Position numbers and translations under genes: made by a program. Below, in pieces: positions 1 to 55,768 of a DNA stretch of 55,768 nucleotides. The stretch spans positions 1 through 55,768 of the forward strand of contig CALWGA010000040.1 of NCBI GenBank assembly GCA_944377825.1, written 5' to 3'. Within the stretch, counting starts at the first letter, position 1; every line of letters starts with the position of its first letter. Origin of the DNA: an uncultured Clostridia bacterium. GTDB lineage: Bacteria > Bacillota > Clostridia > Christensenellales > UBA1242. The notes under the pieces are model-generated. The model was not told the DNA's origin. It did no database searches and was given only the letters and a program-made list of their open reading frames with translations.

Positions 1-2
1 TG

Positions 3-356
3 CGAGCACCGGCACTTGAAGAATATGATGTTTGTAAAAATGACACTCTAGAAAATTGGAAAGAAATGATTGAATGTTTAGACAGTGGCAAAAACTATTT
101 TAGAGATAATATGGAAGTTGAAACATCAATGCTTGAAGATTATTTTAAATTTGATATATTTAATCATCTTAACATCAAAGAAGATGTAAAACTTATCTAT
201 TGTAGCGAAGATATTTCTGTGAGCAATGACAACATTTTCAAGTTAGCAAAATTAAAAAATTGGGAATTGTTTGAAGTTAAAGGTGCCGACCATTTTTGCA
301 GACGAGAACAAGATATTGAAAGAATAACAAACTTGTTTCTTGATATTTTGAAATGA
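3..356 (+). CDS. C-terminal part of an alpha/beta hydrolase (5' end outside window)
   Basis: The frame is open from the first bases of the window, so this is the tail of a longer gene; an internal ATG at 66 is not needed as a start. About 117 residues remain. The fragment has the look of the end of an alpha/beta hydrolase: a hydrophobic strand followed by an acidic residue (LIYCSEDISV), then a strand and GADHF, where the His would be the catalytic base. The nucleophile region lies outside the window, so substrate and class cannot be told. No terminator is obvious; the downstream gap carries a hairpin repeat. Confidence 0.6.
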   Translation, partial: RAPALEEYDVCKNDTLENWKEMIECLDSGKNYFRDNMEVETSMLEDYFKFDIFNHLNIKEDVKLIYCSEDISVSNDNIFKLAKLKNWELFEVKGADHFCRREQDIERITNLFLDILK

Positions 357-409
357 TTGATAAAAAATTATATTGATTGATTTATTTAATAAGGCACTTT
401 TTATTTCAA

Positions 410-492
410 CATAATAAATCTATCCACAACTCTTCACTGAACGCGACGAGCGTTTCTTCGCTGGAAGGCTTGCCTTCCCTTCTCTTTTCACT
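410..492 (+). repeat. Dispersed hairpin-array element, copy A
   Basis: The head CATAATAAATCTATCCAC is followed by CTTCACT (432-438), a 17-nt hairpin (439-455, stem GAACGC/GCGTTT), the spacer CTTCGCT (456-462), a second hairpin (463-478, perfect 7-bp stem GGAAGGC/GCCTTCC) and the tail CTCTTTTCACTT. The repeat unit is 24 nt. The same architecture with other stem sequences occurs inverted at 1081-1163 and again at 4709-4810. No family name is known to me. Confidence 0.7.
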
Positions 493-539
493 TTTTTTGA
501 TTCTATTCTAAAAGAGTTTTTATTTGAATAAAATATTCT

Positions 540-1076
540 ATGAAAAAGGGTTCGGTTCGGTGGGCATTTAAAGTCTTTGTGCTGTCACTGTCGCTTTCCA
601 TTGTTTTTAGTTTAATGTCGCAGAGTTTGTTGCCGACATTATCTTCTTTTTTCTCTATCTTTGTAATTATCTTTTTCATCTTTGTGGCGGTGGTGTTTGA
701 CATGATCGCGGTTGCTTTCACAACGATAAACGAAGATAAACTCTTGCCATACAAAGACAAAAAGGGCTACAATATGGCTCTCTCGCTATGTCGAAATGCT
801 GACAAGGTTTCCTCTTTCGGCGGAGATGTTGTGGGAGATATTTGCGGAATTTTGAGTGGAGCGGGCGGTGTGAGTTTAGTTCTCAACATGCACCTTGAAG
901 GCGAACAAGTTAACCTTCTTGTGACTTGCTTAGTAAGCAGTCTTATTGCGGGAATAACAATCTTTTGCAAGGCAATCATGAAAAGTTATTCCATTGAAAA
1001 TTGCGCTAAAATCGCCATAAAAACCGGCTCATATTTAGAGTTTGGTAGAAAAAAAGAAAAGAATAAAAAACATTAG
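540..1076 (+). CDS. Conserved small membrane protein of unknown function
   Basis: The protein has 178 residues with about four hydrophobic segments: roughly residues 8-27, 36-60, 95-115 and 123-145. Between the second and third lies a polar stretch with NADKVSSFGGDVVGDICG, which resembles an uncharacterised clostridial membrane family as I remember it; I cannot name a domain. The C-terminus is very basic (GRKKEKNKKH), consistent with a cytoplasmic end. There is no clear Shine-Dalgarno before the ATG. The gene sits exactly between two hairpin-array repeats in opposite orientation (410-492 and 1081-1163), so it may have moved as a unit with them; that is inference. Confidence 0.6.
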   Translation: MKKGSVRWAFKVFVLSLSLSIVFSLMSQSLLPTLSSFFSIFVIIFFIFVAVVFDMIAVAFTTINEDKLLPYKDKKGYNMALSLCRNADKVSSFGGDVVGDICGILSGAGGVSLVLNMHLEGEQVNLLVTCLVSSLIAGITIFCKAIMKSYSIENCAKIAIKTGSYLEFGRKKEKNKKH

Positions 1077-1080
1077 GACA

Positions 1081-1163
1081 AAGTGAATACAAAAAAAGGA
1101 AGAGTGAAGAGTTAAGGCGAACCGCTGGTTCGCAGTGAAGAACTGTGGAAGATTTTAAAATAG
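1081..1163 (-). repeat. Dispersed hairpin-array element, copy B (inverted)
   Basis: Read on the minus strand it begins with a head similar to copy A (TTTTAAAATCTTCCACAG), then CTTCACT (1140-1134), a perfect hairpin (1133-1117, stem GCGAACC/GGTTCGC, loop AGC), a degenerate spacer CTTAACT and a further CTTCACT (1109-1103). It is the inverted partner of copy A across the membrane-protein gene at 540-1076. Confidence 0.7.
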
Positions 1164-1185
1164 AATATCATTTCTTTATTAAAAC

Positions 1186-1500
1186 CACATTTCTCACAAC
1201 GCCACACTTTCAAACTCTCAATCAATTTTTGATTTTGTGAGAGGAAGGGCTTTGCCCGGCGAGCATAAATCAAAAATCACAAATGTGGCACTCCGAAAAT
1301 GTTTATCATTTTTGGAGATAAGGAGTAAACAAACGAATGGTAAGTGATTTGACGTATGGCAAATCACGAAATGAAGTGCTGTTTACGACGCGGAAGAGGA
1401 ATGGGATGAGAAACCAACGGAGTAGCGGTTAGAAAAATTTTAATTTTTCGTGCCCGCGTTAAGCAAAGTTGGTGTCCGCACCAAAATTTGCTTTACAAAG
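1186..1500 (+). repeat. Structured dispersed repeat (about 300 bp), copy 1
   Basis: This stretch has no coding sequence but matches 41431-41690 in reverse orientation over nearly its whole length. It is a chain of hairpins: GGGC-TTT-GCCC (1247-1257); CTCCGAAAATG/CATTTTTGGAG (1291-1317); GTGATTTG/CAAATCAC (1344-1367); GAAAAATT/AATTTTTC (1432-1449); GGTG/CACC (1471-1482). Comparing the copies, the stems survive while loops differ, and one stem has a changed but still paired sequence. The -35 box of the next gene begins right at its end. Confidence 0.75.
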
Positions 1501-1520
1501 CGTTTTTAAAATGCTATAAT
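1492..1520 (+). promoter_or_regulatory. Sigma-A-type promoter of the permease gene, giving a leaderless transcript
   Basis: TTTACA at 1492-1497, a 17-bp spacer and TATAAT at 1515-1520. The expected transcription start (about 7 bases on) coincides with the ATG at 1528, and no Shine-Dalgarno is present. Confidence 0.65.
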
Positions 1521-1527
1521 ACCATGT

Positions 1528-2544
1528 ATGGAAAATTTTTATGATGCAATTTTGGATGCGTTAGTGGATGTTTTCAAGATGATGCCTATTCTCTTTTTGG
1601 CATATCTTCTTGTTTCATACCTTTCGCACGACCATAATCATAAATTTTATGGCTTTCTCAGCAAAAAGAAAAGAACAAGCGTACTTTACGCTTCTTTTTT
1701 GGGTTGCATTCCACAGTGCGGTTTCAGTTCTGTTATTGCTGACCTATATTCAAGGCAAAAGGTGACACTCGGCACGCTGGTTGCGGTGTTTGTGGCAACA
1801 AGTGATGAGGCAATTCCAATCATGATTGCCACGCCGAGCCAAATTTTAAATATGCTCCTTTTAATCGGCATAAAGATAGTTTTGGCGCTTCTTTGGGGCT
1901 ATGGCATCGACTTTGTGGTGGAAATTTGCTCTAAATTAAAAAAGAAAAAGGTGGCAAATGCTACGGCAAAAAAGTTAGACGAAAACGCTAGCGGAACAAA
2001 GGAGTTTTCTCATGCGGAAAATGACCATGTCGACAGTCACGAGTTAAGCGAAGATCACCACCACATACACGAGTGCGGACATATACACAGTGACACCTGC
2101 GACGAGCATTGCCACCATGACGAACAATGCTGTGTTGACAACATCTTTTTGGATGCCTTTAAGCATACATTGGAGATTGCTATCTATGTTTTCATTGCAA
2201 CTTTTATCATAAATCTACTTATCAACTATTTCACGCTTGACATCTTCACAACAATTTTAACCGACAATGGTATTATTCAAATTCTTATCGCGTGCGTGGT
2301 TGGGCTTATTCCAAACTGCGCTTCATCTGTTTTACTTGTCGAACTCTTCACGGTTGGCGCGCTTTCATTTCCAGCACTTGTTGCGGGACTTTCGACAGGC
2401 GCAGGCGTGGGACTTATCATTCTTATTACCAAAAACAAGCATCCACTTAAAAACATCGGCATCCTTTTCTTGCAGTTCTCTATCGGTGTTGTAAGTGGTT
2501 TGATAATTTATGGCATATTTGAACTTTGCGGATTTACATTATAA
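1528..2544 (+). CDS. Heavy-metal exporter-like permease (ArsP_2 / putative manganese transporter family)
   Basis: The protein has 338 residues and probably eight to ten membrane segments in two similar halves. Each half carries a Pro-x-Cys motif at the start of a helix: GCIPQCGFSSV near residue 60 and GLIPNCASSV near 259, so the fold looks internally duplicated. Between the halves lies a cytoplasmic-type loop (about residues 158-203) very rich in His, Cys, Asp and Glu (for example EDHHHIHECGHIH), a likely metal-binding segment. This fits the family annotated as putative manganese transporter or arsenic efflux protein (Pfam ArsP_2), from memory. The metal cannot be told. The gene stands alone with its own promoter and is apparently translated from a leaderless mRNA. 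Confidence 0.75.
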   Translation: MENFYDAILDALVDVFKMMPILFLAYLLVSYLSHDHNHKFYGFLSKKKRTSVLYASFLGCIPQCGFSSVIADLYSRQKVTLGTLVAVFVATSDEAIPIMIATPSQILNMLLLIGIKIVLALLWGYGIDFVVEICSKLKKKKVANATAKKLDENASGTKEFSHAENDHVDSHELSEDHHHIHECGHIHSDTCDEHCHHDEQCCVDNIFLDAFKHTLEIAIYVFIATFIINLLINYFTLDIFTTILTDNGIIQILIACVVGLIPNCASSVLLVELFTVGALSFPALVAGLSTGAGVGLIILITKNKHPLKNIGILFLQFSIGVVSGLIIYGIFELCGFTL

Positions 2545-2931
2545 TGATATTGTTTTTTACTTTATAGAAAAGTAAAGACAACTTTATAAATTATATTAAA
2601 TATCCAATAAACATCCAAAATTAGTTTGGTTTGTTTGGGTGACAATGCCACTTTCTATAAAATAGTTTCTTAATTAAAAATCATAAAATGTGACAATGTC
2701 ACAAATTTGTGTTGAAAAACGCTTGCAAAATCTATTTTTATATGTTATAATCATTTCGTCATTGGACAAATAAGCACTCAAAGCAAATTTTTAAACAGGT
2801 TGCCTGAACGCTTGCAAACTTTGGTTATTTATCTTAATTTTTGAATTTGTTTGCAGGTAAAAGAGTAATCTTGGGTTGGTTTAAAGAGTTAAAACTTTGG
2901 GGAAGGACAAAAACTAGGAGGTAAAAAAATT
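2545..2931 (+). promoter_or_regulatory. Intergenic region with rpsB promoter and long 5' leader
   Basis: A promoter is visible at 2723-2751 (TTGCAA, 17-bp spacer, TATAAT), leaving a leader of about 170 nt before rpsB. An S2-binding autoregulatory leader would be expected in this place from other bacteria, but I could not fold a convincing structure by eye. The first 180 bases hold nothing recognisable. Confidence 0.6.
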
Positions 2932-3837
2932 ATGTCAGTTATTTCAATGAAACAACTTCTTGAGGCTGGTGTTCATTTCGGTCACCAAACAAGAAAGTGG
3001 AACCCTAAGATGAAGGAATACATCTTCACTGCAAGAAATGATATTCACATCTTAAATCTGGAACTCACATCAGAGCAAATCGACAAGGCATACAGTTTTG
3101 TTCGCGATGTTGTGACTTCTGGAAAGAGCGTGCTTTTTGTTGGAACAAAGAAGCAGGCACAAGAGGCAGTTAAAGAGGAGGCAGAGCGTTGCGGAATGTT
3201 CTACATCAACACTCGTTGGCTCGGCGGAACTTTAACTAACTTTAAAACAATTAGAAACAGAATTGAGAGATTAAACAAACTCAATCAAATGGAAAAGGTG
3301 GGCGAGTTCGACCTTCTTCCAAAGAAAGAAGTTGCTCTTTTAAAGCAAGAAAGAGACAAACTCGAAAAGAATCTCGGCGGAATTAAGGATATGCATGAAC
3401 TGCCAGGCGTGTTATTCGTTGTTGACCCAACCAACGAAAAAATCTGCGTTCATGAAGCAAACATCCTAAACATTCCAGTTGTATCACTTGTTGACACAAA
3501 CTGCGACCCATCAAATGTCACAGTGGTTATTCCTGGAAATGATGACGCTATCCGCTCTGTTAAACTCATTGCAAGCGCGATTGCAGACGCTGTTATCGAA
3601 GCAGGAGAGGGCGTTTCCATGCAGAAGAACGAAGAAGAGGAAGACGAGAAGGTTGACCTTGAAAGTTTACTCACAGAGGCAAAGCCTAGTCTAGAACTTG
3701 CCGAGGCAGGCGAGGAGGTTAAAAAGAAAAAGCCTAAGAAAAAACCTGCTAAAAAGGCAGAAAAGACCGAGAAAACAGAAGAAAAGAAAGAAGATGTAAA
3801 AGAAGAAAAAGTTGAAGAAAATAAGGACGCTGAATAG
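2932..3837 (+). CDS. rpsB: 30S ribosomal protein S2
   Basis: S2 of the small ribosomal subunit binds late in assembly near the head and helps recruit S1. The start ([20 protein letters not shown]) and the internal [15 protein letters not shown] are unmistakable S2 signatures. The ATG follows a strong AGGAGG at 8-base distance. The protein has 301 residues instead of about 230-260: the globular domain ends near residue 226 (EAGEGVSM), and a tail of about 75 residues rich in Lys and Glu follows ([15 protein letters not shown] and repeats). It is co-transcribed with tsf 23 bases downstream, the usual pairing. Confidence 0.97.
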
Positions 3838-3860
3838 TCCTATTTAAAAGGAGATTGATT

Positions 3861-4520
3861 ATGAATTTTACTGCACAAGATGTTGCAAAATTAAGACAAC
3901 AAACAGGCGTTGGCATGATGGAATGCAAAAAGGCGCTTACTGATGCTAACGGAGATTTTGAGAAGGCAATCGTTCTTCTTCGTGAAAGAGGACTTAAAGC
4001 CGTTGATAAAAAGCAAAACAGAATTGCATCTGAGGGGCTTGTTGCTTCTTACATTCACATGGGTGGAAAGATTGGAGTTTTGGTTGAAGTTAACTGCGAA
4101 ACAGACTTCGTGGCAAAGAGCGATGATTTCCAAGTTTTAGTTAAGGATATCGCTATGCAAATCGCTGCTGCAAACCCAAAATATGTTCGTGAAGAGGAGG
4201 TAGACCCAGCGGAACTTGAAAGCGAAAAGGAAATTTTGAAGGTGCAAGCGCTTAACGAAGGTAAACCTGCAAACATCGTTGAAAGAATGATTGAAGGAAG
4301 AATTAAAAAGTATTATGAAGAGGTATGCCTTCTTGACCAACCATTCGTGAAGGATAGCAGTAAAAAAATTAAAGATATCTTGACCGAGGCAACTCTAAAA
4401 ATCGGCGAAAAAATCTCAGTTAGACGTTTTGTTCGTTACGAACTTGGCGAGGGACTCGAAAAGAGAAATGATAATCTTGCAGAAGAAGTTGCAAAACAAG
4501 TTGCAAGCGTAAATAAATAA
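3861..4520 (+). CDS. tsf: Translation elongation factor Ts
   Basis: EF-Ts is the guanine nucleotide exchange factor for EF-Tu. The N-terminal UBA-like domain (TAQDVAKLRQQTGVGMMECKK) and the signature EVNCETDFVAKSDDF are clear. With 219 residues this is the short bacterial form, containing one core dimerisation subdomain plus the C-terminal module. The ATG at 3861 is chosen because AAGGAG lies 8 bases upstream; an in-frame TTG at 3855 is too close to that site. It is the second gene of the rpsB operon and is followed at once by an intrinsic terminator. Confidence 0.96.
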   Translation: MNFTAQDVAKLRQQTGVGMMECKKALTDANGDFEKAIVLLRERGLKAVDKKQNRIASEGLVASYIHMGGKIGVLVEVNCETDFVAKSDDFQVLVKDIAMQIAAANPKYVREEEVDPAELESEKEILKVQALNEGKPANIVERMIEGRIKKYYEEVCLLDQPFVKDSSKKIKDILTEATLKIGEKISVRRFVRYELGEGLEKRNDNLAEEVAKQVASVNK

Positions 4521-4521
4521 G

Positions 4522-4552
4522 AAAAAAGGATAGAAAACTTCTATCCTTTTTT
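4522..4552 (+). terminator. Intrinsic terminator of rpsB-tsf
   Basis: The stem GGATAGAA/TTCTATCC has a 3-base loop and is flanked by A6 and T6, two bases after the tsf stop. Confidence 0.85.
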
Positions 4553-4810
4553 AGTGAAGAGTGAGAGAAAAAGGAAGAAGTAAAAGTGAAGAGTTTTAGA
4601 CAGTATTACTTATGATTGCAGGACAAAACACTCACAAAATTGAAATATTTTAGAGTGCGAGGATATCGTCTTTGAAAAAAAATGGTTTTGGTTTATATAT
4701 TAAAAGCATTATAAAATCTTTCCACCACTGAAAATCTTTGATTTTCCTTCACTGTGAACCCATGGTTCACCTTCACTAGAAGTCGCAAGACTTCTCTTCA
4801 CTTTTCACTT
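4553..4810 (+). repeat. Hairpin-array element, copy C (three-unit array at 4709-4810)
   Basis: The core at 4709-4810 has the head CATTATAAAATCTTTCCAC, then three perfect hairpins, each followed by CTTCACT: GAAAATC-TTT-GATTTTC (4730-4746), GTGAACC-CAT-GGTTCAC (4754-4770) and AGAAGTC-GCAA-GACTTCT (4778-4795), at a 24-nt period. On the left, inverted AGTGAAG copies occur at 4553-4559 and 4585-4591, so the whole 258-bp block is bounded by inverted 7-mers. The 115 bases between hold nothing recognisable. This fills the gap between the tsf terminator and rpmB. Confidence 0.75.
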
Positions 4811-4814
4811 TAAT

Positions 4815-4848
4815 AAAAAAAGTTGAACGAGCATAGTTCAACTTTTTT
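4815..4848. terminator. Bidirectional terminator at the 3' end of rpmB
   Basis: The stem GTTGAAC/GTTCAAC is extended by A7 and T6 runs on the two sides, with a 7-base loop. It works as a terminator for rpmB on the minus strand and would also stop plus-strand transcription. Confidence 0.8.
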
Positions 4849-5023
4849 AGTTAGCCTTTTTGTTTGCGGTTTTGATGCATTTTGTGCAAGCCTTAACTCT
4901 CTTTCCGTTAATTTCTGTTTCTTGAAGATTAGCATCATATTTTCTATTAGCCTTGTTGTTTGCATGGCTGACAGTTTTTCCGTCCATCTTGCCTTTTCCG
5001 CAGATTTCACAAACTCTACTCAT
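4847..5023 (-). CDS. rpmB: 50S ribosomal protein L28
   Basis: This 58-residue minus-strand gene starts MSRVCEICGKGKMDGKTVSH and continues with KRVKACTKCIK before a short basic end. It is L28 of the large subunit. The four Cys (5, 8, 46, 49) form the zinc-binding pairs of the Cys-type L28 usual in Clostridia. GGAG and AAGGA lie just upstream of the ATG, and a promoter is found at 5060-5088. Divergent orientation to yloU-fakA is the standard Firmicutes arrangement. A longer open frame over the same bases on this strand is only a shadow. Confidence 0.95.
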   Translation of the reverse strand: MSRVCEICGKGKMDGKTVSHANNKANRKYDANLQETEINGKRVKACTKCIKTANKKAN

Positions 5024-5059
5024 TTCCTTTCTCCTTTTATGATTTTATTTACGCGTTTT

Positions 5060-5088
5060 ATTTTAGCACACTTTTATAAAAAAATCAA
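5060..5088 (-). promoter_or_regulatory. Promoter of rpmB
   Basis: Read on the minus strand: TTGATT (5088-5083), a 17-bp spacer, TAAAAT (5065-5060). The leader to the ATG is about 30 nt. Confidence 0.65.
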
Positions 5089-5339
5089 CTATTTTTTCCA
5101 TTTAGTTGTTAAAAATTATCTACTAAGCCAAATTTTCTTAATAGTTGATAGTGAAAGAGGTGTGACAAATATGAATAATTGGTTATTATCAAGGCATATA
5201 AAGTATTAAGCGTAGGAGAATTTTTGACAGTTTTTGAAAGCGCAGATTTTGGTAAATTTTACAAATTAAAACAATATATTTAAACTTAAAAATATTTTGA
5301 AATATTTTTGAAAAAAATATATTTTTTATTTGATTTTGC

Positions 5340-5368
5340 TTGCGAAAATTTATCATATGTTGTATGAT
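5340..5368 (+). promoter_or_regulatory. Promoter of yloU-fakA
   Basis: TTGCGA at 5340-5345, a 17-bp spacer and TATGAT at 5363-5368. The rest of the 451-base gap between rpmB and this operon (5024-5474) is AT-rich with no other signal that I can see. Confidence 0.6.
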
Positions 5369-5474
5369 ATAGATAGGCAATAGTATTTTGAGTTTTCAAG
5401 ATTTTTAAATATGCCTAGTGAACATAGAGAGTTTTCATTCTATGTTTCAAGCATTGTTCTATCGGAGGAAACTT

Positions 5475-5825
5475 TTGACAGTAGACACTAAAAACTATTA
5501 TGGCAATATCTCAATTAGCGACAAGGCGATACGCACTGTCGCTGGTTTTGTTGCATTGGATTGTTATGGTGTTGTCGACCTTGTTTCCAAGAGCGTTAGA
5601 GACAGTGCACGAGAATTATTCAAAAAGGAATCCTATTCGCGCGGGGTTTCAGTAAATCATATCGACAACCGCATATTCATTGACATACACTGTATCTTGA
5701 AATATGGCGTTTCTATTTCTGCGGTTGCTGAATCACTTAAAAAATCAGTTAAATACTCAGTTGAAAATTTCACAGGTATGATTGTTGACACTGTGAATGT
5801 TCATGTTGTGGGTGTTAGGGTTTAG
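5475..5825 (+). CDS. Asp23/Gls24 family envelope-stress protein (YloU-like)
   Basis: The protein has about 116 residues with the Asp23/Gls24 pattern: GNISISDKAIRTVAGFVALDCYGV at the start, a basic middle, and IDIHCILKYGVSISAVAESL leading to the closing valine-rich strand (VNVHVVGVRV). The family is linked to the membrane and cell-wall stress in Firmicutes; the precise role is unknown. I take the TTG at 5475 as start because GGAGG lies 6 bases upstream; the frame is open from 5418, but that stretch has no ribosome binding site and does not look like the family. It lies 12 bases before fakA, the usual pair. Confidence 0.85.
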   Translation: MTVDTKNYYGNISISDKAIRTVAGFVALDCYGVVDLVSKSVRDSARELFKKESYSRGVSVNHIDNRIFIDIHCILKYGVSISAVAESLKKSVKYSVENFTGMIVDTVNVHVVGVRV

Positions 5826-5837
5826 GAGTTAACTATT

Positions 5838-7472
5838 ATGCAGAAAACGATTAATGGTGCGTCCTTTCGCAAGATGGTGCTTGCAGGGGTTAGCCTTTTA
5901 GAGCAAAATAAAGAATATATTGATTCGCTTAACGTCTTTCCAGTTCCTGATGGCGACACTGGGACAAATATGTTTCTAACGATGAAGTCCGCGATGACCG
6001 AGATAAACAAATGCATGAATAACGACATGTCCGCTCTCTCTGAGGCGTTCAGCAAGGGTGCTCTTCGTGGTGCGAGAGGCAATAGTGGCGTTATCACATC
6101 TCAAATCTTCAAGGGCTTTTGCTCTGTGACTAAGAATTGTAAGGAGATAACCACCAAAGATTTTGCAAAGGCTATGCAGGAAGGCGCGACCATTGCCTAT
6201 AAGGCGGTCACAAAGCCAAAGGAAGGCACAATATTGACTGTCATCAGAGTTATGGCAGAGAATGCCGTCGCACTTGCAAAAAGGCATGAGGACTTTGAGG
6301 TTTTCTTAAAGAAAGTCATCGACACTGGCGAAGAGATATTGAAGCAGACACCTGAGATGCTTCCTGTGCTTAAAAAGGCAGGGGTTGTGGACTCTGGTGG
6401 ACGTGGTATCCTTGTTATCTTCACAGGTTTTTATCGATACATCATGGGCGACGAGGATCTTGAGATGACTTTTGAGGACGACAAACAGCCTCAAACCTTA
6501 GACGATGTTATTGCCGACATCAACAACCTTGGCGACATCGAGTTTGGTTACTGCACTGAGTATATGATTATCCATATGCACAAAAAGACCACTGAGGTCG
6601 ATATTGATAAACTTCGTGAGAAACTTATGGAGATTGGCGACTCGGTTATTTGCATCGGCGACCTATCTCTTGTGAAAGTCCATGTTCACACCAACGAGCC
6701 GAACAAGGCACTCGGCTATGCGCTGGAACTTGGCGAACTTTTCAACTTGAAGATTGAAAATATGCGTGAGCAGAACCGCGAACTTAAGAAAAAGGCGCAG
6801 GCGGTGGAAGAGAGTAAGGAAATCGGCATGATTGCAGTCGCTCCAGGCGAAGGACTTGCTTCTATTTTCAAAGATTTAACAGTAGACGAAATCATCGTCG
6901 GCGGTCAGACCATGAATCCTAGTGCTGAGGACATTGCAACGGCGGCAGACAAAGTGCCAGCAAGAACGGTCTTTGTTTTCCCTAATAATAAGAACATCGT
7001 TTTGGCAGCAGAGCAAGCCAACGATGTGACAAACAAGAATTTGGTTATCATTCCAACCAAGAGCGTGCCAGAGGGCATTTCGGCGGCTATCGCATTTAAT
7101 CCAGAGGCAAGTGTGGAAGAAAATAAAACCGCCATGCTTGATGCGATTAAGTCGGTGCGTTCTGGTCAGGTGACTTATGCCGTTCGTGACACGCATGTTG
7201 ACGGCTTTGACCTAAGAAAAGGCGAGATAATTGGGCTTGACGATAAGGCAATTTTGGCAAAAGGCAACTTGGTGGGCGACACAACCGAAAAACTCATCGA
7301 ATCCATGTTTGATGACAGCATAATCAACATCACTTTGTTCTATGGCGGGGACATTCGCGAGGAAGAGGCAAACGAACTTCAAGGAAAGTTAGCCGAGAAA
7401 TATCCAGAGTGCGAGGTGACAGTGGCATATGGCGGTCAGCCAGTATATTACTACATTATTTCGCTTGAATAG
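5838..7472 (+). CDS. fakA: Fatty acid kinase catalytic subunit (DAK2 domain, YloV/FakA)
   Basis: FakA phosphorylates fatty acids delivered by a FakB (DegV-type) carrier, feeding exogenous fatty acids into phospholipid synthesis. The N-terminal DhaL/DAK2 nucleotide-binding domain shows NVFPVPDGDTGTNM with the metal-binding Asp residues, then GARGNSGVITSQIFKG; the C-terminal half carries the FakA-specific domains (ending EVTVAYGGQPVYYYIISLE). The length of 544 residues fits the family. No fakB is in the window. The operon with yloU ends at a strong terminator 20 bases after the stop. Confidence 0.93.
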   Translation: MQKTINGASFRKMVLAGVSLLEQNKEYIDSLNVFPVPDGDTGTNMFLTMKSAMTEINKCMNNDMSALSEAFSKGALRGARGNSGVITSQIFKGFCSVTKNCKEITTKDFAKAMQEGATIAYKAVTKPKEGTILTVIRVMAENAVALAKRHEDFEVFLKKVIDTGEEILKQTPEMLPVLKKAGVVDSGGRGILVIFTGFYRYIMGDEDLEMTFEDDKQPQTLDDVIADINNLGDIEFGYCTEYMIIHMHKKTTEVDIDKLREKLMEIGDSVICIGDLSLVKVHVHTNEPNKALGYALELGELFNLKIENMREQNRELKKKAQAVEESKEIGMIAVAPGEGLASIFKDLTVDEIIVGGQTMNPSAEDIATAADKVPARTVFVFPNNKNIVLAAEQANDVTNKNLVIIPTKSVPEGISAAIAFNPEASVEENKTAMLDAIKSVRSGQVTYAVRDTHVDGFDLRKGEIIGLDDKAILAKGNLVGDTTEKLIESMFDDSIINITLFYGGDIREEEANELQGKLAEKYPECEVTVAYGGQPVYYYIISLE

Positions 7473-7491
7473 TTATCTTTTAATAAGTTTA

Positions 7492-7518
7492 AAGCATCCG
7501 ATTCGGATGCTTGTTTTT
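7492..7518 (+). terminator. Intrinsic terminator after fakA
   Basis: The stem AAGCATCCG/CGGATGCTT has a 3-base loop and is followed by GTTTTT. Confidence 0.85.
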
Positions 7519-7632
7519 ACTCAAAATCGAATATAATAAATTTGGTTCTTAAAGTCTTAAACTAATTTTTTGCGTTAAATAAAAAATGTGGTAACTGATG
7601 TAAATTTAAAAAGAAAATTTAATATATTGCTA

Positions 7633-7660
7633 TTGACATTTTCGATTTTTGTGTTAAAAT
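7633..7660 (+). promoter_or_regulatory. Promoter of the 632-residue unknown protein
   Basis: TTGACA at 7633-7638, a 16-bp spacer and TAAAAT at 7655-7660, with AAAAGGGG as ribosome binding site shortly before the ATG. Confidence 0.65.
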
Positions 7661-7678
7661 ATCTTAAAAGGGGTAAAT

Positions 7679-9577
7679 ATGGAAAACCTTTCAAAAGATA
7701 TTGTAGCAATCGCTGTTAAATATTTTAATATGAGTGAAGAAGAGGCGGTTTCTGCTCTTAATAAAGCGAGAAAAAGGGCTAATTATAGTGAAGAAATTTT
7801 ATATTTAATTTTAACTGCAGTCGAGCCATATTTTGAAAGATATATCAATGTGACGGCTAAAGAACTACAAAGAAAAATCGGAAGGGTGGCGTTTACCAAA
7901 ATAAATTATTCCGCTTTGCATGATAATAGCGAAACATCATCACAAGTTTGGTCAAGACTCAAGGACTTTTTTAAAGACACGAGTAATTATGGCATAAATC
8001 CATACGAAATTTTCTATTCTTCAGTTATCACAAACGCACATTTATTTACAAATAGAGAAGGAAATTTCAGTAATTATAAAGAGACAATATACAATTTTAA
8101 CGCTGTTTCAAGTGCAATAGAAAAACGATTAGGTTTGGCAAGTAAAAAGGTTGCTAATATGTATGAGAAATGCTCTTCGCTTTGCTATAAGGCTGACACG
8201 CTAAAGGTGAGAAATAATTACAGCACTATTAGAGAGTTTTTCTATGGCGATGACTACATATTAAGTATTATTGATGTTAAGGAAATTTTTAGAAATAATC
8301 CCTCTCTTTTCACTTGCTCCGATCGTCAAATAAGAAATGCCTTTTTCTATTTAACCGAAAAAGCAGAGATTTTTAAAACAAGGTTTGAAGATAGTCGAAA
8401 GGTCGGCGAGATTCTTCGTGAGTGGATTATGAGTAACTCCTCTGCTCTCACAATTAACGAACAATGTATGCGAGTCAAAGAGAAGAGAATTTATGACACT
8501 TTATCAAAAGTTTATCCGCAAGATAAGGTTATGAATATAATAAATTCCATATTTGAAAATCCAACCAGCATTTGCGCCATCAATAAAATCTCATCTGACT
8601 TTTTCTACGGCAAAACTGGTAACAACTATGTTGGTGTGATAAAGACGATTGCCTATTTTTTGGATAATTCTCAAAACGGCAAGCCAAAAGAGAATACATA
8701 TAACTATCTTTTGAACACCAAACTTCTCTATTCTGTCGACTATAAAAAACTCTTTGCCTTTCTTAAAAAGGTTAAGGAATATGATGAGAAAAACAAGACT
8801 GAACTTTTGAAATCGTTTACAGATAAGGGCGACGCCATATATCCATATTTCGAGAAATATAGCGATGAAGAGATAATTGAGAAACTTAGAGCGAATAAAA
8901 TTACATATCCTATCAAACTCTACAACATGACAAAAAATATGATTGCGCAAAAGTTTTATGAGATTTTTTCGCCATATCCAGAAGAGAGTTTTGCTTTTTT
9001 AGAAAAATTATTGCATGAGAATTACAATCATGAGGCTATCTGCAAAAATTTGGCTGAGCCTGAAGGATATCTTGACCTTATCATTGAGTCTAAGGATAGT
9101 CATCAAAGGGTGTTTTATACCGAGATGTTAAAAAGTGGCGTCGATAGCTTTTTGGGTGTGTGCCATGAGTATGAATACAAGTATATCAAAAAAAGCTTAA
9201 TAGAGGAAATGAAAGATTTTGACTCGCAGGTTGAATTTTTTATTTCTAACATCGATGACCTTTATGAGAAAGGCGTTGACTCGGCGAAGAAAAGGTATGA
9301 TAATATTGAAACTTTATACGCCACATTTAAGAAGAATACGGAAGAAAAGTTATCTAAAAATAATAATCCAATTCTAAGGCAAGAGCAGTTTTTAGAAAAG
9401 TTAGACGGCGTGATTGAAGGTATTAAAAAATCGCTTCCAGACAAGCAACTTTCCTTGTATGACACAAAAGTGAGTGAAGATGATGAAAAATATAAAACTC
9501 TTCAAATACTAAACGATGTTAAACATAGTTTAATGCGTAATTTTGGAAAAGATGAAAAAATAAAAGAAAAGGCTTGA
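7679..9577 (+). CDS. Large alpha-helical protein of unknown function
   Basis: The protein has 632 residues, no signal peptide and no membrane segment. It is rich in Lys, Glu, Tyr, Phe and Asn and appears almost entirely helical. Loose repeats can be seen in the middle, of the form 'NPslf..s...i..affyL': FRNNPSLFTCSDRQIRNAFFYL (residues ~203-223) and a later FENPTSICAINKI with IAYFLDN following. This spacing recalls mTERF-like or other helical-repeat nucleic-acid-binding proteins, but the resemblance is weak and by eye only. I do not recognise catalytic motifs. It is monocistronic with its own promoter and terminator and is more AT-rich than its neighbours. Confidence 0.7.
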   Translation: MENLSKDIVAIAVKYFNMSEEEAVSALNKARKRANYSEEILYLILTAVEPYFERYINVTAKELQRKIGRVAFTKINYSALHDNSETSSQVWSRLKDFFKDTSNYGINPYEIFYSSVITNAHLFTNREGNFSNYKETIYNFNAVSSAIEKRLGLASKKVANMYEKCSSLCYKADTLKVRNNYSTIREFFYGDDYILSIIDVKEIFRNNPSLFTCSDRQIRNAFFYLTEKAEIFKTRFEDSRKVGEILREWIMSNSSALTINEQCMRVKEKRIYDTLSKVYPQDKVMNIINSIFENPTSICAINKISSDFFYGKTGNNYVGVIKTIAYFLDNSQNGKPKENTYNYLLNTKLLYSVDYKKLFAFLKKVKEYDEKNKTELLKSFTDKGDAIYPYFEKYSDEEIIEKLRANKITYPIKLYNMTKNMIAQKFYEIFSPYPEESFAFLEKLLHENYNHEAICKNLAEPEGYLDLIIESKDSHQRVFYTEMLKSGVDSFLGVCHEYEYKYIKKSLIEEMKDFDSQVEFFISNIDDLYEKGVDSAKKRYDNIETLYATFKKNTEEKLSKNNNPILRQEQFLEKLDGVIEGIKKSLPDKQLSLYDTKVSEDDEKYKTLQILNDVKHSLMRNFGKDEKIKEKA

Positions 9578-9599
9578 ATTATAAATCTAACTAATAAAA

Positions 9600-9640
9600 A
9601 ATCTTCTGTGATAATCTTTTTACCACAGAAGATTTTTTAT
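9600..9640 (+). terminator. Intrinsic terminator after the unknown protein
   Basis: The perfect 11-bp stem AATCTTCTGTG/CACAGAAGATT has a 13-base loop and is followed by a T run. Confidence 0.85.
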
Positions 9641-9791
9641 TTTTTCAAATTTAAACTACATAATATAAGTTTATTAAATTAAATTTTACCTTTTAGAGCA
9701 ATTATAGAACCTTTGTGTGTATTCAAAAGTGGATAGGAAATTGTGACTTATTTCATCTTTCTCAAATCTTTTTATTATTTCATTAATTTGT

Positions 9792-9820
9792 TTGCAAATA
9801 TTTTTCTTTTATATTATAAT
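9792..9820 (+). promoter_or_regulatory. Promoter of frr-uppS-cdsA
   Basis: TTGCAA at 9792-9797, a 17-bp spacer and TATAAT at 9815-9820; AAGGAG lies 5 bases before the frr start codon. Confidence 0.7.
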
Positions 9821-9842
9821 AGATTTGTTTTAAGGAGTATTT

Positions 9843-10409
9843 ATGAATGAAATGGTGGATGAGATTTTTTCTTCGCTTAAAAATGATTTAGAAAAAGCAT
9901 ATTCTCATCAACAAGATGAATATCTTGTTATAAGAGCGGGGCGTGCTAACCCTCATATCTTAGATAAGGTTATGGTGGAATATTATGGAGTTATGACGCC
10001 AATCAACCAAATGGGCACAATCTCAGTTTCAGAAGCGAGAATTTTAAATATCAACATTTGGGATGTCAGCCAGATTAAGAACGTTGTGAAGGCGATAAAT
10101 CAGGCGGATATTGGCATTTCTCCAACCGATGACGGCAAAACGATTAGACTTGTCTTTCCAGCGCTAACCGAAGAGCGTCGTAAGGAAATTTGCAAAAATG
10201 TTAAAAAGATTTGCGAAGAGACCAAGGTTGCTATGCGTAACGCTAGGCGTGACAGCCTTGATATGCTTAAAGACCTAAAGAAAGACAACGCGCTCTCTGA
10301 GGATGAACTTTCAGGCTACGAAAAAGACGTTCAAAAGATGATTGATAAATACACCTCTCTTGCCGACGACCTCGCGAGTGAGAAAGAAGACGAGATTATG
10401 AAAGTTTAA
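9843..10409 (+). CDS. frr: Ribosome recycling factor
   Basis: RRF splits post-termination ribosomes together with EF-G. The 188 residues match the family length. Signatures are the N-terminal long helix with IRAGRANPHILDKVMVEYYG, then ISVSEARILNINIWD and the C-terminal helix region RRDSLDMLKDLKKDNALSEDE. The pyrH gene, usually just upstream in other Firmicutes, is absent; instead frr has its own promoter. It is followed 9 bases later by uppS, the normal order. Confidence 0.96.
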   Translation: MNEMVDEIFSSLKNDLEKAYSHQQDEYLVIRAGRANPHILDKVMVEYYGVMTPINQMGTISVSEARILNINIWDVSQIKNVVKAINQADIGISPTDDGKTIRLVFPALTEERRKEICKNVKKICEETKVAMRNARRDSLDMLKDLKKDNALSEDELSGYEKDVQKMIDKYTSLADDLASEKEDEIMKV

Positions 10410-10418
10410 TGGAGTTTT

Positions 10419-11105
10419 ATGAAAAATTTACCTACTCACATCGCTTTTATCATGGACGGCAACAGGCGTTGGGCAAAAAGGCGTGGGCTAAACAAGATGC
10501 TAGGTCACAAAAAGGGTGCAGAGGTGCTTGTTGATGTTATAAAATATCTAAACGAGATAAAAGAAATCAAATTTGCCTCATTTTTTGCCTTTTCCACTGA
10601 GAATTGGAATAGAGAACAGGCGGAAATCGATGCCCTTTTTGAAATTATCGAAGATATGTTTAACGCTCATGAGGAGGAACTTAATAACCTTGATATTAAG
10701 GTTAGGATATTGGGCGATATCACGCGTTTTCCTGTTTCTTTGCAAGAAAAACTTATAAAAGTGCAGGAAAACACCCAAAATAATAGTGGTCTCACTGTGC
10801 TTATGGCGTTAAACTATGGCGGAAAAGGCGATATTGTGCAGGCGGTCAACAAACTTATCAAAAGTGGGAAAAGCGAAATTAGCGAAGTGGACATTTCAAA
10901 AAGCCTTTTGACCTATCCAGCGCCAGACATCGACTTTTTGATAAGAACGAGCGGGGAGCAGAGAATTTCAAACTTTATGCTTTATAATCTTGCTTACAGC
11001 GAAATATATTTTCCAAAATATTATTGGCCATCATTAAGTAAAAAAAGGCTACTTAGGGCCTTAAAAATTTATAGTAATAGAAACAGAAGATTTGGAGGAA
11101 ATTAA
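10419..11105 (+). CDS. uppS: Undecaprenyl diphosphate synthase (cis-prenyltransferase)
   Basis: UppS condenses isopentenyl diphosphate onto farnesyl diphosphate to make the C55 lipid carrier for cell-wall precursors. The catalytic P-loop FIMDGNRRWAKRRG near residue 10 (with the Asp), FSTENW, and the end motif LIRTSGEQRISNFMLYNLAYSEIYF are all present. The 228 residues are slightly shorter than the usual 240-250. The stop codon overlaps the cdsA start (TAATG), so the two are translationally coupled. Confidence 0.95.
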   Translation: MKNLPTHIAFIMDGNRRWAKRRGLNKMLGHKKGAEVLVDVIKYLNEIKEIKFASFFAFSTENWNREQAEIDALFEIIEDMFNAHEEELNNLDIKVRILGDITRFPVSLQEKLIKVQENTQNNSGLTVLMALNYGGKGDIVQAVNKLIKSGKSEISEVDISKSLLTYPAPDIDFLIRTSGEQRISNFMLYNLAYSEIYFPKYYWPSLSKKRLLRALKIYSNRNRRFGGN

Positions 11106-12067
11106 TGAAAAAACGAGTGTTTTCATCAGTGTTAATCGTGCTAATACTAGCAATTTTATTCGTGCTGAAAATCTTTGTCAGCGACTATTTCTTCGACGCG
11201 TTTTTTGGCGTTATTGCCTGCATTGCAGCGTTTGAAATGTCGAGACTACTTTCTAAAACAAAACGATATAATTTTCAAGTGTTATCGGTGATTTTTCCAG
11301 CATTAATTTTAGCAAGCCACCTATTATGCGTAAGTTTTGCAAGCACTCAAAGCGATATTTATTGGATTTTATGGGCAATTCTCATCGACTTTGCTCTTAT
11401 GCTCGTGGTGCTTGGAGGCACTTATCTCATTCAACTTATGCGCAGAAAAAAGGTGCTTGAAGAGATGACAACGCGCGAAGTTAAGAATATGTCGGTCTAT
11501 AAATTTACCTTCAAAAAGTGTCTAAACACTCTTCTTGTGTTTGTTTATCCAGCCTTTTTCTTCCTATTCATGATTTTTGTCAACCATATGGGCGATTTGC
11601 CACTTGCAAAGTTCACTGACCTTTCCGTTGACTTTTCAATATTCATCTTGATGACGGCGATTTTAATTCCTATGTTCTCCGACACCTTTGCTATGCTCAC
11701 TGGCTCACTTATCGGTGGCAAGAAACTTTGTCCAAGAATCAGCCCAGGGAAAACCATCTCTGGCACTGTTGGTGGCGCGGTTTGGACGCTTCTTCTTATG
11801 TCGGCGGTTTGGCTCATCTTTGCCAACATCAACGGCTACGACTTTATGTGGTCAAGTTTTCCAATTTGGGCATATCTAATAATTGTGCTTATCGGCGTCG
11901 GCGTGGCAGTTGTGGGCGATTTGTTTGAAAGCATCCTAAAGCGTCATTCTGGCGTTAAAGACACAGGGCGTCTTATTCCAGGGCACGGCGGAATGCTTGA
12001 TAGAATTGATTCCTACATCTTCATCGCACCATACATCATGCTTGCATTTTGGATTTTTGCACTATAA
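11105..12067 (+). CDS. cdsA: Phosphatidate cytidylyltransferase
   Basis: CdsA makes CDP-diacylglycerol from phosphatidate and CTP at the membrane, the precursor of phosphatidylglycerol and cardiolipin. The protein has several membrane segments and the family signature close to the C-terminus (LKRHSGVKDTGRLIPGHGG followed by MLDRIDS). At 320 residues it is longer than the usual 260-280; the extra part is a charged cytoplasmic loop near residues 110-140. dxr, which commonly follows in this operon, is missing. Confidence 0.93.
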   Translation: MKKRVFSSVLIVLILAILFVLKIFVSDYFFDAFFGVIACIAAFEMSRLLSKTKRYNFQVLSVIFPALILASHLLCVSFASTQSDIYWILWAILIDFALMLVVLGGTYLIQLMRRKKVLEEMTTREVKNMSVYKFTFKKCLNTLLVFVYPAFFFLFMIFVNHMGDLPLAKFTDLSVDFSIFILMTAILIPMFSDTFAMLTGSLIGGKKLCPRISPGKTISGTVGGAVWTLLLMSAVWLIFANINGYDFMWSSFPIWAYLIIVLIGVGVAVVGDLFESILKRHSGVKDTGRLIPGHGGMLDRIDSYIFIAPYIMLAFWIFAL

Positions 12068-12167
12068 TATATAGGAACAACTTAAAATATCTACATTTTG
12101 ACACGTCATTTTTAACAACTTGCTAAACAAATGATTTTGAGATACTCATGAAACTATAGGAGTTTAT

Positions 12168-13376
12168 ATGACAACATTTTGGTATGTGTTGCTGGCAATA
12201 GTGATTCTTCTGTTCATGGTTATGGTTCATGAGTTAGGTCACTATATAGCAGGCAAAATTTTAAAATTTAAAATCACAGAATTTTCCATTGGTTTTGGCA
12301 AAGCCATCTTTTCTCGTACCTCTAAAAAGACAGGCGAAAAGTTTTCACTTCGTATCTTTCCGCTGGGCGGATATTGCTCGTTCTATGGCGAAGATGACGA
12401 CGGCACGGCGGAAAAAACCGAAAAAGGCGAGTTAGAAAAGAGTGATGTAGAAGTCGTTGACGCAGAAAAAATAAAAAAAGTTGACGGAGTGCCTTTCAAC
12501 AGTCAAAAACCTTGGAAAAGGATAATCGTCTTTCTTGCAGGCGTCACCATGAATTTCATAACCGCCATTCTCTTTTCGTGGATTCTACTTTGCACGGTGG
12601 GCTATGATATTCCGCAGATTATCGACTATAGCGCAACCATAAATGTCGATGAAAGCGGGCATAGCATTTTTCAAGAGGGCGATGTTATCACACATATCAA
12701 TGGGCAAAAAATCGACTTTGCTTTTGGTGTGAATTTTAATACCGCCATCTCCAATCAAAAAGATGCGGCGAAAGAATACTACGAAAGCGAAAACTATGAC
12801 GGTGGAGAATATGTCTTTAATATGACTGTTCGCCGTGACGGAGAGAGCATTCCATTAGATAATGTCAAAATAATTCAAGAAACCGTGACCGAAACGAACG
12901 CCGAAACTGGCGAAGTGACAACAAGTTATGTCTACCTTATGGGCCTAGAAAGCACGGAAGATAGGGTCTGCACACAGGCATATAAATATGGATTTTTCGA
13001 AGGCCTAGGTCGCTCGTTTTCCATGGCGTTTGGCTTTGCTTGGGTGGTGCTTAAGAGCCTTTGGATGCTTATCACCTTCCAAATCCCTATCACAGAAATG
13101 GGCGGAACGATAACAACAATCGCCACAATGGCGGAGTATTCAGCGATAAATCCAGCAAATCTTTTAATTTTCATTCCACTTATCTCGGCGAACCTTGCCG
13201 TGTTCAACCTGTTGCCATTTCCAGCATTAGACGGAGCACATGTGCTGTTCACCGTCATTGAATGGATACGCGGAAAGCCGATAAACAGAAAGGTAGAAAA
13301 CACCATTCACTTTGTCGGCATATGCATCCTCTTTGCCTTTGTCGTCATCGTCGACATTCTCCACTTTGTGCTTTAG
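12168..13376 (+). CDS. rseP: Site-2 protease family zinc metalloprotease (RseP/RasP-like)
   Basis: This membrane-embedded protease cuts transmembrane segments of regulators and leftover signal peptides. The first membrane helix holds the zinc site HELGH (residues ~22-26); the last third has NLLPFPALDG, whose Asp is the third ligand. Between them lies a PDZ region (SIFQEGDVITHINGQKIDF). The 402 residues fit the family; an acidic insert (GEDDDGTAEKTEKGELEK) is near residue 80. It follows cdsA by 100 bases and ends at a strong terminator. Confidence 0.93.
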   Translation: MTTFWYVLLAIVILLFMVMVHELGHYIAGKILKFKITEFSIGFGKAIFSRTSKKTGEKFSLRIFPLGGYCSFYGEDDDGTAEKTEKGELEKSDVEVVDAEKIKKVDGVPFNSQKPWKRIIVFLAGVTMNFITAILFSWILLCTVGYDIPQIIDYSATINVDESGHSIFQEGDVITHINGQKIDFAFGVNFNTAISNQKDAAKEYYESENYDGGEYVFNMTVRRDGESIPLDNVKIIQETVTETNAETGEVTTSYVYLMGLESTEDRVCTQAYKYGFFEGLGRSFSMAFGFAWVVLKSLWMLITFQIPITEMGGTITTIATMAEYSAINPANLLIFIPLISANLAVFNLLPFPALDGAHVLFTVIEWIRGKPINRKVENTIHFVGICILFAFVVIVDILHFVL

Positions 13377-13402
13377 AGCATAGCAAACGCTATGCTTTTT
13401 TG
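13377..13402 (+). terminator. Intrinsic terminator after rseP
   Basis: The stem AGCATAGC/GCTATGCT has an AAAC loop and a T6 run, directly after the stop codon. Confidence 0.88.
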
Positions 13403-13496
13403 TTAGGTATAAGATTTATTAGACGCTATATTAAAAATCATCATATAATTTAAAACAATTTCACTTAATTAAAAGCAAATATTAATCAAAAACGAC

Positions 13497-13525
13497 TTGA
13501 CAAAATGGCGGGTAGTTTATAAAAT
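13497..13525 (+). promoter_or_regulatory. Promoter of the PolC-like gene, giving a leaderless transcript
   Basis: TTGACA at 13497-13502, a 17-bp spacer and TAAAAT at 13520-13525. The ATG at 13533 is where transcription should begin; there is no Shine-Dalgarno. Confidence 0.65.
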
Positions 13526-13532
13526 ATATAGT

Positions 13533-15062
13533 ATGAATTTTGAGCAGGAATTTAGCAAAAAGTTTGGCGATAGGTTTCCAAATTTATACTTAAAAAATGT
13601 TGTGGTGAGTGGGGACACTTGCACGGTGACCTTCCTTTATCCATCCGCTGACGAAACGCTCACTGACGCCGAAAAAGAGGAAATAACAAAGTTTGTGGAA
13701 GAAAAGTTGGGACTTGTCAATTTAAAACTTAAGGTTAAATTCATGAAGGCGTATGTTGAAGAAAAGTTGATAAGAAAGGAACTTTCTATCATTTTGGAAG
13801 ATAAGTTTAAGTTGCTAAACACCTATATTCACGATGAAGATATCAAAGTGGAGATAACAAACATCGACTGCACAATTACTTTTGATGTCAGTCCGAGACT
13901 ATCGCAATTTTTTGCCGATAACAAGGTGTCGTCATATCTTGCAAAGTTATTAAAAGATAACTTTCTAATGAACTTCAATATAAATTTAAATGTTTTAGCC
14001 GACAAAATAGACGAAGTAGATTTAGACGATATTAAGGTTAAAACGCCGTCTTATAAAACGCAAAGATATGATGTTTTGGTTATCAAAGATGTCATCGGCA
14101 AAGACATACCGCCAAAGCCAGAGTATATTTCAAACATTCAATATCCAAAATCGGCGGTCATACTTGCAGGCTATATTTCCGACCTTGAGCGCAAAGATTT
14201 TGTCATCAAAAAGGGCGCGCGTGCTGGTCAGCAAAAGGCGTATTATAAATTCAACCTAATAGATAGGAAAGGTAGAATGGAGTGTATTTATTTTTGCCCT
14301 AAGAAGAACGAAAGAGATATGGACGCGCTGGAAGAGAATATGTTTTTGCTTTTGCATGGAGATGTCAGGCTTGGGCTTAACGGCAAACTGACGCTGTATG
14401 TCGACAAACTTGCGCTTGCCAGCGAAACAGAACAAAAAGAAGAAATTCAAGCGCCAACGGAGGCAAGAGAAATTGAGATTGAGAGGCTTGGTGCACTTGA
14501 GCAAGACAGCATGTTTGGTGCGGTGGAGAAGTATAACCATAAGATTATGGATAATAACATCGTGGTGTTCGACGTGGAGACGACAGGGCTGAATCCAGAA
14601 ACTGACCAAATAATCGAACTTGGCGCGGTTAAGATTGAAAAGGGGAATATCGTTGAAAAGTTTTCCACTTTCGTCAAGCCAACCATTGAAATACCATATG
14701 AGGTCACAGAACTTACGCATATCACAAACGAAATGGTGGAGGATGCGCCAGATATTGAGGACGTCATCAGACAATTCTACGATTTTTCGAAGGACTGCGT
14801 GCTGTGCGGACATAACATCATCAACTTTGACATCAAGTTTATAAGGCGTTTTGGAAGTTTGCAGAACTTAAACTTTGACAACAACATAATCGACACCATG
14901 AATGAGGCGAGAGTTTCTAGGCTTAAAATTTCGCGTTTCAACCTTGGCACTGTGACGAAGGCGCTGGGTATTGAACTTAAGGGCGCGCACAGAGCGTGGA
15001 ACGACGCTTTTGCCACCGCACAGGTGCTTTTGAAACTAAACGAAATCGGCAGAAAGATGTAG
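13533..15062 (+). CDS. PolC-like protein with OB fold and DEDDh 3'-5' exonuclease, lacking PHP and polymerase domains
   Basis: The protein has 509 residues. The first ~190 resemble the N-terminal region of Gram-positive PolC; residues ~200-310 form the OB-fold part (AVILAGYISDLERKDF to GKLTLYVDKLALAS). After a ~40-residue linker comes a complete DEDDh exonuclease: VVFDVETTGLNPE, then GHNIINFDIKFIRR, then HRAWNDAFATAQVL. In true PolC (about 1,440 residues) the exonuclease is inserted in a PHP domain and followed by the polymerase; here both PHP halves and the polymerase are missing, and the 240 bases after the TAG are AT-rich with no continuing frame. It keeps the classical polC place between rseP and rimP. 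A frame opens at 13497, but that TTG is the -35 box. Proofreading or repair exonuclease is a guess. Confidence 0.8.
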   Translation: MNFEQEFSKKFGDRFPNLYLKNVVVSGDTCTVTFLYPSADETLTDAEKEEITKFVEEKLGLVNLKLKVKFMKAYVEEKLIRKELSIILEDKFKLLNTYIHDEDIKVEITNIDCTITFDVSPRLSQFFADNKVSSYLAKLLKDNFLMNFNINLNVLADKIDEVDLDDIKVKTPSYKTQRYDVLVIKDVIGKDIPPKPEYISNIQYPKSAVILAGYISDLERKDFVIKKGARAGQQKAYYKFNLIDRKGRMECIYFCPKKNERDMDALEENMFLLLHGDVRLGLNGKLTLYVDKLALASETEQKEEIQAPTEAREIEIERLGALEQDSMFGAVEKYNHKIMDNNIVVFDVETTGLNPETDQIIELGAVKIEKGNIVEKFSTFVKPTIEIPYEVTELTHITNEMVEDAPDIEDVIRQFYDFSKDCVLCGHNIINFDIKFIRRFGSLQNLNFDNNIIDTMNEARVSRLKISRFNLGTVTKALGIELKGAHRAWNDAFATAQVLLKLNEIGRKM

Positions 15063-15215
15063 AAAAATTTTACAAATTCATAAATTATCAGGGATATTTT
15101 TCTAAATCAATTCAAATTTTTAAGCATTTTTCGGTTTAAAGATTAAATTAATCGTTAAAAAAGCAAAATAATAGGATAATTTCTTTATATTTTTTGAAAA
15201 ATCTATTAAAAAATC

Positions 15216-15244
15216 TTGCTTTTTTATAAATTATAGGTTATAAT
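15216..15244 (+). promoter_or_regulatory. Promoter of the rimP-nusA-infB operon
   Basis: TTGCTT at 15216-15221, a 17-bp spacer and TATAAT at 15239-15244. Confidence 0.65.
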
Positions 15245-15250
15245 ATAACT

Positions 15251-15310
15251 ATGCTAGAGGCAGGGAGTGGGCAATGTTTGCTCACTCTTTGTGTTAATAG
15301 GAGGAAAAAT
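15251..15310 (+). promoter_or_regulatory. rimP 5' leader with conserved-type hairpin
   Basis: The short leader contains the hairpin GAGTGGGCA/TGCTCACTC (15265-15287) followed by TTTG. A GAGTGGG-type hairpin before rimP is common in Firmicutes as I remember it; its function here is not shown. The leader also opens with an in-frame ATG right at the predicted transcription start (15251), which would add 20 residues to RimP; the SD-preceded ATG at 15311 is preferred. Confidence 0.5.
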
Positions 15311-15769
15311 ATGGCAAAAGTCAAAGAGATAAGCGAAGCAAAAATTCGACCTATCATCGAAGAAATGGGCTATGAACTTGTTGATGTGGAATATAAGAAG
15401 GAATATGACGGCATGAGCCTTATCTTCACAATCGACAAGGAGGAGGGCGTGACCATCGATGATTGCGAAAAGGTCAACAAGGTTATCGACCCCATTATCG
15501 ACGAACTCAATCCAACCGACGACCAACCTTTCACTTTGGTGGTTTCAAGTCCGGGCTTAGATAGGCAACTTAAAACTGACCGCGATTTAAAACGCACTGT
15601 CGGCAAAGATGTGACCGTCACTCTCTTTTCAAAGGTAAATGGAAAGAAGAATTTTGAAGGAACGCTCATTTCATACGACGAAAAAACGATTAAAGTCAAA
15701 GTTAAGGATGAGGAAATGACTTTCGACCGCGACAAGATTGCAGGGCTGAAACTTGTCATTAAATTTTAA
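15311..15769 (+). CDS. rimP: Ribosome maturation factor RimP
   Basis: RimP helps mature the 30S subunit. The protein has 152 residues; the N-terminal domain shows ELVDVEYKKEYDGMSLIFTID and the linker DPIIDELNP, then LVVSSPGLDRQLKTDRD and the C-terminal Sm-like barrel (GTLISYDEKTIKVKV). AGGAGG lies 7 bases before the ATG at 15311, which decides the start. It heads the rimP-nusA-ylxR-ylxQ-infB operon. Confidence 0.95.
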   Translation: MAKVKEISEAKIRPIIEEMGYELVDVEYKKEYDGMSLIFTIDKEEGVTIDDCEKVNKVIDPIIDELNPTDDQPFTLVVSSPGLDRQLKTDRDLKRTVGKDVTVTLFSKVNGKKNFEGTLISYDEKTIKVKVKDEEMTFDRDKIAGLKLVIKF

Positions 15770-15790
15770 AGGAAATTAAAGGAGAAAATA

Positions 15791-16951
15791 ATGGTAAACA
15801 AAGATTTTTTTAAGGCGCTAGACGACTTAGAACAGGAAAGAAAAATAGACAAAGAGACTTTCATTCAAACACTTGAAACCGCTTTAACATCGGCATATAA
15901 GAAGATGTATGGCGAGGCAAAAAGTGCCATGGTTAAACTCTATCCAGAGCGCAACACGATAAGAATTTATTCCTATAAGACGGTTGTTGACAATGTTGAG
16001 GACGAGGATAAAGAAATTTCGCTTGAAGAGGCAAGAAAAACCAAAAAGTCCTATAAAGTCGGCGACATCGTGGCAGTTGAAGAGACCACAAAGGACTTTG
16101 GAAGAATTGCCGCTCAAACTGCTAAGCAAGTTGTTATGCAAAAGTTGAGAGAACTTGAAAGACAACAGGCAGCAAGCGAACTTTCTGAAAAAGAGGACGA
16201 ACTTTTAACCACAGTTGTTAAGCGTATCGACGGCGATAACGTTTTTGTGACCATTCCTGGCACGAACACCGAAGGCGCACTTATGAAGCAAGACCAAATT
16301 CCAGGTGACAAATTTCAAGTCGGTGACAGAGTTAAGGTCTATGTTAAAAAGATAAAAGACTCCTTCCGCGGTCCACAAATTCAGGTTTCAAGAAGCAACA
16401 TCGGTTTTGTTAGAAAACTTTTTGAACTTGAAATTCCTGAGATTGCAAGTGGCGAGGTTATCATTAAAAACATTGCACGTGACCCTGGCAACAGAACAAA
16501 GGTGGCAGTTTACAGCGAAAAACCTAATGTTGACGCAGTGGGCGCATGTGTTGGTAACCGTGGCTCAAGAATCAACACCATTGTCAACGAACTCAACGGC
16601 GAAAAGGTTGATTTGGTGGAATATTCTGACGACCCACTTGAATACATTGCAAGATCGTTGAGCCCAGCGAAAGTGCTTTCAGTGGAGACAAACGATAGTT
16701 TGAATATGAGTCAAGTCATCGTTCCTGACGACAAACTTTCACTTGCCATCGGCAAAGGCGGACAAAATGTTAGGTTGGCTGCAAAACTTACAGGCTGGAA
16801 GATTGATGTTAAGCCTGAAAGTTATGTTAAACCTGTGAAAGACAACAAAGAGCCTGAATATGAACTCACAGAACTTGAGGATGACACCTCTTTTGACACA
16901 ATGAGCGATTTTGACGACCTTGAAGAAATCAACGGAGACGAAGAAAACTGA
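15791..16951 (+). CDS. nusA: Transcription termination/antitermination factor NusA
   Basis: NusA binds RNA polymerase and modulates pausing, termination and antitermination. Domains in order: N-terminal polymerase-binding domain (1-125), S1 domain (~130-200, VVKRIDGDNVFVTIPG), and KH1/KH2 (EVIIKNIARDPGNRTKVAV, CVGNRGSRI, LSLAIGKGGQNVRLAAKLTGW). There are no C-terminal acidic AR repeats, as is normal for Firmicutes; the last 40 residues are an acidic tail. The stop overlaps the ylxR start (TGATG). Confidence 0.96.
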   Translation: MVNKDFFKALDDLEQERKIDKETFIQTLETALTSAYKKMYGEAKSAMVKLYPERNTIRIYSYKTVVDNVEDEDKEISLEEARKTKKSYKVGDIVAVEETTKDFGRIAAQTAKQVVMQKLRELERQQAASELSEKEDELLTTVVKRIDGDNVFVTIPGTNTEGALMKQDQIPGDKFQVGDRVKVYVKKIKDSFRGPQIQVSRSNIGFVRKLFELEIPEIASGEVIIKNIARDPGNRTKVAVYSEKPNVDAVGACVGNRGSRINTIVNELNGEKVDLVEYSDDPLEYIARSLSPAKVLSVETNDSLNMSQVIVPDDKLSLAIGKGGQNVRLAAKLTGWKIDVKPESYVKPVKDNKEPEYELTELEDDTSFDTMSDFDDLEEINGDEEN

Positions 16952-17208
16952 TGCAAGAAAGATTAAGAATGTGCATTGTTTGCCGAGAGCGTAGTGACAA
17001 AAAGGAACTTGTGCGCGTGGTAAAGAATAAAAACGGCGAAATATTCTTAGATAAAACTGGCAAGGCGAACGGCAGAGGTGCGTATGTCTGCAAGTCGAAG
17101 GAATGTTTCGACAAACTGAAAAAGACAAGGGCGTTAAATAGGGCTTTCAAATGTGAAATTCCGCTTGAGGTTTATGAGAAATTAGGAGAAGAGATTGAAA
17201 ACGCTTAA
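16951..17208 (+). CDS. ylxR: YlxR family RNA-binding protein (RnpM-type)
   Basis: The protein has 85 residues and begins RLRMCIVCRERSDKKELVRV, followed by the family hallmark GRGAYVC and a third Cys pair region (KSKECFDKL). Members bind RNA; one has been described as a modulator of RNase P. The position between nusA and ylxQ is invariant in Firmicutes. The start codon overlaps the nusA stop; the end overlaps ylxQ by 14 bases. Confidence 0.93.
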   Translation: MQERLRMCIVCRERSDKKELVRVVKNKNGEIFLDKTGKANGRGAYVCKSKECFDKLKKTRALNRAFKCEIPLEVYEKLGEEIENA

Positions 17209-17473
17209 CGGACTTTTAAATATCTGCCGAAAGGCTGGATATCTTATAATCGGCGGAGAAAATATCAAAAACAATCCGCATAAAATGTATCTTATAATAC
17301 TTGATAAGTCGGCTGGCTCTTCACTCAAACGCGAAATGAATTACACGGCAAATGGTCGCGGTATTCAACTTGTTGAAATCTCAAATCTTGAAGAGATAAT
17401 CGATATTGTTAACTGCAAGGCGGTGGCAGTGAAAAATAAGGCGCTTAGCGAAGAGATTATTAAACTAATTTGA
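17195..17473 (+). CDS. ylxQ: L7Ae-family RNA-binding protein (YlxQ-like)
   Basis: The protein has 92 residues of the ribosomal L7Ae/L30e/Gadd45 fold: LLNICRKAGYLIIGGENIKN at the start and a final strand-helix with NCKAVAVKNKALSEEII. The family binds kink-turn RNA; the cellular target is not established. Translation begins at a TTG (17195) with AGGAG 6 bases upstream inside the end of ylxR, so the two genes overlap and are coupled. Confidence 0.88.
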   Translation: MKTLNGLLNICRKAGYLIIGGENIKNNPHKMYLIILDKSAGSSLKREMNYTANGRGIQLVEISNLEEIIDIVNCKAVAVKNKALSEEIIKLI

Positions 17474-17526
17474 AAAATTGACGCTTGATATATAAATAAT
17501 CGACATATTTTTAAAAGGAGAACAAT

Positions 17527-19965
17527 TTGGCTAATCAATTAAACGGACTTAAAACTATAAATAACCTACAAAGAGACGGCTCTTTGCAGAATTTATTATT
17601 GTCTATTAAAAATTCAAAACTTGAGGTCGATGCTTTTTCCAAGAAATTGCAAGAGAAAAAGCAGGCTTTATCTGTTAAACAGCGCGAGCAGGCTAAAGAG
17701 CAAACTGCTAAGCAGGCTGTTAAGGAAGAAAAGCAAGTGGATATGGTGGAAACTCCAACTGTCACCAAGAGCGTTGAAGAGAAAAAGGAGTTTAAACCTC
17801 AAGACAACAAAACAAATTTCCGCAAATTTGACAATAAGTTTGACAATCAGAAAAATTTTCAAAACAGAAATGGCGCTAAAACAAATAAACCTCCTTTTAA
17901 TAAAAACAATCAGCAAAAAGACAACAAAAAGTTTGTTTCGACCAAGGCAAACAACTTTAAAAGTTTTGCTCCAACTGAAAGTAGCGCAGTTTTAGCACAG
18001 CCAGAGCGCAATTTTGGCAACAAAAACAAGCGTCGCAATGTTGAAGAGACTAAGAAACAAACGCAAAAACAAAAGAATATGGAGCGTTACTCTGGCAAGG
18101 ATAACAACATCTATGTGCTTGACGACGAGAACAACTTTGAAGAAGCAATGATGGGTTCAAGAAAACTCATTAAGAAGAAAAAAGAGGTGCAAACTGTTAT
18201 TGCTCCAAAAATCACACATGCAGTGTTAAACTCTAGGGAAATCACCATTAAAGATTTGAGCGAAAAGATAGGAAAACCAGTTTCTGAGATTGTTAAAAAG
18301 TGCATGCTTTTAGGCATTATGGCGATGATTAATAGCACGATTGACTTTGACACTTGTGAACTTATTTGCTCCGACTTTGGCATAACGCTGGAACTTAAAC
18401 TTGATAAATCTTACGAAGAAAAACTTATCGATTCTTCGCTTGAAGATGATGAAAAGAATATGGTTAAACGTCCGCCAGTTGTCACGGTTATGGGGCACGT
18501 TGACCACGGCAAAACCTCTCTGCTTGACGCCTTCAGAAAGAGCAATGTTGCTCTCGGTGAAGCGGGAGGTATCACACAAAAAATCGGTGCATATCAAATC
18601 ACTTTCAATAACGAAAAAATCACATTTATCGACACTCCAGGTCACGCTGCCTTCACAAAGATGCGTGCGCGTGGTGCGGAAGTCACCGATATTGCCATTT
18701 TGGTTGTGGCAGCAGATGATGGAATTATGCCTCAAACCGTGGAGGCAATCAACCACATCAAAGCGGCAAAGGTGCCGATGATTGTGGCAATCAATAAGAT
18801 GGATAAACCTGGTGCTAACCCTGACAGAGTTATGCAACAGTTGACAGAACATGGCGTGCTTCCAGAAAAATGGGGCGGAGATGCCATCTGCATTCCAATA
18901 TCGGCGAAAACTGGCATGGGGCTTGACGAACTCAAAAAGATGATTCTGCTTGTTGCCGAAATGGAAAATTTGAGAGCAAACCCTAATCGTAAGGCAACAG
19001 GCGTTATCATTGAGGCTGAACTTGATAAGGCGCGCGGACCAGTTGCCACTGTGCTTGTGAAAAACGGCACGCTTAAAATCGGCGACTCGATAATCAGCGG
19101 TATCACTTACGGCAAGGTTAAAGCGATGTTTGACGAAAACGGCAAGCAGGTTAAAAAAGCGCCACCTTCCACACCAGTCGCTGTCATGGGCTTCAACGAT
19201 GTTCCATCTTCTGGCGACCAAGTGTATTCGGTGGAAGATTCACTTTCAAAACAGGTCATCAATGAAAGAATAAATAAGATTAAGGCGGAACGCGCTAAAC
19301 AAACCTCAGGTGTCAGCGCTGACGACTTTATGTCAAGAATTCATGAGGGCAGTTTGAAGAATTTGAACATTATAATAAAGGCAGACACACAAGGCTCGGT
19401 GGAGGCGCTTAAAGGTTCACTTGAGGCAATAAGAAACGATGAGGTTAAGGTTGTCACAATTCACAGCGGAGCGGGCGCAATCACAGAAAGCGATTTGGTT
19501 TTGGCTCAAACAACAGGCTCTATTGTGATTGCATTCAACATCAAAACGCCTTCAAAAATTATGCAAATGGCAGATTCGCTTAAGGTCACTATCTTTGAAA
19601 CGAAGATAATTTATGAAGCAATCGATGAAATAACCAGACTCTCCAAAGGCATGATGGCAACGAAATACGAAGAAAAATACATCGGCTCGGCGGAGATAAG
19701 AGCGGTGTTCAAACTTTCAAGTGCTGGAAAGATTGCTGGAAGTTACGTCACCGACGGCAAAATTCAGCGTAACGCCATTGCAAAAATCAAGCGTGGAAAG
19801 GAAGTTGTTGGCGAAACATCGGTTGAGTCTCTTAAGATTGTCAAAGACGAAAAAGCCGAAGTCAACAAAGGCTTTGAGTGCGGTGTTAAATTTAAGGACA
19901 ATGTCGATTTCCAAGAAGGCGACATAGTTGAATATTATGTTAAAGAAGAGGTTAAGAATGTTTAA
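17527..19965 (+). CDS. infB: Translation initiation factor IF-2
   Basis: IF-2 is the GTPase that brings formyl-Met-tRNA to the 30S subunit and promotes subunit joining. The first ~300 residues are a low-complexity Lys/Asn/Gln-rich linker (many KQ, NK, FN runs). Then comes a small IF2_N domain (ITIKDLSEKIGKPVSEIVKKC) and the GTPase core with GHVDHGKTSLLD, DTPGHAAF and NKMDKPGA. The C-terminal domains follow to residue 812. The start codon is TTG with AAAAGGAG 6 bases upstream. Confidence 0.96.
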   Translation: MANQLNGLKTINNLQRDGSLQNLLLSIKNSKLEVDAFSKKLQEKKQALSVKQREQAKEQTAKQAVKEEKQVDMVETPTVTKSVEEKKEFKPQDNKTNFRKFDNKFDNQKNFQNRNGAKTNKPPFNKNNQQKDNKKFVSTKANNFKSFAPTESSAVLAQPERNFGNKNKRRNVEETKKQTQKQKNMERYSGKDNNIYVLDDENNFEEAMMGSRKLIKKKKEVQTVIAPKITHAVLNSREITIKDLSEKIGKPVSEIVKKCMLLGIMAMINSTIDFDTCELICSDFGITLELKLDKSYEEKLIDSSLEDDEKNMVKRPPVVTVMGHVDHGKTSLLDAFRKSNVALGEAGGITQKIGAYQITFNNEKITFIDTPGHAAFTKMRARGAEVTDIAILVVAADDGIMPQTVEAINHIKAAKVPMIVAINKMDKPGANPDRVMQQLTEHGVLPEKWGGDAICIPISAKTGMGLDELKKMILLVAEMENLRANPNRKATGVIIEAELDKARGPVATVLVKNGTLKIGDSIISGITYGKVKAMFDENGKQVKKAPPSTPVAVMGFNDVPSSGDQVYSVEDSLSKQVINERINKIKAERAKQTSGVSADDFMSRIHEGSLKNLNIIIKADTQGSVEALKGSLEAIRNDEVKVVTIHSGAGAITESDLVLAQTTGSIVIAFNIKTPSKIMQMADSLKVTIFETKIIYEAIDEITRLSKGMMATKYEEKYIGSAEIRAVFKLSSAGKIAGSYVTDGKIQRNAIAKIKRGKEVVGETSVESLKIVKDEKAEVNKGFECGVKFKDNVDFQEGDIVEYYVKEEVKNV

Positions 19966-20059
19966 TCTCTTTTTTCTTATATTCTCTTTGCTTTTTGGGT
20001 AAAATTTTGTATAATATATATAGGCGATAAAAATAAATTTCGTTTATTATGGAGGGAAT

Positions 20060-20437
20060 ATGTCAAACAGACAAGAGAGGGCAAACAGCGAAATTCAAAA
20101 GTGCCTCATCGAGATTATCCAAGAGAAGATGAATGACCCAAGGCTCAATAAGATTATCAGCGTGACCGAGGTCAAAGTCAGCCCTGATTTTAAATATTGC
20201 AAGGTTAAAATAAGCGTGCTGGATATAAAGGATATTGAAAGCGTCGCATCCGTTTTGCAAAAGTCAGAGGGGTTCATCAAAAAGGAACTTGGTAAGATGC
20301 TTGATATGCCTTTTATGCCAAAGTTGAAATTTGAGGTTGATAAGGGCGCTATAAGCACAATGCGCGTGGAAGAGATTTTGAAAAACTTGCACATTCCGCC
20401 AGCGGAGGACGACGATGATAACAGCGAAAGAGATTAG
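20060..20437 (+). CDS. rbfA: Ribosome-binding factor A
   Basis: RbfA is a KH-fold protein acting on the 16S 5' domain during 30S maturation. The 125 residues carry the typical features: SNRQERANSEIQKCLIEIIQ at the start, DPRLNKIISVTEVKVSPDF, and the KH part ending MRVEEILKNLH. AGGAG sits 8 bases before the ATG after GGAGGG. It overlaps nrnA by 23 bases. Confidence 0.95.
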   Translation: MSNRQERANSEIQKCLIEIIQEKMNDPRLNKIISVTEVKVSPDFKYCKVKISVLDIKDIESVASVLQKSEGFIKKELGKMLDMPFMPKLKFEVDKGAISTMRVEEILKNLHIPPAEDDDDNSERD

Positions 20438-21371
20438 AGATATGCTAGTCAGCGCAAAGCGTGTGGCCATCTTTGGGCATGTCAGACCTGATTTAGATTG
20501 CTTTGGTGCGATGTTTGGCGCAAAATTCTTATGCGAAAGTTTGGGAACAAAATGCGATATGTTTGCAAATGTTCCTGAAGATTCTTTTTTACTCAATATC
20601 TTTCCTAAAAGGTTTTTAAAGCAAAAGTTTGATAAGAGTAAATACGATTTAATTTTGGTGGTTGACTGCAACACTCTATCTCGCATAGATGAAAGTTTTA
20701 GAAGCGAAGTAAAAGGCAAAAATCTTTTATTTATCGACCACCATGCGCAAAATATTGTTGAAGAAAATGCGGAGTTCTACTTCTTTCCTGAAAAGTGTTC
20801 TGTAAGCATTATGATATATGAACTCATCGACAAGTATAAAATTCCACTTGACGCCACGACTGCCACATACATATTCGCTGGGCTTGTGGGCGACACTGGC
20901 AGATTTCTTCACACAAACACCGACGAAAGTGCCTTCATTTGTGCCTCAAAGCTCACAAAAGTTGGTGCGGACATTCAAAAGGTCTACGATGTTACCTATC
21001 GTTCTTTAACCGTGAACCAGGTTCGACTTAGAAACTTTATCTTTGAAAATTTAAAATCAAATGGCAATGTTTGTTATATCACAGTCAGCGAAAAGGACCT
21101 AAAAAAACTTAAATCTTCTGCTGAGGACCTTAAAATATTTATCGACGATGTAAACAAGATTAAAGATTTTGATGTTGTGATGTTCGCATACGAGGTCACT
21201 CATGGAGAATATAAGGTCAGCCTAAGGTCGAAAAATGGCGTGGTTGTCTCGTCTATTGCCACAAAATATGGAGGTGGCGGACATAAAATGGCGGCAGGGT
21301 TTAGCCTTGTTGGCGACAAAAAGAGTGTGACGAAAAAACTTAAAGCGATTTGTGAGGAATTTTATGCTTGA
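20415..21371 (+). CDS. nrnA: DHH/DHHA1 phosphoesterase (NrnA-type oligoribonuclease / pAp phosphatase)
   Basis: NrnA degrades short oligoribonucleotides and pAp with Mn2+. The DHH domain shows GHVRPDLDCFGA near residue 20, VVDCNTL near 77, and the DHH motif in FIDHHAQN near 103; the DHHA1 domain ends with KYGGGGHKMAAGF. The length of 318 residues fits. The usual Gly in the PDGD motif is replaced by Leu (PDLD). Location between rbfA and truB is conserved in Firmicutes. Confidence 0.92.
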   Translation: MITAKEIRDMLVSAKRVAIFGHVRPDLDCFGAMFGAKFLCESLGTKCDMFANVPEDSFLLNIFPKRFLKQKFDKSKYDLILVVDCNTLSRIDESFRSEVKGKNLLFIDHHAQNIVEENAEFYFFPEKCSVSIMIYELIDKYKIPLDATTATYIFAGLVGDTGRFLHTNTDESAFICASKLTKVGADIQKVYDVTYRSLTVNQVRLRNFIFENLKSNGNVCYITVSEKDLKKLKSSAEDLKIFIDDVNKIKDFDVVMFAYEVTHGEYKVSLRSKNGVVVSSIATKYGGGGHKMAAGFSLVGDKKSVTKKLKAICEEFYA

Positions 21372-22212
21372 GAGTGGCATCATCTTAATCAATAAGCCAA
21401 AAGGCATTTCCTCTAATAAGGTTGTCAATATCGTAAAACACACGCTTCACGCCAAAAAGTGCGGACATCTCGGCACGCTTGACCTTGAAGGCGAAGGACT
21501 CTTGCCAGTGACAGTGAATAGTGCCACCAAACTTTTCGATTTTTTCTTGAAGAAGGACAAAACTTATGTAACCAATTTTGTTTTCGGCTATGAAACTGAC
21601 ACACTGGATACCGCAGGAAAGATTGTCAAGCAAGGTGAAGTGAATTTCACGGAGCAAGAACTAGAAACAGCGGTTAAAAGCATGATAGGAAAATATATGC
21701 AAATGCCACCGCAGTATTCTGCCAAAAAGGTCGGAGGAAAAGTGGCGTATAAGGAGGCGAGAAGTGGCAAGAAAATTTCGCTTACGCCAAAGGAAGTCGA
21801 AATCACGGACTTTAAAATTTTAGGTAAGGTAGACGAGAATGTCTATCGCTTTGAAATCACTTGTTCAAGTGGCACATATATTCGAAGCATTGCCAGAGAC
21901 CTTGCATACCACCTCGGAACATATGGTAGTATGCAATGCATACTACGCACAAGATGTGGAAATTTTTATCTTAAAGATGCAGTAAGTTTGGAAGAATTTA
22001 AAAATGGAAAATATAAGCTAATTTCTTGTGATTCGGTTTTTGACTATGAAAAAATTATACTTACAGATAAAGAGTTTTTTAAAATTGAGAATGGTCAAAC
22101 CATCAAAAAAATGTTAGAAAATGGGAAATATAGACTCTATAATAACACCACATTTTTAGGCGTCGGCGAGATAGTTGACAACAACTTGAAACTCAGTCTT
22201 AGATTATTTTAA
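21364..22212 (+). CDS. truB: tRNA pseudouridine-55 synthase
   Basis: TruB makes pseudouridine 55 in the T loop of tRNAs. LINKPKGISSNKVV opens the protein; the catalytic Asp lies in GHLGTLDLEGEGLLPV (residue ~35), followed by YSAKKVGGKVAYKEAR and CSSGTYIRSIARDLA. The 282 residues are normal. The ATG at 21364 has GAGG 6 bases upstream and overlaps nrnA by 8 bases. The coding sequence contains a perfect palindrome at 21926-21946 matching a dispersed repeat. The expected ribF, rpsO and pnp do not follow. Confidence 0.93.
   Translation: MLESGIILINKPKGISSNKVVNIVKHTLHAKKCGHLGTLDLEGEGLLPVTVNSATKLFDFFLKKDKTYVTNFVFGYETDTLDTAGKIVKQGEVNFTEQELETAVKSMIGKYMQMPPQYSAKKVGGKVAYKEARSGKKISLTPKEVEITDFKILGKVDENVYRFEITCSSGTYIRSIARDLAYHLGTYGSMQCILRTRCGNFYLKDAVSLEEFKNGKYKLISCDSVFDYEKIILTDKEFFKIENGQTIKKMLENGKYRLYNNTTFLGVGEIVDNNLKLSLRLF
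21926..21946. repeat. Perfect palindrome GTAGTATGCA-A-TGCATACTAC inside truB
   Basis: Ten bases and their exact reverse complement are separated by one base. The arm GTAGTATGCA is also the core of three intergenic copies (29501, 42847, 55441). Confidence 0.7.
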
Positions 22213-22364
22213 ATACAAATCAATTTATTTTTATTCATCCTAAAATTGATAATGATTTGAAATATGAAAGATATAAAATTAAAAACTTATAGTCTTAATA
22301 TTTAAGATGTTTTATAATTCTAAAAATACTAAAAAAATGTTTTATTTCACTTAAAGGAGAAAGT

Positions 22365-23228
22365 ATGGGGAAAATTTTGTTTGGACCTGCGGGGAACAGC
22401 CAGTCATTTTTTGACGAAGGGCACTCATCCACTTTGGAAACGCCAAAATGGGTGAGCGAGCGTGGACTTGACCTATTTGAATATAGTTTTGGGCAGGGCT
22501 ATCGCATGAGCACGGAAACGGCGGTCAAAATCGGCGAAGAATTTAAGAAATACAATATTGAAATGTCGGTTCATGCGCCATATTTTATAAATTTTGCCAA
22601 TCCTGACGAGGAGATGTATGCAAAAAGCGTGGGCTACCTTGCAACAGGTATCAAGTTTTTGAAAAGTTTTGGAGCAAAACGCATGGTCTTTCATCCAGCG
22701 TCTTGCGGAAAAATGACGCGTGACGAGGCAGTGAAACTTATGACTGATAGGCTTAAAGAAACTATGCCGAAACTGGAAGAGGAATTAGGGAACGACCTCT
22801 ATCTTTGCCCTGAAACCATGGGTAAAACCATGCAGATTGGAACATATAAAGAGATAATCGACCTTTGCACAATTTCTCCGCGCCTTCTTCCAACCTTCGA
22901 TTTTGGGCATATCAACGCTCTCACGCAAGGCTCGTTGAAGTCGGCGGACGATTTTAAAAGAATTTTCAACTACTCCTTTGAAAAGTTGGGCGACAGAACG
23001 AAGATTGCGCATATCCACTTTTCAAAAATTCAATACGGAGCGAAGGGAGAGATAAGGCACTTGACTTTTGCTGATGAAGTTTACGGGCCAAGATTTGAAG
23101 ATTTGGTAAATGTTTTAATCGACTATGACCTATCTTGCCATATTATTTGCGAGTCATCCGGCACTATGGCAGAAGATAGCAAAACGATGAAAGATATTTA
23201 TCTGAAAACGCTTGCAAATCATAAATAG
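22365..23228 (+). CDS. nfo: Endonuclease IV-type AP endonuclease (apurinic site repair)
   Basis: This TIM-barrel protein of 287 residues cuts DNA 5' to abasic sites. Zinc ligand positions can be followed: SVHAPYF, VFHPASCG, CPETMGK, TFDFGHINA, AHIHFSKI, and ICESS close to the end. The segment between the last two (KGEIRHLTF) holds the His usually found in a DRH motif. AAAGGAG lies 6 bases before the ATG. It stands alone between truB and efp. Confidence 0.9.
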   Translation: MGKILFGPAGNSQSFFDEGHSSTLETPKWVSERGLDLFEYSFGQGYRMSTETAVKIGEEFKKYNIEMSVHAPYFINFANPDEEMYAKSVGYLATGIKFLKSFGAKRMVFHPASCGKMTRDEAVKLMTDRLKETMPKLEEELGNDLYLCPETMGKTMQIGTYKEIIDLCTISPRLLPTFDFGHINALTQGSLKSADDFKRIFNYSFEKLGDRTKIAHIHFSKIQYGAKGEIRHLTFADEVYGPRFEDLVNVLIDYDLSCHIICESSGTMAEDSKTMKDIYLKTLANHK

Positions 23229-23240
23229 GTGTGGTATACT
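23212..23240 (+). promoter_or_regulatory. Promoter of efp
   Basis: TTGCAA at 23212-23217 (inside the end of nfo), a 17-bp spacer and TATACT at 23235-23240. It leaves a leader of about 170 nt before efp in which I see no defined structure. Confidence 0.6.
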
Positions 23241-23416
23241 ATTAACGGTTATTGGTGCGGTTTAGCACTGATTGAAAATTTTATCGACTTAAGTTGGAAT
23301 TTGCTCTGAACAAAATTTGCGAAAAAATTACAATAGCAAGAAACAAAAGGCATTTTGAAACAATTTTCGGTTTAACTCGATGAAATCACAAAAATTTATT
23401 TATAGGAGAAAAGAAT

Positions 23417-23977
23417 ATGGTATCAGCAGGAGATTTTAGAAAAGGAACAACTTTTGAAATGGACGGAGCGGTTTATAACGTTATTGATTTTATGCACGTA
23501 AAACCAGGCAAGGGCTCTCCATTCGTTAGAGCAAAGATTAAAAATGTTATGACAGGGCAAGTTCGCGAAGAAACTTTCAACCCAAGTGATAAATTCCAAG
23601 AGGCAGTGATTGAGAAAAAGGATATGCTCTATCTTTACAACGATGGCGACCTATACTACTTCATGGACAACGAAACATTCGAGCAAATGCCACTCAATAA
23701 GGATGTGGTTGCCGATGTTCTCAATTTCGTCACAGAAAATATGAACACGACCATGTATATGTATAAGGGCGTGCCTTTCGCAGTTTATCCACCAACTTTC
23801 GTGGAACTTGAAGTGGTTGACACTGAGCCAGGTATCCAAGGCGACACATCAAAGGCATCTAAAAAGCCAGCAAAACTTATCACAGGCTACACAATCAACG
23901 TTCCGCTTTTCGTCAACATCGGCGACATCATAAGAGTTGACACGCGTGACGGCTCATACATGGAAAAAGTGAAATAG
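23417..23977 (+). CDS. efp: Elongation factor P
   Basis: EF-P relieves ribosome stalling at consecutive prolines. The 186 residues cover three beta-barrel domains; the tRNA-contacting loop is [16 protein letters not shown], with Lys32 at the position that is modified in many bacteria. The C-terminal domain has [25 protein letters not shown] lies 8 bases before the ATG. It is monocistronic, with a terminator at 24133-24160. Confidence 0.96.
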
Positions 23978-24132
23978 TTTGCGAGTGTTTTTAAGAAATA
24001 AATATGTAAAGATAAATTCTTTCGAATTTTACTTAAAACACTTTCATGAAAAGTATTGATTTAATCGCATAATTTTCTTACATTTTTAGAAAAATAAACT
24101 ATTTCAATTAAAAAATTTTCCAAATTTCAAAG

Positions 24133-24160
24133 AGATTAATCTTTTAGATTAGTCTTTTTT
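24133..24160 (+). terminator. Intrinsic terminator downstream of efp
   Basis: The stem AGATTAATCT/AGATTAGTCT has one G-U pair, a 3-base loop and a T6 run. It lies 155 bases after the efp stop. Confidence 0.65.
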
Positions 24161-24178
24161 GTATTATCTTAAATTTAC

Positions 24179-24207
24179 TTGATTTATTTTTGTTTTTATT
24201 TTATACT
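24179..24207 (+). promoter_or_regulatory. Promoter of valS
   Basis: TTGATT at 24179-24184, a 17-bp spacer and TATACT at 24202-24207. There is no T-box between it and the gene, unlike pheST. Confidence 0.55.
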
Positions 24208-24288
24208 TGTAAGGTCGAAAAGTAAAAGTAAGGTCATTATTTTTTAAGATTTATTTACAAATTTTAAACTATTTTTAAGGAGTTCAAC

Positions 24289-26712
24289 GTGTTAGATAAG
24301 AAATATAACGCACAATAAAAAGAAGCAAAGTGGCAAAAGTATTGGCAGGAGAATGGCATATACAAATTTGACCCAAAGTCATCTAAACCAACCTTCTCCA
24401 TCGACACGCCACCACCAACGGTAAGTGGAAAACTTCACATTGGGCATATTTCTGGTTTCACGCAGGCGGATATGATTGCGCGTTATCATCGTATGCAAGG
24501 CAAAAATCTTTTTTATCCACTTGGATTCGATAATAATGGACTTCCAACAGAATTATTGGTAGAAAAAGAGAAAAAAATTCGCGCTCACACTCTGCCACGT
24601 GAAGAATTCACTCAAATTGCACTTGATTTAGTTTCTAAGTATAATCAATCCTATCGTGACATGATGGTTAAGGCGGGTATGTCTTGCGATTTAGATTTGG
24701 GATATAACACGATTGATAAGAAAAGCCAAAAGACAAGCCAAAAATCCTTTATTGAACTTGCGAAAAAGGGGATTGCATATCGCGAAAATAAGCCGTCGCC
24801 ATGGTGTTGCAAGTGCCGAACAAGTGTGGCGACCGCTGAACTTGAAGATAAGGAACTCGACAGCGTGTTTAACTATTTGAACTTCAAATTAGCCGACGGC
24901 TCTGGAACTATTCCTATTGCCACAACGCGTCCAGAGTTTTTGCCAGCATGCGTGGCTATCTTTGTTAATCCAGAGGATGAAAGATACAAAAATCTCATCG
25001 GCAAGAAGGTTAAAGTGCCTCTTTTTGAAGAGAATGAGGTGACCGTGCTCGCAGACAGCAAAGTAGGAATTGATAAGGGAACAGGAATCGTTATGTGTTG
25101 CACTTTCGGTGACCAGACCGACGTTGAGTGGTGGAAAGAATATAATCTTCCGCTCAAGCAGGCCATTGACGAGGGCGGTAGGATGACAGAAATCGCTGGT
25201 AAATATGCTGGCATGAAGGTGCTTGAGGCGAGAAAAGCGGTCATTGAAGATTTGAAAGCGCAGGGCTATATCTATAAACAAGAGCCGATTAAACACTCTG
25301 TGAAAGTGCATGAAAGATGCGAAGAGCCTATTGAGTTTCTATCAAAAAAGCAGTGGTTTATCAAAACCTCCACGCCAGAACTTAAAAAGAAATGGGCAGA
25401 ACTTGGCGACGAACTTGTTTGGCATCCAGAGAGCATGAAAGTGCGATATATGACTTGGGTGAACAACCTAAATCAAGATTGGTCAATCTCTCGCCAGCGC
25501 TATTTTGGTGTGCCATTCCCTGTGTGGTATTGTGCTGATTGTGGCGAGCCTATCTTTGCCGACGAAAGCGATTTGCCAGTCAATCCATTAAGAGATAAGC
25601 CAAAAACTAAAAAATGTTCAAAGTGCGGTTGCGTGGAATTTGTGCCAGAAAGCGATGTTATGGACACATGGGCTACATCTTCAGTCACACCTCAAATCAA
25701 CTGCAACTGGGCAGATGACGAAGAAGGATGCAAAAAGCGTATGCCAATGGATATGCGTTTCTGTGGACGTGATATAATCACCACTTGGAGTCTTAGAACG
25801 ATAATCAAAGCCTACTATCACCAAAATTGCCTGCCTTGGAAGATGCTTATAGTCAATGGCTGGGTTATGGCTGACAAAGGCATAAAGATAAGCAAACATC
25901 TATCTAATTCAAAAATGGACCTTCAAGATTTACTTTCAACCTATGGCGCTGATGTCATAAGGTATTGGTGCGCAATCGGTGCGTATGGCAGAGATGTTAT
26001 GTTCAGCGATGATGGACTAAAAGATGGCTACAAACTTTTGAATAAACTTTGGAACGCGTCAAAATTTGTGCTGTCATTCCTTGAAAATTACACTCCGAAA
26101 AAGCCGAAAAAGATTTTGCCGATGGATAGGTATATCATGCATAAGTTTAATGATGCCTACAAAAGAACGTGCGCGCAATACGATAATGTTGAAATGGGCT
26201 ATGCTAAGGCAGAGATTGAAAAATTCTTCTGGAACTTCTGCGATAACTATATAGAACTTGCTAAAAATCGTCTATATAAGCCAGAAATTTACGGCGAAGA
26301 TGCAAAAGAGTCGGCACAGTGGGCTTGCTATAATGTGCTTCTGGGTATGCTTAAACTCTTTGCCATCACAATGCCACATATAACAGAAGAAATCTATCAA
26401 GATTATTTCAGAAAGTTTGAGAAAGAAAAGAGTATCCATCTTTGCATATTAAAACCTATTGAAATTGAAAAAGAAGAAAATATTATTGAAAATGGCGATG
26501 AGGTTTTGGAAATCGTTTCAAAAGTAAGGCAATTTAAAAGTGAGAATAAACTCAGCCTTAAAACCGAAATTGAAAATATGACAATACAAAGCGAAAAAAT
26601 TGACTTTATAAAAGAGTGCGAGGACGACATCAAAGCGGTGACATCCGTTCGCGAACTTGAGTATAAAACAGGCAAATTTGATGTTAAAATTGGCAAAGTG
26701 ATTGAAGAATAA
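24289..26712 (+). pseudogene. valS: Valyl-tRNA synthetase (archaeal-like type) with an in-frame TAA at codon 10
   Basis: AAGGAG stands 5 bases before a GTG at 24289 that starts VLDKKYNAQ; the next codon is TAA (24316-24318), and the same frame then runs on without a break for nearly 800 codons (KEAKWQKYWQENGIYKFD and onward). HIGH is at residues ~50-53 (VSGKLHIGHI); the signature loop is KISKH instead of KMSKS (residues ~531-535). GFDNNGLPTE and WSISRQRYFGVPFPVWYC place it with the archaeal/Rickettsia-like ValS rather than the usual bacterial form. The ATG at 24472 would lack HIGH. The frame being otherwise intact suggests a very recent mutation, an assembly error or recoding. Confidence 0.85.
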
Positions 26713-26771
26713 AATCTATCTTAAAATTTTTATCCAAAGTCACTTTAAACTAACTAAAAACAAACATAATT

Positions 26772-26798
26772 AAAAGGGGTGCTGACGCACTCTTTTTT
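26772..26798 (+). terminator. Intrinsic terminator after valS
   Basis: The stem AGGGGTGC/GCACTCTT with G-U pairs has a TGAC loop and a T6 run. Confidence 0.75.
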
Positions 26799-26937
26799 GT
26801 TGTTTAAGTTTTGGTCATTTGAAATAAGTTATATGGTGTTAGGTTAAAAAAATAATTTAAAATAATGGTATATTTTTCTTATTTTAAAGCAAAATATTAG
26901 TAACAAGGAAACATCCTTGGAAAACGGGAGGTAAACT

Positions 26938-27087
26938 ATGTTCGGAAAGAAAAAAGCGTCGAAAAAATGCAACGCGAATTCTGAAGCATCCAGCGAGAAT
27001 GCTTCAAGAGCAAAGAACTGTGAAGCAGGAAAAGAAGCAAAATCTTGCAAAAACTGCAAAGGTTCTAGTGCAAAAAACTGCAAATAG
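26938..27087 (+). CDS. Small Cys/Lys-rich peptide (49 residues)
   Basis: The gene begins MFGKKKASKKCNANSEASSE and ends in NCKGSSAKNCK. It has 49 residues, 5 Cys (11, 28, 37, 40, 48) and 14 Lys, with the triplet KNC repeated three times. GGGAGG lies 6 bases before the ATG, a small hairpin (CAAGGA-AACA-TCCTTG) lies just before that, and a strong terminator follows 14 bases after the stop, so it looks like a true expressed gene. I do not recognise the family. The Cys could bind metal; no radical-SAM or export gene is next to it that would make a RiPP likely. Confidence 0.75.
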   Translation: MFGKKKASKKCNANSEASSENASRAKNCEAGKEAKSCKNCKGSSAKNCK

Positions 27088-27100
27088 TTGTTTCTCGTAG

Positions 27101-27128
27101 AAAAAGAACGCAAGTCGCGTTCTTTTTT
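27101..27128. terminator. Bidirectional terminator between the small peptide gene and the RluA gene
   Basis: The stem AAAGAACGC/GCGTTCTTT has a 5-base loop, with a T run on the plus side overlapping the stop codon of the minus-strand gene and an A run on the other side. Confidence 0.85.
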
Positions 27129-28098
27129 ATTTCAATTTTTTCAGCACAGATTTAAAATCTTTTGGATATGGAACGCCGAAAACAAAGTCTTTATCTAGTT
27201 CATTATTGTGAAATTTGATTTTTTTAAGATGCAAATAACTATGATTGTATAGGTCGTTTATTCCATAAATTTTATCGCCGATAAGTGGGTGGTTTATCGA
27301 AGAAGCGTGAAGGCGTATTTGATGAGTTCTGCCTTTAAAAATCTCCGCTTTAACAAACGTGAGAGAGTAGTTCTCTTTTACAATTTTTCTTTTATCTTTC
27401 ACATTAAGTGCGATTTTATTTATGACCATGCGAAAATTCCTATTAATCTTACACTTAAAATTTAAAAATTTCACATCTTTCAAGTTACAAAGTGGGGTGA
27501 AAGTGGTTTTTGCGTATTGACCAAAAGGCGAAACGATGCGTTTGCGATTGTTTATTCCATTTTCAATCACTGTGTAGATAGGTGCTTCCACAACTGTTTT
27601 CTTTGTCATATTGCCATGGCAAATGGCATAATATTCCTTTTCGATGTTCACCGTGTTTTGATAGGTTATTGTGTCTTTTGCAACAAGGATAAGCCCTGAT
27701 GCGTCTTTATCCAGCCTATTCATAATCCTAAGCGTGAAATTGTCGTCGTCTATATACGCGCAAATCATGCCTGCAAGGTTGTTGTGATAGTGACTGCGCG
27801 ATGGGGTGGTGGGAAGAAGGGCAGGCTTGTTGACAACAAGGTAGTAGTCATCTTCGTAGACGATGTTGAGTGGAGAGTAAATCTTTTCAATCTCCGTGCC
27901 TTTAAATGGATTGCGGTCTATTTTAAGAATGTCGCCAATTTTCAAGTTATGGTCAATATTCACTGCTTTGCCATTTATCATTATCGCGCCAAAATATGAG
28001 CGAAGGTTTTTGATAAAATGCTCACTGAAATTCTTTTGTTTCAAACATATATAGACGCTGTCATAATCTTTTTCGATTTTTATCTCTAAGTATTTCAT
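27127..28098 (-). CDS. RluA-family 23S rRNA/tRNA pseudouridine synthase
   Basis: One of only two minus-strand genes; 323 residues. An N-terminal S4-like RNA-binding part (MINGKAVNIDHNLKIGDILKI) precedes the catalytic domain with IMNRLDKDASGLILVAK (catalytic Asp) and GRTHQIRLH near the C-terminus. Relative to typical RluD-like enzymes there is an insert of about 35 basic residues before GRTHQIRLH (KFLNFKCKINRNFRMVINK and following). Which uridine it modifies cannot be told. The ribosome binding site is weak (AGG 5 bases upstream). Confidence 0.88.
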   Translation of the reverse strand: MKYLEIKIEKDYDSVYICLKQKNFSEHFIKNLRSYFGAIMINGKAVNIDHNLKIGDILKIDRNPFKGTEIEKIYSPLNIVYEDDYYLVVNKPALLPTTPSRSHYHNNLAGMICAYIDDDNFTLRIMNRLDKDASGLILVAKDTITYQNTVNIEKEYYAICHGNMTKKTVVEAPIYTVIENGINNRKRIVSPFGQYAKTTFTPLCNLKDVKFLNFKCKINRNFRMVINKIALNVKDKRKIVKENYSLTFVKAEIFKGRTHQIRLHASSINHPLIGDKIYGINDLYNHSYLHLKKIKFHNNELDKDFVFGVPYPKDFKSVLKKLK

Positions 28099-28153
28099 AA
28101 CAACCTATTTTAACATTTTTTACAAATATGTCAAAATAAATAAGGCAATTTAC

Positions 28154-28182
28154 TTGACAAAATTTTGCTGTTATTTTATACT
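28154..28182 (+). promoter_or_regulatory. Promoter of pheST
   Basis: TTGACA at 28154-28159, a 17-bp spacer and TATACT at 28177-28182. Confidence 0.7.
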
Positions 28183-28188
28183 ATCCAT

Positions 28189-28424
28189 GTAAAAACGATG
28201 ATGAAAGACTAGTAGGTTTGTCATTTTTCCACAGAGAGCCCTTTTTGCTGAGATAGGGCGAAAAACACAAATTGAATTCACTTTCTAGTTGCTCCTTGAA
28301 CGGAAAACAAGTAGGGGATGTCGCGCGGGCAGGCGTAATTGCTTTAATAAGGTGCCTTTTGGCATGAAATTAGGTGGTACCACGATTTGATAATCGTCCT
28401 AATATTTTGGGGCGATTTTTTTAA
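28189..28424 (+). promoter_or_regulatory. T-box leader of pheST, Phe specifier
   Basis: The leader ends in the T-box sequence AGGTGGTACCACG (28372-28384) and the competing terminator AATCGTCC/GGGGCGATT with a T7 run (28392-28422). Upstream the AGTAG of stem I (28211-28215) and a specifier region GAATTCACT with TTC (28277-28279), a Phe codon, fit the downstream genes. Uncharged tRNA-Phe is expected to favour read-through into pheS. Confidence 0.88.
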
Positions 28425-28462
28425 TGCGAAGTGCCATAGTCGTTTGCTTATAAGGAGAGAAT

Positions 28463-29482
28463 ATGAAAGAAAAACTTGAACAAATTTTAAAAAATGCACA
28501 AAGCGAGATTGAAAAGTGCGACGATGTGAAAAGTCTTGACGAGGTTAGGGTTAAATATCTTGGCAAGCAAGGGGAACTCACAAGCATACTGCGCAATATG
28601 AAGGAAATTCCTCCAGAAGAAAGAAAAATGGTGGGTATGCTTGCAAACAGCGTTAGAGAGCAGGTGGAGAAGGCGCTTGGCGATAAAAATTCCATACTTG
28701 AAGAAGAGGCACTTGCAGAAAGTATGGAGAAGGAAAAGATTGATATAACCATGCCTGGAATTGGCGTGAAAAGGGGTGCATTACATCCACTTACTAGGTT
28801 TAACAACAAGTTTATGGATATTTGTGTTGAGATGGGTTTCACTGTTATTCAAGGACCAGAGATTGACACAGATTACTATAACTTTGAGGCGCTCAACGTG
28901 CCAAAGAACCATCCAGCACGCGATATGCAAGACTCGTTATATATCACTGACAATATTCTCTTGAGAACGCAAACGTCGAATATGCAGGTGCATGCGATGG
29001 AAGAACTTAAACCACCATTTAAGATTGTTTGCCCTGGCAGAGTTTATCGAAATGACGACGACAGTTCGCACTCGCCAATCTTCAATCAGTTTGAAGCGCT
29101 TGTGGTCGACGAAAATGTTGGGCTTAAAGACTTGATGAAGATGATTGACATAATCTTAAAGCGCTTGTTTGGCGAGAATGTTAAGATGCGCGTGCGACCA
29201 TCATACTTTCCTTTCACGGAGCCATCCATTGAAATTGATGCCACTTGCCAGATGTGTCAGGGTAAGGGTTGTTCGCTATGCAAGGGCACAGGCTTATCCG
29301 AAGTGTTCGGCGCGGGCGTGGTCAATCCAAAGGTTTTGGAGATGTCTGGAATCGACAGCAAAAAGTATAGCGGTTTTGCGTTCGGTCCGGGAATTGACAG
29401 AAGCGTTATGGTGACAAATAAAATTCCAAACATCAAATATTTGTTTAGAAATGATATGCGCTTCTTAAAGCAACTACGCTAG
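28463..29482 (+). CDS. pheS: Phenylalanyl-tRNA synthetase alpha subunit
   Basis: The 339 residues start with the coiled-coil tRNA-binding arm (residues 1-90) and continue with the class II core: HPLTRFNNKFMDICVEMGF, GPEIDTDYYNFEALNVPKNHPARDM (motif region), LLRTQTSNMQ, and FAFGPGIDRSVM near the end. It forms an alpha2-beta2 tetramer with PheT. Expression is under T-box control. 138 bases separate it from pheT, more than usual, because a GTAGTATGCA-type repeat lies in the gap. Confidence 0.96.
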   Translation: MKEKLEQILKNAQSEIEKCDDVKSLDEVRVKYLGKQGELTSILRNMKEIPPEERKMVGMLANSVREQVEKALGDKNSILEEEALAESMEKEKIDITMPGIGVKRGALHPLTRFNNKFMDICVEMGFTVIQGPEIDTDYYNFEALNVPKNHPARDMQDSLYITDNILLRTQTSNMQVHAMEELKPPFKIVCPGRVYRNDDDSSHSPIFNQFEALVVDENVGLKDLMKMIDIILKRLFGENVKMRVRPSYFPFTEPSIEIDATCQMCQGKGCSLCKGTGLSEVFGAGVVNPKVLEMSGIDSKKYSGFAFGPGIDRSVMVTNKIPNIKYLFRNDMRFLKQLR

Positions 29483-29512
29483 ATGTTGTTGTGTTATGCT
29501 TGCATACTACAC
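29482..29512 (-). repeat. GTAGTATGCA dispersed motif, copy between pheS and pheT
   Basis: On the minus strand GTGTAGTATGCAAGCATAAC (29512-29493) is followed by ACAACAACAT. The core (29501-29510) matches 42847 and 55441. It immediately follows the pheS stop and sits inside the pheS-pheT operon. Confidence 0.6.
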
Positions 29513-29620
29513 TGTATATAGATTTTGATTTTGCTATAAAGTGAACTAATTTGTAAAAGATAAAAAATTCTATTACTTATTATAATTATAAGAAAATTTC
29601 TATTCTAATAAGGAGACGAT

Positions 29621-32017
29621 ATGAAAATATCATATAACTTTTTGAAAGATTTTGTCGATATCAATGTTTCGCCTGAGGAACTTGCTGAAAAACTCTCCAC
29701 TTCTGGCTTTGAGGTGGAAGAGGTCATATATCAAAACGAGCATTTGCACGATGTGTATGTGGGCAAGATAACAAAAATGGAAAAGCATAAGGATGCCGAC
29801 AAACTTCAAGTCTGCACGGTGGATGTTGGTAGTAAAACTGTGCAAATAATAACATCTGCAACCAACGTTTTTGAAGGTGCAGTTGTTCCTGTGTCGCTTG
29901 AAGGCGCGGACCTATGCAACGGCGTGAAGATTAAGCCGACAAATTTCCGTGGTGTTGAAAGTGACGGCATGTTTTGCTCTGGCGAGGAACTTGGCATCGA
30001 TGAAAACTACATTGAAGGTGGCGGAGTAAATGGTATTTTGATTTTGCCAAACAGCATGAAGATAGGCGAAAAGATTGAAGATGCCTTACTTTTAAACGAT
30101 ATTGTTTTTGACATAAATATCACACCAAACCGACCTGATTGCAACAGCGTTATCGGTATTGCAAGAGAAATTTCGGCAATTTACAATCTTCCAATGAAAG
30201 AGATTGATTATTCTTTTAATACTTGTGGGGAGAATGTGAATGATTATATCTCAGTTGATGTGAAAACGAAAAAATGTCCGCGATATATGGCGGCGTATGT
30301 CAAAGACTTAAAACTCACGCGCTCGCCACTTTGGATGAGGTCGAGACTTTTTGCATGCGGAATTAAGCCGATAAACACCATTGTTGACATCACAAATTAC
30401 ATCCTTCTTGAGCAAGGTCAACCTATGCACGCGTTTGAGTATAAGCATTTAAGTGGTAAAAAGATTATCGTTCGCGACGCTAAAAAGGGCGAAAAGATTG
30501 CGGTTTTGAACGGAAACACCTATGAACTTGATGAGAACGACATGGTTATTGCTGACAGCGAAAAGCCAGTTGTGATTGCAGGCGTTATCGGCGGAGTTAA
30601 TTCTTGCGTTGAGCCTAACACCACGGAAACTGTTTTTGAGTGCGCGGTTTTTGACCTTAAAAGTGTGCGACTTACAAGCAGAAAAATCGGCGTAAGCACC
30701 GACTCTTCACTTCGATATTCAAAGGGCGTATATGTTGACACTCCTATTTGTGCCTTAAAGCGTGCGTTACATTTTGTCGACAAACTGGGCGCTGGAAAGA
30801 TTGTGAACGGCATTATCGATAAGTGCAGTGTGAAAACCAAAAAGCGCTCTTTCACGGCGTCTATGAGTAGAATTGACAGAATTTTAGGTGTGAAGATAGA
30901 GCGAGATAGGGTGCTTCAAATACTAAATAGCCTTGGTCTCAATGCAACTCTCTCAGGCGACAATCTTCATGTTGAGCCACCATACTATCGCGAGGACATC
31001 GAGTGTGAAAACGACATCGCGGAAGAACTCATTCGAATTTATGGATATGATGTCTATAACAATCTTGATGGCGAGGCGTTTGAAAATTCCTCCGTCACAA
31101 TCGGTGCGTATGAACCGCGTTTGGTTTTTGAAAATAATTTGAAGAATGAACTTGTTGATTTCGGTTTCTATGAAACGCTGAACTATTCGCTCTACTCTTC
31201 CACGGCGTGCGAAAAACTTTTGATAAATGACGAAAGAAAGAATGTTATCAAAATAGCAAATCCAATTAGTGAGGAACTTTCAACTGTCAGAACGGTTATG
31301 GCACATGCACTCTTACTTGACATCAAATTTAATCTTTCTGTTGGTAATAAAGATTTGCGTTTCTTTGAGGTGGGCAGGATTTATCTTCCAAAATCTTTGC
31401 CACTCACTGAACTTCCTGTCGAAAATAATCGTCTTTCGATTGCAGTTTGCGAAGATGGGTATAATTTCTTTATGCTCAAAAATGTGGTTGGAAACCTACT
31501 TATCACAACTTCACTAAACTACAAACTTGTTCGCTCCACTGAGCCATATTTGCACAACGGAATGAGTGCGGACATCATTGCCGAAGATGGCAAAAAGGTG
31601 GGGTATTTTGGCAAAATTCATCCAAAAGTTTTGAAAAACTATGATATTTCACACGATGTCTATTATGCCGAACTTGACACTGACTATCTCTCCAGTCTCA
31701 AAGAAAAGACCTACAGCGTGAAAGAGGTTTCAAAGTTTGCTGAGGTGGAAAGGGATATTGCGGTTGTTGTGGATGAGGATGTGACAAATGAGCAAATTTC
31801 GTCTGCCATCAAGTCGGCGTGCGGAAAACTCTTTAATGGCGTCACTCTCTTCGATGTTTACAGAAGCGATAGTCTAGGCGAAAACAAGAAGAGTTTGGCG
31901 TATAAAATTCATCTTTTAAATGAAGAAAAGACGATGACTGCTGACGAAATCAACGCTGTTATCAATAAGGTTTTGAAGAGTTTGGAATATCGCTATAAGG
32001 CAAAACTGCGCGCGTAG
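29621..32017 (+). CDS. pheT: Phenylalanyl-tRNA synthetase beta subunit
   Basis: The protein has 798 residues, the full bacterial length. In order: N-terminal domain (MKISYNFLKDFVDINVSPEE), tRNA-binding EMAP-like domain (KITKMEKHKDADKLQVCTVD, ~45-150), B3/B4 editing domain (RSPLWMRSRLFACGIKPINTIVD), B5 domain, catalytic-like core, and a C-terminal FDX-ACB domain (VSKFAEVERDIAVVVDEDVT) that grips the tRNA-Phe. AAGGAG stands 6 bases before the ATG. Confidence 0.96.
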   Translation: MKISYNFLKDFVDINVSPEELAEKLSTSGFEVEEVIYQNEHLHDVYVGKITKMEKHKDADKLQVCTVDVGSKTVQIITSATNVFEGAVVPVSLEGADLCNGVKIKPTNFRGVESDGMFCSGEELGIDENYIEGGGVNGILILPNSMKIGEKIEDALLLNDIVFDINITPNRPDCNSVIGIAREISAIYNLPMKEIDYSFNTCGENVNDYISVDVKTKKCPRYMAAYVKDLKLTRSPLWMRSRLFACGIKPINTIVDITNYILLEQGQPMHAFEYKHLSGKKIIVRDAKKGEKIAVLNGNTYELDENDMVIADSEKPVVIAGVIGGVNSCVEPNTTETVFECAVFDLKSVRLTSRKIGVSTDSSLRYSKGVYVDTPICALKRALHFVDKLGAGKIVNGIIDKCSVKTKKRSFTASMSRIDRILGVKIERDRVLQILNSLGLNATLSGDNLHVEPPYYREDIECENDIAEELIRIYGYDVYNNLDGEAFENSSVTIGAYEPRLVFENNLKNELVDFGFYETLNYSLYSSTACEKLLINDERKNVIKIANPISEELSTVRTVMAHALLLDIKFNLSVGNKDLRFFEVGRIYLPKSLPLTELPVENNRLSIAVCEDGYNFFMLKNVVGNLLITTSLNYKLVRSTEPYLHNGMSADIIAEDGKKVGYFGKIHPKVLKNYDISHDVYYAELDTDYLSSLKEKTYSVKEVSKFAEVERDIAVVVDEDVTNEQISSAIKSACGKLFNGVTLFDVYRSDSLGENKKSLAYKIHLLNEEKTMTADEINAVINKVLKSLEYRYKAKLRA

Positions 32018-32255
32018 AAACTTTACAAGTTGCTTTATAAAAATTTTACAACTTCTCTTTGTTATTAAATTTCTTTATGGTATTACATGTATATATAATA
32101 TATTTGTGTATACTAATAATACCTATTTAAATACGGCTCATTTACGACAAAAATCGCAAAAAATCTTTTTGGCGTGAATGTTGAAAGTTTTTTAGGCTAA
32201 ATAAAGGATATATTAATTAAAATAAATAAAGGATAATATTAAATAAAGGAGCGAT

Positions 32256-33377
32256 ATGATTTTTCTTGACAATGCGGGAACAACATCGATGTTTAAGGAA
32301 TGTGTGGAAATATATTCTTTTTACGCATGCGATGAGTTCTATAATCCTTCCGCGGTTTCAAGAATAAGCGCCTTTGTGCATGCTAAACTTGATGAGGTTA
32401 GGCGCGATGTGTTAAAAAGACTCGGCGCAATCAAAGGTTCGGTCATCTTCACTGGCGGTGCAACTGAGAGCAACAATCTTGCCATTAAGGGCGCGGTCAA
32501 AAATGGTGACTTTGAGTATGTTTTTTCAAGTGGCGAGCATCCATCTGTCTACAACGTGGCTAGGGCGTTAGAATTGGAAGGGAAAAAGGTTCATTTTGTG
32601 AATTTGGACAAGGATGGGCGTGTCAATCTTAGCGAATTAGAAAAGGTGATAAATAACAAGACAAGGCTTATAAGTTGTATGCTTGTCAGCAACGAAACTG
32701 GCGCGATTAATGATATAAAAAAGATTGTGGAGTTAAAAAATCGTCTTGCTCCAAGGGCGCTTGTTCATGTTGATGCGGTGCAAGGCTTTATGAAGATTCC
32801 TTTTTCGGTGGAAGATTTAGGCGTGGACGTGCTTTCGTTTAGCGCGCATAAATTTCATGGACCGAAGGGAGTTGGTGGGCTTTACATTCGTTCGCTTCAA
32901 CTTATTAAAAACATCATCGAGGGTGGCGGACAGGAGTTTGGGCTTCGCTCTGGCACAGAGAATGTTCCAGGAATTATGGCTATGCAGACCGCACTTTCGA
33001 AGATTGATGTTAAAGAAAATTACAAACATGTTTCAAAATTAAAAGAGAAATTTAACTATATTCTTGAGAATGAAAGTGGCATTAAAGTGCTAGATTTTCA
33101 CGGCTCGCCATACATAGAGGTTTTGATTTTTAGTGGTGTGAAAGGCGAGACCATGCTTCACGCTTTGGAAGAAAAGAGCGTCATTGTTGGTCTTGGCAGT
33201 GCATGTTCGGCGAAAAAGGCAGGGAATAGAATTTTAGAAAATATAGGATATAATAAAGATGAGATTTTGTCCTCTTGTCGAGTTAGTTTCAATGCGTATA
33301 TGAGCGAAAGTGAGATTGAAGAGGCAGGCAAAATTATTGCTATGGTTTACAAGGATATGTTAAAGAGGTTGAGTTAA
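32256..33377 (+). CDS. Cysteine desulfurase (IscS/NifS type), partner of ThiI
   Basis: This PLP enzyme takes sulfur from cysteine and passes it on as a persulfide. The 373 residues show FLDNAGTTSMFKE at the start, GATESNNLAIKG, the PLP lysine in SFSAHKFHGPKGVGGLYI, and the active-site Cys in GLGSACSAKKAGN. The stop overlaps the thiI start (TAATG), which makes tRNA thiolation (s4U8) the obvious destination of the sulfur, the NifZ-ThiI arrangement of Bacillus. The 238-base gap before it holds only AT-rich sequence. Confidence 0.93.
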   Translation: MIFLDNAGTTSMFKECVEIYSFYACDEFYNPSAVSRISAFVHAKLDEVRRDVLKRLGAIKGSVIFTGGATESNNLAIKGAVKNGDFEYVFSSGEHPSVYNVARALELEGKKVHFVNLDKDGRVNLSELEKVINNKTRLISCMLVSNETGAINDIKKIVELKNRLAPRALVHVDAVQGFMKIPFSVEDLGVDVLSFSAHKFHGPKGVGGLYIRSLQLIKNIIEGGGQEFGLRSGTENVPGIMAMQTALSKIDVKENYKHVSKLKEKFNYILENESGIKVLDFHGSPYIEVLIFSGVKGETMLHALEEKSVIVGLGSACSAKKAGNRILENIGYNKDEILSSCRVSFNAYMSESEIEEAGKIIAMVYKDMLKRLS

Positions 33378-34537
33378 TGGAAGAAAGAAAGGTATTACTA
33401 CTTAAATTTGGCGAACTGTTTTTAAAGGGCAAAAATAAACGCGATTTTGAAAGGTTGCTCATGGACAACATCAGGCGAAAACTTGCGGGCTATAATTTTT
33501 CAATGGAATACACAAGCGGTAGGATTGTTATCGAAAATTACGATGAGATAGAAGAGAGTGTTATCGTAGAAAAGTTAAAAACGGTTTTTGGGCTTATCGG
33601 CATTGCAAAGGCAGTGGAGATTGACGGCGACTATGAAAATATAAAAAAGTATGTTTCTTCCATCAAACTTTCTGGCACTTTTAGGGTAAGCGCGAAACGC
33701 GCCGACAAACGCTTTCCTATGACTTCGGTGGAAATAGAGAGAAATTTGGGCGAGGTGCTTTTAAATTCCAACGAAAATTTGAAAGTTGACCTGCACACTC
33801 CAAAGACTATTCTCTATGTGGAAGTGCGATTTAACGGCAAGTGCTATATCTATCATAAAAACATCAAGTGCGCTGGCGGACTACCACTCGGCTCGGGCGG
33901 TGAGGCGCTCCTTCTTCTCTCAGGCGGTATCGATAGTCCTGTCGCTGGCTACCTTATGGCAAAGCGTGGGCTTAAAATTCAAGCGGTTCATTTCCACTCC
34001 TACCCATACACCAGCGAGCAAGCCAAGGAGAAGGTGATAAAACTTGCGCGAGAACTAACGGACTATGTCGATGAGATCAAATTACATATCGTTTCTTTCA
34101 CGAAAATTCAAGAGCAAATTCATATGAATTGTGACTCAGAATATATGATAACAATCATGCGCCGGATTATGATGCGTATCTCTGAGAAGATTTGTGAGCG
34201 TGAGAACTTGGGCGCGATTATCACAGGTGAGAGTTTAGGGCAGGTTGCCAGCCAAACCATGCAAAGCATAAATGTCACAAACTCTGTCGTATCTCTTCCA
34301 GTTTTTAGACCGCTCATCGCTTTTGATAAAGAGGACATTATGGACATCGCAAATAAGATTGGCACATATGAGACCTCCATTTTGCCATACGAAGATTGTT
34401 GTACGGTGTTTTTGCCAAAACATCCTGTCATTAAGCCGACGATAAAACGCGCTGAACATTTGGAAAAATTTTTAAATATAGATGCGCTTGTCAAGGAGGC
34501 GATAGAGACCGAAGAGGTTATATTGATAAAAGGATAA
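33377..34537 (+). CDS. thiI: tRNA 4-thiouridine synthetase ThiI
   Basis: ThiI adenylates U8 of tRNA and inserts sulfur. The 386 residues comprise a ferredoxin-like plus THUMP region (1-165, RVSAKRADKRFPMTSVEIER) and the PP-loop domain with LLLLSGGIDSPVAGYL near residue 178. The C-terminal rhodanese domain of the E. coli protein is absent, as in Bacillus, so the persulfide must come directly from the coupled cysteine desulfurase. The end ILPYEDCCTVFLPKHP is typical. Confidence 0.95.
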   Translation: MEERKVLLLKFGELFLKGKNKRDFERLLMDNIRRKLAGYNFSMEYTSGRIVIENYDEIEESVIVEKLKTVFGLIGIAKAVEIDGDYENIKKYVSSIKLSGTFRVSAKRADKRFPMTSVEIERNLGEVLLNSNENLKVDLHTPKTILYVEVRFNGKCYIYHKNIKCAGGLPLGSGGEALLLLSGGIDSPVAGYLMAKRGLKIQAVHFHSYPYTSEQAKEKVIKLARELTDYVDEIKLHIVSFTKIQEQIHMNCDSEYMITIMRRIMMRISEKICERENLGAIITGESLGQVASQTMQSINVTNSVVSLPVFRPLIAFDKEDIMDIANKIGTYETSILPYEDCCTVFLPKHPVIKPTIKRAEHLEKFLNIDALVKEAIETEEVILIKG

Positions 34538-34653
34538 CTTTTTTGTCGTTTCCATATATTCAAAATTATCAATATTTATGAAATCAAAAATCATAATTTT
34601 TCATTTTTCTAAATTTATATAAAAAATTAATGTATAAATATGCATAAAATCGC

Positions 34654-34682
34654 TTGCATATTTATTTATTTTATTGTATAAT
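34654..34682 (+). promoter_or_regulatory. Promoter of argR-recN
   Basis: TTGCAT at 34654-34659, a 17-bp spacer and TATAAT at 34677-34682. Confidence 0.68.
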
Positions 34683-34694
34683 AATTAAAACGAA

Positions 34695-34724
34695 ATGAAT
34701 AAACATAAATTTATATTTATTCAT
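34695..34724. promoter_or_regulatory. Probable ArgR operator (ARG-box-like palindrome)
   Basis: This 30-bp palindrome has one mismatched pair and is bounded by ATGAAT and ATTCAT with an A/T-only core except one C. It lies just downstream of the predicted transcription start of argR. TGAATA...TATTCA is the ARG-box pattern, so autorepression is likely. A further hairpin (CTACAAG/CTTGTAG, 34731-34757) follows before the ribosome binding site. Confidence 0.65.
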
Positions 34725-34776
34725 AAATCTCTACAAGTGCGTAAAATAGGCGCTTGTAGGCGTTAAGGAGAAAGAG

Positions 34777-35229
34777 ATGGCAAGGAGTTTAAGACAATCG
34801 AAAATCTTAGAATTAATATCTGTTAAGGAGATTGAAACGCAGGATGAACTGGCAAAAGAGTTAAAAAATGCCAACTTTGACATCACGCAAGCGACAATCT
34901 CAAGGGATATTAAGGAACTTGGACTCACCAAAATTCTTTCGCCGAGCGGAAAATATAAGTATGCGATTTTGGGGAGCGAAGGTCAGGGCGTTTCAAGTAA
35001 GTATATCAACATCTTCAAAGAGTGCGTCATCTCTGTGAAAAATGCCTTGAATCTTGCCGTTATAAAAACGATTAAAGGTATGGGCGGAAGCGTGGCTTCA
35101 TTTATCGACAAACTCAACCTAATCGAACTTATGGGCACAACCTTTGGCGATGACACCGTGCTTTTAGTTTTTCCATCAACCGCTCTGTCAAGTGAGGCGG
35201 TTGTCACTCTCAATAATATTTTGGCTTAG
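34777..35229 (+). CDS. argR: Arginine repressor ArgR/AhrC
   Basis: The protein has 150 residues: an N-terminal winged helix with the recognition segment FDITQATISRDIKELGLTK and a C-terminal hexamerisation/arginine-binding domain (NLAVIKTIKGMGGSVASFIDKL, then the Asp pair in GTTFGDDTVLLVF). It represses arginine synthesis and activates catabolism in relatives; in this place it may be autoregulated through the palindrome at 34695-34724. It is followed 10 bases later by recN, the normal Firmicutes order. Confidence 0.95.
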   Translation: MARSLRQSKILELISVKEIETQDELAKELKNANFDITQATISRDIKELGLTKILSPSGKYKYAILGSEGQGVSSKYINIFKECVISVKNALNLAVIKTIKGMGGSVASFIDKLNLIELMGTTFGDDTVLLVFPSTALSSEAVVTLNNILA

Positions 35230-35239
35230 GAGGAAGAGT

Positions 35240-36889
35240 ATGCTTTCTTCTCTTTTTATTTCAAATTTTGCACTTATTAAAAATTGTGAGGTTAATTTTA
35301 ATAAGGGTTTCAATGTTATTCTTGGTCAATCGGGCGCTGGTAAAAGCATTTTGATTGAGGCAATAAGTTTTGTGCTTGGCGCTAAGGCGGACAAAACGCT
35401 TCTTCGCACAGGCGAAAATCTTATGAAAGTTGAAGCAGTTTTCGATGATGTCAGCGAAAAGACTAAAAGTAAACTTGAAGAACTTGGCATAGACTCTGAC
35501 GACGAACTTGTCATCTCGCGCACGCTGAACTCGGACGGCAAAAGCGTGATACGCGTCAATGGCTCGGTTGTTGTTTTGAAAGCGCTTAAAGAAATAACGG
35601 CGGACTTTGTTGATTTTTGTGGTCAGCATGACAGCATTGGGCTAATCAACACCAACAATCATCTTGCCTTTCTTGATAAATTTATCGGCAGTGATGTTGA
35701 CGGATACTTGACACAACTAGACGGATATTTCAATGAGTTAAACGAAATTGAGAAAAAGATTAAGGCGCTGGGCGGAGATGACAGCGAACGCAACAGGCTT
35801 AAAGAGATTTTAAGATTTCAAATTGAAGAAATTGAAAGTGCTAACCTTACGCTTGGCGAAGAAGAGGAACTACGCGATAAATTCAATTACATATCTTCGG
35901 CGGAAAAGATAAGTGAAAATGTCGGCGAGGCGCTTAATAAAATTGAAAAAGACAACTTTTCTGCATCTAGTCTTGTTTTTGAAGCAAAGAGTGCTCTCTC
36001 AACATTAGGCGAATTTCAAAACATCTCCGAGTGTCAGGACAGGCTTGAAAGTGTATATTTTGAACTTAAGGACATCGCCGAGACTTTGGAAGGCGTGCTT
36101 GACAGCACCAACTATGACCCTGTGGAACTAGAGCGTATCGACAAACGCCTTGATTTAATCAAAGATTTAAAGCGAAAGTATGGCAAAAACATCGAGGAAA
36201 TTTTAAAATTTTTAGACGATGCGAAACAGAGACTAGAAGAACTAAGTGGCAGCGAAGAACTTTTAGTGAAGTTGAGCGTGCAAAAGGGTGCGGTGTTAAA
36301 TAAGATTGCAGAAACATCCTCAAAACTTTCCACTCTAAGAAAAGAAAAGGCGCATGGGCTAGAAAAGAGAATTGAAAATGAACTAAATGACCTTCAAATG
36401 AAAGGCACAAGTTTTAAGGTGAATTTTGAGAAATGCGAGCCAACACGCAAAGGTCAAGATTTAGTTAAGTTTATCTTTTCGGCGAATGTTGGAGAAGAGT
36501 TAAAAGATTTGTCTAAAACTGCGTCTGGTGGCGAACTTTCAAGACTCCTTCTTGCGTTTAAAAATATCATGCTAGATAAAGAAAGCACTGTCGTTTTTGA
36601 TGAGATAGACTCCGGCATAAGCGGTCAGACAGCAGGAAAGGTAGCTGAGAAGCTAAAAAATATCTCAAAATACCTACAAACAATCTGCATTACGCACACG
36701 CCGGTGGTGGCAAGCAAGGGCGACGAGTTTATTTTGGTTGAAAAGCACACCGAAAATGGCGAAACAATATCAACAGCAAGGTCGATTAAAGGCGAAGAGA
36801 TTGTGAAAGAGATTGCAGGACTTATCGATGGCAATGAAAACATCTCCACAACCGCATTAAACCACGCGAAAGAATTATTATCGAAATAG
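35240..36889 (+). CDS. recN: DNA repair protein RecN
   Basis: This SMC-like ATPase acts at DNA double-strand breaks. The 549 residues contain Walker A VILGQSGAGKSILIEAI near residue 30, a coiled-coil middle, the signature KTASGGELSRLLLAFK and Walker B STVVFDEIDSGISG. The ATG at 35240 is chosen because AGGAGGAAG precedes it; the frame is open from 35192, but those codons overlap argR. No spoIVB or spo0A follows, unlike in spore formers. Confidence 0.95.
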   Translation: MLSSLFISNFALIKNCEVNFNKGFNVILGQSGAGKSILIEAISFVLGAKADKTLLRTGENLMKVEAVFDDVSEKTKSKLEELGIDSDDELVISRTLNSDGKSVIRVNGSVVVLKALKEITADFVDFCGQHDSIGLINTNNHLAFLDKFIGSDVDGYLTQLDGYFNELNEIEKKIKALGGDDSERNRLKEILRFQIEEIESANLTLGEEEELRDKFNYISSAEKISENVGEALNKIEKDNFSASSLVFEAKSALSTLGEFQNISECQDRLESVYFELKDIAETLEGVLDSTNYDPVELERIDKRLDLIKDLKRKYGKNIEEILKFLDDAKQRLEELSGSEELLVKLSVQKGAVLNKIAETSSKLSTLRKEKAHGLEKRIENELNDLQMKGTSFKVNFEKCEPTRKGQDLVKFIFSANVGEELKDLSKTASGGELSRLLLAFKNIMLDKESTVVFDEIDSGISGQTAGKVAEKLKNISKYLQTICITHTPVVASKGDEFILVEKHTENGETISTARSIKGEEIVKEIAGLIDGNENISTTALNHAKELLSK

Positions 36890-37039
36890 TAATCATCTTT
36901 TTTATACAATCATTTTGAACTAGAAATATAAAAATATTCTAATTAAAAAAATTATAAGACCTTTTCAACTTTTGAATGTTAAGAAAAGAGAACATTCTAT
37001 CCAATGTCTTAATTATTTTTTAATTTTATTAAAAACTAA

Positions 37040-37068
37040 TGACAAACAGTAATAATGTGTGGTATAAT
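37040..37068 (+). promoter_or_regulatory. Promoter of the methyltransferase gene, giving a leaderless transcript
   Basis: TGACAA at 37040-37045 (or ATGACA one base earlier), then TATAAT at 37063-37068; the ATG at 37076 lies at the expected start of transcription and no Shine-Dalgarno is present. Confidence 0.6.
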
Positions 37069-37075
37069 ATAAAAT

Positions 37076-37810
37076 ATGAAAAAAAGTGCATACGATATAG
37101 ATATCTTCTTTAAAGATTATGTTTTAAATAATAGTAAATTTTCTTTTGATAGAGCGGTAGTCTTAAAAGAAAATTTAAAAAATAAAAAAATAACATCAAT
37201 TTTAGATTTGGCTTGTGGCACAGGCCTGTTTTTAAATGAGATGGCCAAAAATTTTGATTTAAAATATGGCGTAGGTCTAGATTTGAGCGAGAACATGATA
37301 AAATATGCTAAAAATCATAATCAATCACAAATTTTGGAATTTATTAAAGGAGATATGACCGATTTTTGCTTGAAAAAAACCTTTGATCTAATAACTTGTA
37401 ACTATGATGCAATCAACCATCTTAACTTATTTGAAGATTGGCAAAAGATGTTTGATAAAGTTTATGAGCACTTAAATAGTGGTGGGATTTTTACTTTTGA
37501 TTTTAATACTTTATTAAAGTTAAAGAATTTTAATAGAGATTCATACTATGAATGTGAAGATTATAATTGTGTATGGCACAATACAAACAAAAATAATAAG
37601 TTTAATTTTAATTTTTCATACTATGTAAAACAAAAAAATGGAAACTATAAACTAATAAAATCAAGTCAAACCGAATCCACATTCTCTCATAAATTGATAA
37701 CTAAAGCACTTAAATTATCAGGCTTTAACCATATTGAATTTTGTGATAAAAATTTTAAAAAATGCTGTCCAAACAAAGTTTTTAGATGCTTTGTTATTTG
37801 TAAAAAATAG
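37076..37810 (+). CDS. Class I SAM-dependent methyltransferase
   Basis: The protein has 244 residues. Motif I is SILDLACGTGLFLNEMAKNF (~42-60), motif II GVGLDLSENMIKYAK, and motif IV FDLITCNYDAINHL. The C-terminal half is basic and Asn-rich with several Cys (KKCCPNKVFRCFVICKK). Substrate unknown; the order of motifs fits small-molecule or tRNA-type methylases (Methyltransf_25/11). It is clearly more AT-rich than its neighbours, with runs of AAT/AAA codons, and may have been acquired separately. It is 20 bases from the Nudix gene. Confidence 0.8.
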   Translation: MKKSAYDIDIFFKDYVLNNSKFSFDRAVVLKENLKNKKITSILDLACGTGLFLNEMAKNFDLKYGVGLDLSENMIKYAKNHNQSQILEFIKGDMTDFCLKKTFDLITCNYDAINHLNLFEDWQKMFDKVYEHLNSGGIFTFDFNTLLKLKNFNRDSYYECEDYNCVWHNTNKNNKFNFNFSYYVKQKNGNYKLIKSSQTESTFSHKLITKALKLSGFNHIEFCDKNFKKCCPNKVFRCFVICKK

Positions 37811-37830
37811 TAAAAGAATTGGAGTTAAGC

Positions 37831-38289
37831 ATGGAAAAGAAAAGAGAGCGCGCAAGAGCAATTATTGTTCGTGAGGGCAGGCTTGTTTCAATGTATCGTG
37901 AAAAACAGGGGAGAATTTATTATACTTTTCCTGGCGGTGGCATGGAAGAGAACGAAAGTGAAGAAGCTTGCGTAAAACGCGAAGTGTTTGAAGAATTTGG
38001 TATCATTGTGAAACCAATCAAAAAGGTTTACACTTACGAAAATAAAATTAGCAAAGAACATTTTTATCTTGCAGAATGGCTTTCTGGTAAGTTCGGCTCT
38101 GGCGAGGGTGAAGAGTTTCAGGATAATCAAAATAATGGAGTTTATATACCAAAGCTTATTAAAATTTCTGACATACCAATGCTTCCGCTTGTGCCACCAG
38201 AAGTGGCTTCCGCTTTCTATTCTGACTACATAAAAAATGGCAATGACATTCGAAATGATGTTAAGTTTATTTTTGGTGAGATAAAATAA
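37831..38289 (+). CDS. Nudix hydrolase
   Basis: The protein has 152 residues with a complete Nudix box (GGGMEENESEEACVKREVFE, then EFGI), matching G-x5-E-x7-REUxEExGU. It hydrolyses a nucleoside diphosphate linked to another moiety; the substrate cannot be told. GGAG lies 7 bases before the ATG at 37831; an in-frame TTG at 37819 is before that site and is rejected. Confidence 0.88.
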   Translation: MEKKRERARAIIVREGRLVSMYREKQGRIYYTFPGGGMEENESEEACVKREVFEEFGIIVKPIKKVYTYENKISKEHFYLAEWLSGKFGSGEGEEFQDNQNNGVYIPKLIKISDIPMLPLVPPEVASAFYSDYIKNGNDIRNDVKFIFGEIK

Positions 38290-38290
38290 C

Positions 38291-38319
38291 TTGACAAAAT
38301 AATTTAGAGTTTGTATCAT
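38291..38319 (+). promoter_or_regulatory. Promoter of the SIMPL protein gene
   Basis: TTGACA at 38291-38296, a 17-bp spacer and TATCAT at 38314-38319; AAGGAGG precedes the ATG. Confidence 0.6.
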
Positions 38320-38345
38320 GTTTTCAGGTAAATTAAGGAGGTATT

Positions 38346-38987
38346 ATGGAAATTTTTGTTTCAGGAGAAGGAAGAAAGGAGTTAGCGCCAAATTTAATTG
38401 GCTTAGATTACACATTTAAGGCAAAAGAAAAAACTTATGAAAAGGCAGTTGAGATAGGCACAAAAATAGTGGCTGATTATTTGCAATTTTTGATTTCCGA
38501 AGGCTTTAGTAAAAGTGATTTTAAAACATCTAGTATGCGTGTAAGTGAAGCTAGTACTTATGACGCAAAAACTAAGAAATACATAAAGGATGGGTATCTT
38601 TTTGTCCAAGAAGCGAGCATTGAGTTTGATTATGACTTAAAGCGTATGGCAAAAATAATTGAAGCAACTTCAAAACTAAAAACGCCACCAACCTATGAAA
38701 TAGTTTTCGATATTAAAGATAAAGCGCAAATGGAAGATGAAATTGTCACACTTGCTGTCCTTGATGCAAAGCATAAAGCAGAAAATATCGCAAAGGCAAT
38801 GGGCAAGCAGATTAAAGAATGTAAAAGGGTGGAATATTCTACAAATGATAGGGGATTTTCTGGGCATTACGATATGATGGAATGTCGAATGATGTCAAAA
38901 GAAAACTCTGCTCAAAACATTGAACAGGTATTTGTGCCAGAAGATATAGTATTGACGAAATCGGTTAATTGTGTTTTTGAAGCTTAG
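38346..38987 (+). CDS. SIMPL (DUF541) domain protein, cytoplasmic
   Basis: The protein has 213 residues starting directly with the SIMPL domain (EIFVSGEGRKELAPNLIGLD) and containing the typical Glu-Lys-rich helix, the YLFVQEASIEFDYDLKRM strand and the AVLDAKHKAENIAKAMGKQI helix. Most SIMPL proteins are exported; here no signal peptide is seen, so it should be cytoplasmic. The function of the family is poorly known. It is monocistronic with AAGGAGG 5 bases upstream. Confidence 0.8.
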   Translation: MEIFVSGEGRKELAPNLIGLDYTFKAKEKTYEKAVEIGTKIVADYLQFLISEGFSKSDFKTSSMRVSEASTYDAKTKKYIKDGYLFVQEASIEFDYDLKRMAKIIEATSKLKTPPTYEIVFDIKDKAQMEDEIVTLAVLDAKHKAENIAKAMGKQIKECKRVEYSTNDRGFSGHYDMMECRMMSKENSAQNIEQVFVPEDIVLTKSVNCVFEA

Positions 38988-39128
38988 TAGTATAAGAATA
39001 TTTTTTAATAAAAAATGCTATAAAAATAATATAGTGTTATTTATCATTGCTTTTTAGCTTTCCTTTAAGAGTTTTGGCTTGCAGAATTTTTTAAGTTTAG
39101 TTATAGATTTACAAACGTTGCTATTTAT

Positions 39129-39157
39129 TTGACAAAATTGTCAAAATATTTTAAACT
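39129..39157 (+). promoter_or_regulatory. Promoter of ruvC, giving a leaderless transcript
   Basis: TTGACA at 39129-39134, a 17-bp spacer and TAAACT at 39152-39157; the ATG at 39164 is 7 bases after the -10 box and has no Shine-Dalgarno. Confidence 0.65.
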
Positions 39158-39163
39158 TAGTGT

Positions 39164-39652
39164 ATGAGAGTTTTAGGAATTGACCCCGGCTATGCAATTG
39201 TCGGCTACGGGATTATTGAAACAAGCGAAAATAATAAGATTATCGACTATGGTGTTATCGAAACGCCAAAAGAGGATCCATTGCCTATAAGGCTTCAGCA
39301 CATCGATGAGGCGCTTAGGGTTATCTTTGAGACCTACAGGCCTGACGAGGTGGCGATTGAGGAACTTTTCTATTTCAAGAACCAAAAGACCGTTATTCAA
39401 GTGGCGCAGGCGCGCGGTGTGATAGTGCTTGCAAGTCAAAAATATTGTGGGCGCACTTTTGAATACACACCTATTCAAATCAAGCAGGCGCTGACAGGCA
39501 ATGGTCATGCAGAGAAGAGACAGATGCAGTATATGGTCAAAAATGTGCTTGGGCTTAAGGATATTCCGCGTCCGGATGATGCTGCGGATGCGCTCGCGGT
39601 GGCGATATGCCATGGGCAAATCAATCCTAGGCTTAATTTTAATATGATGTGA
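39164..39652 (+). CDS. ruvC: Crossover junction endodeoxyribonuclease RuvC
   Basis: RuvC resolves Holliday junctions. The 162 residues start RVLGIDPGYAIVGYGIIE with the first catalytic Asp (residue 6); EVAIEELFYFKNQKT gives the Glu pair, and RPDDAADALAVAICH the last Asp residues. The frame begins at the ATG right behind the promoter, so the mRNA appears leaderless. Its place before ruvA-ruvB is the standard order; a 160-base AT-rich gap separates them. Confidence 0.96.
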   Translation: MRVLGIDPGYAIVGYGIIETSENNKIIDYGVIETPKEDPLPIRLQHIDEALRVIFETYRPDEVAIEELFYFKNQKTVIQVAQARGVIVLASQKYCGRTFEYTPIQIKQALTGNGHAEKRQMQYMVKNVLGLKDIPRPDDAADALAVAICHGQINPRLNFNMM

Positions 39653-39811
39653 GAAGTCTAGACTTGTTTTCTTGATTTGCTTATCTAGTTTTAAACAAAA
39701 ATTTCGAATATTTCGTATTCCGAATATCTCGAAAAAAGTTACAAAAATTGTTTTTTAAACGAATGCAACTTTAATATTTAAAACGATTGAAAAAATTTAT
39801 GTGAGGAAGAT

Positions 39812-40417
39812 ATGATTTCATTTTTAGTGGGAACGATTGAAGAAAAATATGAAAATACGCTTGTTATGGATGTCAACGGCGTGGGTTATGAACTGCAAAT
39901 TTCCAATAACTCGCTTGTGGCACTTCCAAACACCAACGAAACTTGCAAAATCTACACATATTTGCATGTGAAAGAGGATGGAATTGCGCTTTTTGGGTTT
40001 GCTTCGCAAGAAGAAAAGAACATTTTTATGAAACTTATCACGGTTTCTGGCGTTGGTCCGAAAATGGCAATCGCGATACTTTCTGGCATGAAGATAAGCG
40101 ACTTAGTTGTGGCAATTTCACGCGAGGATGTTTCGCTTTTATCCAAAATCAAGGGCTTGGGCAAGAAAACTGCCGAGCGCGTTTGCCTTGAACTTAAGGA
40201 TAAGATATCAGTCGCAGGCTACGGCACAGACCTATTCAACTACAAGGAAAATCTCGACAACTTCTATGATGAGAACGCTCTTAATGATGCGGTGGAAACG
40301 CTTATCAACTTGGGCGTCAACAAGAACGAGGCTTATAGGCTGGCGCGCGCAAATGCCGGCGATGGTGCAACCGCGGAAGAGATTATTTTGAAAGTTCTTC
40401 GCTATTTAGGGCGTTAA
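39812..40417 (+). CDS. ruvA: Holliday junction branch migration subunit RuvA
   Basis: RuvA binds four-way junctions and loads RuvB. The 201 residues comprise the OB fold (1-62), the helix-hairpin-helix domain with LITVSGVGPKMAIAILSGM and LLSKIKGLGKKTAERVCLEL, and the C-terminal RuvB-binding helices (NDAVETLINLGVNKNEAYRLA). AGGAAG precedes the ATG. ruvB follows 14 bases later. Confidence 0.96.
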   Translation: MISFLVGTIEEKYENTLVMDVNGVGYELQISNNSLVALPNTNETCKIYTYLHVKEDGIALFGFASQEEKNIFMKLITVSGVGPKMAIAILSGMKISDLVVAISREDVSLLSKIKGLGKKTAERVCLELKDKISVAGYGTDLFNYKENLDNFYDENALNDAVETLINLGVNKNEAYRLARANAGDGATAEEIILKVLRYLGR

Positions 40418-40431
40418 ATTTGGGGTGAGAT

Positions 40432-41430
40432 ATGGAAGATAGATTTATAACAAGCACAAAGAATTTTACTGATGCTGAGATTGAAACTTCGCTTCGACCA
40501 ACAAGCCTAGATCAATATGTTGGACAAGATAAAATTAAGGAAAGTTTGAAGGTCTACATTCAGGCGGCAAAGTCGCGTAAGGATGCACTCGACCACGTGC
40601 TTTTATATGGTCCACCAGGCTTAGGTAAGACAACACTTTCGCACATTATTGCGAAGGAACTAGGCTCGCAAATCAAAATCACATCAGGTCCTGCCATTGA
40701 GCATGCTGCCGACCTTGCGGCGATACTGACCAATCTTAACAAAAATGATGTTTTGTTTATCGACGAAATTCATAGGCTAAATAAGACCGTTGAGGAAATT
40801 CTCTATCCTGCCATGGAAGATTTCGCGCTTGATTTTATTGTCGGCAAAGGTCCATCGGCGAAGAATATGCGACTTAAAATTCAACCTTTCACGCTTATCG
40901 GCGCGACCACAAAGGCGGGTATGCTGACAAGTCCACTCCGCGATAGGTTTGGCGTTATCTGCAGGCTCGAATTATATTCAGACAAAGACCTACAAATCAT
41001 CATTAAGCGTTCGGCTGAGATTTTGAATATCAAAATTGACGAAAGTGCCAGCCTTGACATCGCAAAGCGTTCGCGCGGAACACCAAGAATTGCTAATCGT
41101 CTTTTAAAGCGTGTTAGAGATTACGCCGAAGTTTTGGGCAGTGGCGAGATAACAAAGGAGATAACCGACCAAGCGCTTGCAAAAATGGAAATTGACGAAC
41201 TTGGGCTTGACTTTATCGACAGAAAGATACTTGAAAGCATAATCTACAAATTCGGTGGCGGACCTGTGGGACTCGACACGCTGTCGGCGACCATTGGCGA
41301 AGATGCAGGCACGATTGAAGATGTCTATGAGCCATATTTGATGCAATTAGGATTTATTGCAAGAACCCCACGCGGGCGTATTGCAATGGAAAACGCATAT
41401 CATCATCTTGGACTAGACTACAACAAATGA
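40432..41430 (+). CDS. ruvB: Holliday junction branch migration helicase RuvB
   Basis: This AAA+ motor drives branch migration. The 332 residues carry [20 protein letters not shown], Walker [17 protein letters not shown], Walker [13 protein letters not shown], the arginine-finger region [13 protein letters not shown] and the C-terminal winged helix ([13 protein letters not shown]). A copy of the structured dispersed repeat begins within three bases after the stop, so it is part of the 3' end of this transcript. Confidence 0.97.
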
Positions 41431-41690
41431 TTGGTGCGGACACCAACTACGCTTTTACGCCGGCACGGAAAATTAAAAATTTTTCTAACGGTTGCTCCGA
41501 TGGTTTCGCAATCCTCTTCGGCGTCATAAACGGCACTTCATTTCGTGATTTGTCTTACACCAAATCACTTACCATTCGTTTGTTTACTCCTTATCTCCAA
41601 AAATGGCATTTTCGGAGTGCCACATTTTGAGATTTTTGATTTATGCTCGTTGAACACAGTTCTACACTTCGCAAAATCAAAAATTGAATA
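41431..41690 (-). repeat. Structured dispersed repeat (about 300 bp), copy 2
   Basis: This is the reverse-oriented match of 1186-1500. Hairpins, plus-strand coordinates: GGTG-CGGA-CACC (41433-41444); GGAAAATT/AATTTTTC (41467-41485); GTGATTTG-TCTTACAC-CAAATCAC (41545-41568); CTCCAAAAATG/CATTTTCGGAG (41595-41617); GAAC-ACA-GTTC (41652-41662). The last replaces GGGC/GCCC of copy 1 at the same place. The remaining 100 bases to queA are AT-rich and hold nothing I recognise. A 67-codon open frame across the repeat is not a gene. Confidence 0.75.
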
Positions 41691-41790
41691 AATATAAACA
41701 AAAACACTTTAATATTATATTTAAACATAGAACAAAGCACAGTTTGTTACCAAGAATTAGGATTTTTTGATAGAATACAAAAGGAACATT

Positions 41791-42831
41791 ATGCAAAGAG
41801 AATTATTACGATCTACTTATCATTATGATTTGCCAGAGGAGCTTATTGCTCAAACTCCGGTTGAACCACGCGACTCGTCGCGTCTTTTATGCTATAATCG
41901 AAAGACCGAAAAGGTGCAAGACCTACATTTTTATGATATCTACAACTTTTTGAATAAGGGCGATGTTTTGGTTGTCAATAACACGCGTGTTTTGCCAGCT
42001 AGACTTTATGGCTTTAAGCATACTGGCGCGAAAATTGAGGTGCTTCTTCAAAAGCGGATAGATTTGACACATTGGGAAGTGATTGCAAAACCATTTAAGC
42101 GTTTGGATGAAGGAACAGAAATTGTTTTTAACGAAAACATTTTTGCCGTTGTTGTTAGTAAGGAAACTTTTGGTTCTTGTGTCATTGAATTTAAGTATGA
42201 CCTAAAAAAGACCTTTGAAGAGCATTTGATGGAGATAGGCACTGTTCCACTTCCGCCATACATAAAGGAAAAGTTGAAAGACCCAGAGCGCTATCAAACT
42301 GTCTATGCCAAAGTGGAAGGTTCAAGTGCAGCGCCAACTGCGGGGTTACACTTTACTAAAGACTTATTAGCAAGATTGAAAGATAAAGGTGTAGAGATTT
42401 GTGAAGTTTTGCTCCATGTTGGACTCGGCACATTTAGACCGGTTAAGGAAGATAATATTTTGGAACATAAAATGCACAGCGAATATATTGAGGTGTCCAA
42501 AGAGGTGGCAAATAGACTTAATAAGGCAAAACAAGAGGGTCGGCGAGTTATCGCTGTCGGAACGACCTCAGTTAGAGTTTTGGAAAGTGCAAGTGACAAA
42601 ATAGGTCACATTCTTCCAGTCAAAAAAGAGACGGACATCTTCATTTATCCGCCATATAAATTTAAGTTTGTGGATGCACTCATCACCAACTTCCACTTAC
42701 CAGAGTCGACTCTTATTATGCTTGTTTCTGCCTTTATCGGCGACATTGATAAAACGCTTGAATTATATAAACACGCAGTAAATAGTCGGTATCGTTTCTT
42801 CAGTTTTGGCGATGCCATGTTTATTGAATAA
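41791..42831 (+). CDS. queA: S-adenosylmethionine:tRNA ribosyltransferase-isomerase QueA
   Basis: QueA turns 7-aminomethyl-7-deazaguanine in tRNA into epoxyqueuosine. The protein has 346 residues with STYHYDLPEELIAQTPVEPRDSSRLL at the N-terminus, VLPARLYGFKHTGAKIEVLL, SAAPTAGLHFT and FHLPESTLIMLVSAFIG, all family signatures. The ATG at 41791 has AAGGA 7 bases upstream. Together with tgt downstream it forms the queuosine pathway end; preQ1 synthesis genes are not in the window. Confidence 0.95.
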   Translation: MQRELLRSTYHYDLPEELIAQTPVEPRDSSRLLCYNRKTEKVQDLHFYDIYNFLNKGDVLVVNNTRVLPARLYGFKHTGAKIEVLLQKRIDLTHWEVIAKPFKRLDEGTEIVFNENIFAVVVSKETFGSCVIEFKYDLKKTFEEHLMEIGTVPLPPYIKEKLKDPERYQTVYAKVEGSSAAPTAGLHFTKDLLARLKDKGVEICEVLLHVGLGTFRPVKEDNILEHKMHSEYIEVSKEVANRLNKAKQEGRRVIAVGTTSVRVLESASDKIGHILPVKKETDIFIYPPYKFKFVDALITNFHLPESTLIMLVSAFIGDIDKTLELYKHAVNSRYRFFSFGDAMFIE

Positions 42832-42839
42832 TACACCAT

Positions 42840-42890
42840 ATATGGTGTAGTATGCAATAATACCACAACAAGATATTGTTAAGTTGTTTT
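42840..42890 (+). repeat. GTAGTATGCA dispersed motif, copy after queA
   Basis: ATATGGTGTAGTATGCAATA with the core at 42847-42856 is followed by CCACAACA and an imperfect returning arm (TTGTT...TTGTTTTGTG). It begins with a small palindrome (ACACCATATATGGTGT, 42833-42848), so it may act as a weak hairpin after queA. It is similar to 29482-29512 and 55441-55484. Confidence 0.6.
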
Positions 42891-42971
42891 GTGCTATTTA
42901 TCTAGATTTTTATTCGGATAATCGGACAAAATAAATTTTGATATATTCGATATAAAAAATTTTTGAATTAG

Positions 42972-44120
<1,149 letters not shown>

Positions 44121-44267
44121 AATATAAGATTTAAAATATAAATTTGAAACTTTTTATTGATTGAGATTGAAAAAATGAAACTTGTTTGTTTCATAGGTTT
44201 TGTGTGTGAAAAAATGATAAAAGACAAAATTAGACACAATTCGCTAAAAATTTTTGCACATAATGTT

Positions 44268-44296
44268 TGCTTTTTAAAGTTGTATGTGTTACAATA
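44268..44296 (+). promoter_or_regulatory. Promoter of tig-clpP-clpX
   Basis: TTGCTT at 44268-44273, a 17-bp spacer and TACAAT at 44291-44296, giving a leader of about 65 nt. No CtsR-type direct repeat (GGTCAAA-like) was seen near it. Confidence 0.6.
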
Positions 44297-44368
44297 ATGC
44301 TTGTATATTAGGTTAATTATGTTATTTATATATTAATTTTATCTAATAACTATAAAGGGAGAAAAATT

Positions 44369-45637
44369 ATGCATGAATTTACTTTAAAAGACGACATGGT
44401 AACACTTAGCGTTAAAGTCACACAAAAAGAATGGGAGGAGAGACTTCAAGAGGCTTATGAAAACAATAAGTCCAGATTTTCTATCACAGGCTTCAGAAAA
44501 GGTCACGCTCCAAGAAAGGTTATTGAAAAAACCTATGGCGATGACATCTTCTTTGAAGACGCTGTTCAAATGATTGCCAACACTGAAATTATTGATTTTC
44601 TAACCAAAAATCCAAAGTTGGAGCCACTTCAAGCGCCAAATATTAAAAATGTTGTTATGGACAACAACGGTCTCAGTTTTGACCTAAACTTTGAGGTTAT
44701 GCCAGAGATTAAACTTTGCAAATACACAGGTCTTGAGTTCAAAAAACTTTCCACCAAGGTGACTGACGCGGACGTTGAACACGAGATAGGACACCTTTTG
44801 AACGACAACGCCACTTTCACCGATGCTGAAAGAGAGACCAAGAACGGCGACCAAGTTGTTATCGACTTTGTTGGATATGTTGACGGCAAGGCGTTCGAAG
44901 GCGGAAGAGCGGAAAACTATCCATTGGAACTTGGCTCTCACACCTTTATCGAAGGCTTTGAAGAGCAACTCGTTGGCAAAAAAAAGGGCGACGATGTTAA
45001 GGTTGACATTAAATTTCCAGAAAACTATGTTGACTATCTAGCAGGCAAAAGCGGATATTTTGATGTTAAAATCAAAGAAGTAAGAGAGAAAACTCTTCCA
45101 ACTCTCGATGACAAATTTATTTCTAATGCGACAGAATATGAAACCGTTGAAGAGTATAAAAAATATCTACAGGAGCATATTCAATCTATGAAGGAAGACC
45201 GCTCAATCGCAAGGCTCAAATCTGACATCTATGAGTATCTTCTCAAAAACACCAATGTTAAGGCACCGCAGTTCATGATTGACCAAGAAGTTCACGCGGA
45301 GATGCACGAAATTGAAGATAGAGCGAAGAGTTTTGGCATGACAATGGAACAGTATTTCGACGCAGTTAAGATGCCAATGGAAGAATATAGGAATATGTGC
45401 GAAGAGAGAGCAAGTAGGTCAATTAGAATGCACTACATCTTCGAGCAACTCTTTGACAAGTTAAAAATAACCGCTTATGAAGAAGAGATAACTGCACAAC
45501 TTGAAAAAATGAAAGCAACTGATGCCGATGAAAACGCAAGACTTCAAGCCATCCATATGGTTAAAGTCAACAAGGTGTTCAACTACCTTTGCGAAAATAA
45601 CAAACTTGTTGAAGTCGACACGGTGGAAGAATTATAA
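44369..45637 (+). CDS. tig: Trigger factor (ribosome-associated chaperone)
   Basis: Trigger factor meets nascent chains at the exit tunnel. The 422 residues show the ribosome-binding signature FSITGFRKGHAPRKVIEKTYG near residue 40, a FKBP-type PPIase domain around 150-240 (GDQVVIDFVGYVDGKAFEGG, then LELGSHTFIEGFE) and a helical C-terminal chaperone domain. GGGAG lies 8 bases before the ATG. It leads the tig-clpP-clpX operon. Confidence 0.96.
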   Translation: MHEFTLKDDMVTLSVKVTQKEWEERLQEAYENNKSRFSITGFRKGHAPRKVIEKTYGDDIFFEDAVQMIANTEIIDFLTKNPKLEPLQAPNIKNVVMDNNGLSFDLNFEVMPEIKLCKYTGLEFKKLSTKVTDADVEHEIGHLLNDNATFTDAERETKNGDQVVIDFVGYVDGKAFEGGRAENYPLELGSHTFIEGFEEQLVGKKKGDDVKVDIKFPENYVDYLAGKSGYFDVKIKEVREKTLPTLDDKFISNATEYETVEEYKKYLQEHIQSMKEDRSIARLKSDIYEYLLKNTNVKAPQFMIDQEVHAEMHEIEDRAKSFGMTMEQYFDAVKMPMEEYRNMCEERASRSIRMHYIFEQLFDKLKITAYEEEITAQLEKMKATDADENARLQAIHMVKVNKVFNYLCENNKLVEVDTVEEL

Positions 45638-45685
45638 AATTTAGTAAATCAAAGGTTAAAAATATAAATTTTAAGGAGGTTTATT

Positions 45686-46273
45686 ATGTTAGTACCAATG
45701 GTTGTTGACCAAACAGGAGCAAACGAAAGGTCATACGATATTTATTCAAGATTACTTGAGGATAGAATCATCTTTTTAGCGGGCGAAATCACAGACGAAA
45801 CGGCAAATATTGTGATTGCTCAACTTATCTATCTTGAAGGAAAAAATCCAGACAAGGATATTTTCATATATATTAATAGCCCGGGCGGTTCAGTCAGCGC
45901 TGGCATGGCAATCTACGACACCATGAACTACATCAAGTGCGATGTTTCCACAATTTGTGTCGGTCTTGCCGCTTCAATGGGCGCGTTCCTTCTTTCAAGC
46001 GGAACAAAGGGCAAGAGATTTGCGCTTCCTAACAGCGAGATTATGATTCACCAGCCACTCGGCGGTGCTCAAGGTCAGGCAAGCGACATCGAAATTCAGG
46101 CACGCCATATTCAAAAAATTAAGGCAAAACTCAACAAAATTTTAAGCGAGAACACAGGCAAACCACTTGAAATAATTGAAAAGGACACTGACCGCGATAA
46201 TTACATGACTCCAGATGAAGCAAAAGAATATGGTCTTATCGATAATATTTTTGTGACAAGAAAGGCAAACTAA
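45686..46273 (+). CDS. clpP: ATP-dependent Clp protease proteolytic subunit
   Basis: ClpP forms the two-ring proteolytic barrel. The 195 residues begin [20 protein letters not shown]; the catalytic Ser is in [16 protein letters not shown] (about residue 98), the His in [10 protein letters not shown] (about 123) and the Asp near [10 protein letters not shown] (about 172). AAGGAGG lies 7 bases before the ATG. clpX is 22 bases downstream. Confidence 0.97.
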
Positions 46274-46295
46274 GAAACAACTTTAAAGGAGATGT

Positions 46296-47576
46296 ATGAA
46301 AGATATTGAAGTTTACTGCTCCTTCTGTGGTAAGCCACAGAGTAGCGCAAAAAAGTTGATAGCAAGCCCAAATGGCGAGGCGTATATCTGTGATGATTGC
46401 GTTAGAATTTGTCTTGATATTATTAAGCAGGATAGTTTAAAAATCAAAGTCTATAAAGACCTTGAAATACCTTCGCCTAAGGAGATTAAAAAACAACTTG
46501 ATAACTATGTGATAGGGCAGGACCAAGCAAAGAAGGTGCTTTCGGTTGCCGTGTTCAATCACTATAAAAGGATAAACTACAACAATCACTTAAAACTTGA
46601 CGGCAAGAAAAAGAAAAACGAAAACAGCGTCGAACTTGAAAAGAGCAATATCTTAATGATAGGTCCAACAGGTTCAGGAAAGACGCTTTTGGTTAAAACT
46701 TTGGCAAAAATCTTGGATGTTCCTTTCGCAGTTGCCGATGCCACAACACTCACTGAAGCGGGATATGTGGGCGAGGATGTTGAAAATGTACTTTTGAAAC
46801 TCATTCAAAACGCTGATTACGACATTTCGCGTGCAGAGCGTGGCATAATCTACATCGATGAAATAGATAAGATTTCAAGAAAAAGCGAAAATCGTTCAAT
46901 AACACGTGACGTGGGCGGTGAGGGCGTGCAACAGGCGTTACTTAAAATTATTGAAAGCACGATTGCGTCCGTTCCGCCACAAGGTGGAAGAAAACATCCG
47001 CATCAAGAGATGCTTCAAATCGACACCACAAACATTCTCTTTATTTGCGGTGGAGCGTTTGTGGGCTTAGATGATATAATATATAAAAGGATGGCTTCTT
47101 CCGCGCTTGGCTTCAATGCGGAGATTAAAAATTCCTCTGAAAGAGCGAAAATCAACTACTCGCAAGACGTTCAGCCTGATGACTTAATCAAGTTTGGTCT
47201 TATTCCAGAGTTTGTGGGCAGACTTCCAATTATCACAGGGCTTGACAATCTCGATGTCAACGCGCTTGGGAAGATTTTGGTTGAGCCTAAGAACAGTTTG
47301 ATTAAGCAATACACAGAACTTTTCAAAATGGATGGCTTTGAACTTGAGTTTGAGAAGGACGCCATTACCTATGTTGCAAATAAGGCTTTGGAACTTAAAA
47401 CGGGCGCAAGAGGTATAAGAACCATCATGGAAACAAGAATGACTGAACTTATGTATGACCTTCCAGACCCAAAAGTCTATGAAAAGGTTATAATCACCAA
47501 GGATTTCATGGAAAAAGGCTCAGCGCCAACGCTCATCGCAAGACCTCAAACTGAGGCTAAGGAAAATGTGGGCTAA
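46296..47576 (+). CDS. clpX: Clp protease ATP-binding unfoldase ClpX
   Basis: ClpX unfolds substrates and feeds ClpP. The N-terminal zinc-binding domain has CSFCGKPQ and CDDCVRIC; the AAA+ core has Walker [37 protein letters not shown], Walker [14 protein letters not shown], the RKH loop [10 protein letters not shown] and sensor motifs. The ClpP-contacting loop reads LGF ([10 protein letters not shown]) where IGF is usual. 426 residues, a normal length. Confidence 0.96.
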
Positions 47577-47697
47577 ATTTGAAGGGATTGTTGGTTTATT
47601 TATTAGTAATAGTTTTTATATTTTAAACATAAATCCTTTATTCAAATTTAATCATATTAAAAAAATAACAAATTTTGTGAAAAGTTTTGCAAAACAG

Positions 47698-47726
47698 TTG
47701 ACAGGTGAAATTTTATATGCTATAAT
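47698..47726 (+). promoter_or_regulatory. Consensus sigma-A promoter of infC-rpmI-rplT
   Basis: TTGACA at 47698-47703, a 17-bp spacer, TGC and TATAAT at 47721-47726: both boxes match the consensus exactly. Confidence 0.85.
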
Positions 47727-47732
47727 ATCGGC

Positions 47733-47866
47733 GTATGAAAGTAGAAGTTTCCTTCTCACCTGTCGAATTTTGTTTTGACATGGTCACAAAATTTAATAAA
47801 CTATTTTATTATTTTTTGGTGGGAAACATTCTTTCTGCCAAATTTTTTTTAAAGGAGATTACGACA
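47733..47866 (+). promoter_or_regulatory. infC operon leader with an intrinsic terminator just before the ribosome binding site (L20-leader-like attenuator)
   Basis: The 134-nt leader contains AATTTTGT/ACAAAATT (47766-47794) and then a terminator-like hairpin TTTGG...CCAAA with T8 (47815-47850) that ends right where AAGGAG begins. Leader terminators controlled by L20 are established for this operon in Bacillus. The mechanism here is inferred from position only. Confidence 0.6.
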
Positions 47867-48382
47867 ATTTTTAAGGAACAATTAATTAATGAGCAAATCA
47901 CCGCCAAAGAGGTTCGTTTGATAGGAACGGATGGCGAGCAACTCGGGGTTATGCCGATTGAGAAAGCAAGGCAAATCGCTGATAATGAGGGACTTGATTT
48001 GGTTCTAATGTCAGGAAGTTCCAATCCTGCTGTTTGCAAAATCATGGACTATGGCAAATATCGTTTTGACAGCATTAAGCGTGAAAAGGAACTCAAAAAA
48101 AATCAAAAAATTGTGGAACTTAAGGAAATTCAACTCACAATGCGCATCGACCAATATCACATCAATTTCAAACTTAAAAACGCTCAAAAGATATTGCAAG
48201 ACGGCGATAAGGTCAAGGTTTCTCTTCGCATGAAAGGTCGTGAACAGGCCTATTCTAAGAATGCCGTTGAGGTGGTTGAAAACTTTGTATCCGCGCTCAG
48301 CGAGTTTGGAACAACCGATAAAAAGCCAGAGATTGTTGGAAGAAATGTCATTGTTGTAATCAGTCCAAAAAAGACAAAATAA
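47867..48382 (+). CDS. infC: Translation initiation factor IF-3, ATT start codon
   Basis: IF-3 keeps subunits apart and checks start codons. Homology begins FKEQLINEQITAKEVRLIG and no ATG, GTG or TTG stands at the right place; an ATT at 47867 does, with AAGGAG 9 bases upstream. Rare starts in infC are known to allow IF-3 to repress its own synthesis. The frame is open from 47735, but those residues are leader sequence. The 171 residues cover the N-terminal domain, the Lys-rich linker helix and the C-terminal domain (MRIDQYHINFKLKNAQKIL, KVSLRMKGREQ). Confidence 0.92.
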   Translation: MFKEQLINEQITAKEVRLIGTDGEQLGVMPIEKARQIADNEGLDLVLMSGSSNPAVCKIMDYGKYRFDSIKREKELKKNQKIVELKEIQLTMRIDQYHINFKLKNAQKILQDGDKVKVSLRMKGREQAYSKNAVEVVENFVSALSEFGTTDKKPEIVGRNVIVVISPKKTK

Positions 48383-48395
48383 AAGGAGAAAAGTT

Positions 48396-48590
48396 ATGCC
48401 TAAGCAAAAAACACACAGTGGTGCAAAAAAGCGTTTTTCACTCACTGCAACAGGAAAGGTTAAGTATGCAAGACCTGGCAAAGGTCACTTCTTAACAGTA
48501 AAAAACAAAAATCGCAAGAGAAAACTTAGAAAAGGGTCTTATATTGCAGGAAAGAATGCAAACAACATTAAGACGCTCCTTTGCAAGTAA
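48396..48590 (+). CDS. rpmI: 50S ribosomal protein L35
   Basis: The 64 basic residues have the L35 pattern: MPKQKTHSGAKKRFSLTATG, then HFLTVKNKNRKRKLRKG. GGAG lies 8 bases before the ATG. It is the middle gene of infC-rpmI-rplT. Confidence 0.96.
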   Translation: MPKQKTHSGAKKRFSLTATGKVKYARPGKGHFLTVKNKNRKRKLRKGSYIAGKNANNIKTLLCK

Positions 48591-48602
48591 TGGAGGTAGG
48601 TC

Positions 48603-48950
48603 ATGAGAATTAAAAGAGGCGTGAACGCAGTTAAAAAGCGTAGAAAAATCTTAAAATCAGCCAAAGGTTATTTTGGTGCAAAGAGTAAACTCTATAGAAC
48701 CGCACGTGAGCAGGTTATGAAATCTGGTCAATATGCTTATATTGGCAGAAAACAAAAGAAGAGAGATTTCCGTGCACTTTGGATAACAAGAATCAACGCT
48801 GGTTGCCACCAAAACGATATCTCTTATTCAAGATTTATCTCTGGACTTAAGAAAGCAAATATCGCATTAAACCGTAAGGTGCTTGCAGACATTGCCGTTC
48901 GCGAGCCAGAAACTTTCGCTAAACTTGTTGAAACAGCAAAGAAGGCTTAA
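48603..48950 (+). CDS. rplT: 50S ribosomal protein L20
   Basis: The 115 residues match L20: [20 protein letters not shown], then [18 protein letters not shown] and [15 protein letters not shown]20 is an early assembly protein for the large subunit and the usual repressor of this operon. The stop codon overlaps the start of the methyltransferase downstream (TAATG), an arrangement also found elsewhere in Firmicutes. Confidence 0.97.
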
Positions 48951-49672
48951 TGGAAAGGGCGAGCAAAGACCTAATTTCAAACTTAAAAAAGCAAAAACGT
49001 GATAAGTCTTTGCTTTTTTTGGATAATGTCAAAATAATAAAAGATGCTCTTCCATATATTAAGGTGGAATTGATTTTGACAGCGAATGAAAAATTGACTT
49101 TTGATGCAGGCGATGTCAAAGTTTATAAAACCGATGCAAAAACCATTGAAATGCTTGCTGACACTGTCACTCCGCAAGGGATAATTTGTGTGGTAAGAAT
49201 GGAGAAGAAAACTTTAATCGTTCCAAAAGGCAACTTTTTGGTTTTAGACTCGCTTCAGGACCCGGGAAACATGGGAACGCTTATTCGAACATCGGTTGCC
49301 TGTGGTTTTGACGCAGTTTTCAGTGTGGACTGTGTGCATATCACAAATTCCAAACTCATTCGAAGTTCGGTGGGCGCGGTGTTTAATCAAAAAATTTACG
49401 AAATGACAAAGGAAGAGTTTATAACCTTTGCTAAATCTAACAACTTACTGCTTGCCAAATGCGACATGAATGGCGAAAATGTTTTCGCTAAAAATTTCGA
49501 AAAGAATTTAGGTATTGTTGTCGGTAACGAAGGTCAGGGAGTGAGCAGTGAAATATCCAATCTTTGTCAAATTTCTCTTTCCATACCTATGAAAGGTAAT
49601 ATCGAAAGTCTAAACGCAGGCGTCAGTGGTTCAATCATCATGTATCAAATTGCAAAATCAAATTTAATTTAG
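48950..49672 (+). CDS. TrmH/SpoU-family RNA 2'-O-methyltransferase
   Basis: The protein has 240 residues with an N-terminal substrate-binding part (SKDLISNLKKQKRDKSLLFL) and the SPOUT knot: VLDSLQDPGNMGTLIRTS (motif 1), GIVVGNEGQGVS (motif 2) and SIPMKGNIESLNAGVSGSII (motif 3). Several TrmH members in this place methylate 23S rRNA; the site cannot be assigned. It is coupled to rplT by the TAATG overlap. Confidence 0.92.
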   Translation: MERASKDLISNLKKQKRDKSLLFLDNVKIIKDALPYIKVELILTANEKLTFDAGDVKVYKTDAKTIEMLADTVTPQGIICVVRMEKKTLIVPKGNFLVLDSLQDPGNMGTLIRTSVACGFDAVFSVDCVHITNSKLIRSSVGAVFNQKIYEMTKEEFITFAKSNNLLLAKCDMNGENVFAKNFEKNLGIVVGNEGQGVSSEISNLCQISLSIPMKGNIESLNAGVSGSIIMYQIAKSNLI

Positions 49673-49683
49673 GAGGTGTTTAT

Positions 49684-50400
49684 ATGTCAGGTCACTCAAA
49701 ATGGCACAATATTCAGGCACGTAAGGGTAAGTCCGATGCCGCACGTGGAAAAATATTCACAAAAATCGGTCGTGAAATCGCTGTTTGCGTTAAAGCAGGT
49801 GGTCCTGACCCGAACACCAATAGCAAACTCCGTGATATCATCGCAAAGGCGAAACAAAATAACATGCCAAACGATAATATCGAGCGTTCCATTAAGAAAG
49901 CGTCTGGCGAACTTAGCGGAATTAACTATGAGGCTATCACATATGAAGGCTATGGCGTGGGCGGTTCGGCAGTCATCGTTGAGTGCTTGACCGACAACAA
50001 AAACCGAACAGCAGGAGATGTTCGTCACGCCTTTGATAAACACGGCGGAAGTTTGGGCTCATCAAACTGCGTTTCATACTTATTTAATAGAAAAGGCATT
50101 GTCATTGTTTCGAGCGTTGTGGATGTCGACACTCTTATGATGGACGCACTCGACGCTGGTGCTGTCGACGTTGTTGAAGATGACGACCTTGTTCAGGTTA
50201 TTACAGAGCCGAATGAACATGTGAAAATGGAAGAGGCACTCACAAAGAAAGGTTACACCGTGATTTCAGCGGACACCGAACTTGTGCCAGACAACTATGT
50301 CGACTTAAACGAAGAACAATTAGGTAAATTTAACAGAATGATAGACGCACTCGAAGATTTAGACGATGTTCAAGAGGTTTATCACAATGTAAATATGTAA
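49684..50400 (+). CDS. yebC: YebC/PmpR family protein
   Basis: The 238 residues start MSGHSKWHNIQARKGKSDAA and contain ANKxx-type signatures (AKQNNMPNDNIERSIKKASG, YEGYGVGGSAVIVECLTDN). The family has been described as transcriptional regulators and, more recently, as ribosome-associated factors that relieve polyproline stalling, which would match the translation genes around it. AGGAGG lies 6 bases upstream. A terminator follows at once. Confidence 0.93.
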   Translation: MSGHSKWHNIQARKGKSDAARGKIFTKIGREIAVCVKAGGPDPNTNSKLRDIIAKAKQNNMPNDNIERSIKKASGELSGINYEAITYEGYGVGGSAVIVECLTDNKNRTAGDVRHAFDKHGGSLGSSNCVSYLFNRKGIVIVSSVVDVDTLMMDALDAGAVDVVEDDDLVQVITEPNEHVKMEEALTKKGYTVISADTELVPDNYVDLNEEQLGKFNRMIDALEDLDDVQEVYHNVNM

Positions 50401-50424
50401 GGCAGATTTATTCTGTCTTTTTTT
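50401..50424 (+). terminator. Intrinsic terminator after yebC
   Basis: The stem GGCAGA/TCTGTC with one G-U pair has a TTTAT loop and a T7 run, beginning directly after the stop. Confidence 0.75.
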
Positions 50425-50590
50425 ATATTACTTATCAAAATCAAAACCTAATTTTCTTTAAATTTTACCAAATTTTCTATAAATTCCGCTATTTTTTCTT
50501 CAAATTTTGCCATATTTTTTAGAGTTTTAAGGCGGAATTTTGAGAATATTAGGCTGGAAATTTAATAATTAAAATTTTATATTAAATAGT

Positions 50591-50619
50591 TTGACAAAAC
50601 GCTAAAAAAAGTTTAAACT
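50591..50619 (+). promoter_or_regulatory. Promoter of rny
   Basis: TTGACA at 50591-50596, a 17-bp spacer and TAAACT at 50614-50619; leader about 40 nt with AAAGGAG. Confidence 0.68.
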
Positions 50620-50667
50620 AGAATTGTGTGGGAAACCACGCAAATTTTATAAAGGAGAAATGCGAAA

Positions 50668-52251
50668 ATGGGAGGAATGTTATTAGACGTCACTCCTGCA
50701 ATCGCATCTGTAATAGCAATCGTTTGTCTAATTGCGGGTCTTTTGATTGGTGGCGGAGTAATTATTCTTTATACCAATAAAAAAATGCAAAAAAATAAAT
50801 CAAATGCTGTTAAAATCATTGAAGATGCGTATGCAGAGGCTAAGACGATAAAAAAAGAAGCCATGCTGGAAAGCAAGGAATTAGCACAAAAAGCGAAAGA
50901 CGAGGCTGATGAAGAGGTCAAAAATAGGCGCCAAGAGGCTGTAAAACTTGAAGAAAGACTCAATCAACGCGAAGAATTTATCGAGAAAAAGGAACTTTCT
51001 TTAGATAAAAGAACGGAACAACTTGAGGACGAAAAGAAAGAAATCGCTGAAATTAAGCAAGGTCTCGAGAAAGAGAAAGAAAACTTGAATACTCTTAAAG
51101 ACCAGGCTATGCAAGAAATCGAAAAAGTGGCAAAGATGTCTAAGCAAGAGGCGGTCGATATGCTTGTGAACACTATGCGTGAGGATGCTCAAAAAGAGGC
51201 ATCGAAAATTGTTAAGCAGATTGAAGAGGACGCGAGAGAAAACGGCGAACTAAAGGCGCGCGAAATTATCGGACAGGCTCTTCAAAAATGTGCCACTGAA
51301 ACAACTTCCGAGATGACCGTCTCTGTCGTTTCGCTACCTAATGACGAGATGAAAGGCAGAATTATCGGTCGTGAGGGCAGAAATATTCGTGCAATCGAAG
51401 CGGCAACTGGCGTGGAACTTATCGTGGATGACACACCAGAGTCTATCACAATCTCTGGGTTTGACCCGATTCGAAGAGAGGTTGCAAGGCTCGCACTTGA
51501 GAAACTTATAACTGACGGCCGTATTCATCCAACCAGAATTGAAGAGATTGTGGAGAAAATGCAACGCGAGGTTGACAAAACCATTAAACAGGCAGGCGAC
51601 GAAGCGTGCAACGAAACTGGAATTTACAATTTAAACATTGAACTTGTTAAAATTTTAGGCAGATTGAAATATCGAACAAGTTATGGGCAAAATGTTTTAA
51701 AACACTCCATCGAAACCTCAATCATCGCTGGACTTTTGGCGTCCGAAATAGGCGCAAATGTGAAAATAGCCAAGCGCGGTGGGCTTCTTCACGACATCGG
51801 CAAGGCGCTCGACCATGAAATGGAAGGCACTCACGTTCAAATCGGCGTGGAACTTGCAAGAAAGTATGGCGAAAGTGAAGAGGTTGTGCACTGCATTGAG
51901 GCGCACCACTTCAATGTGGAATTTAAAACGATTGAGGCAATCATCGTGCAGGTTGCGGATGCCATTTCATCTTCAAGACCTGGCGCTAGACGTGATTCCT
52001 TTGAGAACTATATTAAAAGATTGCAACAACTTGAAGAGATTGCCAACAGTTTCAAAGGCGTGGAAAAATCCTTCGCGGTTCAAGCGGGAAGAGAAGTGCG
52101 CATAATTGTGAAACCTGAAGAGATTTCTGACAGCCAAGCAATGTTTATGGCAAAGGAAATCGCATCAAAGATTGAAAATGAAATGCAATATCCAGGTCAC
52201 ATCAAGGTCAACGTGATAAGAGAAAGTAGGTTCATTGAAACCGCAAAGTAA
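50668..52251 (+). CDS. rny: Ribonuclease Y
   Basis: RNase Y is the membrane-anchored endonuclease that starts mRNA decay in Firmicutes. The 527 residues comprise one N-terminal membrane helix (IASVIAIVCLIAGLLIGGGV), a long Lys/Glu coiled coil (~40-210), a KH domain (MKGRIIGREGRNIRAIEAAT) and an HD domain whose metal site is in KRGGLLHDIGKALDHE. The length and order match the family exactly. AAAGGAG lies 10 bases before the ATG. Confidence 0.97.
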   Translation: MGGMLLDVTPAIASVIAIVCLIAGLLIGGGVIILYTNKKMQKNKSNAVKIIEDAYAEAKTIKKEAMLESKELAQKAKDEADEEVKNRRQEAVKLEERLNQREEFIEKKELSLDKRTEQLEDEKKEIAEIKQGLEKEKENLNTLKDQAMQEIEKVAKMSKQEAVDMLVNTMREDAQKEASKIVKQIEEDARENGELKAREIIGQALQKCATETTSEMTVSVVSLPNDEMKGRIIGREGRNIRAIEAATGVELIVDDTPESITISGFDPIRREVARLALEKLITDGRIHPTRIEEIVEKMQREVDKTIKQAGDEACNETGIYNLNIELVKILGRLKYRTSYGQNVLKHSIETSIIAGLLASEIGANVKIAKRGGLLHDIGKALDHEMEGTHVQIGVELARKYGESEEVVHCIEAHHFNVEFKTIEAIIVQVADAISSSRPGARRDSFENYIKRLQQLEEIANSFKGVEKSFAVQAGREVRIIVKPEEISDSQAMFMAKEIASKIENEMQYPGHIKVNVIRESRFIETAK

Positions 52252-52423
52252 GAGATTTTTTTCTAGACCACTGCATATCAATAAAATGTAAGCGGATTGT
52301 AAGTTGAAACTAATAGCATATTATCAAAGAACAACCAAGTGCGAAGCATTTGAAAGAGACTAAATATAGTTTAAATAAACCTCATGCAGTTTGCTTTCAT
52401 ATTGATAAAGATTAGGAGAAAAT

Positions 52424-52900
52424 ATGTTTAAGTTGAAAAAGAACACCGAAAATAATGAAGAGATTGTAAAGGCAGAACCGCCAAAAGAAACCAAACAAGA
52501 AGAAATTTCTTCAGAAACTGAGTTAAAAACAGATGCTAGCGCTTTAGAAGAGCAGACCGTCAGCGTGCAAAGTGTTACCGAAACAGAGACTAAAGGCAAG
52601 AAAAAGGAAGAGAAGAAAGAAGAAAAAAAGGTGATTAAGTGGGGACCGAATAGAGTTCTTCAGTGCTTTGCCTATTTTTCAGTGGTTCTCATTGCCATAG
52701 CCATGATTTTGCGCTTGATTTTCAAAAATCAACCTGACATTGCCATCTATATGCAGGGCGTGGGCGAGTGTTTAGCGTATATCGTTTGCATTTGGCTTGG
52801 TTTTTACTTCACACGAAAACGCGGAAATATTTGGTGGCTAATCGGCTGGATAATCGCTTCGGTAATACTTGTGATTTTCTATATTTTTGCGATTGTTTAA
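52424..52900 (+). CDS. Small membrane protein with long charged N-terminus, unknown function
   Basis: The protein has 158 residues. The first ~75 are Glu/Lys/Thr-rich and probably disordered (EEQTVSVQSVTETETKGKKK); then come three hydrophobic segments (~84-100, ~108-125, ~135-157) with RKRGNIWWLIGWIIAS between the last two. No family recognised. TAGGAG lies 7 bases before the ATG. It lies between rny and another small membrane protein. Confidence 0.65.
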   Translation: MFKLKKNTENNEEIVKAEPPKETKQEEISSETELKTDASALEEQTVSVQSVTETETKGKKKEEKKEEKKVIKWGPNRVLQCFAYFSVVLIAIAMILRLIFKNQPDIAIYMQGVGECLAYIVCIWLGFYFTRKRGNIWWLIGWIIASVILVIFYIFAIV

Positions 52901-53071
52901 AATTTAATGTAGTTAATTTCTTGAATTAATGTAGTTGTTTTATAATTTAACATTATTTAATAGGTTAGCAGTTGGTAAAAAATTTATGTAAATTTATCTC
53001 TTTGCATTAAAATTTTAATCTCAACAACTAAAAACACTAAATATGCTAAAATTTATATTTAAAAGGAAAGT

Positions 53072-53455
53072 ATGAAAAAGAAAAACATCGTTTATATCAT
53101 AAGTGCTGTTATAATAGTTTTATGCGTTATTTTCGCTCTACTCATCGACGTGTGGGGGAGTTTTTCCTATTTCGTGCTTGCCTTGATGACGGTTTTTTCG
53201 TTAGTTTGGGCAGGATATTTGATTTATAACTACTGCACCGATTTTAAAAAGCAACTTGAAGAAGATTTTTCTTACTATAAAGCCGAGAAAATCAACTCAA
53301 CTTCTGTCACATCTGAAGAATTTGAAAAGAACGAGCAGGCATATCGAAAAGAATTTAATAAGTCGGCAAGAAAAAGCAAAATCTTTGAAATTTGCAAGAT
53401 AATTCTTTGTTTTGACTTTGCTGGGCTCTTCATCTTTGCCATGTTTGTGGCGTAA
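53072..53455 (+). CDS. Small membrane protein, unknown function
   Basis: The protein has 127 residues with two membrane segments at the N-terminus (~5-27 and ~31-52), a charged helix of about 50 residues (QLEEDFSYYKAEKINST and onwards) and a third hydrophobic segment at the very end (ILCFDFAGLFIFAMFVA). This suggests a cytoplasmic hairpin between membrane parts. No family recognised. AAAGGA lies 5 bases before the ATG. Confidence 0.65.
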   Translation: MKKKNIVYIISAVIIVLCVIFALLIDVWGSFSYFVLALMTVFSLVWAGYLIYNYCTDFKKQLEEDFSYYKAEKINSTSVTSEEFEKNEQAYRKEFNKSARKSKIFEICKIILCFDFAGLFIFAMFVA

Positions 53456-53504
53456 AAAATTTTAATTTTGTTAATTTAATTAAATAATATCAAAGGAGAA
53501 AAAA

Positions 53505-54437
53505 ATGGCTAAATTATTTGTAAGATGCAGGGGGGATTCACAACCTGAATATGATGTCTGCGTAATAGGCGGATGTTCCATCGATTTAACGACCTACGAG
53601 GATGGCTCAAGCGAGTTATTTTTCGGCGGAAAAGGCGCAAATCAAGCGGTTGCAGCAGCGCGTGCTGGTGCAAAAACTTGCATGATAACTAAGTTAGGTA
53701 AAGACGAATACTACGAGCCGATAACCGACAATCTTATCAAAAACGGCGTTGATGTCTTTGTCAGCACAACAACCAAAGCCAAAAATGACGTCACAAAAAT
53801 ATATATCAAAGATGGCGACAACACCATTGAGCGTCATAACGAAATGATAAACACATTCGGCAAAAAATTGGTCGAAAAATTTAAGGATATCATTCTTGCG
53901 TCGAAATATATTGTCATTCAAAATAAAGCGCCATATTCTTTCACAAAATATTTGGTAGATTTTTGCTATGCAAACAAAAAGAAGGTGGTTTTAACCCCTT
54001 CAAATCCAACGCAACTTGTTGTGAGTGAGGAAAGTAACCGAAAACTTATAGACAAAATTGCATATATCTGTGCCAATGAGAAGGAAACCAAGATTGTTTT
54101 TGGCAATGAAGATGTTGTAGATGTGGTCAAAAATCATCCAAAAAAACTTATCACAACCTTGGGCGCAAGGGGACTGATTTATGCTGAAAATGGCGAAGTG
54201 ACCACGCTTCCAGCGCTTAAAACCAAAAATGTGATTGACACAACGGGCGCAGGCGACACCTTTTGTGGCAATTTTGTTGCAAATCTTGCACACGGCTATT
54301 CTTTTGCTGAAGCAATTAGGGTGGCACAATATGCTTCTGCCTATAAAATTAGATATAAGTCTGCACAAGCCGGCATGCCAACAAGTGCGGAGTTAGAGCG
54401 ATTTATAAAAGAAAATTCCAGTAAGGAAAGGAGGTAA
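53505..54437 (+). CDS. PfkB-family carbohydrate kinase (ribokinase-like)
   Basis: The protein has 310 residues. The substrate-binding signature FFGGKGANQAVAAARAGAKT and the ATP/catalytic motif DTTGAGDTFCGNFVANLAHG (catalytic Asp in GAGD) identify a ribokinase-like enzyme. The segment before GGKGANQ is shorter and different from classical RbsK (IGGCSIDLTTYEDGSS), so the sugar could be another one. It is followed after two bases by an inositol-monophosphatase-like gene; together they suggest one small phosphosugar pathway, which I cannot name. Confidence 0.88.
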   Translation: MAKLFVRCRGDSQPEYDVCVIGGCSIDLTTYEDGSSELFFGGKGANQAVAAARAGAKTCMITKLGKDEYYEPITDNLIKNGVDVFVSTTTKAKNDVTKIYIKDGDNTIERHNEMINTFGKKLVEKFKDIILASKYIVIQNKAPYSFTKYLVDFCYANKKKVVLTPSNPTQLVVSEESNRKLIDKIAYICANEKETKIVFGNEDVVDVVKNHPKKLITTLGARGLIYAENGEVTTLPALKTKNVIDTTGAGDTFCGNFVANLAHGYSFAEAIRVAQYASAYKIRYKSAQAGMPTSAELERFIKENSSKERR

Positions 54438-54439
54438 CT

Positions 54440-55207
54440 ATGACCTTTCCTTATTTTCGTGAATTTGATTTTGCTAAAAAATTAATAAAAAGAACTTACG
54501 CTCATTTATCCAGCAAGTCTTTGAGTGCCAGCATAAAAGCCGATGAGTCTATTGTGACAAATTTAGATGTTCAACTTGAAAAAACATTGATTGAAAATAT
54601 AAAAAGGAAATTTACTCTCGACAATTTCTTAACCGAAGAAACTTCAAATAAAACTAATCTTACCGACAGAACTTGGGTGATAGACCCAATCGACGGCACG
54701 GCATTTTTTACTAGGCATTCAAATTTTTTTACCATGCAACTTGCTTTCTACGACAAGGGCGAAACACAATTTTCAATTATCTATGACATATCATTGAAAA
54801 AAATGTATAGCGCGATAAAGGGGTTGGGTGCATATATAAACGGCAAAAAGATTACAAATCGTAAACAGGCCGAGTATGGAAGGTGTAATGTGTGCATTTG
54901 CGGTTCTCCAGCGAAATGGGGCGAGGTGACAGCGTCTAATTTTGTAAAAATCTATAAAAATGCAAGAAGTCACTATCTCTCGCCACAATTTTTAATAATA
55001 AATTCCTCAGGTTATGCCTACACGCTACTTGCAAATGGAACGATAGATTTTTTAATAGAGGCGGTTAAAACGCCATGGGATTATATGCCAGGGGACCTAC
55101 TTGTCAAAGAACTTTCAGCATCTTACCACTTTTTCGATAACGCCAGATATTATTCCTTCTGTCCAGAACTTGACAAATTTTTGGAGTTAGATAAAGCAGG
55201 GGAGTAG
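54440..55207 (+). CDS. Inositol monophosphatase-family phosphatase
   Basis: The protein has 255 residues. The metal-binding motifs are present: TEETSN (Glu pair), WVIDPIDGTAFFTR (Asp-Pro-Ile-Asp-Gly-Thr) and TPWDYMPGDLLVKE near the C-terminus. Members hydrolyse inositol-1-phosphate, fructose-1,6-bisphosphate, PAP or related compounds, so the substrate is open. AAGGAGG lies 5 bases before the ATG, overlapping the kinase's stop; translation is surely coupled. Confidence 0.85.
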   Translation: MTFPYFREFDFAKKLIKRTYAHLSSKSLSASIKADESIVTNLDVQLEKTLIENIKRKFTLDNFLTEETSNKTNLTDRTWVIDPIDGTAFFTRHSNFFTMQLAFYDKGETQFSIIYDISLKKMYSAIKGLGAYINGKKITNRKQAEYGRCNVCICGSPAKWGEVTASNFVKIYKNARSHYLSPQFLIINSSGYAYTLLANGTIDFLIEAVKTPWDYMPGDLLVKELSASYHFFDNARYYSFCPELDKFLELDKAGE

Positions 55208-55391
55208 GGCAATATAGAAGAGTAAATAAAATAAAGTAGGAGATAACAATTTTTTCTAAAGTTTGTGTGTTAAATTGGGTTTATATATCAAATTATATAA
55301 CAAAATAAGTGATTAATTATGATATTTTTCGGATCAATAAAACTTTGCTTTTTGAAAAAATAAGGCGATTTTATATTGTCTAAACGTTTTC

Positions 55392-55427
55392 TATCTATTC
55401 GCAAAAGACAGGTTTTGCGAATAGATA
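55392..55427. repeat. Perfect 15-bp inverted repeat
   Basis: TATCTATTCGCAAAA is followed by GACAGG and the exact reverse complement. No T run follows, so it is not an ordinary terminator. Confidence 0.75.
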
Positions 55428-55440
55428 TTCTATATTTCGA

Positions 55441-55484
55441 GTAGTATGCAATAAAAACACACAAAATGTTGTGGTGTTATGCAT
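55441..55484 (+). repeat. GTAGTATGCA dispersed motif, copy near window end
   Basis: GTAGTATGCAATAAAAACAC is followed by a returning arm TGTTGTGGTGTTATGCAT, so the copy can fold on itself. The returning arm also matches the sequence after pheS. Confidence 0.6.
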
Positions 55485-55768
55485 TTTCTTATATTTTATC
55501 ATTTTATTATAGAAAATTTATATTTTTTCTTATTGTTGTTTATATTTTATTAGTAAATTTTAGTTAAAAACATTTAACTCTTTATATGTGGAATTTGTTT
55601 GTGAAATGCGTTTTAATCAATTTTCTTTATTTTAGACGAATAACTCTTCATCTTTTACATAATATTTTAGCAAAATTAACTTATAAATTTTTATATGAAA
55701 TTTATAGAGAAAACTTGTATACAAAATATACGAAAAGAAATATATAAAATTTTAACCTAATATATCTA

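Follow-up and report, generated by a model that had tools for sequence, protein, structure and literature searches.

CTTCACT hairpin arrays in Clostridia: possible arms of a MITE-like DNA repeat, with kinship to the Gut-1 RNA family

Overview

The window analysed here, a stretch of 55,768 nucleotides from an uncultured Clostridia bacterium (GCA_944377825.1, contig CALWGA010000040.1), contains arrays of short hairpins whose stems vary from one unit to the next while the 7-nt spacer that joins them, CTTCACT, stays fixed. Such arrays recur many times in the same genome and, where two of them are found close together on opposite strands, they stand head to head around a core. We tentatively read them, at a little less than an even chance, as the arms of a dispersed, non-coding, MITE-like mobile repeat that folds as DNA, because of their copy number, this head-to-head layout, the covariation of the stems, the copying and turnover of whole arrays and the rule that their tetraloops follow. 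The arrays are relatives in architecture of Gut-1, a family listed in Rfam as an RNA, and the chief alternative to the DNA reading is that they act as RNA at the 3' ends of genes.

The arrays in the window

The array reported in the first-pass annotation lies between a tsf-like and an rpmB-like ORF (Table 1), the former with a match in 60 of 61 genomes of the genus. On direct reading the three perfect 7-bp hairpins that had been described, each followed by CTTCACT, are present (4730-4802), while the 24-nt period given for them holds for the first spacing only, the second being 25 nt since the third hairpin is 18 nt long. The 5' neighbour of hairpin 1 is CCACCACT instead of CTTCACT, again on direct reading. 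Two other copies, A and B, had been said to share the head and the spacer, which is borne out; some of their spacers (CTTCGCT, CTTCTCT and CTTAACT) are degenerate. One outer stem pair of array A is G-T, and the first spacer of array B lies 27 bp past an ORF whose end is at 1076.

Table 1. Positions of the arrays, their parts and their neighbours in the window
Feature	Position	Strand	Description
Reported array	4721-4809	+	Head, three 7-bp hairpins, three CTTCACT spacers, tail; sequence read directly
Head of reported array	4721-4729		TCCACCACT
Hairpin 1	4730-4746		GAAAATC-TTT-GATTTTC; then CTTCACT 4747-4753
Hairpin 2	4754-4770		GTGAACC-CAT-GGTTCAC; then CTTCACT 4771-4777
Hairpin 3	4778-4795		AGAAGTC-GCAA-GACTTCT; then CTTCACT 4796-4802
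Tail of reported array	4803-4809		TTTCACT
Array A	421-492	+	Two hairpins between head TATCCACAACT and tail TTTCACT, on spacers CTTCACT/CTTCGCT/CTTCTCT; a script assigned head and orientation
Array B	1103-1151	-	Minus-strand sequence CTTCACT-GCGAACC-AGC-GGTTCGC-CTTAACT-CTTCACT; its head CTTCCACAGTT occupies 1141-1151
Fourth, degenerate array	4553-4591	-	On the tsf side; tail adjoins the tsf terminator; faces the reported array head-to-head
AT-rich core	4592-4720	n/a	Separates the two head-to-head arrays of the tsf-rpmB interval
tsf-like ORF	3855-4520	+	Left neighbour; putative translation elongation factor Ts, named by eye
rpmB-like ORF	4852-5023	-	Right neighbour; putative ribosomal protein L28, named by eye

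Two other elements were noticed in the window. A T-box leader lies at 28189-28404 (108.5 bits), and another interspersed repeat, roughly 300 bp long and with the blocks GGAGTAAACAAACGAATGG and CGAAATGAAGTGC, occupies 1178-1490 and 41423-41720. This repeat adjoins several CTTCACT arrays in the window's own genome and at the relative locus L118 (80-83% over 256-308 bp).

Abundance and stem rules

The window contains 20 copies of CTTCACT where 6.55 are expected, and 0 of 100 shuffles reached the observed number. The window's own genome (G000; 852,688 bases, 76% complete) holds 50 exact pairs of the form CTTCACT-N15-20-CTTCACT, 25 on each strand and a few of them enclosing no hairpin, while the reversed pattern used as a control gave 0. 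A congener, G061, which is outside the set of 61 relatives, holds 124 spaced pairs. The arrays are thus found at many more than three loci. Among 129 distinct inter-spacer units, drawn from fetched stretches of the congeners G000, G061 and G030, 90 form perfect stems of at least 6 bp, whereas 200 shuffles gave 0.445 on average and never more than 3. The stems are therefore far from what shuffled sequence gives, and the earlier proposal of a fixed spacer with palindromes that vary under pressure to stay self-complementary stands.

The stems are not unrelated to each other, as had been supposed, for their arms obey G-N-R-A-R-N-C. The 44 distinct 17-mers whose 7-bp stems are perfect have G at arm position 1 in 42 cases, A at position 4 in 42 and C at position 7 in 43, and 43 of the 44 have purines at positions 3 and 5. 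The remaining two positions were counted in 77 distinct 17-mers: at position 2 the pairs are AT 20, CG 19, GC 17 and TA 11 (67 of 77 paired), and at position 6 they are CG 44, GC 15, TA 11 and AT 4 (74 of 77 paired). From these pair counts and the arm consensus, the unit can therefore be written CTTCACT-GNRARNC-NNN-GNYTYNC, in which the free positions vary jointly on the two arms; the variation of the stems is compensatory.

Matches with two spacers were found in 10 of the 61 relatives and are palindromic, by eye, in seven (G000, G011, G020, G030, G045, G048 and G052) but not in G001, G007 and G036. Neither of the congeners G070 and G031 has spaced CTTCACT pairs, and neither of the two matches in G065 is palindromic. 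Matches with three spacers, not all of them clean hairpins by eye (G333), are present in 17 of 396 genomes of the order, the control giving 0. A scan of named genomes returned at least 119 stretches; 16 of these 119 are palindromic over at least 5 bp in each of their two units, and among the matches listed nine of these 16 come from Clostridia or Oscillospiraceae MAGs.

Layout of the unit

An array on the opposite strand lies within 400 bp on the head side of 22 of 45 arrays in G000 and 13 of 43 in G061, whereas on the tail side there is none within that distance in either genome (0 of 45 and 0 of 43). The restriction of facing arrays to the head side therefore defines the full unit as tail-array-head-core-head-array-tail, in which the two arrays are inverted, AGTGAAG facing CTTCACT, and the heads form inverted repeats around the core. 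Many arrays are single in the data seen, a facing partner being present for 35 of 88. The gaps between 25 facing pairs range from 6 to 417 bp, 16 of the 25 falling at 97-218 bp, and most are AT-rich with head repeats at their ends. The head has the form TCCACAACT and variants of it, and its consensus centres on taAA-ttTTCCaCAACT in 71 distinct heads, which were retrieved by a pattern that itself fixes part of this consensus. In its terminal inverted repeats, short length, lack of coding sequence and many copies, the unit resembles a MITE.

Tails, but not heads, lie near genes, at a median of 33 bp from 3' ends in G000 and 32 bp in G061, often at about 30 bp or less from the stop (with a crude ORF caller), and of 76 placed arrays 49 have their tails facing gene 3' ends and 27 facing 5' ends (p 0.015). 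Replication strand shows no bias in G000 (21 vs 24) and a weak one in G061 (14 vs 29, p 0.03).

A near-perfect palindrome around GTGTAnTATGCA..TGCATAnTACAC was also observed in or beside some array units (L020, L062, L065, L118 and L402) and looks like a putative recombinase or regulator site.

Relation to Gut-1 RNA

The first-pass annotation knew of no named family for these arrays. One relative does exist in Rfam, Gut-1 (RF01706, class sRNA), although the window arrays do not match its model. Gut-1 consists of three variable hairpins joined by an invariant 7-nt spacer (GUGAAAU), and the window arrays are likewise built of variable hairpins on a constant 7-nt single-stranded spacer. They differ in the sequence of that spacer (AGTGAAG/CTTCACT), in stems that are mostly longer and in having another head. 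In Rfam one half only is represented, modelled as RNA and on the opposite strand. In the accessible part of its original description, Gut-1 is named among the motifs most likely to be expressed as non-coding RNAs and is reported from the human gut only (Weinberg 2010, PMC2864571).

Several stretches from named genomes read CAACTAAG-stem-[GTGAAG-hairpin]n-stem'-CTTAA-[CTTCACT-hairpin]n, and such elements are often located directly 3' of a terminator-like hairpin or a tRNA gene. When L128 was searched with cmscan against RF01706, the score was 57.4 bits for the left half (gathering threshold 50) and 32.4 bits for the right, which matched on the opposite strand; five others (L032, L094, L187, L180 and L199) matched below the cut-off and L060 did not match. 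Among the 61 relatives, RF01706 matches only G045 (52 matches), G048 (29) and G052 (13), which are also the only three of 24 genomes from other families that have CTTCACT pairs. The spacers of the two halves go together, GTGAAAT on the left with ATTTCAC/T on the right, and GTGATATT with AATATCAC. These linked spacers and shared genomes argue that Gut-1 amounts to half of this architecture, built on a sister spacer, and that it is a repeat of high copy number, not one small RNA gene. In the window, bases 1-9000 gave no Gut-1 match even at E 5, and G000 as a whole gave 0; its arrays are therefore kin in architecture and not members of the family.

Two further observations were made with the Gut-1 model and its elements. 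Those of Gut-1 type in L032, L106, L134, L172 and L205 begin with CAACTAA or AACTAA directly after a terminator-like hairpin with a T-tract, often a short distance behind a tRNA gene, which suggests a target preference. The control genome of E. coli also contains RF01706 matches below the cut-off, which are perhaps REP-like repeats.

DNA or RNA hairpins

The loops, mismatches and folding energies were compared on the two strands. The first five sets, with duplicates removed, provide 216 distinct perfect hairpins read on the CTTCACT-type strand, 194 of which have a C-G closing pair. Their tetraloops are of the form G..A in 48 of 66 cases and T..C in none, their triloops G..A in 51 of 126 and T..C in 3. 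RNA tetraloops of the GNRA kind prefer a purine at the third place, and this is not the rule followed here, since the third base of the GNNA loops is A in 18, T in 18, C in 11 and G in 1. Adjacent double mismatches are G.A/A.G in 6 of 8. A 'GNA or GNNA loop (N = A, G, C or T)' with G-C pairs is described, in the accessible portion of one account, as giving extraordinarily stable DNA mini-hairpins (PMC4686876), and the available text of another gives a C-G closing preference for d(GNA) loops (PMC5815330).

A second set from other genomes, two of which seem to be conspecific with L141 and L178, yielded 45 further units once 16 that recurred in the first sets had been removed. In these the tetraloops are again G..A (6 of 10) and never T..C, the closing pair is C-G in 28 of 30 and tandem GA is seen in 3 of 5, but the triloop rule fails (G..A in 2 of 17, with A..A 6 and T..T 5). 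The window's genus itself fits the rule in its tetraloops (G..A in 18 of 26) and goes against it in its triloops (G..A in 11 of 54, A..C 12, T..T 10); the triloop rule holds in other families and not in this genus; of the three loops of the reported array, one (GCAA) obeys. The asymmetry of the loops could be partly inherited.

If the hairpins were transcribed, G.U might be tolerated on one of the strands. Single mismatches of the wobble type are not biased towards either strand, whether in the window's genus (A.C 15, G.T 10) or in the other sets. Nearest-neighbour energies for 132 units, CTTCACT strand against AGTGAAG strand, are -7.37 vs -8.11 kcal/mol as RNA and -5.06 vs -5.15 kcal/mol as DNA, a comparison that slightly favours the AGTGAAG strand and is mildly against a DNA reading of the CTTCACT strand. 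Taken together, loops, mismatches and energies appear to favour DNA over RNA, short of proof.

Copying and turnover

Arrays of at least two spacers were compared at the corresponding sites of relatives with 64-96% identity in aligned blocks, and in 17 of 28 array-bearing gap comparisons, some sites being compared with two relatives, the array is present in one relative only. Arrays also change in length, the orthologous array of L073 and L177 having four spacers in the former and one in the latter, and in L411 a whole block is tandemly duplicated. Copying within a genome is seen in G309, where the same four-unit array stands at two loci with unlike flanks (91% over 103 bp), the order of its units kept and one stem differing by G-C to A-T on both sides; G214 and G249 contain similar array copies. 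An exchange of palindromes as modules, which had been proposed earlier, is not the sole process, since here a multi-unit array has been carried over in order and a stem has changed in a paired manner. No clean empty site was found and no target-site duplication established, the intergenic DNA of these relatives being too diverged for a clean comparison.

At the tsf-rpmB site, the homology of the window with L165 ends at 4559 and resumes at 4811, where the array of L165 is longer and is accompanied by a gene of about 1 kb that is absent from the window and that reads, by eye, like a putative family 2 glycosyltransferase. The interval was also observed to be a site of gene turnover: the window has no gene there, L165 and G061 have a glycosyltransferase-like gene (by eye), and in G030 and G070 another gene follows tsf (by eye). 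Size differences of at least 500 bp were counted in 8 of 28 array gaps and 4 of 39 others, which is not significant (Fisher p 0.10).

Candidate enzymes and carriers

The first-pass annotation had advised looking for a co-occurring transposase or RNA-binding partner. Y1 transposases (PF01797) have no match in the seven genomes of the 61-genome search, from which G061 is absent, that carry palindromic arrays (G000, 76% complete; G030, 99%; G052, listed as 100%; and G011, G020, G045 and G048), and match 10 others of the 61. A Y1/RAYT and IS200 partner was rejected on this lack of co-occurrence. Reverse transcriptase (PF00078) matches 14 of the 61 genomes but, among array genomes, only G011 and G048, being absent from G000, G020, G030, G045 and G052, and a group II intron, retron or other reverse-transcriptase element was likewise rejected. 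The Y2 family of IS91 type (PF04986) gave 0 matches in the 61 genomes, the control genomes being silent too. No autonomous parent of the repeat was found. In viral records both units are palindromic in 0 of 29 CTTCACT stretches (the scan also returned 55 CTTCATT stretches, the palindrome check matching CTTCACT only), and one G061 element had no blastn match in phage and plasmid records; therefore no carrier was seen.

Competing explanations

On the reading of the arrays as arms of a MITE-like DNA repeat, the hairpins would be kept because they fold as DNA, either single-stranded at the fork or as extruded cruciforms, a trans-acting enzyme would read hairpin and spacer and move or copy the unit, and the Gut-1 'RNA' would be half of a sister family, annotated on the strand opposite to the one with the DNA-stable loops. 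The lack of an enzyme, a target-site duplication and a carrier, the failure of the triloop rule and the energies count against this reading, as does the excess of tails at gene 3' ends, because an RNA role would give the same. Such a role, the main rival, has the AGTGAAG strand transcribed from the neighbouring gene as a structured RNA, acting at the mRNA 3' end (stability or control of decay) or as a small RNA. With 49 of 76 tails at 3' ends (p 0.015), AGTGAAG would be the sense strand there, as it is in the Gut-1 model; the energy models slightly favour this strand, and the sRNA listing of Gut-1 in Rfam and its naming in the work already cited point the same way. We nevertheless consider it unlikely: the strand bias expected of wobble pairs is absent, the AGTGAAG strand would have U-N-N-C tetraloops and U.C tandem mismatches, any one transcript through a head-to-head unit would read half of the hairpins reversed, and 13-52 Gut-1 matches per genome in three genomes seem difficult to reconcile with it. 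The arrays might also be a functionless neutral product in which template switching (quasipalindrome correction) maintains the stems and slippage on the spacer makes arrays grow, and the gain and loss of units at orthologous arrays (four spacers in L073, one in L177) and the tandem duplication in L411 are in keeping with this. It is improbable in our view, as it leaves unexplained a spacer fixed across families, the G-N-R-A-R-N-C arms, the tetraloop rule and its strand, and the head-to-head unit.

That the arrays are boundaries of exchangeable gene cassettes, whether integron-like or produced by array-array recombination, with the genes between heads as cargo, is less probable still. A gene lies between arrays at tsf-rpmB in L165 and G061 and not in the window, ATP-grasp-like (L177) and hydrolase-like (L073) genes (by eye) lie between arrays in one relative only, and gaps that hold arrays show differences of at least 500 bp more often than the others do (8 of 28 vs 4 of 39). 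Array-free gaps also show gene turnover, however, common arrays make such flanking expected and, because the gene-sized excess at array gaps is not significant (Fisher p 0.10), cassettes are not claimed. We give the slimmest chance to repeats of the REP/BIME type that a RAYT-like or IS200/IS605-like Y1 (HUH) transposase moves by acting on single-stranded hairpins: the general logic of a single-stranded hairpin with a short unpaired tag is the same, as far as the accessible part of the source describes it (PMC3733652), but none of the seven array-bearing genomes in the set of 61 has a PF01797 match. To return to the MITE-like DNA reading, a bolder form of it, which we regard as rather doubtful, would make the arrays a novel class of mobile DNA repeat in Clostridia, with Gut-1 as a mis-assigned half of it. 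An enzyme neither Y1 nor reverse transcriptase would read extruded hairpins by their shape (the C-GNNA-G loop and tandem G.A) together with the short spacer, leaving the stems free to drift in sequence under a structure that is kept, and would copy whole arrays between intergenic sites. The mobile element or protein-binding DNA array suggested at first pass was a fair guess.

Relation to known systems and significance

Palindromic interspersed repeats are a known kind, to which REP and BOX belong; within one REP family, stems generally keep one sequence. In integron attC sites the sequence varies while a conserved DNA hairpin is read on one strand, but no tandem cassette array was seen here. 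REP of E. coli, as set out in the accessible text, are single-stranded hairpins with a short tag that are cleaved by RAYT, and they occur as dimers and arrays; like the window arrays, they and BIME are short palindromes of intergenic DNA that carry a constant unpaired tag and occur singly, as inverted pairs or in arrays (PMC3733652). The window arrays depart from them in a constant tag that is CTTCACT and not GTAG or CGTC, and in the absence of Y1 from the genomes tested. BOX elements of Streptococcus pneumoniae, in the part of the description available, have ends and a variable number of central modules, features of a MITE and an intergenic location (PMC3049150). Their boxB modules, however, copy one sequence (a single model) and are not variable palindromes on a fixed spacer. 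In a survey of candidate RNAs from the human microbiome, 250 of 3161 were palindromic, 20 of these being not terminator-like and possibly REP; existing Rfam families had been removed and the accessible text does not mention Gut-1 (Fremin and Bhatt 2021, PMC8040213). These candidates are palindromic, like the arrays here. In the literature searched, mostly without subscription papers and some of it available in part, there is no description of arrays with a fixed spacer, drifting stems and tetraloops of a DNA type, or of a tie to Gut-1.

These findings tie an orphan Rfam family, listed as a candidate RNA of the human gut only, to a widespread high-copy genomic repeat, and the loop rule, the choice of strand and the wobble bias provide sequence-level tests that can tell whether hairpins are selected as DNA or as RNA. 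Should the DNA reading be true, a hairpin-reading enzyme would be there to be found in Clostridia, and other metagenomic 'structured RNA' candidates would merit the same re-check.
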